A stretch of 64,000 nt of DNA from Longimicrobium sp. (GTDB lineage Bacteria; Gemmatimonadota; Gemmatimonadetes; Longimicrobiales; Longimicrobiaceae): the NCBI GenBank assembly GCA_036389795.1, contig DASVWD010000053.1, positions 1-64,000 on the forward strand, read 5' to 3'. Numbering within the stretch: position 1 is the first letter of the stretch; the number at the start of each line of letters is the position of its first letter. Positions 1 through 64,000 of the stretch are shown piece by piece. A model generated the notes under the pieces. That model was not told the DNA's origin and made no database searches. It saw only the letters and a program-made list of their open reading frames with translations. The translations under genes and the position numbers were made by a program.

Positions 1-1708
1 CGTGGTCCACCACGTCCAGCAGCTCGTGGTCGTCCTCGCTGATCACGCCGATGATGCAGCCGCCGCGCGCCTTCACCTCGTCGATGTTGCTGCGCACCTT
101 GTCGTAGACCGCGTCCTTGGGCGCGATGATCACCACCGGCATCTGCTCGTCGATCAGCGCGATCGGGCCGTGCTTCATCTCCGCCGCCGGGTAGCCTTCC
201 GCGTGGATGTAGCTGATCTCCTTCAGCTTCAGCGCCCCCTCCAGCGCCGCCGGGAAGTTGTAGCCGCGCCCCAGGTACAGGAAGTTCTTCGAGTCCCTGT
301 ACTCCTCCGCCAGCTTCTTGATGGCGTCGTCCAGCTCCAGCAGGTGGGAGACCTGCTCGGGGAGCTGCTGCAGCGCCCGCACGATCTCGCGGCCGCGGCT
401 GGCCGAGAGCGTCCCGCGCAGCCGCCCCAGGTGCACGGTCATCAGCGCCAGCACCACCACCTGGCTGGTGAACGCCTTGGTCGACGCCACCCCGATCTCG
501 GGCCCGGCGTGCAGGTACACCCCCGCGTCGGTCTCGCGCGCGATGGTGCTGCCCACCGCGTTCACGATCCCCAGCGTGGTGGCGCCCTGCTGCTTGGCCT
601 CGCGCATGGCCCACAGCGTGTCGGCCGTCTCGCCGCTCTGGCTGATGGAGATGGTGAGCGTGTTCGGCTCCACCACCGGGCGGCGGTAGCGGAACTCGCT
701 GGCGTACTCCACGTCGGTGGGGATGCGGGCGATGTCTTCCAGCATGTATTCGCCGATGAGGCCCGAGTGCCAGCTGGTGCCGCACCCCAGGATGATGATG
801 CGCTGGATGTCGCGCAGCTCCTCGTCCATCCCGGTGAGCCCACCCAGCTTGACGCTCCCCTCCTCGGCCAGGAGCCGCCCGCGCATGGTCTCGCGCAGCG
901 TGGTGGGCTGCTCCATGATCTCCTTGAGCATGAAGTGCGGGTACCCCCCGCGCTCCACCTCGTCCAGGTCCCAGTCGACGTGGCTGATCGGCCGGTCCAC
1001 GGGGCCCTGCCCGCGGCGGTGGACGGTGTAGCCGTTCTCCGTCACCGTCACCATGTCGCCGTCGTCCAGGTAGATCACGTCGCGCGTGTGGGCGATCACC
1101 GCCGCGGCGTCGCTGGCCACGAACGTCTCGCCGTCGTCGCCCACCCCGATCAGGAGCGGGCTGCCCAGCCGCGCCGCCACGATCTTGCCGGGGTCGCGGG
1201 TGGAGATCACCGCGATCCCGTAGGTCCCCTCGATCATCCCCAGCGCCGCCTCCACCGCGCGCTCCAGCTTGCCGGCGCGGTGGTCGCTGGTGGTGTTGAA
1301 GATCTCCTCGATCAGGTGCACCAGCACCTCGCTGTCGGTCTCGGAACTGAAGACGTGCCCCTTCTCCTGCAGCACCCTCCGGAGCGCTCCGGCGTTCTCG
1401 ATGATCCCGTTGTGGACCACCGCGAAGTCGCCCTTCTCGGAGGTGTGGGGGTGGGCGTTCGTCTGGTTGGGCGGGCCGTGCGTGGCCCAGCGCGTGTGGC
1501 CGATCCCGTAGACGCCGTCCACGGGGTCGGCCGAGATCAGCTTCTCCAGTTCGGCGATCTTGCCGGCCTCCTTGCGCACCAGCAGGTTGCCGTTCTTCCC
1601 CACGGCGATCCCCGCCGAGTCGTAGCCGCGGTACTCCAGCCGCTTGAGCCCCTGGATCAGGAGCGGGGCGACCTGCCGGTCGCCGATGTATCCCACGATC
1701 CCGCACAT
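1..1708 (-). CDS. glmS: Glutamine--fructose-6-phosphate aminotransferase (isomerizing), 3' end missing
   Basis: Makes glucosamine-6-phosphate from fructose-6-phosphate and glutamine, the entry step to UDP-GlcNAc for cell wall and LPS; cytoplasmic. Starts MCGIVGYIG, so Cys2 is the N-terminal nucleophile of the class II glutaminase; HTRWATHG (about 71-78) and VHNG (about 98-101) belong to the same domain. Two SIS isomerase domains follow, with CGTSWHSG near 308 and STKAFTSQ near 408. About 569 codons are visible of the usual 605-610, so the C-terminal 40 residues lie off the left edge. The ATG has a purine-rich AAGAGGA about 8 nt upstream. It appears monocistronic, with a 518-bp spacer upstream. 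No glmS riboswitch was recognised. Confidence 0.97.
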   Translation of the reverse strand, partial: MCGIVGYIGDRQVAPLLIQGLKRLEYRGYDSAGIAVGKNGNLLVRKEAGKIAELEKLISADPVDGVYGIGHTRWATHGPPNQTNAHPHTSEKGDFAVVHNGIIENAGALRRVLQEKGHVFSSETDSEVLVHLIEEIFNTTSDHRAGKLERAVEAALGMIEGTYGIAVISTRDPGKIVAARLGSPLLIGVGDDGETFVASDAAAVIAHTRDVIYLDDGDMVTVTENGYTVHRRGQGPVDRPISHVDWDLDEVERGGYPHFMLKEIMEQPTTLRETMRGRLLAEEGSVKLGGLTGMDEELRDIQRIIILGCGTSWHSGLIGEYMLEDIARIPTDVEYASEFRYRRPVVEPNTLTISISQSGETADTLWAMREAKQQGATTLGIVNAVGSTIARETDAGVYLHAGPEIGVASTKAFTSQVVVLALMTVHLGRLRGTLSASRGREIVRALQQLPEQVSHLLELDDAIKKLAEEYRDSKNFLYLGRGYNFPAALEGALKLKEISYIHAEGYPAAEMKHGPIALIDEQMPVVIIAPKDAVYDKVRSNIDEVKARGGCIIGVISEDDHELLDVVDH

Positions 1709-2016
1709 GGCCGATCCTCTTGTTCTGGAAGGTGTTCCGGAACTCCCGCCCCGGCGGTGCCGTGCCGCCGAAACCCACGGCGGGTGCTCGAACCAGACTT
1801 GCGTGGATTGTCCCGGACCAATCAAGATTCGAGCCAGCCATTTCGGCATGACGCGGCCCCCGCCGGCCGCGGGAGCGGGGGCTGAAACTACGCGCCGGAG
1901 ACGCCGGTGCCTAGTGCGCCCCGACCACCCGCGACACCCCCTGCATCGGTGTGATGCCGACTTCTCCGATCCCATTTCCGGAGGATCGTCCGGATCAAGA
2001 CCGGCAGCTGAAATGT

Positions 2017-2086
2017 CTCACACGGAGTCAACGGAGTTAACGGAGAACTGTGGGGTTCTCTGTTGACTCCGTTGACTCCGTGTGAG
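2017..2086. repeat. Palindromic intergenic repeat, 9-nt unit family (copy R1, GAGTCAACG variant)
   Basis: The 518-bp spacer 1709-2226 contains no gene. Its main feature is this palindrome: a left arm of CACACGG plus tandem GAGTCAACG-like units (2017-2047), an 8-nt loop, and a matching right arm (2056-2086) followed by GCTTTTC. It sits 141 bp downstream of the cyclase gene. The same architecture recurs at 5851, 24127, 39445, 54845 and 59269, with half copies at 21167 and 42418. Confidence 0.85.
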
Positions 2087-2226
2087 GCTTTTCGTCGGCA
2101 GATCAGGGTCAGAACCGTTTTGGGAAAAATGGTACGATCCCACGCTGCCGGGCATGCGTTCTGGTTCCCAAAAGAAACAGATTGAACTTTGTCCAGGAAT
2201 TCCGCTGTACCCCGTCCCCCCCGCCG

Positions 2227-5200
2227 TCAGGCCTCCACCAGCTCCGCCTCGCGCCCCGGCGTCTGCAGCAGCGCGCGGGCCTGGCACACCTCCTCCAGCT
2301 CGCCGGCGTCGGACAGGGCGCGGCAGGCCTCCTCCAGCGCGGCGCGCAGCTCCGGGTCCACCCCGCCGCGCAGCCGCGCCAGGTCCACCAGCGCGCGCAG
2401 CAGCAGGAGCGGCGTCCCCGCCGCGCGGGCGATCTCCACGGCCCGCTCCAGCTGGGCGCGCGCCTGGTCGGCGCGCCCCAGCCGCCCCAGCGCGACCGCC
2501 TGCGCCCGGTGCACCTCGGCCTTCCACCACGTCCCCGGCGCCTCCTCCTCCAGCAGCGCCTCCAGGCGCTCCAGCAGCGGCTCGGCCATCTCCACCCGGT
2601 CCGCGCTCAGGTACGACTGCGCCAGCACGTGCACCCGGTACATCCCCGGGCCCGCCCCCATCCCCCGCATCAGTCCGTCCACGTCCACGGCGGCGGCCGC
2701 GGCCAGCGCCTCCTCCAGCCGGCCCTGCGCGGCCAGCGCCCAGGCGCGCATGGGGGGCGCGTCCAGCCCCCAGTGCGGGAACCCCTCGCGCCGGGCCAGC
2801 TCCTCGATCTCGTCGGCCACGGCCAGCGCCGCCTCGGGCTCGCCCCGGAAGAAGTGCAGCGAGGCGTTGAAGGTGAGCGCGAAGGCCAGGCTGTGCGGGT
2901 GGTTCAGCTCGCGGGCCAGCTCGGCCGCCCGCCGCGCGCGCCGGAGCGCCTCGTCGGGGTAGCCCAGCGCGAAGTGCACGAACGCGCTGTAGCTCCACGC
3001 CACCACCCCGAAGTCCTGCCCCATGGCGTGCGCCAGGGCGAAGTGCCGCGCCGGGTCGTAGAGCTTCAGTCCCCGCTCCAGGTGGTCGCGCGCGTCGGGG
3101 AGCGAGCCGCCCTTGAGCAGCGCCACCCCGATCGCCACCAGCGCCGGCCCCTCCCACTCCGACTGCCGGTCGGCGGCGGCCGAGCGCAGCATCTCGCGCG
3201 CGAGCTCGAACGCCTCGGCCACCTCCGAGCGGACGAAGTACGCGGCGAAGAGGCCTCCCATGATCTCCAGGTGCTCATGCTCCACCCCCAGCGCGCGCGC
3301 CAGCGCCAGGGCGCGCTCGTAGGTGTCGCGCACCTCCTGCGCGGCGTGCCCCTGCGTGACCACCAGCGCGGGCCCCAGCGCCACCAGGAGCGCCAGCTCG
3401 CGCCGGTCGCGCTCCGGGCCCGCGGGGAGGCTCTCGAGCAGCTCCAGGCCCTGGCGCAGGTGCGCCACCGCCTCCTGGTTGGCCGAGCGCTCCACCGCCC
3501 GGCGCCCCGCGCGGGTCCAGGCCGCGACCGCCGGCTCCGGGAGCCCCGCGGCGGTGTAGTGCTGCGCCACCCGCTCCGGGTGCGCCGCCGCCTCGTCGGG
3601 GAAGCGCTCCTCCAGCGCGAGGGCCGCGCGGTGATGCCAGGTCTGCCGCACCCCCCTCAGCAGCGACTGGTACGCCGCCTCCTGGATGAGCGCGTGCTTG
3701 AACGAGTACACCGCGTCGGGCGGCACCCCGCGCTCGTAGAGGAGCTCCGCCTCCACCAGCTGCACCAGCGCCCGGCGCAGCTCCGCCTCGTCCACGTCGC
3801 TCACGGCGCGCAGCAGCTCGTAGCCGAACTCGCGCCCCAGCACCGCGCCCAGCTGGGCCAGCTCCTTGGTGGCGGCCAGGCGGTCGAGCCGCGCCTCCAG
3901 CCAGTCGTGCAGCGTGGCGGGGATGGCCAGGGGCGGGAGCACCCCGCCCACCAGCTCGTAGCGGTCGCCGGCGTCCCTCAGGAGCCCCGACTCCAGCACC
4001 ATCTTGGTGAGCTCCTCCACGAAGAGCGGCACCCCGTCGGTGCGCTCCAGGATCTGCGCCGACACCTCGGGCGGCAGCGCCTTCCCCCCCGTGAGGCGCG
4101 CGACGATCTCCTCCACCTCGGGCTGCCCCAGCCCCGCCACCGAGAGGACCGACTGGTGGGCGAGGCGGCCCCAGGGCGGCTGGAAGTCGGGGCGGTGGCT
4201 GAAGAGCGCCAGGATGCGCTGCGTGGGCACCTGCCGCACCAGCACCCCCAGCAGCTCCAGCGTGGAGGGGTCGGCGAAGTCCAGGTCCTCCACGCAGAGC
4301 AGGAGGGGCCGCTCGGCCGCCGCTCCGGTCAAGAGCTGCAGCAGCGCCGAGCGGGTGCGCTCGGCCCGCTGCTGGGGCGACTCGGCGCCCGCCGCGCCCC
4401 CCTCGTAGGGGAGCGAGAGGACCGAGGCGAAGATCGGCATCATCTCGTCCAGGGGGAGCCCCTGGTGCTCCAGCAGGCTCCCCAGGCAGTGCAGCTTGCG
4501 CTCGGGCGGCTCGCCGGCGGGGCACCCCAGCAGGTCCTGCAGCAGCTCCACCACCGGCTGGTAGGCGGTGGTGTGGAAGTACGGGAGGCAGCGGGTGTCC
4601 AGCACCAGCACGTCGGCGCCCACCGCGGCCGCGAAGGCGTGCATCAGGCTCGACTTGCCGATCCCCGCGTCGCCCGACACCAGCACCACCTGGCCGCACC
4701 CCTCCAGCACGTGCTCCCAGCACCCGCGCAGGAACGCCAGCTCCTGCTCGCGCCCCACGATCGGCTCGGCGCGCTCGGGCCGGTGCGCCGCCGCCAGCTC
4801 GGACGCCAGGTCGCGGGTGATGCGGCAGAGCTGCACGGGCGCGGGGATGCCGGCCACGCTCCGGGCCCCCAGGTCCTCGCACTCGAACTCGCCGCGGATC
4901 AGCCGCTGGGTGTCGCCGCTCACCACCACGGTGTTCGGCTCGGCCAGGCTCTGCAGCCGCGCGGCCAGGTTGGGGGTCTCGCCCAGCGCCAGGTTCTCGC
5001 GCCGCTGCCCCGCCCCGATCTCGCCGATCACCACCACGCCGGTGTGGATCCCCACGCGCACGGCCATCCCGATCCCGCGCTCCTTCTCCAGCCGCTCGCC
5101 CAGGCGGCGGATGCCGCGCACCACGGCCAGGCCGGCGCGCACGGCGCGGCTGGCCTCGCGCTCGGTGCTGTGCGGGTAGCCGAAGTACGCCAGCACGCCG

Positions 5201-5622
5201 TCGCCCAGGTACTGCGCGATGTAGCCCTCGTTGGTCTCGATGGCCTCGGCACACACCGTCTGGTACGCGGCCACCACGTCGCGCAGCTCCTCGGCGTCGA
5301 GGGTGGCCGAGAGCCGGGTGGAGCCCACCAGGTCGCAGAACATCACCGTGAGCTGGCGCCGCTCGGCGTTGTTGTGCGCGAACGGGCCCGAGGGCGGCGC
5401 GTCGGCGGCGGGGATGCCGATGTGGATCGGCCCGTCGGCGGGGGAAGCGGGCGCGCTCGGCGGCGCGTCGGCGGAGAGCGGCGAGCCGCAGTAGCCGCAG
5501 AAGCGGAAGCCCGCGGGGTTCTCGCGGCCGCACGCGGGGCACTGCGGCGCCAGCTTCGCGCCGCACTGGCCGCAGAACTTCATGCCGGGCGGGTTCTCGA
5601 ACTGGCAGCTGGTGCAGCGCAT
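2227..5622 (-). CDS. Zinc-ribbon / class III adenylate cyclase / AAA ATPase / TPR signalling protein
   Basis: A 1131-aa multidomain regulator. Two CxxC...CxxC zinc ribbons lie at the N-terminus (Cys3, 6, 17, 20 and 28, 31, 42, 45). A class III nucleotide cyclase domain follows (about 88-270, FCDLVGST near 95 and YLGDGVLAYFG near 140, supplying the two metal-binding Asp). Then comes an AAA/STAND-type ATPase (Walker A GDAGIGKSS near 316) and about 500 residues of helical TPR-like repeats. This order is known for adenylate/guanylate cyclases with ATPase and tetratricopeptide regions found in soil bacteria and actinobacteria. The start was set at the ATG giving MRCTSC; upstream in-frame sequence is not protein-like. 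It probably makes cAMP or cGMP in response to a ligand sensed by the TPR part; the ligand is unknown. A fully open but Arg/Gly/His-rich frame on the other strand is a GC artefact. Confidence 0.9.
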   Translation of the reverse strand: MRCTSCQFENPPGMKFCGQCGAKLAPQCPACGRENPAGFRFCGYCGSPLSADAPPSAPASPADGPIHIGIPAADAPPSGPFAHNNAERRQLTVMFCDLVGSTRLSATLDAEELRDVVAAYQTVCAEAIETNEGYIAQYLGDGVLAYFGYPHSTEREASRAVRAGLAVVRGIRRLGERLEKERGIGMAVRVGIHTGVVVIGEIGAGQRRENLALGETPNLAARLQSLAEPNTVVVSGDTQRLIRGEFECEDLGARSVAGIPAPVQLCRITRDLASELAAAHRPERAEPIVGREQELAFLRGCWEHVLEGCGQVVLVSGDAGIGKSSLMHAFAAAVGADVLVLDTRCLPYFHTTAYQPVVELLQDLLGCPAGEPPERKLHCLGSLLEHQGLPLDEMMPIFASVLSLPYEGGAAGAESPQQRAERTRSALLQLLTGAAAERPLLLCVEDLDFADPSTLELLGVLVRQVPTQRILALFSHRPDFQPPWGRLAHQSVLSVAGLGQPEVEEIVARLTGGKALPPEVSAQILERTDGVPLFVEELTKMVLESGLLRDAGDRYELVGGVLPPLAIPATLHDWLEARLDRLAATKELAQLGAVLGREFGYELLRAVSDVDEAELRRALVQLVEAELLYERGVPPDAVYSFKHALIQEAAYQSLLRGVRQTWHHRAALALEERFPDEAAAHPERVAQHYTAAGLPEPAVAAWTRAGRRAVERSANQEAVAHLRQGLELLESLPAGPERDRRELALLVALGPALVVTQGHAAQEVRDTYERALALARALGVEHEHLEIMGGLFAAYFVRSEVAEAFELAREMLRSAAADRQSEWEGPALVAIGVALLKGGSLPDARDHLERGLKLYDPARHFALAHAMGQDFGVVAWSYSAFVHFALGYPDEALRRARRAAELARELNHPHSLAFALTFNASLHFFRGEPEAALAVADEIEELARREGFPHWGLDAPPMRAWALAAQGRLEEALAAAAAVDVDGLMRGMGAGPGMYRVHVLAQSYLSADRVEMAEPLLERLEALLEEEAPGTWWKAEVHRAQAVALGRLGRADQARAQLERAVEIARAAGTPLLLLRALVDLARLRGGVDPELRAALEEACRALSDAGELEEVCQARALLQTPGREAELVEA

Positions 5623-5850
5623 GGTCGGGGCCCGGGAGCGGCAGGGGGTGGCCGGAAGGAGCGGCGCCGGACGAACGGCGGTTTCCGTCCGGAGCGGAAC
5701 CGCCGCCTCTAAGGTGTTGTCACCAAACGCCGAACGCAAGGAAGCCGATGATCTTCGATCGACGTGGGTCGGATCACCGCACCTCCATCTCCGTCTCAGT
5801 ACGAACGATGGTCGGGCAAGGATTTATCCTACCGGGTCCGGAACGACTTT

Positions 5851-5924
5851 TCTCACGCAGAGTCAGCAGAGGACTGCGAGGGGTTCTCTGCTGACTCTGC
5901 TGACTCTGCTGACTCTGCGTGAGG
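5851..5924. repeat. Palindromic intergenic repeat (copy R2, GAGTCAGCA variant)
   Basis: The spacer 5623-5970 has no gene. It holds this palindrome: CTCACGCAG plus GAGTCAGCA units on the left, and three GACTCTGCT units ending in GCGTGAGG on the right. The right arm carries one more unit than the left. It lies 47 bp past the stop codon of tex, where a terminator would be expected, but lacks a T-run in that direction. Confidence 0.85.
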
Positions 5925-5970
5925 CCCTGCCGTTTTCCCGGTCCGTCGGCCGGACGAGGTCCGCATCCCT

Positions 5971-8241
5971 CTACTTTCTTACGATCCGCATCCCGTTCGG
6001 CGCGAAGCCTGGCTTCGGCGGCTCGGGGGCGGGCCTGCGCTCTCCCCCGCCCTTCCGCCCGTCGCCGTCCTTCCTCTGATCTCCACTCTTCTGCGTCGGA
6101 CGCGGCGGCGCCGACGGGTCCTTCATGCTGAGGGCGATCCGCTGGCGCTTCACGTCCACCGAGAGCACGCGCACGGTGACGCGGTCGCCGGGGCGCACCA
6201 CCTGGTTGGGGTCCTTCACGAAGCGGTTCGACAGCTCCGAGACGTGCACCAGCCCGTCCTGGTGCACGCCCACGTCCACGAAGGCGCCGAACGCCACCAC
6301 GTTGGTCACCGTCCCCTGCAGCGTCATCCCCTCCTTCAGGTCCTCCAGCGTCTGCACGTCGTCGCGGAAGACGGGCGCCTCGAACGCCTGGCGCGGGTCG
6401 CGGCCGGGCTTGCGGAGCTCCGCCAGGATGTCCTCCAGCGTCGGCAGCCCCACCCCGTCGCCCACGTAGCGGCGCGGCTCGATCTTCGCCACCGCCGCCT
6501 CGTTCCCCACCAGCGACTCCAGCCGCACGCCCACGTCGGCCGCGATGCGCTCCACCAGCGCGTAGCGCTCCGGGTGCACGGCGCTCGCGTCCAGCGGGTG
6601 CTCGCCGCCGCGCACGCGCAGGAAGCCGGCGGCCTGCTCGAAGGTCTTCGGCCCCAGCCCGGGCACCTTCGTCGCCTCCGCGCGCGAGCGGAAGGGGCCG
6701 GCCGAGTCGCGGTGCCGCACGATCTTCTGCGCCACCGTGGGCCCGATCCCCGCCACGTAGCCCAGCAGCGCCGGCGAGGCCGTGTTCAGCTCCACGCCCA
6801 CGCGGTTCACGCAGCTCTCCACCGTCTCGTCCAGGCGCCGCTTGAGCTTCACCTGTGACACGTCGTGCTGGTACTGGCCGACGCCGATCGACTTGGGGTC
6901 GATCTTCACCAGCTCGGCCAGCGGGTCCTGCAGCCGCCGCGCGATGGACACCGCCGAGCGCAGCGTCAGGTCCAGCTCCGGCAGCTCCTCGCGCGCCAGG
7001 TCGCTCGCCGAGTAGACCGACGCCCCCGCCTCGTTCACCATGACGACCACCGGGCGCCGCTCGGCCGGGATCTCGCGCACCGCCTCCTTCGCCAGCTTCT
7101 CCGTCTCGCGGCTCGCCGTGCCATTGCCCACGGCCACCAGCTCCACGCCGTGCTCCTCGACGATCCGCGCCAGGTCGCGCCTGGCCCGGTCTTCCTGGTG
7201 CAGGTAGACGTGGCCCGTGGCCAGCAGCGCCCCCGTGCGGCTCACCACCGCCAGCTTGCACCCGGTGCGGTAGCCGGGGTCGATCCCCAGCACGGTGCGC
7301 TCGCCCGCGGGCGGGGCCAGCAGCAGCGCCTCCAGGTTCTTGCCGAAGATGGCGATCGCCTCCTCGTCGGCGCGCGTCTTCAGCTCCATGCGCACCTCCA
7401 CCTCGACGGAGGGGGAGACGAGCCGCCGGTACGCGTCGTCGACGGCCTGGCCCATCTGCTCCGGCGCGCGGTGGTCCGCCGTGTACTTGCGGCGCAGCAC
7501 CGCCAGGATCTCCTCGTCGGGCGCCACGATGCGCGCGGTGAGGAACTCCTCCGCCTCGCCGCGGCGGACGGCCAGCACGCGGTGGCCGGGGAGCGTCTTC
7601 ACCGGGCCGGAGAAGTCGTAGTAGTCCTGGAACTTGGAGACCTCGCCCTCCTTCCCCCGCGCCGCGCGGCTCTCCAGCACGCCCTTCTCGCGCACCTGCT
7701 CGCGCACGTACGCCCGCGTGGCCGCGTCGTCGGACACGCGCTCGGCCACGATGTCGCGCGCCCCCGCCAGCGCGTCGTCCACGCCGGCAACCTGCTTCTC
7801 GGGGTCGACGAACGCCGCGGCCGCCTCGTGCAGCTCCGCGTCCGACGTCCTCCCCGCCCACAGCAGCTCGGCCAGGGGACCCAGCCCGCGCTCGGCGGCT
7901 ATGGTTGCGCGGGTGCGGCGCCTGGGCTTGTAGGGGAGGTAGAGGTCCTCGAGCGCCTGCTTGGTCTCCGCGCGCCCGACGGCGGCCCTGAGCTCCGGCG
8001 TGAGCTTCCCCTGCTCGTCGATGGACTTGAGGATCGCCGCGCGGCGCTCGTCCAGCTCGGTGAGGTACTCGTGCCGGTCGCGCACGTCGCGCAGCTGCAC
8101 CTCGTCCAGCTCCCCCGTCGCCTCCTTCCGGTAGCGGGCGATGAAGGGGATGGTGTTCCCCCCGCCGAGCAGCTCCAGCGCCGCGCGCACCTGCGGCACG
8201 CGGAGCCCCAGCTCCGCGGCGATCTTCTCTGCGTAGCTCAC
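5971..8241 (-). CDS. tex: Tex-family RNA-binding protein with S1 domain
   Basis: A 756-aa cytoplasmic protein of the Tex/YhgF family, linked to transcription and RNA handling. It has the family's usual length and order: an N-terminal helical domain (AELGLRVPQVRAALEL), a YqgF/RNase H-like domain (VLGIDPGYRTGCK near 318), helix-hairpin-helix DNA-binding segments (LGYVAGIGPTVAQKIV, KVPGLGPKTFEQAAGF), and an S1 RNA-binding domain (GTVTNVVAFGAFVDVGVHQDGLVHVSEL split over about 640-715). A Pro/Lys/Arg-rich tail ends MRIVRK. The start codon is GTG at 8241, with GGAG about 12 nt upstream. It is divergent from the winged-helix gene at 8369. Precise function in this organism is inference from the family. 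Confidence 0.95.
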   Translation of the reverse strand: MSYAEKIAAELGLRVPQVRAALELLGGGNTIPFIARYRKEATGELDEVQLRDVRDRHEYLTELDERRAAILKSIDEQGKLTPELRAAVGRAETKQALEDLYLPYKPRRRTRATIAAERGLGPLAELLWAGRTSDAELHEAAAAFVDPEKQVAGVDDALAGARDIVAERVSDDAATRAYVREQVREKGVLESRAARGKEGEVSKFQDYYDFSGPVKTLPGHRVLAVRRGEAEEFLTARIVAPDEEILAVLRRKYTADHRAPEQMGQAVDDAYRRLVSPSVEVEVRMELKTRADEEAIAIFGKNLEALLLAPPAGERTVLGIDPGYRTGCKLAVVSRTGALLATGHVYLHQEDRARRDLARIVEEHGVELVAVGNGTASRETEKLAKEAVREIPAERRPVVVMVNEAGASVYSASDLAREELPELDLTLRSAVSIARRLQDPLAELVKIDPKSIGVGQYQHDVSQVKLKRRLDETVESCVNRVGVELNTASPALLGYVAGIGPTVAQKIVRHRDSAGPFRSRAEATKVPGLGPKTFEQAAGFLRVRGGEHPLDASAVHPERYALVERIAADVGVRLESLVGNEAAVAKIEPRRYVGDGVGLPTLEDILAELRKPGRDPRQAFEAPVFRDDVQTLEDLKEGMTLQGTVTNVVAFGAFVDVGVHQDGLVHVSELSNRFVKDPNQVVRPGDRVTVRVLSVDVKRQRIALSMKDPSAPPRPTQKSGDQRKDGDGRKGGGERRPAPEPPKPGFAPNGMRIVRK

Positions 8242-8324
8242 TTCGGTTCCGACTCCACACCCCTGGAAGGTGAATCTCTCGCGACACGCCGTATCAGCGG
8301 CGTTGCTTCGGGCACACCGATGGC

Positions 8325-8359
8325 TTAAACTATAACGAAGTTCTTCTCTAATAGTTTAG
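8325..8359. promoter_or_regulatory. AT-rich inverted repeat in divergent promoter region, possible operator
   Basis: TTAAACTAT (8325-8333) and ATAGTTTAG (8351-8359) form an inverted repeat in an otherwise GC-rich region. It lies 10 nt before the start of the winged-helix gene and between it and tex. TATAAC inside the left arm could be a -10 box. Autoregulation by the adjacent DNA-binding protein is a reasonable inference. Confidence 0.45.
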
Positions 8360-8368
8360 TTTCTGCAC

Positions 8369-9334
8369 ATGCGCCCGATCAAGACCCAGCAGAACGCGCT
8401 TGAGGCGCCGCTGAACCGCATCCTCGGCACCGAGGCGAACGTCCGCATCCTGCGCGAGCTCTGCCTCGCCGGGGGGCCGCTGGCGCGCACCGAGCTCGCG
8501 AGCCGCGCCGAGCTGTCGGTTCCCGGCGTGTTCGCGGCGCTGGAGAAGCTGCGCCGCACCGGCATCGTGTCGTTCGTCGGCGCCGGCGCGCGCCAGGCCG
8601 TGCAGCTCCGCGAGGAGCACCCCCTGCACGCCTGGCTCGCGGCCCTCTTCCAGGCCGAGGCGGCGCGCGGCGCTGCCCTGGCGGACGAGCTGCGGGCGGT
8701 GATCGAGCGCACGGAGCTAGGCGTCCGCGCCGCCTGGACCGAGGCCCACGCCGGCGAGCCCGACCGGCCCCTGACTGTGGGGGTGCTCGCGGCGGCGCGC
8801 AAGGCGGCGAGCCTGGCCGGCGCGCTGCGGGAGGCGGTGGGCGCGGTCGAGCGGCGGTACGACGTCACCGTCGAGCTCCGGGTGTGGACCGGGGCGGACC
8901 TCCTCGCGGCCGGTCCGGAGGAGAAGGCCCGCCTGGAGAAAGCGACCCCGCTGCTCGGCCCGCATCCGCTTACGTACGCGGACGCCTCCCGGGCGCCGGC
9001 CGCGGAAGCGCCGCGAAAAGCGGTGACGCACGAGGAGAGGGAACGCCAGGCGCTGCGCACCGCCGCCTGGATCGCGCGGCGGCTGGACCGCGACCCCACC
9101 CTGCCGCGCCGCGCGCGGAGCTGGCTCGTCCACCGGACGCACCGGGCGTCCGAGCGCGAGGCGAACGAGCTGGCCGAGTGGCTCCACCTGCTGGACACCG
9201 CGTCGATCCCCCGGCTGCAGTACGTCCTCCTCGATCCGGGGGAGTGGCCGACCCGGCTGCGCCAGAGCAACCCCTTCCTCCCCGCGCTGACCGACGCGGA
9301 GCGGGCGGCCCTCCAGGCGGAGACGGAGCGGTGA
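8369..9334 (+). CDS. Winged-helix DNA-binding protein, partner of a nucleotidyltransferase
   Basis: A 321-aa protein. Residues about 17-75 resemble an ArsR/MarR-type winged helix (LGTEANVRILRELCLAGG, then TELASRAELSVPGVFAALEKL and a wing with ARQAVQLREEHPL). The remaining 240 residues are helical, Arg/Glu/Ala-rich and not assigned. Its stop overlaps the GTG start of the nucleotidyltransferase gene (GTGA, 9331-9334), so the two are translationally coupled. This arrangement resembles type IV or MNT-type toxin-antitoxin and AbiE-like pairs, in which a wHTH protein represses its own operon. The palindrome just upstream fits that. Whether it is an antitoxin is not shown by sequence alone. Confidence 0.75.
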   Translation: MRPIKTQQNALEAPLNRILGTEANVRILRELCLAGGPLARTELASRAELSVPGVFAALEKLRRTGIVSFVGAGARQAVQLREEHPLHAWLAALFQAEAARGAALADELRAVIERTELGVRAAWTEAHAGEPDRPLTVGVLAAARKAASLAGALREAVGAVERRYDVTVELRVWTGADLLAAGPEEKARLEKATPLLGPHPLTYADASRAPAAEAPRKAVTHEERERQALRTAAWIARRLDRDPTLPRRARSWLVHRTHRASEREANELAEWLHLLDTASIPRLQYVLLDPGEWPTRLRQSNPFLPALTDAERAALQAETER

Positions 9335-9873
9335 CCCGCGCGGAGCTCGAGCACGCCATCCGCGCCGCCTGCGACGTGGCCGGCGAGGACGAGGTGGTGG
9401 TCTTCGGCTCGCAGGCCATCCTGGCCCAGTACCCGGACGCCCCCGCCGCCCTGCGGCAGTCGATGGAGGCCGACATCGCGCCCTGCTCGGGCGACCCCGC
9501 GGCCGCCGACCGCATCGACGCGGTGCTGGGCGAGGACTCGCGCTTCCACGCCACGCACGGCTTCTACGTGCACGGGCTCACCGTCGAAGCCGCGTCGCTC
9601 CCGCGCGGGTGGGAGCGGCGGGTGCGCCGCATCCAGACCGCCGGCACGCTGTACAGGACGGGCAGGTGCGTCGAGGCCCACGACCTGGCCGCGAGCAAGC
9701 TGGCCGCGTTCCGGGAGAAGGACCGCGCCTTCGTGCGCACCCTCGTCGCCGAAGGCCTGATCCGCGTCAACAAGCTGAAGCTGCGGGTGAGCCAGCTCGA
9801 GCGGCCGGAGAGCGAGCGGGAGCGGATCGCGCGCTGGATCGACGCGACGGTGAGAGACCTGGCGCAGAGCTGA
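9331..9873 (+). CDS. Putative nucleotidyltransferase (DUF6036/AbiEii-like)
   Basis: 180 aa, starting at GTG 9331 inside the stop of the upstream gene. It contains VVVFGSQAIL (about 22-31), the glycine-serine signature of the polymerase-beta nucleotidyltransferase fold, followed by SMEADI (about 47-52), where the metal-binding acidic pair is normally DxD. The spacing and the stretch EAHDLAASKLAAFREKDRAF match DUF6036-type proteins that accompany wHTH partners. The first metal position appears to be Glu rather than Asp. It probably transfers a nucleotide to RNA or protein as a toxin or regulator; the target is unknown. Confidence 0.72.
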   Translation: MTRAELEHAIRAACDVAGEDEVVVFGSQAILAQYPDAPAALRQSMEADIAPCSGDPAAADRIDAVLGEDSRFHATHGFYVHGLTVEAASLPRGWERRVRRIQTAGTLYRTGRCVEAHDLAASKLAAFREKDRAFVRTLVAEGLIRVNKLKLRVSQLERPESERERIARWIDATVRDLAQS

Positions 9874-9956
9874 CCGGATCGTCCCCCACACGGCTCATCG
9901 CGTCGAGGCCGCGAGGAGCCCGGGGCCGGGGCCGCCGCTGGAGCCACGGCTTTCGA

Positions 9957-10724
9957 TCACCGGAGCCCGGGCGGCCAGGTGGCCGCCAGCTGTTCGTCGG
10001 CCGGCACGGCGGGCTCCAGCCAGCCGCGGCGGACCCAGCGCGAGGCGTCGCCGCAGCCGGCCGTGAGCCGCTGGCGGAAGAACGCCGGGCGCGCCCCGGG
10101 GCGGGCGAGCAGCACCGCTCCCTCGCGGCGGGGGCGGTCGCGATCCATGCCGCAGTCGTCGTGGCCCGTGTCGAAGGCGCCGAGCCAGCGGAGGCCGCGC
10201 CCGCCGGGCTCGACGGCGGCGAAGGAGGCGTAGGACCAGCTCTCGCCCATCAGGTAGCCGCCGTCGCCGATGAGCAGCTCCGACCGGCCGTCGCCGTTCA
10301 GGTCGGGGACGGCCGCGATGCCGGTGGCCGTCGTCACGAACGGGAAGTGCGCCACCACGCGCCCATCCTCCACCACGGCGATCCCGCCCAGTCCGCCGAT
10401 CACGTGCGACACGAAGCAGTAGCGGTACAGGAGCACCCGCTGCCGCGCGCCCGGGCGCGTGAACGAGCCGTCCGCCGCACCCATCACCTCGAAGTCGTCG
10501 CCGCAGTCGTCGAGCGTCCCCTCCCACCGGCGATGCGCCGCCGGCCGCACTTCGCGCTGCAGCAGCAGGCTGTCGGCCGCGGAGGGCTCCAGCGGCGGCG
10601 GCGCCAGGCGCGGGTCGTACACCCGCACCAGCATCCGCGTGGTCTGTACGCGCGCGACGGCCGCGGCCGACACGGTGAAGATGCAGCAGCCCAGGAGGAT
10701 GCGGGCGGAAAATGGAAGGCGCAT
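9957..10724 (-). CDS. Secreted or anchored hypothetical protein with an FG-GAP-like segment
   Basis: 255 aa. The ATG at 10724 gives an N-terminal hydrophobic stretch (about 7-24, ARILLGCCIFTVSAAAVA) that looks like a signal peptide or membrane anchor. The middle contains VPDLNGDGRSELLIGDGGYL, a Ca-binding-type DxNxDG motif as in VCBS/FG-GAP repeats. Longer in-frame upstream sequence is not protein-like. It is convergent with the nucleotidyltransferase gene. Family and function are not recognised; a periplasmic or surface location is inferred. Confidence 0.7.
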   Translation of the reverse strand: MRLPFSARILLGCCIFTVSAAAVARVQTTRMLVRVYDPRLAPPPLEPSAADSLLLQREVRPAAHRRWEGTLDDCGDDFEVMGAADGSFTRPGARQRVLLYRYCFVSHVIGGLGGIAVVEDGRVVAHFPFVTTATGIAAVPDLNGDGRSELLIGDGGYLMGESWSYASFAAVEPGGRGLRWLGAFDTGHDDCGMDRDRPRREGAVLLARPGARPAFFRQRLTAGCGDASRWVRRGWLEPAVPADEQLAATWPPGLR

Positions 10725-10878
10725 GCGTGGGACGGGGGGACGCTGGTGGCCGATTCCGGAGCCGCTCCCGCCAGGGAGCGCTCCCAGGGGAATCGAGGGG
10801 CAGAGAGGTGTGGGGTGTGGGATACTGACGGTGGACTCACGCTCCACGTCACCACGCCGGGGGGGGGAAGGCTGAAAA

Positions 10879-10909
10879 GGGCCGGCGACCCGTGCGGGGT
10901 CGCCGGCCC
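10879..10909 (-). terminator. Rho-independent terminator of the rnhB unit
   Basis: A 13-bp GC stem (GGGCCGGCGACCC paired with its complement) with a short loop. Read on the minus strand it is followed by CTTTTC. It lies 32 bp past the stop of the membrane protein gene. Confidence 0.75.
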
Positions 10910-10940
10910 CTTCGCCAGGCGGATCGAAGGTCGTCGGGGA

Positions 10941-11366
10941 TCAGCCGCTCGCCGCACGGGCCGCCCGCGCCTCGCGCGAGCCGACGCGCGCGCCCAGGGC
11001 GGCGGCGACCATCTGCAGGAGGAGGAGGCCGGCGGTGAAGGCGGGCGAAAGTGAGTTCCACGTCTCGGCGTCGAAGGTCTCGCCGAAGAGCAGGTTGGCC
11101 AGGAACCACACCACGATCGAGAACAGCCCGATCCCCACCGCGTGCAGGATCGGCGCGGCGCCCACCCGCGCGCCCACGAAGTAGCCGCCCGCCGCGAACC
11201 CCAGGAACATCGCCAGCAGCACCCACGGGCCCCCGCCGTCCCCCGTCCGGTCGACCAGCCCCACCGCGATCAGCGCGATCAGGAGCGCCGAGGTGACCGC
11301 CGCGCCCAGGAACCAGCCGAAGGCGACCCACGAGGGGCGGACGTTCTGCAGGTGCTCGGTGTGCAT
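10941..11366 (-). CDS. Small four-helix membrane protein of unknown function
   Basis: 141 aa from the ATG giving MHTEHLQNVRPSW. Four hydrophobic segments are visible (about 14-38, 47-68, 73-93 and 108-126), so it is an integral inner-membrane protein. It has glycine-rich helix contacts (GFAAGGYFVGARVGAA). It begins 2 bp after the rnhB stop and shares its transcript. No family was recognised; it resembles short TIGR/YrzE-like four-helix proteins only in topology. Confidence 0.7.
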   Translation of the reverse strand: MHTEHLQNVRPSWVAFGWFLGAAVTSALLIALIAVGLVDRTGDGGGPWVLLAMFLGFAAGGYFVGARVGAAPILHAVGIGLFSIVVWFLANLLFGETFDAETWNSLSPAFTAGLLLLQMVAAALGARVGSREARAARAASG

Positions 11367-11368
11367 CC

Positions 11369-12079
11369 TCAGTACGCTTCCTCTGCCAGCTGCGCGACGG
11401 AGAGCATGTCCTCGAAGGTGTACTGCACCGGCTGGAAGCTCTGTCGGTGGTGGCGCGTGGGGCCGTGCCGGTCCAGCGCCTCCAGGTGCTCCGCCGTCCC
11501 GTACCCCTTGTTGCGGTCCCACCCGTAGAGCGGGTGGCGCGCGGCGAGTTTCTCCATCAGCCGGTCGCGGGTGACCTTGGCCAGGATCGACGCCGCGGCG
11601 ATGCAGTGCACCTTCGCGTCGCCGTCCACGACGGCCGTCTGCGCCTCCAGCCCCAGCTCGGGGACCGCCAGCCCGTCCACCAGCAGGTGCCCCGGCGGGC
11701 AGGAGAGGCGGCGGATCGCGCGCTGCATCGCCAGCGCCGTGGCCCGGCGGATGTTGATGCGGTCGATCACCGCCGGACTGGCGGCGCCCACCCCCCAGCA
11801 GACGCACGAGGAGACGATCCGCTCGTAGAGCGCCGCGCGCTTCTCGGGCGTGAGCTTCTTGCTGTCGTCCACCCCCTCGATCCAGCACCCCTCGGGGAGG
11901 ATCACCGCCGCCGCCACCACCGGCCCGGCCAGCGGCCCCCGCCCCACCTCGTCGACCCCCGCCACGTGCGCGCAGCCGCGGTCCCACAGCCCCCACTCCG
12001 CCGCCAGCAGCTTCCTGAGGCGCGCTACGGTCGGCTTCCGCTTGCGTTTGGGGGGCTTCTTCTTCGACGAGGTCGCCAC
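11369..12079 (-). CDS. rnhB: Ribonuclease HII
   Basis: Cleaves the RNA strand of RNA-DNA hybrids and removes misincorporated ribonucleotides. AGVDEVGRGPLAGPVV near 42-57 carries the DEG-type active-site pair, followed by DSKKLTPEKR, VDGDAKVHCIAAASILAKV (catalytic Asp and the conserved Ala-Ser run) and HPLYGWDRNKGYGT. A Lys-rich N-terminal tail (KKKPPKRKRKP) precedes the domain. The start is uncertain: GTG near 12079 gives about 236 aa, slightly above the usual 200-220; an in-frame TTG at 12154 would add 25 unlikely residues. It heads a two-gene unit with the membrane protein downstream. Confidence 0.93.
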   Translation of the reverse strand: MATSSKKKPPKRKRKPTVARLRKLLAAEWGLWDRGCAHVAGVDEVGRGPLAGPVVAAAVILPEGCWIEGVDDSKKLTPEKRAALYERIVSSCVCWGVGAASPAVIDRINIRRATALAMQRAIRRLSCPPGHLLVDGLAVPELGLEAQTAVVDGDAKVHCIAAASILAKVTRDRLMEKLAARHPLYGWDRNKGYGTAEHLEALDRHGPTRHHRQSFQPVQYTFEDMLSVAQLAEEAY

Positions 12080-12141
12080 GGGGGAATGCGGGGAGGGAAG
12101 TACGCGGAGCTGGGGGACTGCGGAGAGGATAAAACAATCGC

Positions 12142-12165
12142 GGGGCGCGCACAACCGCGCGCCCC
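12142..12165 (-). terminator. Rho-independent terminator after the SnoaL-like gene
   Basis: GGGGCGCGC / GCGCGCCCC stem with a 6-nt loop. On the minus strand it is followed by GATTGTTTTATC, a usable T-run. It lies 26 bp past the stop at 12191. Confidence 0.75.
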
Positions 12166-12190
12166 GCGACGGGTCCGCTTCGGGCGGACG

Positions 12191-12733
12191 TCAGTTGCCG
12201 CCGACCGCCGCCGCCGGCGCCCGGGGCGCGTCGGGGATGAAGACCTGCGTCTGGTACTTCCAGCGCCCGCGCTCCTCCACCAGCACGGCCACGTAGGTGC
12301 CGGTGACCGGCGACGCGGTCTCGCCCGGCGCGGAGCGCGGCTGGTACGAGAAGGTGCCGTACGCGTAGGCCAGCGCGCCGCTCGCCCGGAAGTCGGTGAG
12401 CGCCGTGCGCACCTCCGACATCTCGGCGACGGAGCGCTGCAGCCACTGCTCCACCGCGTTCTTCCCCTGCGCCTTCTCCTGCGCGTCGAAGACCACCGTG
12501 GCCGTCTCGGCGTAGCTGCGCCCCACCTCCTTCGCGTCGCCCCTGGACCACGCCTCCATCCAGTGCCGCACCAGCGCCTCGTGCGCGCGCAGCACGTCCT
12601 GGTTGTACTGGCTGCGGGCGACACCCCGCTCGGCTGGATCGCTGGGAGGGGCGCCCGGCAGCCGCTGCGCGGCGGCGGGGAGGCTCACGAGCACGAGGGC
12701 GAGCGGAAGAACGAAGCGGATGGCGTTGCGCAT
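12191..12733 (-). CDS. Secreted SnoaL-like/DUF4440-type protein
   Basis: 180 aa. The ATG at 12733 gives MRNAIRFVLPLALVLVSL followed by PAAAQ, a clear signal peptide with predicted cleavage near residue 22. The mature part has the NTF2-like pattern: helix with HEALVRHWMEAWSRGDAKEV, AETATVVFDAQ, AVEQWLQRSVAEM, then beta strands with GTFSYQP and RGRWKYQTQVFIP. NTF2-like proteins of this type bind small ligands or act as isomerases; none of the known catalytic sets is obvious. Periplasmic, monocistronic, with its own terminator downstream. Confidence 0.78.
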   Translation of the reverse strand: MRNAIRFVLPLALVLVSLPAAAQRLPGAPPSDPAERGVARSQYNQDVLRAHEALVRHWMEAWSRGDAKEVGRSYAETATVVFDAQEKAQGKNAVEQWLQRSVAEMSEVRTALTDFRASGALAYAYGTFSYQPRSAPGETASPVTGTYVAVLVEERGRWKYQTQVFIPDAPRAPAAAVGGN

Positions 12734-12859
12734 CGGGATTCTGCGGGAGAGCGTGCGTTGGGGAACGACGGGCCGTGCTGTTACTGCGGAGCCCCGGGGA
12801 AGTTCCGCCGAGAACGCGCGGCTGGACGAAGTTGTGACGACCCGCTCCTTCACGGCCGC

Positions 12860-12884
12860 GGGGCGCGCTCTGGCGGCGCGCCCC
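12860..12884 (-). terminator. Hairpin after rplS, probable operon terminator
   Basis: GGGGCGCGC (12860-12868) pairs with GCGCGCCCC (12876-12884). It is 38 bp past the rplS stop and lacks a strong T-run. Confidence 0.55.
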
Positions 12885-12922
12885 GCGTCGGGAAGGAAGC
12901 GTCGGTCCGTGCGGACGGGGTC

Positions 12923-13270
12923 CTACTTGGCGCGGCGCTCGCGGATGCGGGCGGCCTTGCCGCGCAGGTTGCGCAGGTAGTACAGCTTGGCGCGGCGCAC
13001 CCGGCCCTCGCGCACCAGCTCGATCGAGGCGATCATCGGCGAGTGCAGGGGGAAGGTGCGCTCCACGCCCACCCCGCCCGAGATCTTGCGCACCTTGAAC
13101 GTCTCGCTGACGCCGCCGTGCTTGCGGCCGATGCAGACGCCCTCGAACGCCTGGATCCGCTCCTTGTCGCCCTCGCGCACGCGCACGTTCACGCGCACGG
13201 TGTCGCCGGGGCGGAAGCTGGGGACGTTGTCCCGCAGGTACTCTTGCTGGGTCTCGATGAACGGATGCAT
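12923..13270 (-). CDS. rplS: 50S ribosomal protein L19
   Basis: 115 aa, the family's normal length, beginning [49 protein letters not shown] and [18 protein letters not shown] are the conserved L19 core, and the end is rich in Arg/Lys. It lies at the 30S-50S interface of the ribosome. It is last in the ffh-rpsP-rimM-trmD-rplS run, an order widely conserved in bacteria. An in-frame N-terminal extension to 13417 is not L19-like and was rejected. Confidence 0.98.
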
Positions 13271-13338
13271 GGCGATCCTTCCTTCGTGTCTGAAGTGATG
13301 AGAGGTTGGGCCGGCGACGAACGCCCCGGCGCCCAACG

Positions 13339-14040
13339 TCAACCGTGTTCCGGGTGCTCCTCCAGGAGCTCCGGGCGCCGCTCGCGCGTGAGCCTCTCCG
13401 CCTCGGCCCGCCGCCACGCGGCGATCCGGGCGTGGTCGCCCGACAGCAGCACGTCGGGGACCTTAAGGCCCCGGTACTCCGCGGGGCGCGTGTAGGAGGG
13501 GGGGGAGAGCCACCCCTCGTAGAAGCTGTCGGTGGACGCGCTCTCGTGGTCGGAGATGGCGCCCGGCAGCAGCCGGACCACCGCGTCGAGCACGGCCAGC
13601 GCCGGGATCTCGCCGCCGGAGACGATGAAGTCCCCCAGCGAGACCTCCTCGGTCGCCAGCGCCTCGGCCACCCGGTGGTCCACGTCCTTGTAGTGCCCGC
13701 AGAGCAGCGTCAGCTGGCTCGCCAGCGAGAGCCGCACCGCGTCGTCGTGGCGGAAGCGCCTCCCCCGCGCCGACATCAGCAGGATCGGCCCCTCGGGGCG
13801 GTCCTTCCCCGGGGCGGCGAGCGACTCCACCGCCTCGAAGAACGGGTCGGGCTTCATCACCATCCCGCTCCCGCCGCCGTACGGCAGGTCGTCCACCGTC
13901 TGGTGGCGGTCGCGGGTGAAGTCCCTCAGCTGCACCAGGTGGTACGTCACCAGCCCGGCGGCGGCCGCCCGCGCGGGGATCGACAGCGACAGCGGCCCCC
14001 GGAAGAAGTCCGGGAAGAGGGTGACGACGTTGATCCGCAT
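13339..14040 (-). CDS. trmD: tRNA (guanine-37-N1)-methyltransferase
   Basis: 233 aa. Methylates G37 next to the anticodon, preventing frameshifts, using S-adenosylmethionine in a SPOUT trefoil-knot fold. [13 protein letters not shown] at the start, [17 protein letters not shown] near 52-70, [13 protein letters not shown] (knot, near 113-125) and [20 protein letters not shown] (near 134-153) are diagnostic. The C-terminal domain has [12 protein letters not shown]. The ATG at 14040 overlaps the rimM stop by one base (TGATG), so translation is coupled. A GTG codon one position earlier exists but is unlikely to be used. Confidence 0.98.
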
Positions 14041-14576
14041 CACAGGTCCAGCAGCCCGGGCACGGCCTCGAGCTCCAGCACGCCGGCGGCCACGTCGACC
14101 CTGCCCACCAGATCGCGCACGAAGGGGACGAGCAGCTCCTTCTTTCCCGCGCGCTCGATCCCCAGCAGCACCCCGGAGGGCATCTCGTAGACGTCGCGCA
14201 CCGTCCCCACCGCCTCGCCGGCGGCGGTGACCCTGAGCCCGACGAGCTGGTGGTAGAACACCTCGTCCTCGTCGGGAGCGACCGCCTCGGCCGCGGGGAT
14301 CAGGAGCGTCTTCCCCCTGAGCGCGTCGACCTCGGCGGTGCGCTGGCCGTGCTCGGCCGCCTTGAGCAGGAGCCCGCCCTTGAAGGCGCGGGCCCGCTCG
14401 ACCGTGAGCTCGCCGCCCGCCGGCCGCCCCTGGGCGTCGCCCAGCCGGAGGACGCGCCCCGGGCGGAAAACGGCGTCGGGGCGGTCGGTCTCCAGGCGGA
14501 CGAACAGCTCGCCCTTGATGCCGTGCGGCTTCTGCACCGCGCCGACGATCAGGAACCCGGGCTGTGCGTCGTCCAT
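14040..14576 (-). CDS. rimM: 16S rRNA processing protein RimM
   Basis: 178 aa, the usual size. Binds ribosomal protein S19 and helps mature the 30S head. The N-terminal domain has the hallmark VGAVQKPHGIKGELFVRLET (about 11-30). The C-terminal PRC-barrel shows VFYHQLVGLRV, GTVRDVYEMPSGVLLGIE and ELLVPFV. It lies 22 bp after rpsP and overlaps trmD by one base. Identification is secure. Confidence 0.97.
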   Translation of the reverse strand: MDDAQPGFLIVGAVQKPHGIKGELFVRLETDRPDAVFRPGRVLRLGDAQGRPAGGELTVERARAFKGGLLLKAAEHGQRTAEVDALRGKTLLIPAAEAVAPDEDEVFYHQLVGLRVTAAGEAVGTVRDVYEMPSGVLLGIERAGKKELLVPFVRDLVGRVDVAAGVLELEAVPGLLDL

Positions 14577-14598
14577 CTCAGCTCACCGGAGACGGCGC

Positions 14599-15267
14599 TC
14601 AGGCCGTCTTCTCGTCCTCGCCCCCGGCCGCCGGCTCGGTGGCCTCGGCGTCCGCGGCCACCGGCGTCTCGGCCGCCTCGTCGGCGCCCGCGGGAGCGGT
14701 CGCCTCGGGGGTGGGCTCGGTGGCCTCGGCCTCCAGCGCCACGGGCTCGCCCGCCTCGGGGCCCACGCCCACCTCGGTGGCCGCCTCGGCGGCCACGGGG
14801 GGCTGGTCGCCGCCCGACACCCGGTCGGCGACGGCCCCGGCGGCGTCCTTCACGGTGTCGACGACGGTCTCCGCCACGCTCGCGGCCGCCGAGGCGACGG
14901 CCCCGGCGGCGTCCTTGGCCACGTCGGCGGCCTTGGCGGCGGCGCCCTTCACGGCCTTGCCGGCCTTGCCGGCGGCGCCCTTCACGGTCTCGACGACGCT
15001 CTCCACGGCCCCCTCGGCGGCCGGCGCGTCGACGCCGGCCCTGCGCAGCAGCGAGCGGACGGTGTCGGTGGGAACGGCGCCCTTCTCGAGCCAGGCGTTG
15101 GCCCTGTCCCGGTCGACCTTGAGGGTCTCGGGCCGGGTGGTGGGGTTGTAGTGCCCGACGGTGGCCACGAAGCGGCCGTCGCGGGGCATGGTGCTCTCGG
15201 CGACCACGATGCGGTAGTGCGGGGCCTTCTTCCGGCCCATGCGGCGAAGACGGATCTTCAGCGCCAT
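14599..15267 (-). CDS. rpsP: 30S ribosomal protein S16 with long Ala-rich C-terminal extension
   Basis: 222 aa. Residues 1-80 are a normal S16 (MALKIRLRRMGRKKAPHYRI, DGRFVATVGHYNPTT, LEKGAVPTDTVRSLLRRAG). Family members are normally 75-100 aa. Residues about 85-150 form Ala/Lys/Val repeats such as KGAAAKAADVAKDAAGAVAS, a pattern like amphipathic LEA or apolipoprotein-type helices. Residues 150-222 are acidic Ala/Glu/Pro-rich. The frame stays open with consistent GC-rich codon use and the stop lies 22 bp before rimM, so the tail is probably real. Its role is unknown; it may be a solvent-exposed ribosomal tail. Confidence 0.95.
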   Translation of the reverse strand: MALKIRLRRMGRKKAPHYRIVVAESTMPRDGRFVATVGHYNPTTRPETLKVDRDRANAWLEKGAVPTDTVRSLLRRAGVDAPAAEGAVESVVETVKGAAGKAGKAVKGAAAKAADVAKDAAGAVASAAASVAETVVDTVKDAAGAVADRVSGGDQPPVAAEAATEVGVGPEAGEPVALEAEATEPTPEATAPAGADEAAETPVAADAEATEPAAGGEDEKTA

Positions 15268-15346
15268 CTCGGTTCTCTCCTCAAGGTTGACTGGTGGCGT
15301 CCGGCCCCCGGCGTTCGCGCGGCGCGGCGGACGATCGAGAACTGCA

Positions 15347-15422
15347 AGTCCTTGGTCCTTAGTGCTTAGTCCTTAGTCCTTAGTAGTTTCCACTAAAGCA
15401 CTAAGCACTCAGGACTAAGGAC
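15347..15422. repeat. Heptamer ACT(A/T)AG(C/G) palindrome between ffh and rpsP
   Basis: Tandem CCTTAGT / TGCTTAG units (15347-15390) face ACTAAGC / ACTAAGG units (15393-15422) across a short TTTCCA loop. It fills the ffh-rpsP spacer and lies about 80 nt upstream of the rpsP start. TAGCACTCAGGACT-like sequence is shared with the array at 58882. Confidence 0.8.
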
Positions 15423-15424
15423 GA

Positions 15425-16783
<1,359 letters not shown>

Positions 16784-17073
16784 GGGCAGTCCACCCCCGC
16801 CGGGAACGAAAACGCCGCCCCTCCGCGGAGTCGCGCGGAGGGCGGGAGATGCAAAGCCTGTAAAACTAGGCAGAGCGGCCGTTTTCGGCAACCCCGGAGC
16901 CTCGGTCCCACTCTCTGCCCGTCGGCGGACCCGCCCTGGCGACCTCCCCCCGCCGTTCTCGTCGATGGCGATCCACCGCGCCGGCCCCCGGGCTGTGCGC
17001 CACGGCTCTTGACCGGCGGCGTCCAATCCGTATCCTTTAGTGAAAATCGAACAAAGTGAACACCCGCGCATGA

Positions 17074-17493
17074 ATGGAGACCGTGCCAAGACGACAAGCG
17101 AGCCTCGACCTGCCGCCGGTCGAAGACGAAGAGCTGGAGCAGATCCGCCAGGCGCTCGAACAGGCGGTGGCCCGCGCGTCGCTGCGGTCGGTGGCGCGCG
17201 ACCTGGGGATGAGCCCCACCGGCCTGCGCGGCGTCATCGACGGGAGCGCCCCGTACGTGAAGACCTGGGACAAGCTGCAGGTGTGGTTCGCCCTGTACCA
17301 GAAGGACGCCTCCCGGGACCTCCCCGCCGGCACCATCGCGCACTTCCTGCGGCGCCTGCTGCGCGACGTCCCCGAGCGGTCGCAGCCCGGCGCGGCCGCG
17401 CGGGTACTGAACGGGTTCGACGAGGCGTTCCGCTTCGCGGGGGTGCAGGCCCCCGGCTGGATCGCGGAGATCCGCAAGGGGCTGGCGGGGTAG
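17074..17493 (+). CDS. Small HTH-containing hypothetical protein
   Basis: 139 aa, starting METVPRRQASLDLPPV, divergent from ffh with about 290 bp between starts. The segment SLRSVARDLGMSPTGLRGVI (about 36-55) has helix-turn-helix character, as in phage-repressor or CI/Xre-like proteins, followed by a Trp-rich helix (KTWDKLQVWFALYQ). No second domain is recognised. It is probably a DNA-binding regulator, but no target is visible. Confidence 0.65.
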   Translation: METVPRRQASLDLPPVEDEELEQIRQALEQAVARASLRSVARDLGMSPTGLRGVIDGSAPYVKTWDKLQVWFALYQKDASRDLPAGTIAHFLRRLLRDVPERSQPGAAARVLNGFDEAFRFAGVQAPGWIAEIRKGLAG

Positions 17494-17587
17494 GCGCGCG
17501 GCTCGCTTGCGCTCGCGCGGCCGGCGGCGCCAATGTTCAGCCGGTCCCGACGGATCGGTTGTCCCGGCCTTCGCGCGGAGCGGCCCC

Positions 17588-18196
17588 ATGCACCCACAGC
17601 TGCAGGAGATCGCCGACGACTTCGGCGCGGCGCAGGCGCGGCTGCACCGGCTGGCCGAGACGTTCCCGGCCGAGCTGTGGGCGGTGCGGCCCGAGCCGGG
17701 GCGCTGGTCGGTGGGCGACTGCGTGGAGCACCTCAACCGCACCGCCGAGGCCTTCCTCCCGCGGGTCCGCGCGGCGATCGAGCGCGGGCGCGCCCTGTCC
17801 GCCCCGGCGCCCGCGCGCTACCGCCGCGACTCCCTGGGCTGGCTCCTCTGGCGCATCATGCCGCCCCCGGTGCGGCTGCGGGTGAAGACGACGGCCGCCT
17901 TCCTCCCCGCCGCGACGGCGCCGGCGGCCGAGCTGGTGGCCCGCTTCGACCAGCTGCAGCGCGAGCAGCTCGAGTGCGTGGCCGCCAGCGACGGGCTGCC
18001 GCTGCAGAAGCTCTGGATCCTCTCGCCGGTGGACGGCCGCGCCCGCTACAACCTCTTCGCCTGCCTGGGCATCCTCCCGCGCCACCAGCACCGCCACCTC
18101 TGGCAGGCCGAGCGGGTGGTGGACGAGCTGAGGCGGCGCCGCACCGCCGCCGCCCTGGTCGCGCCGCGCCTGGCGGGCGAGCGCCTGGCCACGTAG
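17588..18196 (+). CDS. DinB-like four-helix metalloenzyme family protein
   Basis: 202 aa from ATG 17588. The pattern LHRLAETFPAELWAVRPEPG, RWSVGDCVEHLNRTAEAFLP near 44-62 and HQHRHLWQAERVV near 168-180 matches the DinB_2 fold, in which three His bind a metal: His54 in the EHLN segment and the HxHR...H set near the C-terminus. Members include thiol-dependent transferases and DNA-damage-inducible proteins; the substrate here is unknown. The in-frame sequence before this ATG is not protein-like. It is convergent with the lipoprotein gene, with 1 bp between stops. Confidence 0.8.
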   Translation: MHPQLQEIADDFGAAQARLHRLAETFPAELWAVRPEPGRWSVGDCVEHLNRTAEAFLPRVRAAIERGRALSAPAPARYRRDSLGWLLWRIMPPPVRLRVKTTAAFLPAATAPAAELVARFDQLQREQLECVAASDGLPLQKLWILSPVDGRARYNLFACLGILPRHQHRHLWQAERVVDELRRRRTAAALVAPRLAGERLAT

Positions 18197-18197
18197 C

Positions 18198-18677
18198 TCA
18201 GCCCTCCGGCACCGGGACGGGCGCCTGGACGCGGCGGTACACCACCGAGTTCTCGAAGAAGGTCGCCAGGCGGAGGACGTCGTCCGAGGCGAGCCCCACC
18301 GCGTGCGGTCCCGCCAGGCAGACCGCCGGGCGGATGACCACGTCGCGGCACTCGAAGGTGATCTCCAGGCGCGCGCCGTCGAGGGTGTACTCGAGGCGGC
18401 TCTCGCTGGTGTAGGTCTCCGGCGCCTGGCCGGGCCGGGTGGAGCGGTACGTCGCGCGCTGCAGCCCGGTGCCGTCGCCGTAGAGGTACAGCGTTTCCGC
18501 GAGCACCTCGGTCTTCACGAACTCGTTCTCGACCCACACGGCCGGAAGCGCGTCTCCGTCGACGGTGCGCAGCTCGAACGCGGCGGGCGCCTCCAGCGGC
18601 CCGGTGGGCGAGTCGCACTGCGTGGCGGCGAGCAGGAGGGACAGCGCGGCGAGAGAGCGGACGAAAGATCGGATCAT
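18198..18677 (-). CDS. Putative lipoprotein of unknown function
   Basis: 159 aa. MIRSFVRSLAALSLLLA followed by ATQC is a lipoprotein signal peptide, with acylated Cys near residue 21 and then DSPTGP. The mature part is a small beta-rich domain (LYLYGDGTGLQRATYR, ESRLEYTLDGARLEITFEC) with two further Cys (CRDVVIRPAVC) that could pair. Probably attached to the outer membrane or periplasmic face. No family was recognised. Confidence 0.75.
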   Translation of the reverse strand: MIRSFVRSLAALSLLLAATQCDSPTGPLEAPAAFELRTVDGDALPAVWVENEFVKTEVLAETLYLYGDGTGLQRATYRSTRPGQAPETYTSESRLEYTLDGARLEITFECRDVVIRPAVCLAGPHAVGLASDDVLRLATFFENSVVYRRVQAPVPVPEG

Positions 18678-18828
18678 AGGGTTCGCTCCTGGTCTGAAGT
18701 CACGGAGGATGCGGCACATCATCCACGCCATCAACGCCCATCCCCGATCCCCCGTGACGCGCCGGGTCCGTCCGCTTAGCTTGTGCGGGAACGACTCGAA
18801 GAGCGACCCCTCACCCCGCGCAGGCCGC

Positions 18829-19386
18829 ATGAGCCGCTCCGTCCGCCTTCTCGCGCTTCTCGTCCTGGCCGGGTGCGCCTCCGGCTCGCACGCGATCCCG
18901 CCGGCCCGCGAGGACCGCACCACGGTGGTGATCGAGACGCCGACCTCCACGCGCCACATGCAGACGACGCACGAGGCGAGCGTCGCCTCGGCCACGGTCG
19001 CCGCCCCGCCGGACCGGGTGTGGCCCGTGCTCTCCCGGGTGTACGCGGACCTCGGGATCCCGCTCACCGTGGTGGACTCGGCCGGGAAGCTCGTGGGCGC
19101 CGCCAACCAGCGGCTGCGGCGCATCGGCGGGCGGCCGCTCTCCGCGTTCTTCAACTGCAGCAGCGCCTACGCCAGCGCGAGCGGCCTGGACGTGTACGTC
19201 ACCGTGCGCAGCCAGCTGCTCCCGGCCGAGGGCGGGATGACCGGGGTGCGCACCGAGGCGGAGGCCTTCGCCCGCTCGCTGGACGTCGGGTCCGCCCCCG
19301 TCCGCTGCGGGAGCACCGGCGTGCTGGAGACCACCATCCATCGCAGCGTGCAGGAGCAGACCGGGGCCGCGCGGGCCCCCGCGTGA
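18829..19386 (+). CDS. Putative lipoprotein of unknown function
   Basis: 185 aa. MSRSVRLLALLVLAGCASGS has a strong lipobox (LAGC, Cys16). The mature protein contains ASATVAAPPDRVWPVLSRVY, which resembles the opening of START/SRPBCC-like ligand-binding domains, and two Cys (FNCSS, VRCGST). The ATG at 18829 is preceded by a CAGG-like element. It is divergent from the lipoprotein at 18198-18677 across 151 bp. Function unknown. Confidence 0.72.
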   Translation: MSRSVRLLALLVLAGCASGSHAIPPAREDRTTVVIETPTSTRHMQTTHEASVASATVAAPPDRVWPVLSRVYADLGIPLTVVDSAGKLVGAANQRLRRIGGRPLSAFFNCSSAYASASGLDVYVTVRSQLLPAEGGMTGVRTEAEAFARSLDVGSAPVRCGSTGVLETTIHRSVQEQTGAARAPA

Positions 19387-19420
19387 GTCGTAGAATCCTC
19401 CCTCGCGACAGGACCAGCCC

Positions 19421-19876
19421 ATGGCCAAGAGCAGCGCCGCCAGCGTGCAGGAGTACCTGGACCAGCTCCCCGAGGACCGCCGCGAGGTGGTGTCCGCGGT
19501 GCGCGACGTGATCCTCCGCAACCTCCCCGAGGGGTACCAGGAGTCGATGAACTGGGGGATGATCAGCTACGAGGTGCCGCTGGAGCGCTACCCCGACACG
19601 TACAACAAGCAGCCGCTCAGCTACGCCGCGCTGGCGGCGCAGAAGAACTACTACGCGCTCTACCTGCTGGGCGCGTACGCGGGGCCCGAGCACGACGGCT
19701 GGCTCAAGGAGGAGTTCCGCAAGGCCGGGAAGAAGCTCGACATGGGCAAGTCGTGCATCCGCTTCCGCTCGCTCGACGACCTGCCGCTGGACGTCGTCGG
19801 CCGGGCGATCGCCAGCACGCCGCCGGAGAAGATGATCGCGCTCTACGAGGCCGGCCGGCAGAAGCAGGGCGCCTGA
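19421..19876 (+). CDS. DUF1801 (YdhG-like) protein
   Basis: 151 aa. MAKSSAASVQEYLDQLPEDR, then VRDVILRNLPEGYQESMNWG, ALYLLGAYAGPEH and GKSCIRFRSLDDLPLDVVGR are the DUF1801 pattern. Family members are cytoplasmic proteins of unclear function, some related to iron-sulfur assembly chaperones. It lies 20 bp before the AraC-type regulator and probably shares its transcript. Confidence 0.82.
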   Translation: MAKSSAASVQEYLDQLPEDRREVVSAVRDVILRNLPEGYQESMNWGMISYEVPLERYPDTYNKQPLSYAALAAQKNYYALYLLGAYAGPEHDGWLKEEFRKAGKKLDMGKSCIRFRSLDDLPLDVVGRAIASTPPEKMIALYEAGRQKQGA

Positions 19877-19896
19877 CCCCGCCACCCGAGGGACCG

Positions 19897-20679
19897 ATGC
19901 TGCACCGCGCCGTCGTCCCCCCGCCTCCGCTGTCCGAGCTCGTGGCGCTGCTCTGGCTGTACGAGGGGTACGCGCCGCCGCACGCCAGGGAGCGCCTCCT
20001 GCCGACCGGCACGGTCGAGCTGGTGATCGACCTGCGCGAGGGCCCGGCCGGCGGGGGCGGCGCGGTGGTCTGCGGCGCGCACTCGCAGTTCTTCGAGATC
20101 GACACGGTGGCCGAGGCGTCGGTGATGGGCGTGCACTTCAGGCCCGGCGGCGCCTTCCCGTTCTTCGCCCCGCCCGCCGGCGAGCTGCACAACCTGCACG
20201 TTTCGCTCGACGACCTGTGGGGCGCGGCGGCCGGCGAGCTGCGCGAGCGGCTCCTGGCGGCGCGGACCCCGGAGGCCCGGTTCCGCGTCCTGGGAGACTT
20301 CCTCCTGGCGCGCGCCGTCCGCCCGCTGGCCCGCCACCCGGCGGTGGCCCGCGCGCTGCGGGAGTTCGCTCGCGCGCCCGGCCGCACCGTCGCGGAGGTG
20401 GCAGCGGAGACCGGCTTCAGCCGGCGGCGCTTCATCGAGCTCTTCGGCGCCGAGGTCGGACTGACGCCAAAGCTGTTCTGCCGCGTCCGCCGCTTCCAGG
20501 AGGTGGTGCGCCTGGTCCACCCGGAGCCGCGCGTCGACTGGGCGCGGGTGGCGCTGGAGTGCGGCTACTTCGACCAGGCGCACTTCATCCACGACTTCCA
20601 GGCGTTCTCCGGCCTGACCCCGTCGGCGTACCTGGCGCAGCGCAGCGAGCACATGAACCACGTGCCGCTGGCGGAGTGA
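19897..20679 (+). CDS. AraC-family transcriptional regulator
   Basis: 260 aa. The N-terminal sensor domain (MLHRAVVPPPPLSELVALLW, PTGTVELVIDL, VMGVHFRPGGAFPFF) is of the DUF6597 type common in AraC regulators. The C-terminal AraC DNA-binding region has two HTHs: VAEVAAETGFSRRRFIELF (about 165-183) and WARVALECGYFDQAHFIHDF (about 217-236) followed by FSGLTPSAYL. The translation start after CGAGGGACCG is short of an ideal ribosome site. Target genes are unknown; the preceding DUF1801 gene is likely co-transcribed. Confidence 0.88.
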   Translation: MLHRAVVPPPPLSELVALLWLYEGYAPPHARERLLPTGTVELVIDLREGPAGGGGAVVCGAHSQFFEIDTVAEASVMGVHFRPGGAFPFFAPPAGELHNLHVSLDDLWGAAAGELRERLLAARTPEARFRVLGDFLLARAVRPLARHPAVARALREFARAPGRTVAEVAAETGFSRRRFIELFGAEVGLTPKLFCRVRRFQEVVRLVHPEPRVDWARVALECGYFDQAHFIHDFQAFSGLTPSAYLAQRSEHMNHVPLAE

Positions 20680-21120
20680 TACCACCTTCCGAAACCGACT
20701 GTGCATTCCCATGCCACATACGAAGTCATCCTGAGTCTTCCACCGCGCTGCGCGCGACCACGGAGGATGAAACGGGTTGTAGTTCTCCCTCCCACCGCGC
20801 AGCGGGGGGAGGGCCGGGGAGGGGGGCTACCCGCGGCGAGCACCGAAGCCCGTCACAGCGCACGAGCCAGGTAGTTTCTATGCAGGGAGCCGCTGCGCCG
20901 ACCTGCCTCGGCAACGATGATTGGCGGCGACCGAAGGATCTACTCACCCCAGAGCGAGGCCGGCTTCTGCGCACTGCATCTGGCCACCAGACACGCGGAG
21001 TAGATCCTTCGGTCGCGTCCCACCATTGGTGCGGGAGCGAATTACGCGCGGACGCTCCCTCAGGATGACTTCGCGTGTGGCATGGAATGCACAGTCGATT
21101 TCGGAAGGTCGTATGAGACA
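20680..21120. repeat. 440-bp element bounded by about 50-bp inverted repeats
   Basis: The gene-free spacer 20680-21230 is dominated by this element. The left arm (about 20680-20735, ACCTTCCGAAACCGACTGTG then CATTCCCATGCCACA and GAAGTCATCCTGAG) reappears inverted at about 21060-21116 with some five differences. Inside, GCGACCGAAGGATCTACTC (about 20928-20946) is inverted again at about 20999-21017. No open frame with coding character was found. It resembles a MITE or other non-autonomous mobile repeat; no flanking target duplication is clear. Confidence 0.8.
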
Positions 21121-21139
21121 TTCAGTTATGGATCTCGAT

Positions 21140-21184
21140 CCCGAACGATCCTCTGCAAAATGGTATGACTCTGCTGACTCTGCT
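21140..21184. repeat. Half copy of the 9-nt unit repeat (R4) with a 19-bp conserved flank
   Basis: CCCGAACGATCCTCTGCAA (21140-21158) is identical to 39538-39556. It is followed by a single arm of GACTCTGCT units (21167-21184) without a partner arm. Confidence 0.75.
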
Positions 21185-21230
21185 CTATGAGAAAAGCAAT
21201 TGTCTTTTCATGCGGCGGACGCGTCGCGGA

Positions 21231-21824
21231 CTACCGCCGCCGCGACCCCGCCTTCCCTCCGACGTCCGCCCAGAGGGCGCGCTCGACCATCGCCGGGGTC
21301 CACGAGGGCCCGAGCCGGGCGGCCCGCTCGCGCAGCGCGTCGGCGTAGCGGGCGTACTCGCGGGGGGTGAAGGAGACCTGCCCCAGGCCGGGGACGCGGG
21401 CGGCCACCAGCTCGTCGAAGAACGGGTACACCTCGGGAGCGGCCGCCGCGGCCACCGCCGAAGCCGTGGCGGGGCCGACGCCGGCGAGCTTCGCCAGCGC
21501 GGCGATGGGAGCGCTGGGGTGCGGCACCTGCGCCAGCGCCGCGGCGCTCGTCCGCTCCACCAGGGCGGGGTCGTTGCCGCGCACCAGCGCCAGGTTGCGC
21601 GGGCGCCAGATGCCGCGGGCCATCTTCCACTCGGTGAGCTTCACCAGCTCGCCGTGGGTGACGTGCGGGGTCCGGCGCGCGGCGATGCGGGCCGGGAGCT
21701 CGTCCCGGTACCAGCGGTCCAGCTCCGGCAGCCGCGCCACGCCCTGCCGCTCGACCACCTCCTCGTACCGCGCCAGCGCCGCCTCCCACGCCCCGGCGTC
21801 CTCCGACTTCCACAGGTCGCTCAT
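21231..21824 (-). CDS. Helix-hairpin-helix protein, possible DNA glycosylase-like or hypothetical
   Basis: 197 aa from ATG 21824. The middle contains IAALAKLAGVGPATASAV (about 112-129), a good helix-hairpin-helix DNA-binding motif of the kind in base-excision glycosylases, followed by YPFFDELVAA. KLTEWKMARGIWRPRNLALV precedes it. The catalytic Lys/Asp of HhH-GPD enzymes is not clearly present. Similar sequences exist as uncharacterised proteins annotated only as hypothetical. It lies 11 bp downstream of the secreted gene at 21836 and is probably co-transcribed. Confidence 0.68.
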   Translation of the reverse strand: MSDLWKSEDAGAWEAALARYEEVVERQGVARLPELDRWYRDELPARIAARRTPHVTHGELVKLTEWKMARGIWRPRNLALVRGNDPALVERTSAAALAQVPHPSAPIAALAKLAGVGPATASAVAAAAAPEVYPFFDELVAARVPGLGQVSFTPREYARYADALRERAARLGPSWTPAMVERALWADVGGKAGSRRR

Positions 21825-21835
21825 CGCTCCTCGGC

Positions 21836-22348
21836 TCAGCGCGGCGGCGCGGGGCAGGGGACGCTCTCCAGCCGCCACTCCGTCCCCTCCCGGCTTCCCT
21901 CCCCGCCGTCGATGCGGACCCCCAGCGTCCGCGCGCCGAGCCGCCGGTACGTGATCCGTCTGGGGAAGTCGTGGGCCGGGTCCTCGAAGCGCGCCTCGCC
22001 CGCCCCCGACGCGGCCAGGCGGAAGCTCCCCTGCTGGCTCCCCCGGGGCGCCGGCAGCAGGACGATCCCCGCCGAGTCCGCCACGATCCGGCTGAACTCC
22101 CAACCGCGCGTGCGGCCGGTGTCGTCGTCCAGGTAGCGCGTGGTGGCCAGCATCACGTCCGAGTCGGCCGCCGTCCACTGCTCCTCGACGGTCCGGTCCA
22201 CCCCCGCGCCGCCGCGCCAGCAGCCGGCCATGAAGGCGAGCGCCGCCAGGGGACGCCGCTGCTGCGCCTCCTGCGCGGCCGCGGGCGCCGCGACGGCAAG
22301 GGCGAGCGCGGCGAGGGCGGGCGTGGCGCGGGGGCGGGGGATCGGCAT
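21836..22348 (-). CDS. Secreted DUF6265-like protein
   Basis: 170 aa. A signal peptide (about 1-25, ALAALALAVAAPAAAQ) is followed by LAALAFMAGCWRGG, DRTVEEQWTAADSDVMLATT and FEDPAHDFPRRITYRRLG. This pattern (a GCW near the N-terminus and HDFP near the middle) matches DUF6265 secreted proteins of unknown function. It starts at the ATG at 22348 and lies upstream of the HhH gene in the same orientation. Confidence 0.75.
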   Translation of the reverse strand: MPIPRPRATPALAALALAVAAPAAAQEAQQRRPLAALAFMAGCWRGGAGVDRTVEEQWTAADSDVMLATTRYLDDDTGRTRGWEFSRIVADSAGIVLLPAPRGSQQGSFRLAASGAGEARFEDPAHDFPRRITYRRLGARTLGVRIDGGEGSREGTEWRLESVPCPAPPR

Positions 22349-22558
22349 CGGGAGACTCCGGACCGGGAGAGACGTTCGGGACCCGCGCGGGATGCGGCGC
22401 GACTACGATGCGCGTCCGCCGCGGCGGTGTCCAGCGTCGCGGCGGGGACGGGCGGACGCCAGGCGGACGTCCCGGGCTCTTGCGGGGGCGGCGGAGGGCA
22501 TTAGACTGGACGCGCTGGACTCCCCCGCCTCCCAGCCCTCAGCCGTCGGAGAACGCCC

Positions 22559-23686
22559 ATGGCTCTCGAACGCACCACCACCCCCGCCGCGGGGGACACG
22601 CTGCTGCTCGTGGGCACCATGAAGGGCGCGTTCCTCTTCTGGTCCGACCGCGACCGCCGGGAGTGGCGGATGGAGGGGCCGCACTTCCGCGGCGAGACCG
22701 TGTACTCGCTGGCGTTCGACCAGCGCGGCGGCCGGCGGCGGATGCTGGCGGGGACGCAGAGCTTCCACTGGGGGAGCGTGGTGCGCGCCAGCGACGACCT
22801 CGGCGCCACCTGGAGCGCGCCGGACCGGCAGAACGTGCGCTTCCCGGAAGACTCGGGGCTGGCGCTGAAGAACATCTGGCAGCTCCGCCCCGGCCGGCCG
22901 GGCGAGCCCGACGTGGTGTACTGCGGGGTGGAGCCCGCGGCGCTCTTCGAGTCGCGCGACGCGGGCGAGACGTGGAGCCCCGTCGACGGGCTGCTGAGCC
23001 ACGAGCACCGGGCGCAGTGGCAGCCGGGCGGCGGCGGGCTGTGCCTGCACACCATCGTGCTCGACCCGTCCGACCCCCGGCGGATGGGGGTGGCGATCTC
23101 CACCGGCGGCTTCTACCGCAGCGACGACGGCGGGCGGAGCTGGCGGGCGCGCAACGTGGGCGTCCGGGCTCAGTTCCTGCCGGACAAGTACCCCGAGTTC
23201 GGGCAGTGCGTGCACAAGGTGGTGCACCACCCCGCGCGCCCCGAGCGGCTCTTCCTGCAGAACCACTGGGGGCTCTACCGCAGCGACGACTGGGGCGACA
23301 GCTGGCACGACATCGCCAACGGCGTCCCCTCCGACTTCGGGTTCGCCATGGAGATGCACCCGCACGACCCCGACACCGTCTACATCGTCCCGCTGGAGTC
23401 CGACGAGTTCCGCTGTGTCCCCGAGGCGAAGCTGCGCGTCTACCGCACCCGCGACGCGGGCGCCTCGTGGGAGCCGCTCTCCGAGGGCCTGCCGCAGCAC
23501 GACGCGTTCGAGACCGTGCTGCGCGACTCCATGGCGGCCGACGGCCACGACCCGGCCGGGATCTACTTCGGCACGCGCCTCGGCAAGCTGTACGGCTCGG
23601 CCGACGGGGGAGATACCTGGCGGGAGATCAGCGACGCGCTGCCGCCGATCGTGTGCGTGAGGGCGGCGGTGGTGGGGGAGCACTGA
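22559..23686 (+). CDS. BNR/Asp-box repeat beta-propeller protein (sialidase-like fold)
   Basis: 375 aa, no signal peptide, so probably cytoplasmic. Repeated Asp-box motifs: SDDLGATWSAP (near 79), SRDAGETWSPV (near 137), SDDGGRSWRAR (near 188), SDDWGDSWHDI (near 242), TRDAGASWEPL (near 301), SADGGDTWREI (near 349), each S/T-x-D-x-G-x-x-W. These form blades of a six-bladed propeller. Catalytic residues of true sialidases (Arg triad, Tyr/Glu pair) are not evident, so it is more likely a VPS10/WD40-like or photosystem-assembly-type propeller. It is followed at 23804 by a MoaD/ThiS-like gene in the same orientation. Confidence 0.85.
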   Translation: MALERTTTPAAGDTLLLVGTMKGAFLFWSDRDRREWRMEGPHFRGETVYSLAFDQRGGRRRMLAGTQSFHWGSVVRASDDLGATWSAPDRQNVRFPEDSGLALKNIWQLRPGRPGEPDVVYCGVEPAALFESRDAGETWSPVDGLLSHEHRAQWQPGGGGLCLHTIVLDPSDPRRMGVAISTGGFYRSDDGGRSWRARNVGVRAQFLPDKYPEFGQCVHKVVHHPARPERLFLQNHWGLYRSDDWGDSWHDIANGVPSDFGFAMEMHPHDPDTVYIVPLESDEFRCVPEAKLRVYRTRDAGASWEPLSEGLPQHDAFETVLRDSMAADGHDPAGIYFGTRLGKLYGSADGGDTWREISDALPPIVCVRAAVVGEH

Positions 23687-23695
23687 TCCGGGCCC

Positions 23696-23766
23696 GCCTC
23701 GAACCGTCGACATCGGAAGATGTCATCCCGAGGGACCTGCTCGACGGTTCTGGTGGATGGCGAGGC
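23696..23766. repeat. Intergenic hairpin with the dispersed GTCATCCCGAGGGACCT module
   Basis: CGCCTCGAACCGTCGA faces TCGACGGTT...GGCGAGGCG in the 117-bp gap. The loop holds GATGTCATCCCGAGGGACC, a module related to 56521-56575 and the arms at 20680-21120. Confidence 0.6.
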
Positions 23767-23803
23767 GGGCAGATCCTGACGCAGGCACGAGGAGGAGGCC
23801 GAG

Positions 23804-24085
23804 ATGGCGATCACGGTGGCGCTGCCGAGCGCGCTGCTCCCCTACGCCGGGGGGAGCGCCGAGGTGCAGCTCGAAGAGCGGTGCGGCACGGTGGGCGAGG
23901 CGCTGGGCGCGCTCGCCGGCCGCCACGCCGGCGTGGTGGACCGCGTGATGGACGAGCGCGGCGAGCTGCGCCAGCACGTCAACGTCTTCGTGGACGGCGA
24001 CAACGTCCGCTTCCTCGACGGCCTCCGCACGCCGCTGGGCGAATTCAGCACCATCGTCATCGTCCCGGCCGTCAGCGGCGGGTAG
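23804..24085 (+). CDS. MoaD/ThiS-family ubiquitin-like sulfur carrier
   Basis: 93 aa with the MoaD beta-grasp pattern (MAITVALPSALLPYAGGSAE, TVGEALGALAGRHAG, HVNVFVDGDNVRF, FSTIVIVPAVSGG) and the C-terminal Gly-Gly needed for thiocarboxylation. It follows the BNR propeller gene; such pairs are seen in many genomes, so the propeller may be its partner or target. A second, canonical moaD is at 59494 next to moaE, so this copy probably serves another pathway. SD-like GAGGAGG lies about 8 nt upstream. Confidence 0.85.
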   Translation: MAITVALPSALLPYAGGSAEVQLEERCGTVGEALGALAGRHAGVVDRVMDERGELRQHVNVFVDGDNVRFLDGLRTPLGEFSTIVIVPAVSGG

Positions 24086-24126
24086 GAGGTCGTCGGACCA
24101 CTTCGTACAAAGCTGTCATTCTGATA

Positions 24127-24208
24127 TTACGCAGAGTCAGCAGAGTCAGCGGAGGTGTTCTCCGCTGACTCTGCTGACTCTGCTGACTCTGCTGATTCCT
24201 GCGTGAGG
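24127..24208. repeat. Palindromic intergenic repeat (copy R3, four-unit right arm)
   Basis: ACGCAG plus two GAGTCAGC units face TTCTCCGCTGACTCTGC plus three more units ending in GCGTGAGG. It lies between the convergent stops at 24085 and 24231, where it could serve both genes. Confidence 0.85.
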
Positions 24209-24230
24209 CCTGAAGTTTTCAGTTCCGGTG

Positions 24231-24887
24231 TCAGCGCCCGCCGAGGCGCCGGCAGCGCTCGGGGAGGCGGGGCGCGTCCGCCGGAGGGCCGTCCAGGCGC
24301 GCCAGCACCTCGTCGTACCTGCGCAGGAGCTGGCACTCGCGGTACCAGAAGGTGCCGATGATGGTGTTCAGGTTCGGGTAGTTGCGGAGCATCCCGCCGA
24401 AGCCCTGGTTCAACAGCCCCGTGTAGATGAGCCCGCCCACCACTTCCGACTGCCGGGCGTAGTCCCGCTGCTCCTCGTAGATGCGCGCGATCGTCAGCAC
24501 GTCGCCGTAGTCCATGTGCCGCACCACGTCGGTGGCGCTGGCGGCGTCCCAGGCGGTGCTCAGCAGCTGCGCCGGGTGGACGAAGCCCCGGTCGAAGAGG
24601 CGCGGGTCCGGCACCGCGCCCGGCGGGCCGCCCGGGCGCGCCGAGCGCACCAGCGCGGTGAGCGTGTCGCCCAGGCGCAGGTGGTACTCGGCCGACTCCA
24701 GCACGGCGCGCCGGTTGGCGGCCAGCTCCTCGCGCACGCCGGCGAGCGCGGTGGCCGCCTCGCGCCGGTTGACCGCGCCCTGGCGCCACTCGTTGGCGGC
24801 GAGCGCCAGCACCACGCCCAGCACCACGAAGAAGGCCTCCAGCAGGATCGGCCGCCAGTCGAGCGCCAGCCGGCGCGGTGACGTCAT
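24231..24887 (-). CDS. Single-pass membrane protein of unknown function
   Basis: 218 aa. One N-terminal transmembrane helix (about 13-32, PILLEAFFVVLGVVLALAAN) is followed by EWRQGAVNRREAATALAGVR and a helical, Arg/Glu-rich domain without signature residues. The second half has MDYGDVLTIARIYEEQRDYA, RECQLLRRYDEVLARL. The ATG at 24887 overlaps the stop of the upstream 90-aa gene (ATGA). Proteins with this N-terminal helix and domain recur as lineage-specific families in this group; no function known. Confidence 0.72.
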   Translation of the reverse strand: MTSPRRLALDWRPILLEAFFVVLGVVLALAANEWRQGAVNRREAATALAGVREELAANRRAVLESAEYHLRLGDTLTALVRSARPGGPPGAVPDPRLFDRGFVHPAQLLSTAWDAASATDVVRHMDYGDVLTIARIYEEQRDYARQSEVVGGLIYTGLLNQGFGGMLRNYPNLNTIIGTFWYRECQLLRRYDEVLARLDGPPADAPRLPERCRRLGGR

Positions 24888-25156
24888 CGCTCGCCGCTCC
24901 CCGGGCCCGGCTCGCGGCCGCGCGCTTCTTTCGCCCCGCGCAGGCGGTCCCGCATCTCGCCCAGCACGCGCTCCAGCCTGCGCACGTCGGGATTGTCGAA
25001 CTGGTTGTACTCGGTTAAGAGGAGCGGGGCGAGCTCGTCGCCCCCGCCCAGGGCGTCGATCTCGCGCACCAGCGCGTCGGCCCGCTCCGAGTACACGCGC
25101 CAGCCGTGTACGACGATGTCGGTCAGCGGATGGTCGCCCGGCTTGCCGTTCGGCAT
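24884..25156 (-). CDS. Short hypothetical protein coupled to the membrane protein
   Basis: 90 aa: MPNGKPGDHPLTDIVVHGWR, then SERADALVREIDALGGGDEL and a Lys/Glu/Arg helix ending in PGPGSGER. Its stop overlaps the next gene's start, so translation is coupled. It shares the theme of a short cytoplasmic protein with one helical domain; no family recognised. Confidence 0.65.
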   Translation of the reverse strand: MPNGKPGDHPLTDIVVHGWRVYSERADALVREIDALGGGDELAPLLLTEYNQFDNPDVRRLERVLGEMRDRLRGAKEARGREPGPGSGER

Positions 25157-25205
25157 CGCGTGATGTCGGCTGTGGGGAGGTCGAGGCCTCGGGGTCCGAA
25201 AAGCC

Positions 25206-25260
25206 GGGCGCGGACGGGTGCGGGCGGCCGTCCCGGCCGGACCGCGCGCCGTCCGCGCCC
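25206..25260 (-). terminator. GC-rich hairpin after the YccA gene
   Basis: GGGCGCGGACGG (25206-25217) pairs with CCGTCCGCGCCC (25249-25260), with further GC pairing inside. It is 28 bp downstream of the YccA stop (minus strand). Confidence 0.5.
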
Positions 25261-25287
25261 GGGTGGTGCGCCGGTCCGGCCGCGGCG

Positions 25288-25989
25288 TCAGTCGCGCGAC
25301 ATGAACAGCCGCAGCACGTACCAGAACATCAGGGCCACCGAGGCGAACAGCGAGAGCGCCGCGCCCACGTAGCGGTCCTCGGGGTAGTGGTGCAGCACGT
25401 TCGAGGTGTCGAACAGGATGGCGGCGCCGGCCAGCGCGATCATCGCCACCGAGAAGAAGGTGCCGAGCTGGAAGCCGAAGACCACGCCGCAGACGATCAG
25501 CACCAGCGCCACCACGCCCGCCCAGCGCAGGACGGAGCCCAGGAAGGAGAAGTCCTTCCTGGTCATCAGCACCACCGTGGTGAGGCCGGTGAAGCCCAGC
25601 AGTGTGGCCAGCGCGGCGCTCTGGATGGCGCCGGGCGCCGTGAAGTTGGCCATCACCAGCAGGGGGACGAAGACGACGGCCTCGACCAGGACGTAGCCCG
25701 CGAGCGCGGCGTACTGCGCGGGGAGCGTCTGGGCCTTGTGCGCCATGCTGCTGAACAGCCACCCGGCGACCACGAAGCCGCCCAGCACGAACAGCCAGCT
25801 CACGCCGAGCATCGCCCGGGCCATCGGGTACGCCGCCCCGCTCGCGAAGAGGACGAGCTCGACGAAGGTGAAGGCCAGGATGGCGCCCAGCAGGTGCAGG
25901 TACGTCTTCTGGATGAAGGCCGCGCGCGCCTGGGTGCCGAGCGCGCTGACGCTCGCCGGGGCGTAGTAGGCGTTCGACTGGTCGATCAT
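25288..25989 (-). CDS. Bax inhibitor-1/YccA-family membrane protein
   Basis: 233 aa from ATG 25989, with AGAGGA upstream. Seven hydrophobic segments are visible (LLGAILAFTFVELVLFASG, AMLGVSWLFVLGGFVVAGW, YVLVEAVVFVPLLVMANF, LATLLGFTGLTTVVLMT, WAGVVALVLIVCGVVFGFQL, SVAMIALAGAAILFDTSN, LSLFASVALMFWYVLRLF). SNVLHHYPEDRYVGAALSLF is the conserved YccA C-terminal motif, whose Asp pair lines the pore. YccA-type proteins interact with FtsH protease and act as membrane leak channels or protease modulators. Cytoplasmic membrane; expressed alone. Confidence 0.9.
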   Translation of the reverse strand: MIDQSNAYYAPASVSALGTQARAAFIQKTYLHLLGAILAFTFVELVLFASGAAYPMARAMLGVSWLFVLGGFVVAGWLFSSMAHKAQTLPAQYAALAGYVLVEAVVFVPLLVMANFTAPGAIQSAALATLLGFTGLTTVVLMTRKDFSFLGSVLRWAGVVALVLIVCGVVFGFQLGTFFSVAMIALAGAAILFDTSNVLHHYPEDRYVGAALSLFASVALMFWYVLRLFMSRD

Positions 25990-26444
25990 CGTTCCTCTGG
26001 TCGAGTGGGGATCGGGCGAGGGAAGGGGTCCGGACCGCGGTCCGACCAATCTCGCGAGGAACGGCCCGTTTGTCCACGATCCCGGGGCGGAGGGGCCCTC
26101 TCCCCCGCGCGGCCCCGGTCGTTCGTTCCTCACGACCAGGGGCCGCGCTCCCCTCTCCCAGACCGCGGGAGAGGGGAAACACCTCGGCGCTTCGCGCGAC
26201 GAAACCCCGCGTGAGGGATGCGCGCCCGGAGGGCCGGGACGCGGGCGCGCCGTGGGGTTTGGCGCGACCGTGGCCCGGCGCGGTTAGGCAGCGTTGTTTG
26301 CTGCCTTACCGCGCGCGCAGCCCGGCCCGGAGCGCAGCGGAGGGACACGCCCGAAACCGCAGTGCGAAGTCACGCCGGGCGGCCTTCGCGCGTTGTGTGG
26401 AGATGTCCCGCCGTGCTCCCGAACCCTCCGCCGGGGAGGACCCG
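25990..26444. other. Gene-free 455-bp spacer with recurrent intergenic modules
   Basis: Between the divergent YccA and HExxH genes. 26144-26182 is a run of CTCCCCTCTCCC...GGGAGAGGGGAAA type, a module also seen near 20783 and 42511. GGTTAGGCAGC...GCTGCCTTACC (26282-26310) is a clean hairpin. Sequence 26216-26390 is Arg/Gly-codon-like in several frames but has no coding signal. Confidence 0.55.
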
Positions 26445-27398
26445 ATGAGCCGCTTCCGCCGCGCCGCCGTTCCCGCCCTGCTCCTCTGCGCCCTGATGTC
26501 GGGGCGCGCGTCCGCCCAGTGCTGGGGCGCCGTCCCCTGCCCGGAGCCGGAGGCGAGGCTCAGCTTCGCGGGCGAGGTGCAGACGGCGGCGATCAACTCG
26601 GCGCTGGGCGGGGTGACGGCGGGGCTCCTGCGCCGGGCGCGCGGCGGCTCGTTCCGCGAGGGGTTCCTGGCGGGCGCGGCGGGCGGCGCGCTGGTGTACG
26701 CGGGAAAACGCGTGGCCGCGGAGCCGTGGGGCGGCGCGGGGCTCCTGGGGCGCGAGGTGGCGGCGGTGGGCTCGTCGGTGGTGTGGAACGCGTCCGCCGG
26801 GCGGGCGCCGCTGGAGCGCGTGGTGCTCCCCGTGGGCCCGGTGCGGCTGTACGTCGAGCGCGGCCCGGGCCCGCGCGTGCGCCCCAAGCTGGACTTCGCC
26901 TCGGCCGCCGCGCTGGCGCTGGTGGCCGCGGCCCCGGGGACGGAGCTGGACTGGGGGGAGAGCCTGTCGGCGGGGGCGCCGATCTTCCGCCGCACGCTGC
27001 CGTACCACGGCGACCAGTGGCAGGGCGAGCACGTGGCGGGGGTGATCAGCTACCGCGCCGAGGACGGCCGCGTGCTGGCGGCGCCCGGCCGCCGCGCCCA
27101 GGTGCTGGCGCACGAGCGGGTGCACGTGATCCAGCACGACCAGGCGTTCCTCTTCTGGAGCGAGCCGGCCGAGCGGGCGCTCCTGGGCCGGAGCCGCCTG
27201 GGCCGCGCCCTCGGCCGGCACGTGGACCTGGGGCTGAACGTGCCGGCGCTCGGCGCCTTCCAGCAGTTCCTCCCCTACCGCGCGCGCCCCTGGGAGCGCG
27301 AGGCCAGCCTGCTGGGCGGCACCGGCGAGGTGGGCGGCCACGGCACCGGTGGCGACGAAGACGGCGACGGCGGCCGCCTCCGCCCCTCGCGGCCTTGA
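26445..27398 (+). CDS. Secreted protein with an HExxH zinc-peptidase motif
   Basis: 317 aa. MSRFRRAAVPALLLCALMSG then RASAQCWG is a signal peptide. Mature sequence has LAHERVHVIQHDQAF near 222-236, containing HERVH (HExxH) followed by IQHD, as in gluzincin-like or DUF4157-type metallopeptidases. AINSALGGVTAGLLRRARGG and GFLAGAAGGALVYAG are hydrophobic Gly-rich stretches that could be membrane contacts. SD GGGGAGGA lies 5 nt before the ATG. The third zinc ligand is not evident, so activity is uncertain. Confidence 0.75.
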   Translation: MSRFRRAAVPALLLCALMSGRASAQCWGAVPCPEPEARLSFAGEVQTAAINSALGGVTAGLLRRARGGSFREGFLAGAAGGALVYAGKRVAAEPWGGAGLLGREVAAVGSSVVWNASAGRAPLERVVLPVGPVRLYVERGPGPRVRPKLDFASAAALALVAAAPGTELDWGESLSAGAPIFRRTLPYHGDQWQGEHVAGVISYRAEDGRVLAAPGRRAQVLAHERVHVIQHDQAFLFWSEPAERALLGRSRLGRALGRHVDLGLNVPALGAFQQFLPYRARPWEREASLLGGTGEVGGHGTGGDEDGDGGRLRPSRP

Positions 27399-27461
27399 CG
27401 GGCCGTCGTCATCGCTTAGCGTATCGTGTCGTCGATCATCCGTTCTTTCGGAGGGTTCTTC

Positions 27462-27679
27462 ATGCTTGCGACGGAGCGGCAGATTCGGAGTGGGCCGAGC
27501 GGCTGCGGGCGGCCGGCTATCCGGTGATCCTCGCCACGCAAGAGCTCCCCGAGGAGCCCGCATACGCATTCACGAGATTGCGTGCCCGGCGCTCGCTGTT
27601 CCGACGCATGGGGGCGATGGTCCGAACCCTTGTGCCGGCGAAAAAGTCCCGCGGACCTGCTTTGGTTCGTGATCTCTGA
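27462..27679 (+). pseudogene. Probable frameshifted small gene
   Basis: GGAGGG followed by ATG at 27462 (MLATERQIRSG...) quickly leads to a poor frame. The frame one base over reads ACDGAADSEWAERLRAAGYP, VILATQELPEEPAYAFTRLR and a basic tail to a stop at 27679, which looks like real protein with normal codon use but has no start codon nearby. The simplest reading is one gene with a frameshift a few codons after the start. Family unknown; either decay or a sequencing error is possible. Confidence 0.4.
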
Positions 27680-27718
27680 CCTATTGGCTGTTACGAGAAG
27701 GCGCAACGATCAGACGAC

Positions 27719-27753
27719 GGGGCCGGGGGGACGCTTCCCCGGCCCCGGCTTTT
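27719..27753 (+). terminator. Rho-independent terminator
   Basis: GGGGCCGGGG / CCCCGGCCCC with an 8-nt loop followed by GGCTTTTTT. It sits 40 bp after the small frame ending at 27679. Confidence 0.9.
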
Positions 27754-27791
27754 TTGGCCCGCCCTTCGCTGCTAGCTTCCTCGCAGGCAGA

Positions 27792-27828
27792 ACTTTCGCA
27801 CTTTCGCACTCACGCACTTTCGCACTTC
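27792..27828 (+). repeat. ACTTTCGC octamer array upstream of the kinase gene
   Basis: Four tandem ACTTTCGC/ACTCACGC units end 29 nt before the kinase start. Sense-oriented like those at 54473, 56597 and 58882. Confidence 0.75.
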
Positions 27829-27857
27829 GGCCAGTGTCCGGCATCCTCGCCCTGCTG

Positions 27858-29537
27858 ATGGGCCGCAGGCTCTGCGACCGCTACCACGTCCACGCTGTGA
27901 TCGGCACGGGCGGGATGGGCGCGGTGTGCCGGGCCACGGACGAGCGGCTGGGGCGCCAGGTGGCGATCAAGGTGCTGACGCTGGCGCCGGGCGACCCCGA
28001 CGAGGCGGCGGTGCTGCGTCAGCGCTTCCACCGCGAGGCGAGGGCGGCGGCGGCGCTGCGGCACCCGAACGTGGTGACGGTGCACGACTTCGGCACCGAC
28101 CCGGCGCTGGGGCTGGACTTCCTGGTGATGGAGTACCTCCCCGGCGAGGACGTGGCCGGCCGCGTCGCGCGCGAGCGCGGGCCGCTGCCGGTGGACGAGG
28201 CGCTGGAGATCTACCGCGAGGCGGCGATGGGGGTGGCGGCCGGGCACCGCGCGGGGCTGGTGCACCGCGACATCAAGCCGCGCAACCTCTTCCTGGTCTC
28301 GGACCCGCAGGGCGGGTGGGAGGTGAAGGTCCTGGACTTCGGGATCGCGCAGCTGCCGCCCTCCACCGAGACGCAGGCGCAGCTCACGCAGGCGCTGTCG
28401 CCGCACACCCCGCGCTACGCCGCCCCCGAGCAGTTCCGCGGCGAGGCGCTCACCCCGGCGTGCGACGTCTACTCGCTCTCCCTCTCCGCGCTGGAGATGC
28501 TGAGCGGGCGCTACCCCGAGGGGGTGAACACCGCGCCCGACGACGCGGTGGCCTCGCGCTGGGTGGGCGAGGTGAACTCGATGCGGCCGGAGCTTCCCGC
28601 CGCGGTGGCCGCCGTGCTGCTCAAGGGCCTCCTGCGCGAGCCCTCGCGCCGCTTCACCGACGCCAACCGCCTGCTCACCGCGCTCGACCGCGCGATGACG
28701 AAGGGGCACGTCACCCTTTCCGGCCTCACCGGCGCGCGGCCCGCCGCGGTCGGCGCGGCCGGCGGCGCAACCGGCGCGGACGAGCGCACCGTGGCCATGC
28801 CGCCGCCACGGCCGGGCGTCCGCGAGCCGCGCTCGTCCGCCTCGGCGACGCCGCCCTCCGCGCCGGCGTTCTCGGTCCCCGTCCCCCCGCCCGTGCTCGC
28901 GCAGCCCGCCCACGGCCCGGCCGCGGGTCCGGCGGCGCCTCCGCAGGCGCAGGACGGGGCGCAGCCGTGCGGGGAAGGGCAGCGGCCGCGGAGGCGGTCG
29001 GGGTTCGTGGCGTGGCTTCTGACGCTGCTCCTCTTCGGCGCGGCGGGGGGCGCGCTGTGGGTGGCGATGAACGGCGACGTGCGGGGTGCGCCCGGCCGCG
29101 TGAGGCCCGACGCGCCGCCGGATGCCGAGGTCCTGCTCACCGAGCCGGTGGTGATGCGGCGGATCGCGCGCGACGAGGCGGAGCGGGTGGAGCGCGTACT
29201 GGGCTCCGTCCGGGGTGACGCGCTCTACGTGGTGGTGCTGGCCTCCTTCGCCCCGGCGCAGCACGGCGAGGCGGCGGAGATGGCGGAGCGGCTGCGGGGC
29301 CAGGGCTACCAGGTGGGGGTGGCGAACAGCCTGGTCTATCCCGAGCTGAGCGACGACTGGCTGGCGGTGGTCGCCGGCCCGTACCGGGACCGCGGCCGCG
29401 CGGAGACCCTCCTCCCCGAGCTGCGCGAGCGCGTCCGCCCGGACGCCTTCTTCAAGCGGGTGACGTTCCGGTCTCCCGACTCCGACGGCCCCCGCCCCGA
29501 CGGCAGGGCGCCCGCCCCTCCCACGGAGCTCCCGTGA
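27858..29537 (+). CDS. Serine/threonine protein kinase with TM helix and SPOR-like C-terminus
   Basis: 559 aa. An N-terminal Hanks-type kinase: GTGGMGAVCRATDERL (P-loop, near 16-31), VAIKVL (catalytic Lys), HRDIKPRNLFL (near 135-145) and DFGIAQLP (near 160), with AAPEQFRGE in place of APE. After a Pro/Ala-rich linker comes one transmembrane helix (about 382-402, AWLLTLLLFGAAGGALWVAM) and an extracytoplasmic domain with YVVVLASFAPAQHGEAAEMA and DDWLAVVAGPYRDRGRAETL, a SPOR-like cell-wall-binding signature. The layout is that of PASTA/PknB-type sensors with a different sensor. An in-frame GTG at 27834 is possible but ATG 27858 is preferred. The GTG of an overlapping frame starts inside its stop. 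Confidence 0.92.
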   Translation: MGRRLCDRYHVHAVIGTGGMGAVCRATDERLGRQVAIKVLTLAPGDPDEAAVLRQRFHREARAAAALRHPNVVTVHDFGTDPALGLDFLVMEYLPGEDVAGRVARERGPLPVDEALEIYREAAMGVAAGHRAGLVHRDIKPRNLFLVSDPQGGWEVKVLDFGIAQLPPSTETQAQLTQALSPHTPRYAAPEQFRGEALTPACDVYSLSLSALEMLSGRYPEGVNTAPDDAVASRWVGEVNSMRPELPAAVAAVLLKGLLREPSRRFTDANRLLTALDRAMTKGHVTLSGLTGARPAAVGAAGGATGADERTVAMPPPRPGVREPRSSASATPPSAPAFSVPVPPPVLAQPAHGPAAGPAAPPQAQDGAQPCGEGQRPRRRSGFVAWLLTLLLFGAAGGALWVAMNGDVRGAPGRVRPDAPPDAEVLLTEPVVMRRIARDEAERVERVLGSVRGDALYVVVLASFAPAQHGEAAEMAERLRGQGYQVGVANSLVYPELSDDWLAVVAGPYRDRGRAETLLPELRERVRPDAFFKRVTFRSPDSDGPRPDGRAPAPPTELP

Positions 29538-29593
29538 CGGCGGATGCGCGAGCACGGGATCGAGCGGACCAGGACCGACACGGCGGAGGCCGC

Positions 29594-30352
29594 GTGAGCC
29601 GGGCGAAGGGCGGCTGGTGGGAGGACTACTTCGACGAGACGTTCGTCGAGATCTACCGCGACTTCCTGACGCCCGAGCGCACCGAGCGCGAGGTCGCGGG
29701 CTTGAGGGAGATGGTCTCCCTGCCGCCCGGCGCGGAGGTGCTCGACCTGGCCTGCGGCTGGGGGCGGCACTCCGTCGCCCTGGCCCGCGCCGGCTGCCGG
29801 GTGACGGGGCTCGACCGGTCCGAGACGCTGCTGGCGCGGGCGAGGAAGCGCGCGGAAGCCGCGGACGTGGCGGTCGACTTCGTGCGCGGCGACATGCGCG
29901 AGGTGCCGTGGACGGGGCGCTTCGACGCGGTGCTCTCGCTCTACTCGTCGCTCGGCTACTGGCTCTCGGACGAGGAGGACCTGCGCGTGCTGCGGGGCGC
30001 GCGCGCCGCGCTCGGGCCGGAGGGCTGCTTCGTGCTGGAGACCATGCACCGCGACCACATCGTGGGCGGCTTCGCCGAGCGCGACTGGTGGGAGACGGAG
30101 GGCGGCGCCACGGTGTGGGTGGAGCGCGAGTTCGACGCGGTGGAGGGCGTCAGCCGCGAGTGGACGCGCTGGAGCAAGGGGAAGCGGACCGGCGAGAAGT
30201 ACCACGAGCTGCGCATCCGCACCGCCACCGAGTGGGACCGCCTCCTGCGCGCCGCCGGCCTCGTCCCGGTCGACTGGTACGGCGACTGGGAGCTGGCCCC
30301 CTTCGTCCACACCTCCGAAGACCTGATCGTCGTCTGCCGGCGGGGTGACTGA
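29594..30352 (+). CDS. Class I SAM-dependent methyltransferase
   Basis: 252 aa from GTG 29594, preceded by GGCGGAGG; an in-frame GTG at 29534 overlapping the kinase stop is an alternative. VLDLACGWGRHSVALARAG (near 49-67) is motif I (D-x-x-C-G-x-G), then VTGLDRSETLLARARKRAEA (motif II with GLD) and VDFVRGDMREVPW (motif III). FDAVLSLYSSLGYW is motif IV. Substrate unknown; a small-molecule methyltransferase is likely. It belongs to the kinase transcription unit. Confidence 0.88.
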   Translation: MSRAKGGWWEDYFDETFVEIYRDFLTPERTEREVAGLREMVSLPPGAEVLDLACGWGRHSVALARAGCRVTGLDRSETLLARARKRAEAADVAVDFVRGDMREVPWTGRFDAVLSLYSSLGYWLSDEEDLRVLRGARAALGPEGCFVLETMHRDHIVGGFAERDWWETEGGATVWVEREFDAVEGVSREWTRWSKGKRTGEKYHELRIRTATEWDRLLRAAGLVPVDWYGDWELAPFVHTSEDLIVVCRRGD

Positions 30353-30359
30353 GTCCACG

Positions 30360-30698
30360 ATGAGCTGGTATCCCGTCGACGACGGCGCGACCCTCGGCAC
30401 CGGCGGCAGCGAGGACGGCGTGATCGTCCGCGACGACGAGCACGGCCTAGGCGCGCGGATCACGCTGGAGGAAGGCGGCGGCATCGCCCCGTTTTCCATC
30501 ACCTGCGGCGTCTACGGCTGGATGGTGCACACCCGCTTCTTCTCCACGCGCGAGGAAGCCGACGCCGCGTACGAGGCGATGCAGGCCGACCTGGCCGCGA
30601 TCCTCGCCCGCATCCCGAACGTGGACGATCCCGACGCCGACGCGAACCTGCACGCAGTCGGCGAGATCATCAGCGACTTCGTCGACCGGCATCCCTGA
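30360..30698 (+). CDS. Short hypothetical protein downstream of the methyltransferase
   Basis: 112 aa: MSWYPVDDGATLGTGGSEDG, then ARITLEEGGGIAPFSITCGV and a helical end (REEADAAYEAMQADLAAILA). It begins 7 bp after the methyltransferase stop. A GTG at 30345 would add five residues. The pattern is that of small acidic cytoplasmic proteins found singly in this group; it may accompany the kinase or methyltransferase. No family recognised. Confidence 0.65.
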   Translation: MSWYPVDDGATLGTGGSEDGVIVRDDEHGLGARITLEEGGGIAPFSITCGVYGWMVHTRFFSTREEADAAYEAMQADLAAILARIPNVDDPDADANLHAVGEIISDFVDRHP

Positions 30699-30950
30699 GC
30701 GACCGGTCGCCTGCGCGTACGGATCGCAGTCAGCCTCGCCCGCATGGCCGGCTCCGCGCGCGGGCACCTGAACACGTGCAGGAGCCGGGAGTCCGCGAAG
30801 GCGGACTTCGTGTGGTTATTGCCGCGAATTCATTCGCCCGGTCCCCCACCTCACCCTCCCGGCACCTCGCTTGCCGCAGGCCAGCGCGGCGTCTATGTTT
30901 CGCCGTCTTCGCCTTATGTGCGGTTTCCCATCATCGAAGCACGGAAGCAC

Positions 30951-31379
30951 ATGCCTGAACGGAAGATCCGGGTGCTGGTCGCCAAGCCCGGGCTGGACGG
31001 CCACGACCGCGGCGCCAAGGTGATCGCCGCCGCGCTGCGCGACGCCGGGATGGAGGTCATCTACACGGGGCTCCACCAGACGCCCGAGATGGTGGTCAAC
31101 GCCGCCATCCAGGAAGACGTGGACGTGGTGGCCATGTCCATCCTCTCCGGCGCGCACATGACGCTCTTCCCTCGCGTGAAGGAGCTGCTGGAGGCCGAGG
31201 GCGCCGACCACATCCTGATCACCGGCGGCGGGATCATCCCCGAGGAAGACATGCGGGCGCTGGAGGCGCAGGGGATCGGCCGGCTCTTCGGCCCCGGCAC
31301 CCCGACGTCGGCCGCCGTGGAGTACATCCGCTCCTGGTTCGCCGAGCACGGCCGCGACCGCGAGATGGTGGAGCGGTGA
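30951..31379 (+). CDS. B12-binding subunit of a methylmalonyl-CoA-mutase-type enzyme
   Basis: 142 aa with the full B12-binding domain: [20 protein letters not shown] (DxHxxG, near 9-28), ETVVNAA-like [15 protein letters not shown] (SxL, near 58-70), [17 protein letters not shown] (GG) and [15 protein letters not shown]. These are the corrinoid-binding residues of the mutase small or C-terminal subunit. The matching large catalytic subunit is not in the window. Its stop overlaps the carboxylase GTG start (GTGA), so the two are translated together. This suggests a propionyl-CoA to succinyl-CoA route or a related acyl-CoA mutase. Confidence 0.9.
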
Positions 31380-33022
31380 GCACGACCGCCCCCCCGCCCC
31401 AGGCCGCCGCGCCCGCGGAGTCCCGCGCCCGCGTGCTCGCCCGCGAGGTGGCCGAGCTGGAGGCGCGCCTGCGCCAGGGCGGCGGACCGAAGCGCATCGA
31501 GAAGCAGCACGCCGACGGCAAGCTCACCGCGCGCGAGCGCATCGGGCTGCTGCTGGACCCGCGCACCCGCTTCCAGGAGATCGGCCTCCTGGTGGCCTAC
31601 GACCGGTACGACGGGCAGGCGCCGGCCGCCGGGGTGGTCACCGGGATCGGCACCGTGGCGGGGCGCGAGGTGGTGGTGGTCGCCAACGACGCCACCGTGA
31701 AGGCGGGCTCGTGGTGGCCCGAGACCATCACCAAGATGCTCCGGGCGCAGGAAGCGGCCATGCGCTGCCGGGTGCCGATCGTGTACCTGGTCGACAGCGC
31801 GGGGGTGAACCTGCCGTACCAGGGCGGCGTCTTCCCCGGGCAGTACGGCGCCAGCCGCATCTTCTACTACAACTCCATCATGCGGCGCTACCTGAAGGTG
31901 CCGCAGATCGCCGCGGTGATGGGGCCGTGCATCGCCGGCGGGGCGTACCTGCCGGCGCTCTCCGACGTGATCCTGATGGTGGAGGGCACCAGCTTCATGG
32001 GCCTCGGCGGGCCCAACCTGGTGAAGGGCGCCACCGGGCAGACCACCGACGCCGAGACGCTGGGCGGCGCCTGGACGCACAACGCCATCAGCGGCGTGGC
32101 CCACTACCGCGTCGCCGACGACCGCGCCTGCATCTCGAAGATCCGCGACCTGGTGCGCGAGCTGCCGCGCCACCCCACCGCGCTGAACGTGGACGAGCCG
32201 GTGTCGCCGCTCCGGCCCGAGACGGACCTCTACCAGATCCTCCCGGAAGACCACCGGCAGCCGTACGACACCCGCGCGCTCCTCTCGTGCATCCTGGACG
32301 CGGGCGACCTGGACGAGTTCCAGGCCGACCACGCCCCGGAGATGATCTGCGGCACCGCCCGGGTCGGCGGCATCCCCGTCGGCGTGATCGCCAACGCGCG
32401 GGGGATGCTGAAGGACCCGCACGGGGGGCCGCCCAAGTTCGGGGGCATCGTCTACGCCGACAGCGCCGACAAGGTGGCGTACTTCATCGAGACCATGAGC
32501 CGCCACGGCACGCCGCTGCTGTTCGTGCAGGACGTGTCGGGCTTCATGGTGGGCACCGAGGCCGAGCACTCGGGGATCATCCGCGCCGGCGCCCGCTTCG
32601 TGGAGGCGATGGCCACGGCGACGGTGCCGAAGATCGTGCTGACGGTGAACCACGCCTCGGGGGCGGGCTACTACGCCATGGCGGGGCAGGGCTTCGACCC
32701 CGACTTCATCTTCACCTGGCCCACGGGGCGGATGGGGGTGATGGAGGGCGACAGCGCGGTGATGGCGCTCTTCAGCGCGCAGCTCGACGAGCTGAAGAAG
32801 GCGGGGAAGCAGCCCGACGCTGAGCTGCAGGCGAAGATCGACGCCGTGCGCGCCGACTACGACCGCCAGCTCGACGCGCGCTACGCCGCCGCGCGCGGCT
32901 TCGTGGACGCGGTGGTGCTCCCCGAGGAGACGCGCGCCGCGCTGTCGCTGGCGCTGCGCACCGCCATCAACAACCCGGGCCCGCACCTGGGCGCCTTCGT
33001 CCTGCCGCCGCACCTGACCTGA
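31376..33022 (+). CDS. Acyl-CoA carboxylase carboxyltransferase (beta) subunit
   Basis: 548 aa, GTG start in the stop of the mutase subunit gene. It has the carboxyltransferase crotonase-like tandem domains: [60 protein letters not shown] near 132-151, [19 protein letters not shown] near 178-196, then [34 protein letters not shown] and [17 protein letters not shown]. This pattern fits MCC/geranyl-CoA or propionyl-CoA carboxylase beta. No biotin carboxylase is in the window, so the alpha subunit must lie elsewhere. Next to the mutase subunit, propionyl-CoA carboxylation is the favoured role; the AtuA gene downstream would also fit acyclic-terpene or methylcrotonyl-CoA breakdown. Its 3' end is duplicated at 33633. 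Confidence 0.93.
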
Positions 33023-33027
33023 GGAGG
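32972..33027. repeat. 56-bp direct repeat: carboxylase 3' end, first copy
   Basis: The 3' end of the carboxylase gene through the GAGGAGG before the first Uma2 start. A copy with one deletion and two or three substitutions is at 33633-33687, starting about 660 bp downstream. Confidence 0.9.
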
Positions 33028-33031
33028 GATC

Positions 33032-33610
33032 ATGGCCGTGCAATTCGCCATGCCCCACCGGTTCACGGTGGAGGAGTTCCAGCGGATGGGGGAGACAGGC
33101 ATCCTGTCGCCGGAAGACCGTGTCGAGCTGATTGAGGGAGAGATCGTTGAAATGACGCCGGTGGGGAGCCGACACGTTTCGTGTGTGATGGACCTCGACG
33201 ACTTCTTTCGCGAGGTCGTCGGGAAGGAGATCAGGATCTCGGTGCAGAATCCGCTCGTCCTCGAGGGCTCCCATCCTCACCCGGACGTAGCGCTTCTCCG
33301 CCGCCGCGCGGAGGGGTATGCGGGTGGTCTTCCGACTCCCGCGGACTGTCTGCTGGTCGTAGAGGTGGCCGATGCCACGGTACTCTACGACCGCAACGTC
33401 AAGAGCCGAATGTACGCGCGCGCGGGGATCCCCGAGTACTGGGTCGTGGACCTCCCCCGCAACACGGTCGCGGTGCACCAGTCTCCGCAGGGCGGCGAGT
33501 ATGTGGAAGTCGAGGAGTATGGATACGGAGAGGCGTGGATCTCGCCGGCGCTGGGTGGGCGTGAGGTTCGCGTGGAAGACGTGCTGCGGCCGCATCCAGC
33601 CGGAGGTTAA
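33032..33610 (+). CDS. Uma2-family putative endonuclease, copy 1
   Basis: 192 aa, 9 bp after the carboxylase, with GAGGAGG. Uma2 proteins have a PD-(D/E)xK restriction-endonuclease-like fold. Here: RFTVEEFQRMGETGILSPED, EIVEMTPVGSRHVSC, then HPDVALLRRR, LVVEVADATVLYDRNVKSRM (catalytic Asp, Glu and Lys) and YARAGIPEYWVVDLPRN. It is somewhat lower in GC than its neighbours. It is one of three tandem copies; role in cells unknown. Confidence 0.88.
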   Translation: MAVQFAMPHRFTVEEFQRMGETGILSPEDRVELIEGEIVEMTPVGSRHVSCVMDLDDFFREVVGKEIRISVQNPLVLEGSHPHPDVALLRRRAEGYAGGLPTPADCLLVVEVADATVLYDRNVKSRMYARAGIPEYWVVDLPRNTVAVHQSPQGGEYVEVEEYGYGEAWISPALGGREVRVEDVLRPHPAGG

Positions 33611-33632
33611 AGGCGTGTGCTTGACCTGTGGC

Positions 33633-33687
33633 AATCCGGGCCCGCACCTGGCGCCTTCGTCCTGCCGCCGCACCTGACGTGAGGAGG
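33633..33687. repeat. Direct repeat of the carboxylase 3' end, second copy
   Basis: Non-coding copy of 32972-33027, including the translation-initiation GAGGAGG now used by Uma2 copy 2. Single-base deletion in GCACCTGG breaks the former frame. Confidence 0.9.
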
Positions 33688-33692
33688 CGAGC

Positions 33693-34268
33693 ATGTCCGT
33701 CCAGCACGCCCGGCACCATCGCTTCACCGTCGACGAGTTCCACCGCATGGCGGAGACGGGCATCCTGTCTCCGGAAGATCGCGTCGAGCTCATCAACGGG
33801 GAGATCGTCGAGATGACCCCGGTCGGTCCGCGTCACGCCGCGTGTGCCAAGTGGCTCGAGATCTGGCTGGAGAAGCTGCTCGGGACCGACGTTCTCATCC
33901 GGGGTCAAATGCCGATCCCCCTCGAGTCCCAGGAGCCGTATCCAGACGTCGCCGTCGTGCGCTGGCGGGACGACCTGTACGTACAGGCGCATCCCACGCC
34001 GGCGGACACGCTGCTGCTGATCGAGGTCTCGGACACCACGGTGCTGTACGACCGCAACGTCAAGAGTGAGATGTACGCCCGGGCCGGGATCGGGGAGTTC
34101 TGGCTGGTCGATCTCACGCGGGACGCGGTCGTCGTGTTCCGCTCCCCCGAATCGGGCCGATACACGGACGTGCACGACTATCGGCGTGGTCAAGCGTGGA
34201 CCTCTCCCGCGCTGGGTGGACGAGAGGTGCGTGTGGAGGATGTGCTGGGGCCGGCGGCGCGCGGCTGA
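33693..34268 (+). CDS. Uma2-family putative endonuclease, copy 2
   Basis: 191 aa. Close paralogue of copies 1 and 3: RFTVDEFHRMAETGILSPED, EIVEMTPVGPRHAAC, YPDVAVVRWR, LLLIEVSDTTVLYDRNVKSEM, ARAGIGEFWLVDLTRD. The PD-(D/E)xK residues are kept. The sequence just before it is a decayed copy of the carboxylase 3' end, which dates the duplication to an event spanning that junction. Probably translated from the reused GAGGAGG 5 nt upstream. Confidence 0.88.
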   Translation: MSVQHARHHRFTVDEFHRMAETGILSPEDRVELINGEIVEMTPVGPRHAACAKWLEIWLEKLLGTDVLIRGQMPIPLESQEPYPDVAVVRWRDDLYVQAHPTPADTLLLIEVSDTTVLYDRNVKSEMYARAGIGEFWLVDLTRDAVVVFRSPESGRYTDVHDYRRGQAWTSPALGGREVRVEDVLGPAARG

Positions 34269-34318
34269 CCCGGGTGCGCATCGTTTTCAAGCCGGACCCT
34301 GTAGTCGAGGAGGAAACC

Positions 34319-35002
34319 ATGGCTGTTCAGTTCGTACAGCCGCATCGGTTCAGCGTGGACCAGTACGTTCGCATGACGGAGATCGGTGTGCTCCCGGAGC
34401 ACGGGACCGAGCTGATCGATGGGGTCGTGGTCAGCGGGACGCGTCCCTTCCGGTTCACGTCTGCCGACTTCCACCGTCTCGCGGAAGCTGGAATCCTGTC
34501 CGAGGACGACCGTGTCGAACTGTTCGACGGTGAGATCATCGAGATGACCCCGGTCGGAAGCCGTCACGCGTCGTGCGTGAGCCGGCTGGCGCGAATGCTC
34601 ATTGCCCGTGCGGGTGACCACATCGTACGCGTCCAGGATCCCGTCCACGTGGATGAGGGTGAGGACCCGCAACCCGATCTGGCGGTCGTTCGCGCGCGGG
34701 ACGACGAGTACGAAGACTCGCATCCGGTAGCGGCGGACGTGCTCCTGCTGGTCGAGGTGGCGGACACGTCAGTCCTGTTCGACCGCACTGCCAAAACTGA
34801 GCGATATGCCGCAGCGGGTATCCCAGAACTCTGGCTTGTTGACCTCACGCGGGACGTGATTGTGGTCTCTCTCGTGCCGATTGGAGGGCAGTTCGGCTCC
34901 GTCCGTGAGTTCAGGCGCGGGGATTGGTGGCACTCGCCTGCCCTCGGCGGCAGCGAGATCCAAGTGGACGACGTGCTCGGCCGTGGGCGGCCGAGGCGCT
35001 GA
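34319..35002 (+). CDS. Uma2-family putative endonuclease, copy 3, with duplicated N-terminus
   Basis: 227 aa from ATG 34319. It opens with a short Uma2-like start (HRFSVDQYVRMTEIGVLPEH then ELIDGVVV) and then begins again (FRFTSADFHRLAEAGILSED, EIIEMTPVGSRHASC). The rest has QPDLAVVRARDDEY, LLLVEVADTSVLFDRTAKTER and AGIPELWLVDLTRD, with all key acidic and Lys residues. The extra 35 N-terminal residues look like a partial internal duplication. SD GAGGAGG is present. Downstream flank at 34998-35034 resembles the spacer at 34263-34300. Confidence 0.85.
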   Translation: MAVQFVQPHRFSVDQYVRMTEIGVLPEHGTELIDGVVVSGTRPFRFTSADFHRLAEAGILSEDDRVELFDGEIIEMTPVGSRHASCVSRLARMLIARAGDHIVRVQDPVHVDEGEDPQPDLAVVRARDDEYEDSHPVAADVLLLVEVADTSVLFDRTAKTERYAAAGIPELWLVDLTRDVIVVSLVPIGGQFGSVREFRRGDWWHSPALGGSEIQVDDVLGRGRPRR

Positions 35003-35125
35003 CCGGGTGCGCATAGCCTTCACGCCGGTCCATTCGATGCTGTGCGGCTCGAGACGAGGTGCTGCGCGAGCGGCACCTCGAATTGCTGAGGACGGGCCTG
35101 GTCTGACCAAACGACACGGAGCCGG

Positions 35126-36499
35126 ATGAGAGACAAGATCCGCATCGCCTCGGGGCAGGGGTTCTGGGGCGACCAGCTCGACGCCCCGCGCCAGCAGGTG
35201 GAGGGCGGCCCGATCGACTACCTGATGCTCGACTACCTGGCCGAGGTCACCATGTCGATCATGCAGAAGCAGCGCTCGCGGAACCCCTCCCTGGGCTACG
35301 CGCGCGACTTCGTGCCGCTGATGGGCGAGATCCTCCCCGCCGTGGTGGAGCGCGGCATCCGCGTGGTGGCCAACGCCGGGGGCGTGAACCCCCCCGGCTG
35401 CCGCGACGCGGTGCTCGAGGAGGCGCGCAAGGCGGGGCTCGCGGGCCGCGCCCGCATCGGGATGATCAGCGGCGACGACATCCTGGAGCGCCTGCCGGAC
35501 CTGCTGGCGCGCGGCGTGGAGCTCAGGAACATGGAGACGGGCGAGCCGCTCTCCACCGTGCTGGGCCGCGTGCAGAGCGCCAACGCCTACATCGGCGCCC
35601 GGCCGATCGTGGCCGCGCTCGCGCAGGACGCGCACGTGGTGATCACGGGCCGCTCCACCGACACGGCGCTCACCTACGCGCCGATGATCCACGCCTTCGG
35701 CTGGGGGCTGGACGACCACGACCGGATCGCGGCGGGCGTGGTGGCCGGGCACATCAACGAGTGCGGCGCGCAGGCCTCGGGCGGCAACTGCCTGTGGAGC
35801 TGGCGCGAGATCCCCGACCTGGCGAACGTCGGCTACCCGATCATCGAGGCGGCGCCGGACGGCTCGTTCGTGGTCACCAAGCACGAGGGCACCGGCGGGC
35901 GCGTGACGGTGCAGACGGTGAAGGAGCAGCTCGTCTACGAGATGGGCGACCCGCGGAGCTACATCACCCCCGACTGCATCGCCGACTTCACCACCATCCG
36001 GCTGGAGGACGCCGGGCCGGACCGGGTCCGCGTGCACGGCGTGCGCGGCGCCGCGCCCACGCAGTTCCTGAAGGTGAGCGTCTCGTACTCCGACGGCTAC
36101 AAGGCCAGCGGCACGCTGGTCTACGCCTGGCCCGACGCCGTGGAGAAGGCGCAGGCCGCCGACCGGGTGCTGCGCGAGCGGCTGGACCGCCTGGGGCTCG
36201 AGTTCGACGAGGTGCTCACCGAGTACGTGGGGTGGAACGCCACCCACGGCCCCCTGGCCGGCCCGCCGCCCGCCGACCTGGCCGAGGTGACGGTGCGCTG
36301 GAGCGTGCGCGGCCCCGACTTCGCCGCGGTCGACAGGTTCACCAAGGAGATCGCCCCCCTGGTGCTGGCCGGCCCCCCCTCGGTGACGGGCTTCGCGGGC
36401 GGCCGCCCGAAGGTGCAGGAGATCGTGGCGTACTGGCCCGCGCTGATCCCGCGGGCCGAGATCGAGCCGTTCCTGAACGTCGAGGTGGTGACGGCATGA
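35126..36499 (+). CDS. AtuA-family (DUF1446) protein
   Basis: 457 aa. [95 protein letters not shown] and [13 protein letters not shown] mark AtuA/DUF1446. AtuA is required for acyclic terpene (citronellol/geraniol) use in Pseudomonas, but its exact reaction is unsettled. Here it follows an acyl-CoA carboxylase beta subunit, the classic neighbour. It may catalyse a hydration or hydrolysis step on a branched acyl-CoA. The Uma2 genes separate it from the carboxylase. Confidence 0.9.
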
Positions 36500-36513
36500 T
36501 CGAAAAGAAGTTC

Positions 36514-36587
36514 CAAGTGCCCAGTGCCCAGTGCCCAGGACCTGCAGGGTTGTTCACTGGGCACTGGGCACTGGGCACTGGGCACTC
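36514..36587. repeat. GGGCACT heptamer palindrome before rnz
   Basis: AAGTGCCCAGTGCCCAGTGC (left, from 36514) faces CACTGGGCACTGGGCACTGG (right, to 36587) across an 18-nt loop. It lies 21 nt upstream of the rnz start. It belongs to the ACT(N)GC-unit family. Confidence 0.85.
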
Positions 36588-36608
36588 GCCAGCGAAGACT
36601 GCGGCGCG

Positions 36609-37520
36609 ATGAGGATCACGTTCCTCGGCACCGCCGCCGCCCGCCCGACCGTCGGCCGCAACGTCTCCTCGCTCCTCGTCCAGCGCGAGGGCGACGTGAT
36701 GATGTTCGACTGCGGCGAGGGGACGCAGCGGCAGATGATGCGCTTCGGCACCGGCTTCAGCTTCAGCGACATCTTCTTCACCCACCTGCACGCCGACCAC
36801 TTCCTGGGCGTCATCGGGCTCCTGCGCACGCTGGGGCTGCAGGCGCGCGAGGAGCCGGTGGACCTGTGGGCGCCGCGCGGCGGCGACGTCATCCTCCGCC
36901 AGGCGGTGGAGCTCGGCGTGGAGCGCGTCCCCTTCGAGGTCAACATCCGCACCCTGGAGCCCGGCGAGGCGGTGCGGCGGGGCGCCTACGACGTGGTGCC
37001 GTTCAAGGTGCAGCACGGCGGGCGGGCGCTGGGCTACGCCCTGGTGGAGCACGAGCGGCTGGGGCGCTTCGACCCCGCCCGAGCGCGCGAGCTGGGCATC
37101 CCCGAGGGCCCGCTCTGGGGGAAGCTGCACCACGGCCAGCCGGTGGAGGTGGACGGCCGCGTGGTCCGCCCCGAGGAGCTGGTCGGCCCTCCGCGCCCGG
37201 GGCGGAAGGTGGTGTACTCCGGCGACACCCGCCCCTGCGCCGCCACGCGCGAGATCGCCGCCGGCGCCGACCTGCTGATCCACGAGGCCACCTTCGGCGA
37301 CGACGAGGCCGACCGCGCCGTCGCCACCGGCCACTCCACCGCCCGCGAGGCCGCGAGCGTCGCCGCCGACGCCGGGGTGCTGCGCCTGGTCCTCACCCAC
37401 TTCTCCCCCCGCTACGCCGACGACCCGCGCCTGCTGGAGAAGGAGGCCCGCGCCGTCTTCCCCGAGACGGTGTCCGCCCACGACGGGATGGTCGTCGAGG
37501 TGCCGTACCGCTCGGAGTGA
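36609..37520 (+). CDS. rnz: Ribonuclease Z (tRNase Z)
   Basis: 303 aa. A metallo-beta-lactamase endonuclease that cuts tRNA precursors after the discriminator base. MRITFLGTAAARPT, DCGEGTQRQMMR (near 34-45), FTHLHADHFLGVIGL (HxHxDH, near 59-73), YSGDTRPCAAT (D with GDT, near 206), HEATFGDDEADRA and LTHFSPRY (final His). KLHHGQPVEVDGRVV is the exosite-like segment of this family. The length is typical for the short bacterial form. Close to a GGGCACT array upstream. Confidence 0.95.
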   Translation: MRITFLGTAAARPTVGRNVSSLLVQREGDVMMFDCGEGTQRQMMRFGTGFSFSDIFFTHLHADHFLGVIGLLRTLGLQAREEPVDLWAPRGGDVILRQAVELGVERVPFEVNIRTLEPGEAVRRGAYDVVPFKVQHGGRALGYALVEHERLGRFDPARARELGIPEGPLWGKLHHGQPVEVDGRVVRPEELVGPPRPGRKVVYSGDTRPCAATREIAAGADLLIHEATFGDDEADRAVATGHSTAREAASVAADAGVLRLVLTHFSPRYADDPRLLEKEARAVFPETVSAHDGMVVEVPYRSE

Positions 37521-37659
37521 GGGCCGGCCGCTCCGCGACGAGGTCCGGCTCCCGATCTGAGGCGTCCCGACGCGGCCGAAACGGGCACCTGTCGATTCCG
37601 GGCTCCCCCGAACGACTACCTGGCGTCCACGACGTTCCACCCCCGATCCGGAGGGAGTC

Positions 37660-38016
37660 ATGCGGTACCTGTGCCTGATCTACGACGAGGAGAAGAAGCT
37701 GGCCGAGATGCCCAAGGACGAGTCCGACGCCTTCATGGGCGAGTACTTCGCCTTCACCGAGGGGATCCGCGGCAGTGGCCACTACGTGGCTGGGGAGGCG
37801 CTCCACCCCGTCCACACGGCCACCACCGTGCGGGTCCGGGGCGACCAGGTGTCCACCACCGACGGCCCCTTCGCCGAGACCAAGGAGCAGCTCGGCGGCT
37901 TCTACCTGGTCGAGGCCCGCGACCTGAACGAAGCCATCCAGATCGCCTCCCGGATCCCGTCGGCCCGCACCGGCAGCATCGAGGTGCGGCCGGTGGTGGA
38001 CTTCAGCCAGCAGTAG
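37660..38016 (+). CDS. YCII/DGPF-domain protein paired with an ECF sigma factor
   Basis: 118 aa. MRYLCLIYDEEKKLAEM, TTDGPFAETKEQLGGFYLVE (the DGPF motif) and ASRIPSARTGSIEVRPV. Such proteins are usually encoded directly before ECF42-type sigma factors and may carry the signal for them. SD GGAGGG lies about 8 nt upstream. It is 13 bp upstream of the sigma factor gene. Its chemistry is unproven; it may be a dimeric YCII enzyme. Confidence 0.9.
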   Translation: MRYLCLIYDEEKKLAEMPKDESDAFMGEYFAFTEGIRGSGHYVAGEALHPVHTATTVRVRGDQVSTTDGPFAETKEQLGGFYLVEARDLNEAIQIASRIPSARTGSIEVRPVVDFSQQ

Positions 38017-38029
38017 CCGGGAGCCGCCG

Positions 38030-39301
38030 ATGGTGGGCGAGGACGCGGCCGAAACGGCGCGGGCGGCGGTCGACGCCGTCTACCGCGCCGAGTCGCGCCG
38101 CGTCCTCGCCACATTGATCCGCATCCTCGGCGACTTCGACCTGGCCGAGGAGGCGCTGCACGACGCCTTCGCCGCGGCGCTGCAGCGGTGGCCGAGGGAC
38201 GGGGTGCCCGCCAACCCCCGGGCGTGGCTGGTCTCGGCCGGCCGCTTCAAGGCCGTCGACGCCCTGCGCCGCCGCGCCCGGTCCGACCGGAAGCTGGCGG
38301 AGCTCGCCGCCCAGCTCGACGCCGCCGACGAGCCCCCGGAGCGCGACGACGGCGGCGTCGAAGACGACCGGCTGCGGCTGATCTTCACCTGCTGCCACCC
38401 GGCCCTGGCGCCCGACGCGCGGGTGGCGCTCACGCTGCGCGAGGTCTGCGGCCTCACCACCGAGGAGATCGCGCGCGCCTTCCTCACCGCCCCGCCCACG
38501 CTCGCCCAGCGGATCGTCCGCGCCAAGGCCAAGATCCGCCACGCGCGCATCCCCTACCAGGTGCCGTCGCGCGCCGACCTGCCGGAGCGGCTGGACGCCG
38601 TGCTGCACGTGGTCTACCTGGTGTTCAACGAGGGATACTCGGCGTCCGCGGGAGATTCGCTGACGCGGGCCGACCTCTCGGGCGAGGCGATCCGCCTGGG
38701 GCGGCTGCTGGCGGAGCTGCTCCCCGAGCCCGAGGTGGAGGGGCTGCTGGCGCTGATGCTGCTGCACGAGTCGCGGCGCGCCGCGCGCACCTCGCCGTCG
38801 GGCGAGCTGGTGCTGCTGGCCGACCAGGACCGCTCGCTCTGGAACCGGGAGCGGATCGCGGAGGGGACCGCGCTGGTGGAGCGGGCGCTCAGGTCGCGCC
38901 GCTTCGGCCCGTTCACCCTGCAGGCGGCCATCGCGGCCGTGCACGCCGAGGCGCCCACCGCCGCCGCCACCGACTGGGCCCAGATCGTCGGCCTCTACGA
39001 CGTGCTGCTGCGGGCCGACCCCTCGCCCGTGGTGGAGCTGAACCGCGCCGCCGCCGTGGCCATGCGCGACGGCCCCGCGGCCGGCCTGGCCCTCGTCGAC
39101 GCTATCCTCGCGCGCGGCGAGCTGGAGGACTACCACCTGGCGCACTCCGCGCGCGCCGACCTGTGCCGGCGGCTGGGGAGAACGGCGGAAGCCCGGGCTT
39201 CCTACGAGCGCGCCCTCGCCCTTGCGCGCCAGGAGCCGGAGCGGCGGTTCCTGCAGCGGCGGCTCGGGGAGCTGGAGGATGCCGAAGCCGGAGCCCGATG
39301 A
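38030..39301 (+). CDS. ECF-family RNA polymerase sigma factor (ECF42-like) with C-terminal extension
   Basis: 423 aa. Region 2 has LATLIRILGDFDLAEEALHD and NPRAWLVSAGRFKAVDALRR; region 4 has LTLREVCGLTTEEIARAFLT and LAQRIVRAKAKIRHARIPYQ. The remaining 230 residues contain LVFNEGYSASAGDSLTRADL, WNRERIAEGTALVERAL and two TPR-like helices (LGRTAEARASYERALALA). This DUF6596-type extension is typical of ECF42, which is regulated without an anti-sigma factor in several actinobacteria. Target promoters are not visible here. Confidence 0.92.
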   Translation: MVGEDAAETARAAVDAVYRAESRRVLATLIRILGDFDLAEEALHDAFAAALQRWPRDGVPANPRAWLVSAGRFKAVDALRRRARSDRKLAELAAQLDAADEPPERDDGGVEDDRLRLIFTCCHPALAPDARVALTLREVCGLTTEEIARAFLTAPPTLAQRIVRAKAKIRHARIPYQVPSRADLPERLDAVLHVVYLVFNEGYSASAGDSLTRADLSGEAIRLGRLLAELLPEPEVEGLLALMLLHESRRAARTSPSGELVLLADQDRSLWNRERIAEGTALVERALRSRRFGPFTLQAAIAAVHAEAPTAAATDWAQIVGLYDVLLRADPSPVVELNRAAAVAMRDGPAAGLALVDAILARGELEDYHLAHSARADLCRRLGRTAEARASYERALALARQEPERRFLQRRLGELEDAEAGAR

Positions 39302-39347
39302 TCGTCGCGCCGCGAGTGTTGACGCGCGTCCACGGCGAACGAAGAAG

Positions 39348-39374
39348 CCCCGCCGGGTGCGCATCCCGGCGGGG
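39348..39374 (+). terminator. Hairpin after the ECF sigma gene
   Basis: CCCCGCCGGG pairs with CCCGGCGGGG across a 7-nt loop; outer AACGAA/TTCGTT extend it. 46 bp after the sigma stop; no T-run beyond GTTCGTTG. Confidence 0.6.
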
Positions 39375-39444
39375 CGTTCGTTGTCGAGGGAAGCGCTTAT
39401 ACCACGGTACAGAGCACCTTTCGGGTTTCCGAAACAGATTGGAA

Positions 39445-39519
39445 TCACACAGAGACACAGAGGCCAACAGAGAACTGAAAGCTTTGGTTTTTCTCTGTGT
39501 CTCTGTGCCTCTGTGTGAG
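39445..39519. repeat. Palindromic intergenic repeat (copy R5, CAGAGACACAGAG variant)
   Basis: TCACACAGAGACACAGAGG faces CTCTGTGTCTCTGTGCCTCT and GTGTGAG, followed by ATTTTTTGC. It lies between convergent stops at 39301 and 39564. The adjoining CCCGAACGATCCTCTGCAA (39538-39556) matches 21140. Confidence 0.85.
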
Positions 39520-39563
39520 ATTTTTTGCAGATCTATCCCCGAACGATCCTCTGCAAGCGGGTA

Positions 39564-42218
39564 TCAGCCCCGCGTCCCCGACGTTCGCGCCTGCGGACGC
39601 GCGGCCACGGCCGCCGGAATCGCGCGCTGCTCCGTCGCCAGCATCAGCTTCCAGCTCTCGATCGGCGTCCCCTGCGTGCGCAGCCGGCTGGCGAGGAAGG
39701 CCAGGCGCCGCGTCTCGGCGCAGTCGCCGGGGAACGCGCCGCAGCGGATGCCGAAGCGCTGCGCCAGGTAGTACGGCGGGATCGCCTGGTAGTAGAGCGT
39801 CGCCCGCACGCTCATGGCCCCGCGGACGCGCGAGAGCGGGATGCGGTACACCAGCCGGTCTGCGCCGCCCCGGTTCCAGTAGTCCGCGTCGCGGGCGGAC
39901 TCGCCGTGCGGCTGCGTCTCGTGCCAGAACGGGCCGCCGCGCCGCCACCCGCGCGGCTGCAGCCGGTTCTCCTTCACCACGCTGTCCAGCGCCAGGAAGC
40001 TGGTGGTCAGCCACCCCTCCGGGTCGGCCACCAGCTCCTCGTAGATCTGCACCTGGTCTTCGCGGGTGATCGTCTCGTGGTGCGGCTGGTAGACGCCGCC
40101 CGCGGCAGCCGGCCGGGTGAAGAACTCCGTGGCGAGCGGCTGGCTCGACGTGCCCCGCACGATCACCCCCAGCCGGTCGGTGCGCCCCGACGCCCACAGC
40201 GTGCCCTGCCCGCCCGTGACCACGAGCTCCAGGAAGGCGCGCCGGAAGCCCACCCCCGAGGGGAGCCGGTGCCCGGCCAGGTTCTCCACCCGCACCGACA
40301 CCTCCAGCGAGTCGCGCACCCTGCGCACGCCCTCCACGCGCACCCGCGCCGCCTGCTCGCGCGCCAGCGCGAGCGCCGAGAGGCCGGCGTTCACCAGCGG
40401 CTGCACGCCGGCCGAGTACATGTAGTCGGTGCTGCGGATCCCCAGCGTGTCGGGGAACTGCTGGAACATCGCCAGCGTGAAGAGGTTCACCCCCATCAGC
40501 ATGTGCCGGCTGAAGGTGTCGCGCACCGCCACGGTGATGGCGCTGTCGCGGGCGCGGTGGTCGGCCATGGGGTAGGTGGGGTCCTCGATGATCGCCACCC
40601 GGTAGCGCAGCCGGTCGCCGCGGAAGTCCTGCGGCATGTGGCAGCTCTGGCAGGTGCGCGCGCTGTCCCGGTCGAACGGGGGGATCTCGTCCTGGTAGAC
40701 GCTGTTCAGCCACTCGGGGTAGGTGGCCTGCTCGTAGTCGGTCTTGATCTGCCGCCCCTGGCGGTCCAGCACCGGGAGCACCACGGTGTGGCAGCTGCCG
40801 CAGAGCGCGCTGGTGCGGATCTGCGGCGCGCCGCGCGGGGTGATCCCCAGCGCGTTCTTCATCGGCAGCTCGATCACGGTGTCGTACGGCCCGTTCACGT
40901 GCCCCGGCGGGTCCACCGGGAAGCGGCCGGTGAAGGTGGCGGTGTCGCCGGGGGCGATGGCCGAGACCTGGTGGCACGCCATGCAGCTGATCCCGTCGCG
41001 GGCCAGCGCGCCGTACTTCGCGCCCGGCTCCCCCGGCCCGGCGTAGACCATGTCGTGGCGGAACATGGTCCCGTCCAGCTTCGCCTGGCGCTGGCCCATC
41101 ACCCCGTGGCAGCGGTAGCAGGTGGTGTCGATGAAGGTGCGCAGGTCGGGGAAGCGCGCCACCTCGCTCTCGCGCTGGGCGTGGAAGACGGGGTCGCGCC
41201 CGGCGAGGCCCATCAGCGACGCGCGCCATTCGCCGTACGGCGACAGGTTGAAGGTGTCGCGTCCGCCGGCGGTGATGAGCGCCATGTTGAAGGTGGAGGC
41301 CGAGTGGCAGCCGGTGCACTGGTCCGAGGTCAGGAACTGCTCCGGCCCGCCCGGCCCCGGCACCACGTGGTCGTACGTCTCCACCGGGAACGCCGTCCTC
41401 GCGTTCGGCGCGGCGAAGTGCCGGGAGATGCGGTACAGCGCCAGGAAGGCGGAGTCCGGCGCCGGGAGCGGCTTCGGCAGCTCGTGGCGCTGCGTCTCGT
41501 TGGCCAGCTCCACCTGCCCGTGCACCGAGAGCGCGTCCCGGCCCGGCGCGCGGGGCGCCTGGGCGGGGGCGGTGGTGAACGTCTGCACCACGAACGAGAG
41601 CGGGTCCTCCCCGGGGTCCACGTTGCGCACCGCGGCGAAGGTCAGCTCGCTCTCGGCCGAGGCGTGGCAGCGCACGCAGTAGAGCCCGAAGCCCGACGAC
41701 GGGTAGTCGATCGGCCGCGCCGGCGGGTCGGCCACGCCGCGGTAGCCCCAGTACCAGCCGTCGAGCGCCCCGGCCGAGTCCCTCACCATCGTGGTCCACC
41801 CCTCCAGCTTCGCCCCGGGCGCGGCGGGCGGGGTGTACATCTCCTTGACGATGATGGCGTTGTCGTCGATGCGGCCCTGGCGGCGGCGCGCCGTCATCCA
41901 CTCCCACGCGCGCGGCGAGTAGTAGACGCGCACCGCCGGGTGCGTCCCGAAGTTCCTGCCGTCGATGAACGGCCCCGTGTTGCGGACCAGGGAGTCGTGC
42001 ACCCAGCCACGGTAGCACCGCCCCTCCAGGAAGGCGTTCAGCAGCCCCTCGTACGCCTGCTCGCCCACGGAGCTGGGGAGCGGGAGCGAGTCGGGGCAGG
42101 CGGGCGCGCCGGCGGCCAGCGCGGTGCCGGCGCGGCCGCCCGGCGCCAGCGCGGCGCAGAGGAGGACGGTCGCCGCGAGGGTCGCGGCGGAGAATTGCAC
42201 TTCACGGCGGCGCGTCAT
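39564..42218 (-). CDS. Secreted multiheme c-type cytochrome (six CxxCH)
   Basis: 884 aa. An N-terminal signal peptide (about 10-36, LAATVLLCAALAPGGRAGTA) is followed by six heme-binding CxxCH motifs: CVRCH near 179, CTGCH near 297, CYRCH near 366, CMACH near 411, CGSCH near 472 and CQSCH near 522. The first has the context of a cytochrome P460-like domain (LDGWYWGYRGVA, YPSSGFGLYC). The last 300 residues are heme-free beta-rich sequence. It is a periplasmic or surface electron-transfer protein; the partner is not visible. Other cytochromes of this group often sit alone too. Lacks a membrane anchor after the signal peptide. Confidence 0.88.
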   Translation of the reverse strand: MTRRREVQFSAATLAATVLLCAALAPGGRAGTALAAGAPACPDSLPLPSSVGEQAYEGLLNAFLEGRCYRGWVHDSLVRNTGPFIDGRNFGTHPAVRVYYSPRAWEWMTARRRQGRIDDNAIIVKEMYTPPAAPGAKLEGWTTMVRDSAGALDGWYWGYRGVADPPARPIDYPSSGFGLYCVRCHASAESELTFAAVRNVDPGEDPLSFVVQTFTTAPAQAPRAPGRDALSVHGQVELANETQRHELPKPLPAPDSAFLALYRISRHFAAPNARTAFPVETYDHVVPGPGGPEQFLTSDQCTGCHSASTFNMALITAGGRDTFNLSPYGEWRASLMGLAGRDPVFHAQRESEVARFPDLRTFIDTTCYRCHGVMGQRQAKLDGTMFRHDMVYAGPGEPGAKYGALARDGISCMACHQVSAIAPGDTATFTGRFPVDPPGHVNGPYDTVIELPMKNALGITPRGAPQIRTSALCGSCHTVVLPVLDRQGRQIKTDYEQATYPEWLNSVYQDEIPPFDRDSARTCQSCHMPQDFRGDRLRYRVAIIEDPTYPMADHRARDSAITVAVRDTFSRHMLMGVNLFTLAMFQQFPDTLGIRSTDYMYSAGVQPLVNAGLSALALAREQAARVRVEGVRRVRDSLEVSVRVENLAGHRLPSGVGFRRAFLELVVTGGQGTLWASGRTDRLGVIVRGTSSQPLATEFFTRPAAAGGVYQPHHETITREDQVQIYEELVADPEGWLTTSFLALDSVVKENRLQPRGWRRGGPFWHETQPHGESARDADYWNRGGADRLVYRIPLSRVRGAMSVRATLYYQAIPPYYLAQRFGIRCGAFPGDCAETRRLAFLASRLRTQGTPIESWKLMLATEQRAIPAAVAARPQARTSGTRG

Positions 42219-42417
42219 CGCGGCTTCCCGTGACGGGTGAGATGGGGGGGAAGAGGGGGACGGTTCCGGCGCCGCCGCGCGGGGTGGATCGGGGTAGCGC
42301 GGATGATGGACTGCGGCGGGCGGAGCGGCGGATCAGGCAGGAACGTGCATACGGATGCGTGCCGCAGCCTGCATCGTCAAGGATTCCCTTCCGCCGCCAG
42401 GCCGAAAACACCGGCCC

Positions 42418-42446
42418 TCACACGGAGTCAACGGAGTTGACGGAGG
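42418..42446. repeat. Half copy of the 9-nt unit repeat (R6, GAGTCAACG variant)
   Basis: Left arm only (TCACACGGAGTCAACGG then AGTTGACGGAG). The spacer 42219-42864 has no gene; it also holds a dispersed 42505-42555 module with GGGAGGGCCGGGGAGGGGGC, then the groES promoter. Confidence 0.7.
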
Positions 42447-42753
42447 CGGTCGTCTCCGCGCGAGCCCAGCGTCGCTGCGCCAGACCTCGCAGGATGAAGG
42501 AGTCGTAGTTCTCCCTCTCCCGCGCAGCGGGGGAGGGCCGGGGAGGGGGCATCACCGCCGCCGCCGCGCCGATGCCGGCGAAGCGGAGCGGACCCGGCCC
42601 GCCTCGGTGGTCCAGGTGGAGCGCGAGCAGCAGGCGGTCCGCCGCTCCGGCAAGCGTTCGCGCCGGAATCGGCCAAAGTGGCGCACCTGGACGGGTACGT
42701 TCCTTGTAAGCGGAGCCGGCCGGTTCTTCCTCGCGCCGTCGGCGGACCACCGC

Positions 42754-42781
42754 TTGACAGCGCGGCGTGGAGGCTTATTTT
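42754..42781 (+). promoter_or_regulatory. Promoter for groES-groEL
   Basis: TTGACA (42754-42759), a 16-bp spacer and TATTTT (42776-42781), just before the CIRCE operator. A vegetative-type promoter is implied. Confidence 0.75.
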
Positions 42782-42791
42782 CGCGCTGTCG

Positions 42792-42818
42792 TTAGCACTC
42801 CCGGTGAACGAGTGCTAA
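42792..42818 (+). promoter_or_regulatory. CIRCE operator (HrcA binding site)
   Basis: TTAGCACTC, a 9-nt spacer and GAGTGCTAA, identical to the consensus inverted repeat bound by HrcA. Located between promoter and groES start (start 42865). HrcA itself is not in the window. It predicts heat-shock induction by loss of HrcA repression. Confidence 0.95.
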
Positions 42819-42864
42819 CAGCGCACAATCACCACACCCACTCAAACGTACGGAGGCTCAATCC

Positions 42865-43167
42865 ATGGCTACCGCGACCGACATCAAGGTCAAGCCGCTC
42901 GCCGACCGGGTGGTCGTCAAGCCGCTCGAGGAGACGGAGACCATGCGGGGCGGACTCTACATCCCCGACACGGCCAAGGAAAAGCCGCAGCAGGGCGAGG
43001 TGGTCGCCGTCGGGCCCGGCAAGGTCGAGGACGGCAAGCGGGTCGAGATGGAGCTGAAGGTCGGCGACAAGGTCCTCTACGGGAAGTACAGCGGCACCGA
43101 GGTGACCGTCGACAACGAGCAGTACCTGATCCTGCGCGAGTCCGACGTGCTCGCTGTGGTCGGCTGA
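42865..43167 (+). CDS. groES: Co-chaperonin GroES (Cpn10)
   Basis: 100 aa. [19 protein letters not shown], mobile-loop region [20 protein letters not shown] (near 31-50), [15 protein letters not shown] and DEQYL-like [16 protein letters not shown]. Forms the heptameric lid of the GroEL chamber. The first gene of the CIRCE-controlled operon, 60 bp before groEL. Confidence 0.98.
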
Positions 43168-44862
<1,695 letters not shown>

Positions 44863-44898
44863 GCCGGTCGGTCCCGACGGACCGGTAGGACCCCACGG

Positions 44899-44928
44899 AC
44901 CGGCGGAAGGCTTCGGCTCTCCGCCGGT
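44899..44928 (+). terminator. Hairpin after groEL
   Basis: ACCGGCGG (44899-44906) pairs with CCGCCGGT (44921-44928), followed by TCTGTCGT. The rest of 44863-45262 (400 bp) shows no gene; a short TATCGT-like hexamer near 45180 is a weak possible promoter for the peptide gene. Confidence 0.5.
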
Positions 44929-45262
44929 TCTGTCGTCTGCGCACCTGCCCCGCAGAGGCCTCCGGCGCTCCCGCGGCGTGAAGGCAGGCGTGGACCGCCA
45001 ACGCGGCGCCGAGACCGGCGAGATGAACGCCCCTGCGGCGGCGTGGAGCCTGGCGGATCCGGAACGCCCGTGCACGTGCAGGCAAACCCTTTTCCGGCGC
45101 AATGTGCACGAATGTTGCAGCAGCCGTCCGACCCCAGCCGAACGGGCGGCGTACGACCCAAACCCGCGCCTGCCTTCCGTATCGTCTGGAATCAAACGTG
45201 TCCAGGGCCGCGCCTGACCGGGACCGCACCCGTTCTTTTTGCCTCATGCCGGGAGGACGACC

Positions 45263-45520
45263 ATGAAGAAGCTGTCGCTCAGCCTGGACGAGCTGCGCGT
45301 GGACTCGTTCCAGACCACGCCCGCGGAGCCGGAGTCCAGGGGCACCGTGATCGGCCAGCAGTGCACCTGCGTCACGGCCTGCACGTGCCCCGGGTGCCCC
45401 ACCTGCGACAACACCTGTCCCAACACCTGCGCCTACACCTGTGACGACAACACCTGCATCAGCTGCGCGAACACCTGCGCCAACACCGGTTGCACCCGGT
45501 ATCAGATCTGTTACGAGTGA
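45263..45520 (+). CDS. Cys/Thr-rich RiPP-like precursor peptide, copy P1
   Basis: 85 aa with GGGAGGA upstream of ATG 45263. Leader MKKLSLSLDELRVDSFQT, then a variable stretch ending ESRGTVIG, then a core with 14 Cys, mostly as TC, NTC or xTC (PTCDNTCPNTCAYTC). The leader pattern MKxxLxxxxLxVxxF followed by RGTV is shared with the two minus-strand peptides at 46800 and 47094. It resembles pinensin-type lanthipeptide precursors and other leader-core RiPPs known from Bacteroidota and Gemmatimonadota. Thr-Cys density fits (methyl)lanthionine or disulfide-rich products. No LanB, LanC or LanM gene is within 15 kb on either side, so a modifying enzyme is either elsewhere or none. Confidence 0.75.
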   Translation: MKKLSLSLDELRVDSFQTTPAEPESRGTVIGQQCTCVTACTCPGCPTCDNTCPNTCAYTCDDNTCISCANTCANTGCTRYQICYE

Positions 45521-45649
45521 GGCGCTGAGGGACTCTGCCGGACGGTGACGCTCCCCGGGTGCGGTCCCGGCGGACGAACCGCGGCTCGCCCATGGGTCCA
45601 GCCGGGCCGGCACACGCGAGATCGCGTCCTCCACCGAGCGGGCAGCGTT

Positions 45650-45800
45650 GTCGAGCACGGCGGCGGCGTGGCGCTGCCGCGCTGCCGGGCGAGCCCGAGG
45701 GAGTTCCCCGCTCACCACCGGGAGCGTGCCGGTGGAGAAGCCGGAGAAGGAGAATGCGCCCGCCATGCCGGGCGGCGGCGGCATGGGCGACATGTACTGA
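45650..45800 (+). pseudogene. Internally deleted groEL fragment
   Basis: 45650-45710 matches groEL around 44456-44515 (GGCGGCGGCGTGGCGCTG and flanking bases), then the sequence jumps directly to 44771-44862, ending in a near-identical CATGGGCGACATGTACTGA. Roughly 260 bp of groEL are missing in between and reading frames are broken. It is non-functional. The rest of 45521-46087 has no other gene. The precursor P1 lies between groEL and this fragment. Confidence 0.88.
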
Positions 45801-45839
45801 GATCGTCCGGTCCGCGGACCGCCTGATCCGAGGCGGGAC

Positions 45840-45869
45840 GGCCCGCTCCCTCGCTCGAGGGGGCGGGCC
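45840..45869 (+). terminator. Strong hairpin downstream of the groEL fragment
   Basis: GGCCCGCTCCCTC pairs with GAGGGGGCGGGCC with a four-base loop; related to 46691-46730. Confidence 0.6.
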
Positions 45870-46087
45870 GCGTGCACTGTCGCGGTACGAGTCACGTGTC
45901 TCATGTCAATCCAGGGCAGGATGGCTCGAAGCCCGGCAAACCCTGCCGGCGCCGTCGATCCTGGCATGGCATGCCTCGTGATCGAGCGTCGGGTCGCGCC
46001 GGCGGTTCCGGCGTGGACTGGCCCTTCGCCCACCCCGAAGAGCTGTCGAGAGCGGGCCAAGGGCCCATTCCACAGCCGGAGGTGAAG

Positions 46088-46615
46088 ATGCGACACGCCT
46101 TCCTCACCCTCGCCATCGTCCCCGCGATGGCGCTTCTCGCGGGCTGCGACGACATGAACGGCGCGACGGCGAGCATCCAGCTGCACGACGACTGCGACCC
46201 CGCGACCTTCAACGCCGCGCTCGGCGCCGGCACCTGCCTGCATCCCTCCGGCAGCACCGGGATGACGCTGGCGAGCTTCAACGCGGAGCTGAACGCGACG
46301 CACAGGGTCGCGGCCTGGAGGATCGAGCCGGCCAGCTTCAGCATCCGGGAGGGGACGACGCTCCCGGTGGTGAACACCGGCGGGGAGACGCACACCTTCA
46401 CGGAGGTGGAGGCTTTCGGGGGCGGGGTGGTGCCGGCGCTCAACCAGGCGTCGGGGAACCTCACGGTGGCGCCCGAATGCGCCAACCAGGCCGAGTTCGC
46501 CAGCTCCACCGTGCTGTCCGGGCAGACGGTGCAGCACACCTTCGACGAGACGGGGACGGAGAGGTACCAGTGCTGCATCCACCCCTGGATGCGGCAGACG
46601 GTGACGGTCCGCTGA
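46088..46615 (+). CDS. Cupredoxin-fold lipoprotein
   Basis: 175 aa. MRHAFLTLAIVPAMALLAGC is a lipoprotein signal peptide (Cys20). The mature part contains NTGGETHTFTEVEAFGGG (the first Cu ligand His) and YQCCIHPWMRQTVTV at the C-terminus (Cys, His, Met ligands), a type-1 copper site as in plastocyanin/azurin. Cys pair ECANQAEF and CCIHPW is unusual. Periplasmic or outer-membrane electron carrier. It lies among the peptide genes; a redox role in their maturation is speculation. Confidence 0.85.
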   Translation: MRHAFLTLAIVPAMALLAGCDDMNGATASIQLHDDCDPATFNAALGAGTCLHPSGSTGMTLASFNAELNATHRVAAWRIEPASFSIREGTTLPVVNTGGETHTFTEVEAFGGGVVPALNQASGNLTVAPECANQAEFASSTVLSGQTVQHTFDETGTERYQCCIHPWMRQTVTVR

Positions 46616-46690
46616 GAGTCGGGACGGCGCCTGATCAGAGCGCTCGACAACCCCTGAATCGTACTGGGCGGGGTTTGCCGAGCGCGCGAC

Positions 46691-46730
46691 GAGCGGCCCC
46701 GCTCCCTCGCACGAGGGGGCGGGGCCGCTC
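46691..46730. terminator. Bidirectional hairpin between convergent genes
   Basis: GAGCGGCCCCGCTCCCTC pairs with its complement with a GCAC loop and TTCT after it. Between the cupredoxin stop and P2. Confidence 0.8.
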
Positions 46731-46757
46731 TTCTGACCCGAGGTCTGGCGCGGCGAT

Positions 46758-46787
46758 CCGCTTCCCCGCGCGTTCGCGGGGAAACGG
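46758..46787 (-). terminator. Terminator downstream of P2
   Basis: CCGCTTCCCCGCG pairs with CGCGGGGAAACGG. It is 13 bp past the P2 stop on the minus strand. Confidence 0.65.
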
Positions 46788-46799
46788 ACCGGGCCGGGT

Positions 46800-47018
46800 T
46801 CACATGCAGCAGTCGTACGTTTCGACGCAGCTTCCCCAGCACGACAGGCCGCAGGTGTCCACGCAGCTCGCCTCGGGGATGCACGACCACTCGCCGGAGA
46901 AGCAGTTGGGCGGCCGCGAGCCCTCGTTCGCCCGCACCGTGCCGCGCCGCGTCTCGGGCCTGCGCGTGGTCTCGAAGGTGTCCACCCGCAGCTCTTCCAC
47001 CTTCAGCCTGAGCTTCAT
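46800..47018 (-). CDS. Cys-rich RiPP-like precursor peptide, copy P2
   Basis: 72 aa from ATG 47018 with AGGAGAG upstream. Leader MKLRLKVEELRVDTFETT, then a variable part RPETRRGTVRANEGSR, then a core with eight Cys (NCFSGEWSCIPEASC, VDTCGLSCWGSC, YDCCM). The leader aligns with P1 and P3 at Met-Lys, Leu, Leu-x-Val and Phe; RGTV is shared. The core differs from P1 and has a Trp and a C-terminal Cys-Cys. It lies 75 bp after P3 in the same orientation, so probably one transcript. Confidence 0.72.
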   Translation of the reverse strand: MKLRLKVEELRVDTFETTRRPETRRGTVRANEGSRPPNCFSGEWSCIPEASCVDTCGLSCWGSCVETYDCCM

Positions 47019-47093
47019 CGCGAGCTCTCCTGAGATCGGGTTGCTTCTCGAGCCGCTACCCGGCGGCCCGAGGCGGCGCGGCACCGGCCGGAG

Positions 47094-47300
47094 CTACTGG
47101 GGGCACTGCGTCTCGGGGTAGCCGCACGAGTACACGAACACCGTTTCTCCGCACGCGTCCACCGGACAGCTCTCCTGGCACATCGTCGCCACCCGCGACG
47201 GCCTGGCGAAGCCGCGCACGGTCCCGCGCGCGGGCGCGGCGTCCTCCGAAACCACGAACGTCTCCACGCTCAGGTCGTCGATCTTCAGCTTGTGCTTCAT
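47094..47300 (-). CDS. Cys-rich RiPP-like precursor peptide, copy P3
   Basis: 68 aa from ATG 47300 with GAGAGAGAT upstream. Leader MKHKLKIDDLSVETFVVS, then PARGTVRGFARPSRV, then a core with five Cys (CQESCPVDACGETVF, YSCGYPETQC). The same leader and RGTV pattern as P1 and P2 with a third core type. First gene of a probable P3-P2 unit; a perfect TATAAT lies about 100 nt upstream. Confidence 0.72.
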   Translation of the reverse strand: MKHKLKIDDLSVETFVVSEDAAPARGTVRGFARPSRVATMCQESCPVDACGETVFVYSCGYPETQCPQ

Positions 47301-47400
47301 GGGGATCTCTCTCTTCAGGATGGTGGTCGGACGCGCATGGCCGGCAGGACGGCGCGGGAAAGGACGTCGCGTGCTCGGCCGGGCGTTTGTACGGTGACGC

Positions 47401-47406
47401 ATTATA
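47401..47406 (-). promoter_or_regulatory. Perfect -10 box for the P3-P2 unit
   Basis: ATTATA on the plus strand, TATAAT on the minus strand, a rare consensus match in this GC-rich region. The hexamer 17 bp upstream (TTCCGC) is a weak -35. Transcript would start near 47394 and run toward P3. Confidence 0.5.
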
Positions 47407-47618
47407 CTCGAAGATGAAATGTAGCGGAATACGTGGTTCCGTACCGGCCAGACTTCGCTGAACCCCCCCCCGCGAAGGCGATGCGGGAAGACGCAGCCGG
47501 GAGGCGGCACGGGGGGAGACGCCCGGGGTCCGCGGTTCGCCCTTCGCGTTCGGCACCCAGGCGACCGCTCGCGCCACCCCTCGTGCCGCGAGCGCGTGAG
47601 ACGCCGCGCGAAGAGCTT

Positions 47619-47765
47619 GCGAGGGCGCTAAGTGGGCGGGGTGATTCGCGTATTGCTCCCGCGCCCTCTCTTCGACGCGCGCCCCGGACCTGCTGCTGCC
47701 GGACGTGAACCTCCCCGGGCTCGCCGGGCTCTCCCCGGGTCGGTGGACTTCACCACCCGCAGGCG
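47619..47765 (+). pseudogene. Internally deleted copy of the response-regulator 5' region
   Basis: 47619-47648 matches the upstream region 52029-52058 (GCGAGGGCGCTAAGT then GGGCGGGG); 47671-47722 matches coding positions 52222-52275 (GGACGTGAACCTCCCCGGGC); 47738-47763 matches about 52399-52426 (GGTGGACTTCACC). Two deletions separate them. The spacer 47301-47788 has no other gene. It forms the left flank of the deacetylase/ATP-grasp/monooxygenase operon, with the intact copy on its right flank. Confidence 0.85.
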
Positions 47766-47788
47766 TTTGCGCCGGCGGGGCGGGGCCC

Positions 47789-49012
47789 TCACCCCGCCGG
47801 CTCCGCCTCCGGCGTGGAGCGGACCGCGGCGCGGAGGGGGGCGGCGGCGCGGGTGGGGGCGACGGCGCGCACCAGTCGCGTGGCGGCGTAGTGCGACCCG
47901 GAGACGAAGCGCATCAGCGGGCCGAAGCTGAGCGCGGCGGGGGCGCCGAGGAAGTGGAGGCCCGGGACCGACGACTCCATCCCCGCCGAGAGGACCGGAT
48001 AGCCGCCCGCGTGGCGCAGCTCCCGCAGCAGCTCGGGCGGGAGGAAGGGGTAGCGCGCCACGTCCACCTGGTAGCCCGTCCCCAGCAGCAGGTGGTCCGC
48101 CGTGCAGCGCGTGCCGTCGTCCAGCGTCACCGCGACCCCGCCTCCCTCCGGCGCGGCGCGGACCAGGCGGCGGCCGGTGCGCAGCGTCACGCCGGCCAGG
48201 CGCGGGCGCAGCCACTGCGAGCCCGCGGGGCGGATGGCGCGCCGGCTCACCCAGTCGCGCAGGGGGCGGGGGAGCGAGCGCAGCAGCCGCGGCGCGGAGA
48301 CGATGCGGTTGATCCCCGGCGGGCCCACGTCCTCGCGCGTGTACGCCAGCCGGGCGAGCCCGCCCAGCGCGCCGCGCACCGTGTCGCCGCGCAGGAAGTG
48401 GATGCGCGGCGCGCGGGCGACCACCTCCACCTCCGCCCCGGCTTCGTGCAGGAGCGCGGCGGACTCCAGCGCGCTCTGTCCGCCGCCCACCACCAGCACC
48501 CGGCGCCCGCGGAAGACCGACAGGTCCCGGTGCTCCGACACGTGCGACGCCCGCTCGGCCGGGAGGCCGCGCGCCTCCGCCGGCCGCCGCGCGAACGGGG
48601 CGATCCCCGCCGCCACGGCCACGCGGCGCGCGTGGACCGTCTCCCCGTCCTCCAGCCGCACCCGGAAGCCGCGCCCCGCCCGCTCGACGCGCTCCACCCG
48701 GCGGTCCTCCAGGTGGGGCACCGCCCGCGCCTGCATCCACCGGCCGTAGGCGATGAAGTCGTCCAGCGGGACGGGGCGGGAGAGCGCGCCCTCCCGCCAC
48801 GCTTCGTACGCGCCGAGCGAGTGCGGCCCGTCGGGGTCGCCGATGTGCGACGCCTCCCACGACGAGCGCAGCTTCATCCCGCGCGGCATCGCGGCCCAGA
48901 AATCCATGGCGCGGCCGAAGACGCGGGTCTCCACGCCCGCGGCGTGGAGCCGCTCCGCCGCCGCCAGGCCGTAGGGGCCGGCCCCGATCACGATCGCGTG
49001 GCACTCGCTCAT
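47789..49012 (-). CDS. FAD-dependent NAD(P)H monooxygenase-like protein
   Basis: 407 aa. MSECHAIVIGAGPYGLAAAER gives the N-terminal FAD-binding GxGxxG (Gly10-Pro-Tyr-Gly region). A second GxGxxS/A motif, VLVVGGGQSALESAALLHEA (near 170-189), binds NADPH. LLLGTGYQVDVARYPFL is the conserved ATG-like motif of flavin monooxygenases. It resembles ornithine/lysine N-hydroxylase-like or FMO-type enzymes; the substrate-specific Lys/Arg motif is not clear. Third gene of the operon, 24 bp after the ATP-grasp gene. Confidence 0.86.
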   Translation of the reverse strand: MSECHAIVIGAGPYGLAAAERLHAAGVETRVFGRAMDFWAAMPRGMKLRSSWEASHIGDPDGPHSLGAYEAWREGALSRPVPLDDFIAYGRWMQARAVPHLEDRRVERVERAGRGFRVRLEDGETVHARRVAVAAGIAPFARRPAEARGLPAERASHVSEHRDLSVFRGRRVLVVGGGQSALESAALLHEAGAEVEVVARAPRIHFLRGDTVRGALGGLARLAYTREDVGPPGINRIVSAPRLLRSLPRPLRDWVSRRAIRPAGSQWLRPRLAGVTLRTGRRLVRAAPEGGGVAVTLDDGTRCTADHLLLGTGYQVDVARYPFLPPELLRELRHAGGYPVLSAGMESSVPGLHFLGAPAALSFGPLMRFVSGSHYAATRLVRAVAPTRAAAPLRAAVRSTPEAEPAG

Positions 49013-49036
49013 CGTCGTCCTGCTCCGGTATCCGCT

Positions 49037-50263
49037 TCAGTATCCGCGCTTGGCGGCCAGGTACGGCACCAGCGCCAGCTCCGCCATCCCGGGGAGCGGG
49101 TCGTCCCGGCAGAAGACGGACTCCGCGTCGGCGCTCCGCAGGCTCTTCAGGTACTGCAGCACGCCGACCCGCCGCGCCGCCACCTCCAGCACGCCGGTCG
49201 GCAGGTCCGTCACCAGGCGGACCCAGCGCACCCCGGGGCGGGCCCGGCAGGGACGCACCCGCTCGCCCGCCTGGTCGGCGAAGAGGAGGGCGGGGAAGTC
49301 CACCCCCGCCGCGCGCCCGAGCGCGTGGTACCCCCAGGCGCGCGCGTTCACGTCCAGCACCTTGAAGCGCCCGTCGCGCGGGTCGTGCTTGAACTCCACC
49401 TCCGCCAGCCCGTAGTAGCCCATTCCGCCCAGCAGCTCGAGCGCCAGCTCCTCCACCGCCGGCTCCTCCACCGTCTCCACGTACGTGCTGGCCCGGCCGA
49501 ACTCCGGGGGGTGCTGCCGCAGGCGCCGGACGGTCATGGCGGCCAGCGGGCGGCCCTCCTTGAAGAAGGTGCAGAACGAGTACTGCCGCCGTCCGTCGCC
49601 GGGGACGAGCTCCTGCACCAGCACCTCGCCGGGGCCGCAGAGCGCGGCCGCCCGGCGCACGCGCTCCACCAGCTCGGCGCGGGTGTCGGCGCGCCACGCC
49701 TTCGCCTTCGTGGCGTAGAGGAAGCGCCCCTTGACCGCCGGCTTCACCGCGAAGGGGCCCTCCGCGTCCAGCGCCGCCGCCTCGTCGGGCCCGTGCACGG
49801 TCCAGGTGCGCGGCGCGGGGACGCCGAGCCGCGCCGCCAGCTGGTACGTGTTGCGCTTGTCCAGCGCCCAGCGGGCGACCTCCCACTCCGGCACCGGGAC
49901 GCGGAAGCGCTCCGCGAGCCGCGCGCCCTCCCGGGAGAACGCCCCCACCGTCTCGTCGCGGGTGGGGTACAGCACCCACCCCTCCAGCCCCAGCCGCTCC
50001 CCGGCCTCGAGCACCGCGTCCACCGTCCGCCCGTGGTCGCGCAGGTCGGCGACGCGCACGTGGTGCCTGCAGTAGCGGGAGAAGCGCGCGATGGAGCGCT
50101 CGTCGTCCAGCACGCACACGGGGATGCCGCGCCGGCCCAGGCTGCGCACGATCCCCAGGCCGTTGAAGTCGCCGCCCACCACCACCGCGCCGCCGGGACG
50201 CGCGGCGGCGGGGGGCGGCGCGGGCGGGAGGCCCGCCCGGGCGGGCGCGGCGGCGGGCGTCAC
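49037..50263 (-). CDS. ATP-grasp ligase
   Basis: 408 aa from GTG 50263 overlapping the deacetylase stop (GTGA). VVVGGDFNGLGIVRSLGRRG is the N-terminal Rossmann-like part, then ARWALDKRNTYQLAARLGVP (pre-ATP-grasp), GPFAVKPAVKGRFLYATKAK (ATP-binding Lys), VLVQELVPGDGRRQYSFCTF and FKVLDVNARAWGYHALG (Mg-binding N-A-R). Members attach carboxylates to amines or alcohols (carbamoyl-phosphate-like, D-Ala-D-Ala-like or peptide ligases). Substrate unknown. Middle gene of the three-gene operon. Confidence 0.86.
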   Translation of the reverse strand: MTPAAAPARAGLPPAPPPAAARPGGAVVVGGDFNGLGIVRSLGRRGIPVCVLDDERSIARFSRYCRHHVRVADLRDHGRTVDAVLEAGERLGLEGWVLYPTRDETVGAFSREGARLAERFRVPVPEWEVARWALDKRNTYQLAARLGVPAPRTWTVHGPDEAAALDAEGPFAVKPAVKGRFLYATKAKAWRADTRAELVERVRRAAALCGPGEVLVQELVPGDGRRQYSFCTFFKEGRPLAAMTVRRLRQHPPEFGRASTYVETVEEPAVEELALELLGGMGYYGLAEVEFKHDPRDGRFKVLDVNARAWGYHALGRAAGVDFPALLFADQAGERVRPCRARPGVRWVRLVTDLPTGVLEVAARRVGVLQYLKSLRSADAESVFCRDDPLPGMAELALVPYLAAKRGY

Positions 50264-51549
50264 CGGCGGGTCTCCCACAGGCGCAGGGCGAAGTCCTGCA
50301 GGGTCATGCAGTCGATGTCGCCGGTGACCGAGAGGGCGCTGCGCGCGCCGTCCGGCCAGCGGCCCAGGCGCACCAGCGGCCCCCCCGACGACTCCACCGC
50401 CGCCAGGACCGCCTTTTCGTCCACCTCGCCGGCCGCGTCCACCCAGGCGCCGAAGCGGGCCGGCTCCGCGCCGCGCTCCGCCGGGAACCCCTCCTCCGCC
50501 AGGAAGGCGAGCACCGGCGCGGGCGTGCGGGGGGAGACGCCCACCACCGGCCTGCGCCCGGCGGCCACCTCGAGCTCGCGCGCCGGGGCGACGCGGTCCG
50601 GGCCGTGCCAGGGGAGCGCGTCCACGCCGGGGAGCCCCCGCACCAGCAGCGTCGCCCGCGGGTCGCCGTCCATGCGCACCCGGTACCGGCCCGCCTCCAG
50701 CGGCATCACCTCCAGCCGCGTGCGGGCGCGGCGCCGCCACCACTCCGCCACCTGCTCCAGGGTGGCGATCCACACCGCGGGGCGGCGGGCGCGCGCCTCA
50801 GCCAGGGTGGCGGCCAGCACGGCCGCGCACTCGTCGGCCCGCTCCGGGTGGAGCTGCACGGTGAACAGCTCGCCGGCGCGCCAGGTGGCGTCCAGCGTGG
50901 CCAGCCAGGCGGCGCTCTGCTCCTGCGGGCCCAGGCGCAGCCGCTCCACCATGATCTCGTCGTCGGGCAGCGCCACGGGGATGTGGACCACGCCGGAGCG
51001 GAGCGCCGGGCGCACGGCCACGCGGCCCGCGTCCACCGCGGCGCCGTAGAGGTGGCGCAGCGTGCGGCCGTACGCCTCCGCCGCCCGGGGCCCGAGCGCG
51101 GGCGCCGTGTCGAAGACGACCGGCTGCGTGCTGTGGTAGAGCAGCCCCAGCTCCCGCACCGCCTGGTCGGTGGCGGGGTTGCCGCGCAGGAACGGGCAGC
51201 GGAAGCCGCGGTACGGCACCCCCGCCGCCCGGAACAGCTCCGCCGCCCGGGCGATGCTGGCGCGCTGCTCCTCCAGCGAGCGCAGGCTGTGGTCGTCGTG
51301 CACCAGGCCGTGGATGGCGAACTCCACCCCGCGCTCCACGAAGCGGCCGATCGCGCGGCGGTTGCGGTCGAGGATGCAGGCGGTGATGGCCCACGACGGC
51401 CGCACGCCGAAGCGCGCCGTCAGCTCGTCGAGGCGCCGCAGACGCTCTTCCATGGGGGCGGCCGTCACCCCGAACCGCGAGACGATGGAGCGGGCCCGCG
51501 TGGCCGCTCCGCCGGCTCCGCGGTGGCGCATCGAGAACAGGACACCCAC
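50260..51549 (-). CDS. Polysaccharide deacetylase-family protein
   Basis: 429 aa from a GTG at 51549; an ATG at 51531 is an alternative. RFGVRPSWAITACILDRN (near 46-63), ERGVEFAIHGLVHDDHSLRS (near 72-91; H-x-x-x-H of NodB, with HGLVHDDH) and YRGFRCPFLRGNPATDQAV (near 114). The NodB domain's first motif Asp (TFDDG) is not obvious. The C-terminal 200 residues are an unassigned beta-rich domain with LLVRGLPGVDALPWHG. First gene of the operon; probably acts on an amino sugar or a sugar-linked substrate later ligated by the ATP-grasp enzyme. Confidence 0.82.
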   Translation of the reverse strand: MGVLFSMRHRGAGGAATRARSIVSRFGVTAAPMEERLRRLDELTARFGVRPSWAITACILDRNRRAIGRFVERGVEFAIHGLVHDDHSLRSLEEQRASIARAAELFRAAGVPYRGFRCPFLRGNPATDQAVRELGLLYHSTQPVVFDTAPALGPRAAEAYGRTLRHLYGAAVDAGRVAVRPALRSGVVHIPVALPDDEIMVERLRLGPQEQSAAWLATLDATWRAGELFTVQLHPERADECAAVLAATLAEARARRPAVWIATLEQVAEWWRRRARTRLEVMPLEAGRYRVRMDGDPRATLLVRGLPGVDALPWHGPDRVAPARELEVAAGRRPVVGVSPRTPAPVLAFLAEEGFPAERGAEPARFGAWVDAAGEVDEKAVLAAVESSGGPLVRLGRWPDGARSALSVTGDIDCMTLQDFALRLWETRR

Positions 51550-52098
51550 AGAACTACGTCACCGGGAGAGGTCGGACGGGCGCCGTCGGCGCGTGGGGAA
51601 CCACGTCCGCCGCGGCAACAGATGTTCCCGGCCGCTTCGTGTCGCCTAACCCGAAGGGCCGGATGGACTTACCTCCCGAAGACGCCCGTGCCTGCGGCGC
51701 TTCCCGGCTGCATCGGCGCATTGCAGCGTGTAACAGCGTGTGACGTCGGCGTTCATCGGCCGCGGGCCGGCAGGAAAGGTCTCGTACCGGATCCCGGAGC
51801 ATCCCGCTGGTGCCTGCCGTCGTCCCGAGGCCCCGCTCCCGCCGGGCCGGCATCCGCCCCGATGAGCGGAGTGCCGGGGATCCGCCGCTCGCCACGCACG
51901 GGCGCGGGATGCCGACCCGGCTTCGCGCAGGGGCGGCGGGGCCGGGCCAGAGCCGAATCCGACGGCGTCCACGTGGCCGGATGCGCTCCCGCCGCGCACG
52001 GCCGGGCGCGACGCCTTGCGGAAAGACCGCGAGGGCGCTAAGTAGGCGGGGCGATTCGGCAGATTACGTCCCTCCTCTTCCTCCCCCGACGGTTCCGC
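51550..52098. other. Gene-free spacer between the deacetylase and the response regulator
   Basis: 549 bp divergent intergenic region with no credible gene. It holds the intact copy of the GCGAGGGCGCTAAGT element (52029-52058) that is duplicated at 47619. No -24/-12 promoter was found. It probably contains promoters for both flanking units. Confidence 0.6.
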
Positions 52099-53466
52099 AT
52101 GCCCCGCTCCGTGCTGCTGGTCGACGACGAGCCTTCCGTCCTGCGTGTCCTCGCCCGCTTCTTCGAGCGCCAGGAGTGGGAGGTGTACCAGGCGCTCTCG
52201 GGCGAGGACGGCGTGCGCACCTTCGACGCGCAGCACCCGGACCTGGTGCTGCTGGACGTGAACCTCCCCGGGCTCTCGGGGCTGCAGGTGCTGGAGATCC
52301 TGGTGGCCCGCGGCGCCACCGTGGTGATGCTCACGGGCCAGGCCGAGGTGGACACGGCGGTGGAGGCCATGCAGCTGGGCGCCGAGAGCTTCCTGCCGAA
52401 GCCGGTGGACTTCACCCACCTGCAGGCGGCGGCCGAGCGGGCGGTGGAGAAGGTGGAGCTCAGGCGCGCCAACCAGCTCCTGGCCGAGCGCATGGCCGAG
52501 CAGAGCCGGGTGGGCGCGCTGGGCGAGTCGGCGAAGATGCGCGACCTGGCGCGCCAGGTGGACCTGCTGGCGGCCAGCCCGTACACCAGCGCGCTGCTCC
52601 TGGGCGAGAGCGGCACGGGGAAGAGCTTCGTGGCGCAGATGATCCACGCGCGGAGCCCCCGAGCGCGCGGGCCGTTCGTGGAGATCAACTGCGCGGGGCT
52701 CTCGGCCACCTTCCTCGACTCGGAGCTCTTCGGCCACGAGCGGGGCGCCTTCACCGACGCCAAGGAGATGAAGCGCGGCCTGTTCGAGGTGGCCGACCAC
52801 GGCACGCTCTTCCTGGACGAGATCGGCGACCTGGACCCGGGGCTGCAGCCCAAGCTGCTCAGGGTGCTGGAGACGCACACCTTCCGGCGGCTGGGCGGCA
52901 CGCGCGAGATCGAGGTGGACGTGCGGCTGGTCGCCGCCACCAACCGGGACCTGCAGGCGGAGGTGCGCGCCGGGCGCTTCCGCGAGGACCTCTTCTACCG
53001 CCTCTCGGTGTTCCCGCTCACCATCCCGCCGCTGCGAGAGCGCTCGCGCGAGGACGTGCTGGAGCTGATCCACACGTCTTTGAGCGACCTGCGGCGGCGC
53101 CACCCCGACGCGCCGGAGGAGCTCTCGGCGAAGGCGCTGGACCTGCTGGTGGGCTACGCCTGGCCGGGGAACGTGCGCGAGCTGAGGAACGCGCTGGAGC
53201 GCGCCCTGGTGCTGGCGCGCGGCGCGGAGCGGATCGGCCCCGAGCACCTCCCCGAGCAGGTGCGCGCGCCGGGGGCGCCCCGGGCGCAGCGGCAGGACTG
53301 GGAGGTGCTGACGCTGGAAGAGGTGGAGCGGCGCCACATCGAGCGCACGCTCCACCTCACCGGGGGCAACCGCACGCTGGCGGCCGAGAAGCTGGGGATC
53401 TCGCGCGCCACCCTGCACGCCAAGATCAAGGAATACGGGCTTCAGGCCGTGGGGCGGGAGACATGA
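52099..53466 (+). CDS. Sigma-54-dependent response regulator (NtrC family)
   Basis: 455 aa. A receiver domain (VLLVDDEPSVLRVLARFF; phospho-Asp in LVLLDVNLPGLSGLQVLE near 53; Thr in VVMLTGQ; Lys in FLPKPVDF). An AAA+ domain with GESGTGKSFVAQMIHARS (Walker A), FGHERGAFTDAKEM in place of the consensus GAFTGA, GTLFLDEIGDLDPG (Walker B) and RFREDLFYRLSVFPLTIPPL. A Fis-type HTH at the end (LHLTGGNRTLAAEKLGISRA). Sensor kinase not in the window; its 3' end overlaps the HD-GYP gene by 41 bp on the opposite strand. Confidence 0.95.
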   Translation: MPRSVLLVDDEPSVLRVLARFFERQEWEVYQALSGEDGVRTFDAQHPDLVLLDVNLPGLSGLQVLEILVARGATVVMLTGQAEVDTAVEAMQLGAESFLPKPVDFTHLQAAAERAVEKVELRRANQLLAERMAEQSRVGALGESAKMRDLARQVDLLAASPYTSALLLGESGTGKSFVAQMIHARSPRARGPFVEINCAGLSATFLDSELFGHERGAFTDAKEMKRGLFEVADHGTLFLDEIGDLDPGLQPKLLRVLETHTFRRLGGTREIEVDVRLVAATNRDLQAEVRAGRFREDLFYRLSVFPLTIPPLRERSREDVLELIHTSLSDLRRRHPDAPEELSAKALDLLVGYAWPGNVRELRNALERALVLARGAERIGPEHLPEQVRAPGAPRAQRQDWEVLTLEEVERRHIERTLHLTGGNRTLAAEKLGISRATLHAKIKEYGLQAVGRET

Positions 53467-54457
53467 GCCGCAGGAAGGCGTCGACCACCTGCGGGTGGAA
53501 GCGCTTGCCGGCGCCGCCCTGGAGCACGTTCTCCCAGTAGTCGCGCGGGAGGGGGCCGCGGTAGCTCCGGGGCGACACCATGGCGTCGTAGGCGTCGACC
53601 ACGCGGAGGATGCCTGCCAGGAGGAACTCGGGGGAGGCGGCGTCCAGGTGCAGCCCCAGGTCCACGTAGTCGCTCCCCTGGTGCTCGATGAGCGGGGCGA
53701 TGCGGCGCAAGGAAGGCACCCCGCGCACGATCTCGGCGCCCGCGCGGGCGTGCGAGCGGATGCGCTCCAGCTCTTCGGGCGAGAGCGGCTCGGTCTTGTG
53801 CAGCAGCTCCAGCGGGATGCTCCCCTTGCCGATCTCGTGCAGGGTGGCGGCGGTCTCCAGGAGCTCGGCCTCGGCGTCGGGCACCTGCATCACGCGGGCG
53901 ACGCGGCGGCAGAGCTCGGCCACGCGGGTGGAGTGGCCGTGCATGTAGGGGTCGCGGGCGGCGATGGTCGCGGCCAGCGCGTTCACCGTCTCGCGCTGCA
54001 TGTCGCGCATGGCCTGCTGCATCCGCGCGATCTCGCGCCACACCTCGGCGCGCAGCGCGTGCAGCTCGCGGCCCATGTGCAGCACCGCGTCCTCCACGCG
54101 CCGGCGCACGTCGTCGGGGGCGAAGGGGCGGGGGAGCGCGGTCACCTGCTCGGGGAGCGCCGCGGTGCCGCGGCCGAACACCGCCGAGAACGGCGCGCCC
54201 TCCTCGACCACCACCATGTGGCGCCCCACGCGGTTCATCTCGCGGAAGCGCCAGACGTACTCGATCCCCTCCAGCGAGCGCTCCGAGCCCAGGTCGCTGA
54301 TCACCAGGTCGGGGACCAGCCCCTCGTCCAGGATGCGCAGCGCCTCGTCGCCGTTGGAGACCGAGAGCGCCAGGTGCTCGCCCGCGCGCAGGATGGGCTC
54401 CAGCTCCGCGACTACCTCTTCGCGGTCGCTGACGATCATGATTCGTCCGCTCAGCAT
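53426..54457 (-). CDS. Response regulator with degenerate HD-GYP domain
   Basis: 343 aa from ATG 54457. A receiver-like N-terminus (IMIVSDREEVVAELEPIL, PDLVISDLGSER; the phospho-acceptor is at ISDLG). The HD-like domain has RDPYMHGHSTRVAELCRRVA (HD-GYP start), then ATLHEIGKGSIPLELL (HEIGK instead of HDIGK), RSHARAGAEIV and IEHQGSDYVDLGLHLDAASP, where the HHExxDGxGYP signature is absent. VVDAYDAMVSPRSYRG is kept. Probably impaired as a cyclic-di-GMP phosphodiesterase; it may act as a sensor. It is convergent with the sigma-54 regulator. Confidence 0.85.
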   Translation of the reverse strand: MLSGRIMIVSDREEVVAELEPILRAGEHLALSVSNGDEALRILDEGLVPDLVISDLGSERSLEGIEYVWRFREMNRVGRHMVVVEEGAPFSAVFGRGTAALPEQVTALPRPFAPDDVRRRVEDAVLHMGRELHALRAEVWREIARMQQAMRDMQRETVNALAATIAARDPYMHGHSTRVAELCRRVARVMQVPDAEAELLETAATLHEIGKGSIPLELLHKTEPLSPEELERIRSHARAGAEIVRGVPSLRRIAPLIEHQGSDYVDLGLHLDAASPEFLLAGILRVVDAYDAMVSPRSYRGPLPRDYWENVLQGGAGKRFHPQVVDAFLRLMSPAPRPEARIP

Positions 54458-54472
54458 GGCTCCAGCCTGGTG

Positions 54473-54500
54473 AAAGTGCGAAGTGCGAGGTGCGGAGTGC
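54473..54500 (-). repeat. ACT(N)GC heptamer array upstream of the HD-GYP gene
   Basis: On the minus strand ACTCCGC, ACCTCGC, ACTTCGC, ACTTTCA run into the HD-GYP start 16 nt away. The spacer 54458-55003 has no gene; it also holds the palindrome at 54845. Confidence 0.75.
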
Positions 54501-54844
54501 TCCCCCCGAACGGCCCGCGCGCCGGCCTTCCTTCCCCGACCCCGTGCGAATCGGGACGACGCGCGAGCCGCCCGGAGGAGCTCGGCGCGCCGTTCGCCCG
54601 GCGGCGCCGCAGGTCGACTCGCGCCGGGACAATGCGAGCCGCGGGCCAGGCGGCATCGTCCGGTAAGTGTTTGTGGTGATTGTACTTGGGGGATCGGTGC
54701 GGCCGGGCGAGGGTGTCGGGAGATCAGCCGCGCAGGTGTGGGGACGGAGCGCAAATCGAAGGGCTGCAAGCACTTGCGGCGGAGGGTCGGAAATCTGTAC
54801 GCGTCGCCTGCCGCTGTGTGACTCCTGGTTCGAAAAACGACAAA

Positions 54845-54920
54845 GCCTCACGCAGAGTCAGCAGAGTCAGCAGAGAACTCATCACCCGGCGGGTTTTCCT
54901 CTGCTTCCTCTGCGTGAGGC
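54845..54920. repeat. Palindromic intergenic repeat (copy R7) with T-rich flank
   Basis: AAAACGACAAAGCCTCACGC and GAGTCAGCAG units face CCTCTGCTTCCTCTGCGTGA followed by GGCTTTTGTTTTTT. Downstream of YceI by 84 bp. Confidence 0.85.
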
Positions 54921-55003
54921 TTTTGTTTTTTCGGATCTCACGAATGTGACGGGGCGTCCCGATGGCCGGAGCGCCCCGTCATTGTTCTGATCGTCTTCTG
55001 AAA

Positions 55004-55606
55004 TCAGCTTCCCGCCCGGCGGAAGACGACGTGGAAGCGCAGTGTCAGCTCGTCGCGCACGCGGGTCATCCCGCCCATGCGGGTCGGCGGGCGCATGCCG
55101 TACTCGGTGAACTTCGCCGGGAGCTGGCCGTCGACGGTGAGGGTGCCGTCCGACTGCGTCACGGTGGCGGGGATCTCCACCTCGCGCGTGGCCGCCTTGA
55201 TGGTGAGCCGCCCGTGCAGCGTCACCGCGCGCCCGCCCTCCGCCGCGCCCCCGGAGGGGGTGACGCGCTCCAGGACGAAGCGGATCCACGGGTACCGCTC
55301 GACCTCCATCTCGTCGCGCAGGTGCCGGTTGCGCAGCGCGATCCCCGTCCCGAAGCTCCCCGCGTCCACGCTCACCTCGCCGCGCGTCCCGGCGAGCGTC
55401 TCCGCGTCGCCCACGTCCACCCAGCCGCTCACCCGCTGCGCCCGCCCGCTGAAGCGCCCCATCGTGGCGCTCGCGTCGAACGACACGCGCGTCTCCGCCG
55501 GCACCAGCTCGTAGCGCGTCTGCGCGGCGGCCGGGTCCGCGGCGGCGGCGAGGAGGACGGCGGTGCAGAGTGGGATCGACCGGCGGGCGAGGGACGGCGG
55601 GACCAT
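55004..55606 (-). CDS. YceI-family secreted protein
   Basis: 200 aa. Signal peptide (about 1-28, LCTAVLLAAAADPAAAQ). TRYELVPAETRVSFDASATM at the mature N-terminus and DVGDAETLAGTRGEVSVDAG, then RNRHLRDEMEVERYPWIRF and VTLHGRLTIKAATREVEIPA match the YceI lipocalin-like fold that binds isoprenoids such as ubiquinone precursors. Periplasmic. The R7 hairpin is downstream. Confidence 0.9.
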   Translation of the reverse strand: MVPPSLARRSIPLCTAVLLAAAADPAAAQTRYELVPAETRVSFDASATMGRFSGRAQRVSGWVDVGDAETLAGTRGEVSVDAGSFGTGIALRNRHLRDEMEVERYPWIRFVLERVTPSGGAAEGGRAVTLHGRLTIKAATREVEIPATVTQSDGTLTVDGQLPAKFTEYGMRPPTRMGGMTRVRDELTLRFHVVFRRAGS

Positions 55607-55761
55607 GCTCCACCTCCGGCGACGCGGATGGGATCGGCTGCGGGCAGGGACAGTCTACTCCACTGCGGCACCGGGGTTTCTCCAATCGGTCTCTCGCGCC
55701 GCCCGGGTTTCGTCACCGCGGAACGGTCGAGGCAGGCCTCGACCTGCGGAGTTCGACGTGG

Positions 55762-56364
55762 TCAGCGGCGCGGGGCGGCGCGGGCGGGCTTGAACTCGTA
55801 GTTCTCGGGCGGCATCGGGAAGTAGTCGAGGTAGCGCTCCTTCTCCTGCTCCTGGGCGATCCACTCTTCGAACTTGGACGGCACCAGGCCGCCGCTGTCG
55901 ATCTGCTTCGAGGCGGCGACGATGGCCAGGTGGTTGGCGTACTCGTTCTGCGGGTGGCCGGCGTGGCCCTTCACCCACTTCCACTCGATGCGGTGGCGGC
56001 GGGCGGCCTCCACCAGCGCGCGCCACGCCTCCAGGTTCTCGATCTCGCCCGTCTTGCGCTTCCACCCGCGCGCCGACCACCCGTGCACCCACTCGCTCAT
56101 CCCGTCCACCAGGTAGCGGCTGTCGGTGGTGAACACCACGCGCGAGGGGCCCCTGAGCGCCTCCAGCGGGATCAGCGCGCTGCGGATGGCCATGCGGTTG
56201 TTGGTGGTGTCGGGCTCCGACGTCCAGAAGTCGCGCCGGATCCAGCCCTTCTGCAGGTGCCAGTACTCCACCACGCCGGCGGCGCCGCCGGGGCGCTTCT
56301 GGTGCTTGAACTGGTTCCCCAGGCAGCTCTCGTCGGCGTAGATGAAGACCAGCGGCTCGGACAT
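55762..56364 (-). CDS. Ribonuclease HI-like protein with altered active-site residues
   Basis: 200 aa. FIYADESCLGNQFK (residues 7-20) aligns with the start of RNase HI and keeps the first catalytic Asp. TTNNRMAIRSALIPLEAL aligns with TTNNRMEL but has Ala where the second catalytic Glu is expected. FTTDSRYLVDG keeps the third Asp and WVKGHAGHPQNEYANH keeps the His loop, but has Asn at the last Asp position. A 45-residue C-terminal tail is unassigned. Hydrolysis of RNA in RNA-DNA hybrids may be weak or use different metals; a related subfamily with this pattern may exist. Confidence 0.85.
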   Translation of the reverse strand: MSEPLVFIYADESCLGNQFKHQKRPGGAAGVVEYWHLQKGWIRRDFWTSEPDTTNNRMAIRSALIPLEALRGPSRVVFTTDSRYLVDGMSEWVHGWSARGWKRKTGEIENLEAWRALVEAARRHRIEWKWVKGHAGHPQNEYANHLAIVAASKQIDSGGLVPSKFEEWIAQEQEKERYLDYFPMPPENYEFKPARAAPRR

Positions 56365-56726
56365 CCCTCTCCCGGGGCGAAAGGCGGCGGACGGCGGAGC
56401 GGAAATCTACCCCGGTCCTCACCGCCTGCCAAACCCGGCCCGGTCATCGTAATGCCCGATGCGGGTGAATAGAGGGTGATCAGAAGTGGCGTCAGGCATC
56501 CGCTCGATTCACCACCCACCAGGAGGGTCGAGTAGATCCCTCGGGTCGCTACCGCTCCCCTCGGGATGACACCGTTTGGAGCAACGGACTTGCTCCGCAC
56601 TCACGCACTCACGCACTTCGCACTTCGCACTCCCGTCCTTGACACCCCGCCCGCCGCCGGTAGATTCACGCGGCCCGCAACTGCGCGGCGCCCTTGCACT
56701 TGGAGCGCACCGACAGGGAGGCCGGG
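56365..56726. other. Spacer before carA with repeat modules
   Basis: A gene-free 362-bp region. GAGTAGATCCCTCGGGTCGC and CTCCCCTCGGGATGACA (56531-56575) belong to the dispersed 20680-type module. ACTCACGC/ACTTCGC units at 56597-56633 form another heptamer/octamer array about 90 nt upstream of carA in the sense orientation. Confidence 0.65.
56597..56633 (+). repeat. ACTCACGC/ACTTCGC array upstream of carA
   Basis: Two ACTCACGC units, then two ACTTCGC units and ACTCCCG. Same sense orientation as at 27792 and 58882. Confidence 0.75.
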
Positions 56727-57854
56727 GTGGCCGAGCCCGCCGTTCTGATGCTGGAGGATGGACGCACCTTCCGCGGGGAGGCGCACGGCGCCCCCGGCAC
56801 CGCGTTCGGCGAGGTGGTCTTCAACACCTCGATGACCGGGTACCAGGAGGTCCTCACCGACCCCTCGTACACGGGCCAGCTGGTCACCATGACGTACCCG
56901 CTCATCGGGAACTACGGCGCCAACCCCGAAGACCAGGAGTCGGCGCGCCCCCAGGTGGCGGGCTTCGTGATCCACGAGGCGCCGCCCCGCTACAGCAACT
57001 GGCGCGCGCGGGAGTCGCTGGACGACTACCTGAAGCGCCACGGCGTGGTGGCCATCTGCGGCGTCGACACGCGCGCGCTCACCCGCCACATCCGCTCGCT
57101 GGGCGCCATGCGCGGCGCCATCGCCCCCGCGCGGGCGCCCGCGGACGAGCTGCTCGAGCGGATCCACGCCCAGCCGCCGATGTGCGGGCTCGACCTGGCC
57201 GACGAGGTGTCGACGCCCGAGCGCTACGTGGTCCCCGCGGTGGGAGAAACGCGCTTCCGCGTGCTGGCGTACGACTTCGGCGTCAAGTCGCACTCGCTGC
57301 AGCTCCTGGCGCAGCGCGGGTGCGAGGTCACGGTGATCCCCTCGTCCACCCCGGCCGGCGAGCTGGTGGCCGCGGGCGCCGACGGGCTCTTCATCTCCAA
57401 CGGCCCCGGCGACCCCGAGGCCGTCCCCCACGCCCTCGACTCGATCCGCGCGCTGGCGGCCGGGGACACGCCCGTCTTCGGCATCTGCCTGGGGCACCAG
57501 CTGATCGCGCGCGCCTTCGGGGCGCACACCTACAAGCTGCTGTACGGCCACCGCGGCGGGAACCACCCGGTGCGGCGCCTGGCCGACGGCGCGGTGGAGA
57601 TCACGGCGCAGAACCACGGCTTCGCGGTGGAGGGTGGTGAGGAGGGGATCCCCGGCGCGCCCGACCTCAGGGTCACGCACGTGAACCTGAACGACGGCAC
57701 CGTGGAGGGGCTCGAGCACACCGCCCAGCCGGTGTTCTCGGTGCAGTACCACCCCGAGAGCGCGCCCGGCCCGCACGACTCCCGCTATCTCTTTGACCGC
57801 TTTGTGGATGAGATGGCGAAGCGCTCCGCGCGGGCCGCCGCACGGAATGCTTGA
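56727..57854 (+). CDS. carA: Carbamoyl-phosphate synthase small subunit
   Basis: 375 aa from GTG 56727, with AGGGAGG before it (an in-frame TTG at 56694 is less likely). It supplies ammonia from glutamine for carbamoyl phosphate in pyrimidine and arginine synthesis. TAFGEVVFNTSMTGYQEVLT (near 24-43), LIGNYGANPEDQES, GVDTRALTRHIR, then glutaminase motifs SNGPGDPEAVPHAL (near 225), GICLGHQLIARAFGAHTYKL (nucleophile Cys) and QYHPESAPGPHDS (His and Glu). The large subunit carB is not in the window. Confidence 0.96.
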   Translation: MAEPAVLMLEDGRTFRGEAHGAPGTAFGEVVFNTSMTGYQEVLTDPSYTGQLVTMTYPLIGNYGANPEDQESARPQVAGFVIHEAPPRYSNWRARESLDDYLKRHGVVAICGVDTRALTRHIRSLGAMRGAIAPARAPADELLERIHAQPPMCGLDLADEVSTPERYVVPAVGETRFRVLAYDFGVKSHSLQLLAQRGCEVTVIPSSTPAGELVAAGADGLFISNGPGDPEAVPHALDSIRALAAGDTPVFGICLGHQLIARAFGAHTYKLLYGHRGGNHPVRRLADGAVEITAQNHGFAVEGGEEGIPGAPDLRVTHVNLNDGTVEGLEHTAQPVFSVQYHPESAPGPHDSRYLFDRFVDEMAKRSARAAARNA

Positions 57855-57879
57855 CGGAACAGACGGCGCGGATTATCCT
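57851..57879 (+). promoter_or_regulatory. Possible promoter for the HU gene
   Basis: TTGACG (57851-57856), 17 bp, TATCCT (57874-57879), overlapping the carA stop. It would give a long 5' leader of about 285 nt. The gap 57855-58169 otherwise has no gene. Confidence 0.35.
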
Positions 57880-58169
57880 TCCGCCTTATAAGTCACCGTC
57901 TACCACTTCCTTACGCTCTCTCGCCCCGCGCAGGAGCCCGCCGGCCGCCTCGGCCCGAACCGCTTTCCTGCCGCACCCCGAGTGACGCCGTCCCGCGCGG
58001 GAAGGGGCGCGAAACGCCCGGTGTATTCGGACCGAGCCGTGCCGAAGTGACGGGACCTATGCTCCGCCTGGAGGGATCAGGGCGGAATCCCCAGCCAGCC
58101 GCACGCCCGCGGCGCGCACCGAACCGGGGCGCCAGGCCCCAGCTTCCAGAACCTCCAGGAGGAGCATCC

Positions 58170-58463
58170 ATGACCAAGGCGGATCTTGTCCAGCGGGTCG
58201 CCGACACCATCGGCCCGGGGGTCACCAAGCGCGACTGCGCGGTGGTGGTCGACGCGTTCCTGAACGCCATCAAGGACGCGATGGGCGAGCACCAGAACAT
58301 CGAGATCCGGGGCTTCGGCACCTTCAAGGTCCGCGAGCGCAAGAGCCGGCTGGCGCGCAACCCGCGCACCGGCGACCCCGTCGAGGTGCCGCCGCGCGCG
58401 GTGCCGGTGTTCAAGCCCTCGAAGGAGCTGCGCGCCCTGGTCGAGGAGCGCCCGCTCGTCTGA
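58170..58463 (+). CDS. HU/IHF-family DNA-binding protein
   Basis: 97 aa from ATG 58170 with GGAGGAG upstream. MTKADLVQRVADTIGPGVTK, VVDAFLNAIKDAMGEHQNI, EIRGFGTFKVRERKSRLARN and PRTGDPVEVPPRAVPVFKPS are the HU/IHF pattern with the Arg-rich DNA-binding arm. Nucleoid-associated. A longer in-frame start at 58047 adds Arg/Pro sequence and was rejected. Terminator follows. Confidence 0.93.
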   Translation: MTKADLVQRVADTIGPGVTKRDCAVVVDAFLNAIKDAMGEHQNIEIRGFGTFKVRERKSRLARNPRTGDPVEVPPRAVPVFKPSKELRALVEERPLV

Positions 58464-58499
58464 GCCGGGCCCTCCCCCGGGCCCTGCCTCGCACCGATC

Positions 58500-58531
58500 G
58501 GCGCCCGTCCCCTGCACCGGGGGCGGGCGCC
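58500..58531 (+). terminator. Rho-independent terminator after HU
   Basis: GGCGCCCG(TCCCC) pairs with (GGGG)CGGGCGCC across TGCACC, followed by GTTCTTG. Confidence 0.75.
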
Positions 58532-58575
58532 GTTCTTGCGTTGGACGGGTGGGCCACCCCTGGAGGAGCCCGCCC

Positions 58576-58773
58576 ATGCCGCACCCGATCCCCCGCGACG
58601 AGTCGCCGCACCGCGGCCGCGCCGAAGACCGGCGCCGCCTCGGACCCTATGAGACCGTCTACGACATCCGCCGCGGCTACGACCTGCCCGTGCGCGAGCG
58701 CCGCCGCGGCGCCGGGGACGTGCTGCTCTTCCGCGGGCGCGAGGAGGAGGGGGCGGGTGGCAAGGGCGGATGA
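58576..58773 (+). CDS. Short hypothetical Arg-rich protein
   Basis: 65 aa, MPHPIPRDESPHRGRAEDRR then LGPYETVYDIRRGYDLPVRE, ending in GAGGKGG. GGAGGAG 9 nt upstream of ATG 58576 supports it. It could be a small DNA- or RNA-associated protein. No family recognised. Confidence 0.5.
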   Translation: MPHPIPRDESPHRGRAEDRRRLGPYETVYDIRRGYDLPVRERRRGAGDVLLFRGREEEGAGGKGG

Positions 58774-58881
58774 ATCCGCGGCTACAACCACGGAAAGCCT
58801 CGCCTGACGGGCATCGCCCCGGAGACTGGTTCGGTGAGGGCGAGGCTTCAACAGCATGGGAGACTGGCAGGCCCGTGCTGT

Positions 58882-58918
58882 CTCGCACTTAGCACTCAGG
58901 ACTTCGCACTTCGCACTC
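58882..58918 (+). repeat. ACT(N)GC heptamer array before the gene at 58931
   Basis: ACTTAGC, ACTCAGG, ACTTCGC, ACTTCGC, ACTCGGG in tandem. Ends 12 nt before the start codon. Shares TAGCACTCAGGACT with 15347-15422. Confidence 0.75.
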
Positions 58919-58930
58919 GGGGTTCACGCC

Positions 58931-59236
58931 ATGCTGATCCAGGAAGTGCTGACGGAGCTCCCCGCCGAGGAGGTGATCCAGCGCGCGCGGGACTGGTTCA
59001 CGCTCAGGCTGACGCCGTACGCGGCGTTCACGGAAGACGCGGGGCCCACCCACATCAAGCTCACCACCGAGGCGGGCGAGGTGACGATCGGGGCGGGGAA
59101 GCAGGGCGACCGCACCCTGGTGCGCGGCTCCACCTCGCGCCTGCACCACGAGTTGTCGCAGTTCCTCTCCACGCTCGCCCCGCCCGAGGAGGTGCGCCAG
59201 AGCGTCCCCGGCCCCGGTGCGTCCGGCGCGGGGTGA
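58931..59236 (+). CDS. Short hypothetical protein
   Basis: 101 aa: MLIQEVLTELPAEEVIQRAR, then TEDAGPTHIKLTTEAGEVTI and HELSQFLSTLAPPEEVRQSV. It looks like an alpha/beta domain of unknown family. Its ATG lies 12 nt after a heptamer array and lacks a strong SD. Confidence 0.6.
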   Translation: MLIQEVLTELPAEEVIQRARDWFTLRLTPYAAFTEDAGPTHIKLTTEAGEVTIGAGKQGDRTLVRGSTSRLHHELSQFLSTLAPPEEVRQSVPGPGASGAG

Positions 59237-59268
59237 GCCTTTGCCCTGGCCATCTCTGGAATAAGAAT

Positions 59269-59336
59269 TCACGCAGAGCAGCAGAGTCAGCAGAGAACGA
59301 CGGTTTTCCTCTGCTGACTCTGCTGCTTTGCGTGAG
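59269..59336. repeat. Palindromic intergenic repeat (copy R8)
   Basis: TCACGCAGAGCAGCAGAGT... left arm and CCTCTGCTGACTCTGCTGCT then GCGTGAG right arm. 33 bp after the stop at 59236. Its flank GATCTCGATCCTGAGCGAATCC-like sequence resembles 21131-21150. Confidence 0.85.
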
Positions 59337-59493
59337 CCATCGTCGATCTCGATCCTGAGCGAATCCCGGCCGATGGGAACCCGGGCTGCCTCCGCGAGCT
59401 TCCGTCGATAGAGGCTCGCGCCGAACCCCGCGTCCGTGGCGGGGTACCCTCCCGCGCGTTATCGTTCGAACGATGCCCAACCTGGAACCGCCG

Positions 59494-59739
59494 ATGATCG
59501 TCCGCTCGCTCTTCTTCGCCCAGTACCGCGAGCTCGCCGGCGCCGACGAGCTCCGCGTGGAGCTGCCGCCGGGGGCGAGCGTGGCCGATCTCGTCGCCGA
59601 GCTGCGCGCGCGGGCGAACGGGCTGTCGTCGCTCCCCGCCGCCCCGCTGGTGGCCGTCAACATGGACTACGCGCCCCTCGCCACGCGGCTCGAGCATGGC
59701 GACGAGGTGGCGTTCATCCCGCCCGTGGCCGGGGGGTGA
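59494..59739 (+). CDS. moaD: Molybdopterin synthase sulfur carrier subunit MoaD
   Basis: 81 aa from ATG 59494 (an upstream ATG at 59473 adds seven residues). MIVRSLFFAQYRELAGADEL, SVADLVAELRARA, APLVAVNMDYAPLATRLEHG and the terminal AGG for sulfur transfer. It donates sulfur to molybdopterin with MoaE. The stop is 1 bp before the moaE GTG. Confidence 0.92.
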   Translation: MIVRSLFFAQYRELAGADELRVELPPGASVADLVAELRARANGLSSLPAAPLVAVNMDYAPLATRLEHGDEVAFIPPVAGG

Positions 59740-59740
59740 G

Positions 59741-60202
59741 GTGGCCGCCGCGTACGCCGCCGTGACGCCCGAGCCGCTCGACGCGGCGCGCCTGCTGGCC
59801 GACACGCTCTCGCCCGCGGACGGCGCCGCCGTGCTCTTCTGGGGCGTGGTCCGCAACGAGAACGACGGCCGCGCCGTGACCCACCTGGAATACCACGCCT
59901 ACGCCGGGATGGCCGAGCGGCAGATGCACCGCATCGCCGAGGAGGCCATCGCGCGCTTCGGCACCGGCGACATCCGCGTGGTGCACCGCGTGGGCGACCT
60001 GCGGGTGGGCGAGGCGAGCGTGGCCGTCGTCGTGGCCTCGCCGCACCGGGGCGAGGCGTACCAGGCGTCGCGCTACGTGATCGAGGAGCTCAAGAAGCGC
60101 GTCCCCGTCTGGAAGCGCGAGGGGTACGCGGAGGGCGGCAGCGAGTGGGTGCCCGGCTTCACCGCGAGCGCGGCGGAAGTGGCCGAAGGGAGGCCGCTGT
60201 GA
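59741..60202 (+). CDS. moaE: Molybdopterin synthase catalytic subunit MoaE
   Basis: 153 aa from GTG 59741. GAAVLFWGVVRNENDGRAVT, LEYHAYAGMAERQMHRIAEE, VVHRVGDLRVGEASVAVVVA and ELKKRVPVWKREGYAEGGSEW are MoaE motifs with the substrate-binding Arg and the catalytic Lys (KREGY). It pairs with MoaD. Its stop overlaps the moaA GTG (GTGA). Confidence 0.93.
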   Translation: MAAAYAAVTPEPLDAARLLADTLSPADGAAVLFWGVVRNENDGRAVTHLEYHAYAGMAERQMHRIAEEAIARFGTGDIRVVHRVGDLRVGEASVAVVVASPHRGEAYQASRYVIEELKKRVPVWKREGYAEGGSEWVPGFTASAAEVAEGRPL

Positions 60203-61251
60203 GCGCGCTGGTGCAGCTCGGCGGGCGCCACCCGGCGGTGGCCGAGAGGGCCGTCCCCGAGCAGGGGCCGATGCACGACGGCTTCGGGCGGCGCATCGAG
60301 TACCTGCGCATCTCCGTCACCGACAAGTGCAACCTGCGCTGCGTCTACTGCATGCCCGTGGAGGGGCTGCCGTGGCTGAAGCGCGAGGAGCTGCTCTCGT
60401 ACGAGGAGATCGCCGAGGTCGTGCGGGTGATGGCGGGGATGGGCCTCAGGAAGGTGCGCATCACCGGTGGTGAGCCGCTGGTCCGCCGCGACCTGGCGGC
60501 GCTCGTGCGCATGCTGCGCGCGGTGGACGGCATCGCCGACATCGCGGTCTCCACCAACGCGGTGCTGCTGGAGGAGCAGGCCGGCGAGCTGCGGAAGGCG
60601 GGGGTGGACCGGCTGAACGTCTCGCTCGACTCGCTGCGCCCCGACCGCATCGACGCCATCGCCCGCCGCCCCGGGAGCGCGGCGGCGATCCTGCGCGGGC
60701 TGGACGCCGCCGAGCGCGTCGGCTTCGCGCCGATCAAGGTCAACTGCGTGGTGATGCGCGGCCGCAACGACGACGAGGTGGAGGACTTCGCGGCCGTCAC
60801 CCGCGAGCGCCCCTGGCACGTGCGCTTCATCGAGGTGATGCCCACGGGCGACAACCTGGGCGTCTCGCGCGACGAGTACGTCTCCAGCGACGAGGTGCTG
60901 GCGCGGGTGCGGACGATCGGCGCGCTGGAGCCGGTGGCGGGCCCGCCGGGGAACGGGCCTGCGCGCTACTGGGCCTTCCCCGGCGCCGCGGGGACGGTGG
61001 GCGTCATCACCCCGATGAGCCACAACTACTGCGGGAGCTGCAACCGCATGCGGCTCACGGCCGACGGCCAGCTCCGCCCCTGCCTGTTCGGATCGATCCA
61101 GACCGACCTGCGCGACGCGCTCCGCCGCGGCGAGCCGATCGAGCCGCTGGTGCGCCGGACGCTGCGCATCAAGCCCGAGCGCCACTGGCTCGTCCAGGGG
61201 AGCGACGAGGGGAGCGGCGGCCTGCTGGCGCTCTCGCAGGTGGGGGGATGA
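60199..61251 (+). CDS. moaA: GTP 3',8-cyclase (radical SAM) MoaA
   Basis: 350 aa from GTG 60199. IEYLRISVTDKCNLRCVYC gives the N-terminal radical SAM CxxxCxxC (near 52-60). ITGGEPLVRRDLAALV, STNAVLLEEQAGEL and SLDSLRPDRIDAI follow. The C-terminal cluster has CGSCNRMRLTADGQLRPCL, and the protein ends in GG as required for activity. It makes the first cyclic intermediate of molybdenum cofactor from GTP. moaC is not in the window. Confidence 0.96.
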   Translation: MSALVQLGGRHPAVAERAVPEQGPMHDGFGRRIEYLRISVTDKCNLRCVYCMPVEGLPWLKREELLSYEEIAEVVRVMAGMGLRKVRITGGEPLVRRDLAALVRMLRAVDGIADIAVSTNAVLLEEQAGELRKAGVDRLNVSLDSLRPDRIDAIARRPGSAAAILRGLDAAERVGFAPIKVNCVVMRGRNDDEVEDFAAVTRERPWHVRFIEVMPTGDNLGVSRDEYVSSDEVLARVRTIGALEPVAGPPGNGPARYWAFPGAAGTVGVITPMSHNYCGSCNRMRLTADGQLRPCLFGSIQTDLRDALRRGEPIEPLVRRTLRIKPERHWLVQGSDEGSGGLLALSQVGG

Positions 61252-61307
61252 GGGGCTTGTCCGGAAGCGTACGTTTCAGCTTGTCCGCGGATGGGAGATG
61301 AACTGCG

Positions 61308-61550
61308 ATGCGAGCACGCGTACAGAAGTGGGACGACGACCTCGCCCTTCGGATCCCCAAAGCCCTGGCAGACATGTCGACACTCGAGGAAGGCTCGGAC
61401 GTGGAGCTCACGATCGAGGCGGACCATCTGGTCGTCACGCCCGTTCGCAGGCGGAAGTACACGCTGGATGAGCTTCTCGCTCAGGTGGACGAGAACGATC
61501 TGCATCCCGAGGTGGATACCGGGCCCAGCGTTGGGGAGGAGGCCTGGTGA
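61308..61550 (+). CDS. mazE: MazE-type antitoxin
   Basis: 80 aa. MRARVQKWDDDLALRIPKAL, then EEGSDVELTIEADHLVVTPV is the AbrB/MazE swapped-hairpin fold. TLDELLAQVDENDLHPEVDT is the toxin-binding tail. Its stop overlaps the toxin start, and it lies 56 bp downstream of moaA. Confidence 0.88.
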   Translation: MRARVQKWDDDLALRIPKALADMSTLEEGSDVELTIEADHLVVTPVRRRKYTLDELLAQVDENDLHPEVDTGPSVGEEAW

Positions 61551-61900
61551 GTGCTCCCGGGAGTTACATTCCCGGGCGCGGCGATCTCGTCTGGATCGAC
61601 TTTGATCCTCAGGCAGGACATGAGCAGGCAGGTCGCCGTCCGGCGGTCGTGATCTCGCCCTTTGCCTACAATGGAAAGCTGAGTCTCGCTCTGCTCTGCC
61701 CCGTTACCTCTAAGGTGAAAGGGCAGCCTTTCGAGGTGCCGATTCCACCGGGAGGTCGGGTTACGGGCGTGGTTCTGGCTGATCAGGTGAAGAGTCTGGA
61801 TTGGCGTGCGCGGCGGGCTGTCTTCATCGAGAAGCTCTCTCCGGAATCAGTCGCCGAGATCTTGGAGCGGCTACTTCCTCTCCTTGAGCCCACCGCGTAG
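61547..61900 (+). CDS. mazF: MazF/PemK-type endoribonuclease toxin
   Basis: 117 aa from GTG 61547. IPGRGDLVWIDFDPQAGHEQ, GRRPAVVISPFAYNGKLSLA, LLCPVTSKVKGQPFEVPIPP and VLADQVKSLDWRARRAVFIE are MazF signatures, including the Arg and Thr of the active site. It cleaves mRNA at a short motif when MazE is lost. Part of a mazEF pair. Confidence 0.92.
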   Translation: MSAPGSYIPGRGDLVWIDFDPQAGHEQAGRRPAVVISPFAYNGKLSLALLCPVTSKVKGQPFEVPIPPGGRVTGVVLADQVKSLDWRARRAVFIEKLSPESVAEILERLLPLLEPTA

Positions 61901-61935
61901 ACTGGCAGGACGATCCGAACGGGAACTCGATATGA

Positions 61936-61962
61936 ATCGGCCGCTCTGTTCGAGCGGCCGAT
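61936..61962 (+). terminator. Hairpin after mazF
   Basis: ATCGGCCGCTC pairs with GAGCGGCCGAT with a TGTTC loop; convergent position with the phosphotransferase gene. Confidence 0.65.
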
Positions 61963-62044
61963 CTCGTCATCTGCGGCAGGTTGTAGGCACACGAGCACAG
62001 ACGACCGCGGCGGGGCGGCGGGAGAGGGAGATGGCCGGGTCGGA

Positions 62045-62983
62045 TCAGCTTCGACGAGCCGCGCGCAGGCGCGCGATCGCGTGCCGCGTCCAGTGCAGGT
62101 CCTCGGCGAGGGTCCGCCCGCACCAGCTCTGCTCCGGCGGGACGCCCGCCCGGAAGGCGAGGTAGCAGACCGCGCACGCCGCGTTGTACAGCAGCACGCG
62201 CTCCCGTGAGACCGGGCGCCCTGCGGCCGGCTCGTAGACCGCCAGCGCGGCCTCGAGCAGCGCGTCGTGCGCGGTGTCGAACACCAGGTAGCGGAAGTCG
62301 AGGTGCCGGTCGGCCCAGCAGGCGCTCTCCCAGTCGAACACGCCGTGCACGCGGAGCGTGGCCGCGTCGACGCTCACGTTGTGCAGGCCGAGGTCGGCGT
62401 GGACGAGGACGCGGTCGTCCGGAGGAGTCCGATCCAGCAGCTCTTCGTACTCCGCGATGACGGCGTCGGCCTCGGCGCGGAGCCCGCGGTGGTCCACCAC
62501 CCGCGGCAGGCGGTCGCAGATCCACCCGCGCGGCTCCGGCCAGCCCGGCCGCCGGGGGAGCCAGCCGGCGACGTCGGCCGCGCCGGCGCGTGTGTGCAGG
62601 TCGGCCAGGATCGCCCCGAGCGCCGCCCCCACGCGCCTGGCGGCCTCCGGCTCCCGGCGGACGCGGGCGTAGACGGCCCGGGTGTCGTGGACGCCCGGCA
62701 CCATCGCGCGCACGTCGACGCCGCCGTCCGCCGACGCGGCGAGCACGCGGGGAGCCGCGAAGCCGCAGCGCTCCTTCAGCACGCGCAGCACGCGGCGCTC
62801 GGTCTGCATCGCCGCGAGCCCGGCGGCGGTCGCCGCGAACCACGCCAGCCGGCCCCCGGGGAGCCGGACGAGCCACCTGCCGTCTCGTGGGACCAGGTGC
62901 ACGTCCGCGGGCGAGAGCCGAAATCCGAGCTCCGCCAGCGCCTGGCAGGCGTGTTCCGGGGTCAGCGCTTCGTGAAGCGTCAC
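62045..62983 (-). CDS. Aminoglycoside-phosphotransferase-like kinase
   Basis: 312 aa. The APH/choline kinase fold: LVHADLGLHNVSVDAATL (near 193-210; HxDxxxxN catalytic loop) and VHGVFDWESACWADRHLDF (D for Mg). The N-lobe is shorter and lacks a clear P-loop lysine, typical for such distant members. The substrate may be a small alcohol or sugar; resistance cannot be inferred. Convergent with mazF. Confidence 0.85.
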   Translation of the reverse strand: MTLHEALTPEHACQALAELGFRLSPADVHLVPRDGRWLVRLPGGRLAWFAATAAGLAAMQTERRVLRVLKERCGFAAPRVLAASADGGVDVRAMVPGVHDTRAVYARVRREPEAARRVGAALGAILADLHTRAGAADVAGWLPRRPGWPEPRGWICDRLPRVVDHRGLRAEADAVIAEYEELLDRTPPDDRVLVHADLGLHNVSVDAATLRVHGVFDWESACWADRHLDFRYLVFDTAHDALLEAALAVYEPAAGRPVSRERVLLYNAACAVCYLAFRAGVPPEQSWCGRTLAEDLHWTRHAIARLRAARRS

Positions 62984-63029
62984 GATCGGGGAGCTGTTGC
63001 AGACGGTGAAGGTGCGGAAAGCTCCAAAC

Positions 63030-63062
63030 GAGCGGCTGGACCTCCCGTTGGTCCGGCCGCTC
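63030..63062. terminator. Hairpin between the phosphotransferase and HEPN genes
   Basis: GAGCGGCTGGACC pairs with GGTCCGGCCGCTC. 83-bp gap; probably terminates the HEPN gene. Confidence 0.6.
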
Positions 63063-63065
63063 GCG

Positions 63066-63566
63066 TCATTGCGACTTCGGGTGAATTTCGCGCGGGTCCT
63101 GCAAGACGTTCCGCAGTCGCGGGCGGCGCGCGATCAGGCGGGCGTGCGCGGCGGGGAGGAATTTGTCCAACACGGCGTGCATCTGGTTCCGCCACCGCTC
63201 TGCCAGCGCTGTGTCTTCCACCGTCCCGTACACGTTGTCGTGCCGCTTGCGGCGAAGTCCATCGAGCTCGGTCCCGAAGCGTGCCAGCTCTTCTGATTCA
63301 AGGCCCTGGATCGCGTAGAAAGTCGCCCAGTGGTGTCCTCCGGGCGACTTCACCGTGTATCCGGCGTCACGAACCAGGGTGGCCGCCGCGGCGAGTGCGG
63401 CCTCGTACGCCGCGTTGAACGCTCCCGGCGACGAGAGGCCGGGGAGGTGGGAGTCCTGGTACGCCCGGAGCGCCTTCCTCCAGATCACGGCGACCTCATC
63501 GTCGGAAGCCTCCAGCGCCACGAGAGTGTGCGCCGTGAGCAGGCGCTCGATTTCGGGTGAAGTCAT
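63066..63566 (-). CDS. HEPN-domain protein, partner of a nucleotidyltransferase
   Basis: 166 aa. Helical: MTSPEIERLLTAHTLVALEA, SSPGAFNAAYEAALAAAATL, then LDGLRRKRHDNVYGTVEDTA near 102-121, which has the RxxRHxxxY pattern of HEPN RNases. HEPN-MNT pairs are toxin-antitoxin systems where the nucleotidyltransferase neutralises HEPN by AMPylating its Tyr. Its ATG overlaps the partner's stop (ATGA). Confidence 0.8.
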   Translation of the reverse strand: MTSPEIERLLTAHTLVALEASDDEVAVIWRKALRAYQDSHLPGLSSPGAFNAAYEAALAAAATLVRDAGYTVKSPGGHHWATFYAIQGLESEELARFGTELDGLRRKRHDNVYGTVEDTALAERWRNQMHAVLDKFLPAAHARLIARRPRLRNVLQDPREIHPKSQ

Positions 63567-64000
63567 GCGGCCATCCGGGCCAGGAGTTTCTCGTCACCCA
63601 CGATCCATCGCTTCGGCTTCGACAGCACGTTACGAACGAAGTAGTGGTTCTCTTCGATGCGCCGGGCCAGGTCGCGCCGACTGTACTCGACCACGTTCAC
63701 CACGCGTCCCAGGACAGCGGACGATTCCGAAGTACAGCGTCCCATCTCGTAATCCGGGATCTCCTCGCCGATGACGAAGAGGTCCAGGTCGCTTTCCAGC
63801 CGCGCGTCACCGGAGGCCACGGAGCCGAAGATGAACGCCGCTTCGACATTGGGGACGTCGGAGAGCGCCTCGCGCAGGACCTCGGTGGGGTCAGTGAACT
63901 CGCGCACCATGTGCATGAGCGCCAGCCAGCCCCGGTGCTCGTGGTTCGCGTGGTAGACCCGCCGGTTCCCCTCGCCTTCGCTGCGCAGCAGATCCAGTTC
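63563..64000 (-). CDS. Nucleotidyltransferase (MNT-like) with N-terminal wHTH, 5' end missing
   Basis: About 146 codons are visible, and the frame continues off the right edge. EGNRRVYHANHEHRGWLALM is the tail of an ArsR-like winged helix, so the ATG at 63916 is internal. FIFGSVASGDARLESDLDLF (near 57-76 of the visible part) is the GSxxxG...SDxD nucleotidyltransferase signature. ENHYFVRNVLSKPKRWIVGD follows. It is the antitoxin-like partner of the HEPN gene. Confidence 0.82.
   Translation of the reverse strand, partial: ELDLLRSEGEGNRRVYHANHEHRGWLALMHMVREFTDPTEVLREALSDVPNVEAAFIFGSVASGDARLESDLDLFVIGEEIPDYEMGRCTSESSAVLGRVVNVVEYSRRDLARRIEENHYFVRNVLSKPKRWIVGDEKLLARMAA

Follow-up and report, generated by a model that had tools for sequence, protein, structure and literature searches.

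Three short Cys-rich peptides (P1, P2, and P3) encoded within a 64,000-nucleotide stretch of a Longimicrobium sp. genome, the whole of which is referred to here as the window, are very likely precursors belonging to a class I lanthipeptide system of the pinensin type, whose genome-scattered substrates share one trans-acting enzyme set. This conclusion is drawn without product, mass, or expression data. In the mechanism that we propose, one enzyme set would recognize the leader common to all substrates (KLxLxLDxLxVESF...GTV), and we infer that P1, P2, and P3 are all modified by this single set. A split LanB, consisting of a glutamylation protein and a separate elimination protein, would dehydrate Ser and Thr residues, and LanC would then add Cys thiols to form (methyl)lanthionine rings, in a pattern that is itself inferred. 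A TglI-like, RRE-fold domain at the C-terminus of LanC would probably hold the leader, a putative subtilisin-like protease would cleave it off close to GTV, at a site that is inferred, and the product would, by inference, be secreted by a LanT ABC exporter together with its HlyD adaptor. We lean only modestly towards the fuller proposal that the split LanB/LanC set modifies ~150 scattered precursors, with the help of a TglI-like domain that is fused to the cyclase and recruits the leader.

P1 (45263–45520, + strand) is an 85 amino acid protein comprising the leader MKKLSLSLDELRVDSFQTTPAEPESRGTV, which by alignment and HMM extends up to the GTV motif (45263–45349, + strand), and a 14-Cys core with TCxxTC repeats. 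P2 (46800–47018, − strand; 72 amino acids) has an 8-Cys core and P3 (47094–47300, − strand, ATG at 47300; 68 amino acids) a 5-Cys core. An ORF check bore out the positions and Cys counts given for these genes in the initial annotation, and all three were picked by a codon-usage gene caller trained on this genome, while a Pfam search of the three peptides returned no match. P3 and P2 probably form one operon, since a gap of 75 nt separates P3 from P2, which follows downstream on the same strand. The shared leader pattern (MK-x-L-x4-L-x-V-x2-F) described in the same annotation was equally sound: its six-frame matches in the window are exactly P1, P2, and P3, with none in 50 codon-shuffled windows, and RGTV follows at residues 26–29 in P1 and 25–28 in P2 and P3.

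A 177 amino acid lipoprotein (46082–46615, + strand) lies between P1 and P2. Its earlier labeling as a cupredoxin is less secure than its position, as the match to the copper-binding plastocyanin/azurin family is borderline (E = 7e-4, just under the Pfam cut-off), and there is no evidence that it belongs to the precursor system. Just downstream of P1 (window positions 45650–45821) the 3′-end of groEL is present as a second, decayed copy, consisting of 57 bp with 84% identity to 44458–44514 and 116 bp with 88% identity to 44769–44884, with an internal deletion; P1 is thus flanked by intact groEL and a groEL remnant.

We searched the 7.5 Mb assembly (285 contigs, estimated contamination 3.75%) for further copies of the leader. 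The NCBIfam pinensin leader model gave 117 matches at a loose threshold, an iterated leader model built from P1–P3 identified 138 distinct ORFs on 56 contigs, and a second genome search added 15 ORFs. Counting only members of ≤150 amino acids with ≥2 Cys, the family comprises at least 152 precursors at 76 loci on 65 contigs – a lower bound, because the genome was sampled by searches and the second of these scored 150 of 405 candidates. The leader matches of P1, P2, and P3 have E-values of 9.6e-16, 5.7e-14, and 6.2e-12, and no leader match was found in 624 kb of reversed sequence. Four relatives encode at least 78 (a sister species), 66, 46, and 11 leader matches. An LxLD-like motif occurs in 152 of 153 precursors; LxLD is among the known variants of FxLD, the recognition motif of class I lanthipeptides (PMC12710340). 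RGTV, which had been put forward as the second shared motif, applies to P1–P3, but the element that is constant family-wide is GTV (130 of 153).

Most loci (53 of 76) are singletons and the largest arrays contain 13 genes. We therefore weighed the possibility that most scattered copies are unexpressed relics of amplification and that the real substrates are only those beside a transporter or LanC; the decayed groEL copy beside P1 indicates that duplications do leave debris in this genome. We nonetheless consider this explanation unlikely. A Shine-Dalgarno-like motif occurs 4–18 nt upstream of 95% of family starts versus 12% for other upstream stretches, and mean identity is 0.53 among leaders versus 0.27 among cores and 0.22 among shuffled cores, implying that translation and the leader are under selection throughout the set. 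Neither a convincing shared promoter motif (only some enriched short words upstream of precursors) nor a specific recurrent neighbor of precursor loci (only common families such as response regulators, dehydrogenases, and ABC transporters) was found.

The proposed kinship with pinensins is supported, with limits. The leader matches the leader_pinensin model (NF038180) and no other lanthipeptide leader model. At 14.1 and 14.8 bits, P1 and P3 fall below its 24-bit cut-off and P2 has no match; a minority of the other genomic copies are at or above the cut-off and most are below. We thus regard P1–P3 as homologues rather than formal members of the pinensin family (Chitinophaga pinensis; family I 17 of Walker 2020). 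A split LanB is common to both systems, as is a LanC closer to the LanC domain of LanM, reported for pinensins (PMC7268733) and observed here (TIGR03897, E = 1e-69). The Longimicrobium system differs in having ~150 substrates in one genome, leaders ending in GTV (those of Bacteroidota in our analysis end in Gly-Gly), and a subtilase with an exporter that lacks a C39 domain.

Consistent with the earlier observation that no LanB, LanC, LanM, or transporter gene is near P1–P3, none appears in the window gene list. That annotation had reasoned that the modifying enzyme might be distant and shared, and that the RiPP idea would fail if homologues lacked a conserved leader or the genome lacked an enzyme. 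Leader conservation is described above, and the enzymes are present. A system of class I requires a LanB dehydratase and a LanC cyclase, and contig C225 encodes both: the only LanB of the genome, split into a 1077 amino acid glutamylation protein and a separate 350 amino acid elimination protein, is directly followed by a 681 amino acid LanC, beside parA/parB. The supporting domain matches are PF04738 (E = 3.5e-46), PF14028 (E = 5.5e-41), and PF05147 (E = 4.2e-49), with one PF14028 and one PF04738. LanC residues His224, Cys309-His310, and Cys356-His357, which we take to be the equivalents of the NisC zinc and catalytic residues, are invariant in six orthologues. Further neighbors of the C225 set cannot be seen because the contig ends just after LanC. 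Genes for LanT, an HlyD-like adaptor, and a subtilisin-like (S8) protease adjoin a 13-precursor array on a separate contig (C206), and P1–P3 are contiguous with neither set.

Relatives provide the missing linkage. In one (G224), LanB, LanC, exporter, HlyD, and protease genes are contiguous in the same parAB neighborhood, and two precursor genes separate LanC from the exporter. Leader genes adjoin LanB-elimination or LanC genes in five more (G032, G243, G169, G167, and G068), so that linkage of leader-bearing Ser/Thr/Cys-core precursors to LanB/LanC, also required of class I systems, is met in six relatives, though not for P1–P3 themselves. The LanB of G169 is fused rather than split. In a set of 249 Gemmatimonadota genomes the leader was found in 7 of the 14 that are LanB-positive and in none of the 235 that are LanB-negative (hypergeometric 3e-10, phylogeny ignored); few of these co-occurrences are independent, because five of the seven leader-positive genomes belong to one family. 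These linkages support the suggestion that P1–P3 belong to a RiPP precursor family, while modification of P1–P3 themselves remains unproven.

The genome encodes two other candidate enzyme sets. Two LanM genes lie amid many small GG-leader peptide genes in a separate class II cluster (C28:5000-24999, L039). On contig C285 (L040:9896-13594), a LanC-like protein, a HopA1-family protein, and a third, apparently kinase-like protein without a Pfam match are encoded side by side, as in class V lanthipeptide sets; this set adjoins large ORFs that contain GDPASPPGTTLLSGYPGASE-type repeats. Both sets are intact and could in principle act on some of the peptides, and LanM is also present in five of the seven leader-positive genomes. 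That P1–P3 are RiPP precursors modified by one of these sets is nevertheless very unlikely in our judgment. The GG-type leaders around the LanMs are unrelated to that of P1–P3, and the P1–P3 leader adjoins LanB/LanC in six relatives. The co-occurrence pattern does not support LanM as the partner enzyme: two of the genomes with the leader (G167 and G169) gave no LanM match, and in seven genomes with LanM the leader was not matched.

We next consider the cores. Across 136 of them, Ser or Thr immediately precedes Cys at a frequency of 0.50 versus ~0.20 expected (z = 26) and occupies position −5 at 0.42 versus 0.20 (z = 18.7), a spacing signal that was repeated in three other genomes. Cys is itself over-represented at +4 and −4 of Cys, and in cases with a Cys at −4, Ser/Thr occupies −5 in 83% and −1 in 67%, giving [ST]Cxx[ST]C repeats. 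These statistics favor rings closed by thioethers, in many cases between residue i and Cys i+5, with topology undetermined; ring patterns cannot be predicted because possible donors outnumber Cys in many cores. Cys counts are even in 70 cores and odd in 66, which argues against disulfide-only folds. The very high Cys content and the copper-protein-like gene between P1 and P2 would suit metallothionein-like or defensin-like peptides that bind metal or form disulfides and merely share a targeting sequence, but we give this idea hardly any credence, as no leader contains a Sec-like hydrophobic stretch, odd and even Cys numbers are equally common, the Ser/Thr spacing is far above chance, and the leader is strictly associated with LanB.

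Only 2 of 66 cores in the relative G032 have a counterpart here at 60% identity: a precursor resident in the enzyme/exporter cluster and a member of the P1 subfamily. The P1 core start (GEQCTC..CTCPGCPTC) occurs in five copies here, four in G032, and two in G180. Most cores therefore turn over fast, with P1 in a conserved minority. The earlier description of three different cores is accurate in that P1, P2, and P3 diverge, but the P1 core is not unique to its gene, since it belongs to a subfamily shared with these two sister species. With a mean net charge of −4 the cores are acidic, which sets them apart from cationic antibiotics. Fast turnover and acidity suggest a diversified secreted repertoire rather than one cationic antibiotic; the role of the products is unknown. 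The core of one precursor (L083:3179-3466; C14:27178) consists of exact tandem repeats (VSGGGATQCGGVQTCGGGCQ), which suggests repeat duplication as a route of core growth.

How a lanthionine cyclase might find scattered substrates could be explained by ~240 residues that follow the cyclase domain of LanC. The same extension is present in LanCs from Acidobacteriota, Ignavibacteria, Aminicenantes, Chloroflexi, and Bacteroidota, several of them beside leader peptides. An AlphaFold (AF2) model of this C-terminal domain built from 17 homologues (pLDDT 88) begins with a helical part, after which come beta-strands and three helices. Among PDB structures, Foldseek ranked two TglHI entries highest (E = 6.7e-5 and 9.3e-5), with a chain length that fits TglI, followed by the RRE with the TbiB1 leader (TMt 0.70) and then PqqD; a model from five sequences (pLDDT 81) gave the same top match. 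TglI, of 3-thiaglutamate biosynthesis, is described as combining a novel helical domain with an RRE, as having no known structural homologue, and as the recruitment subunit of TglHI, which depends on an FxLD-type motif in the leader (PMC9016710, PMC10880893). The likeness rests on the predicted fold – a helical domain and then an RRE – because a sequence search of the LanC domain against the PDB gave no match, and it is only fold-level because the whole-domain Foldseek TM is ~0.4. The long beta1-beta2 loop of TglI is apparently also present in the LanC model. In contrast to TglI, which is a stand-alone protein that partners a DUF692 oxidase, the LanC domain is part of the same polypeptide as a lanthionine cyclase. 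Judging from this model, the domain probably holds the leader through its RRE fold, a function that is inferred, and could thereby recruit the cyclase to its scattered substrates.

In its organization the system resembles the prochlorosins and synechococsins (ProcM/ProcA and SyncM/SyncA), in which a single trans-acting set serves numerous dispersed precursors that have a common leader but vary in their cores. Those systems comprise up to 79–83 precursors for one LanM, the largest number in the open-access literature searched (PMC10783134, PMC9872173). With one LanB set and at least 152 precursors at 76 loci, the dispersal feature is met with about twice as many substrates. The Longimicrobium peptides are not prochlorosins proper, which combine Nif11 leaders with the class II enzyme ProcM; here a class I LanB/LanC is paired with a pinensin-type leader, and the LanMs of this genome are accompanied by different leaders.

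Three or four lanthipeptide clusters have been reported in Longimicrobium terrae. Within the open-access literature, we found no description of a cyclase fused to a TglI-like domain and, in full-text searches, none of such a precursor expansion in Gemmatimonadota. If our proposal is correct, no single lanthipeptide machinery in that literature has a larger natural set of substrates, and the system would be a class I counterpart of the prochlorosins and hence a new promiscuous enzyme set for peptide libraries. A LanC that carries a recruitment domain would provide a testable explanation of how such an enzyme reaches substrates dispersed over a genome, and usual cluster-based mining would find the LanB locus and miss most of its precursors.

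Elsewhere in the window (39564–42200, − strand), a gene encodes a secreted 878 amino acid protein with multiple CxxCH motifs, a probable multihaem cytochrome with a P460-like part.
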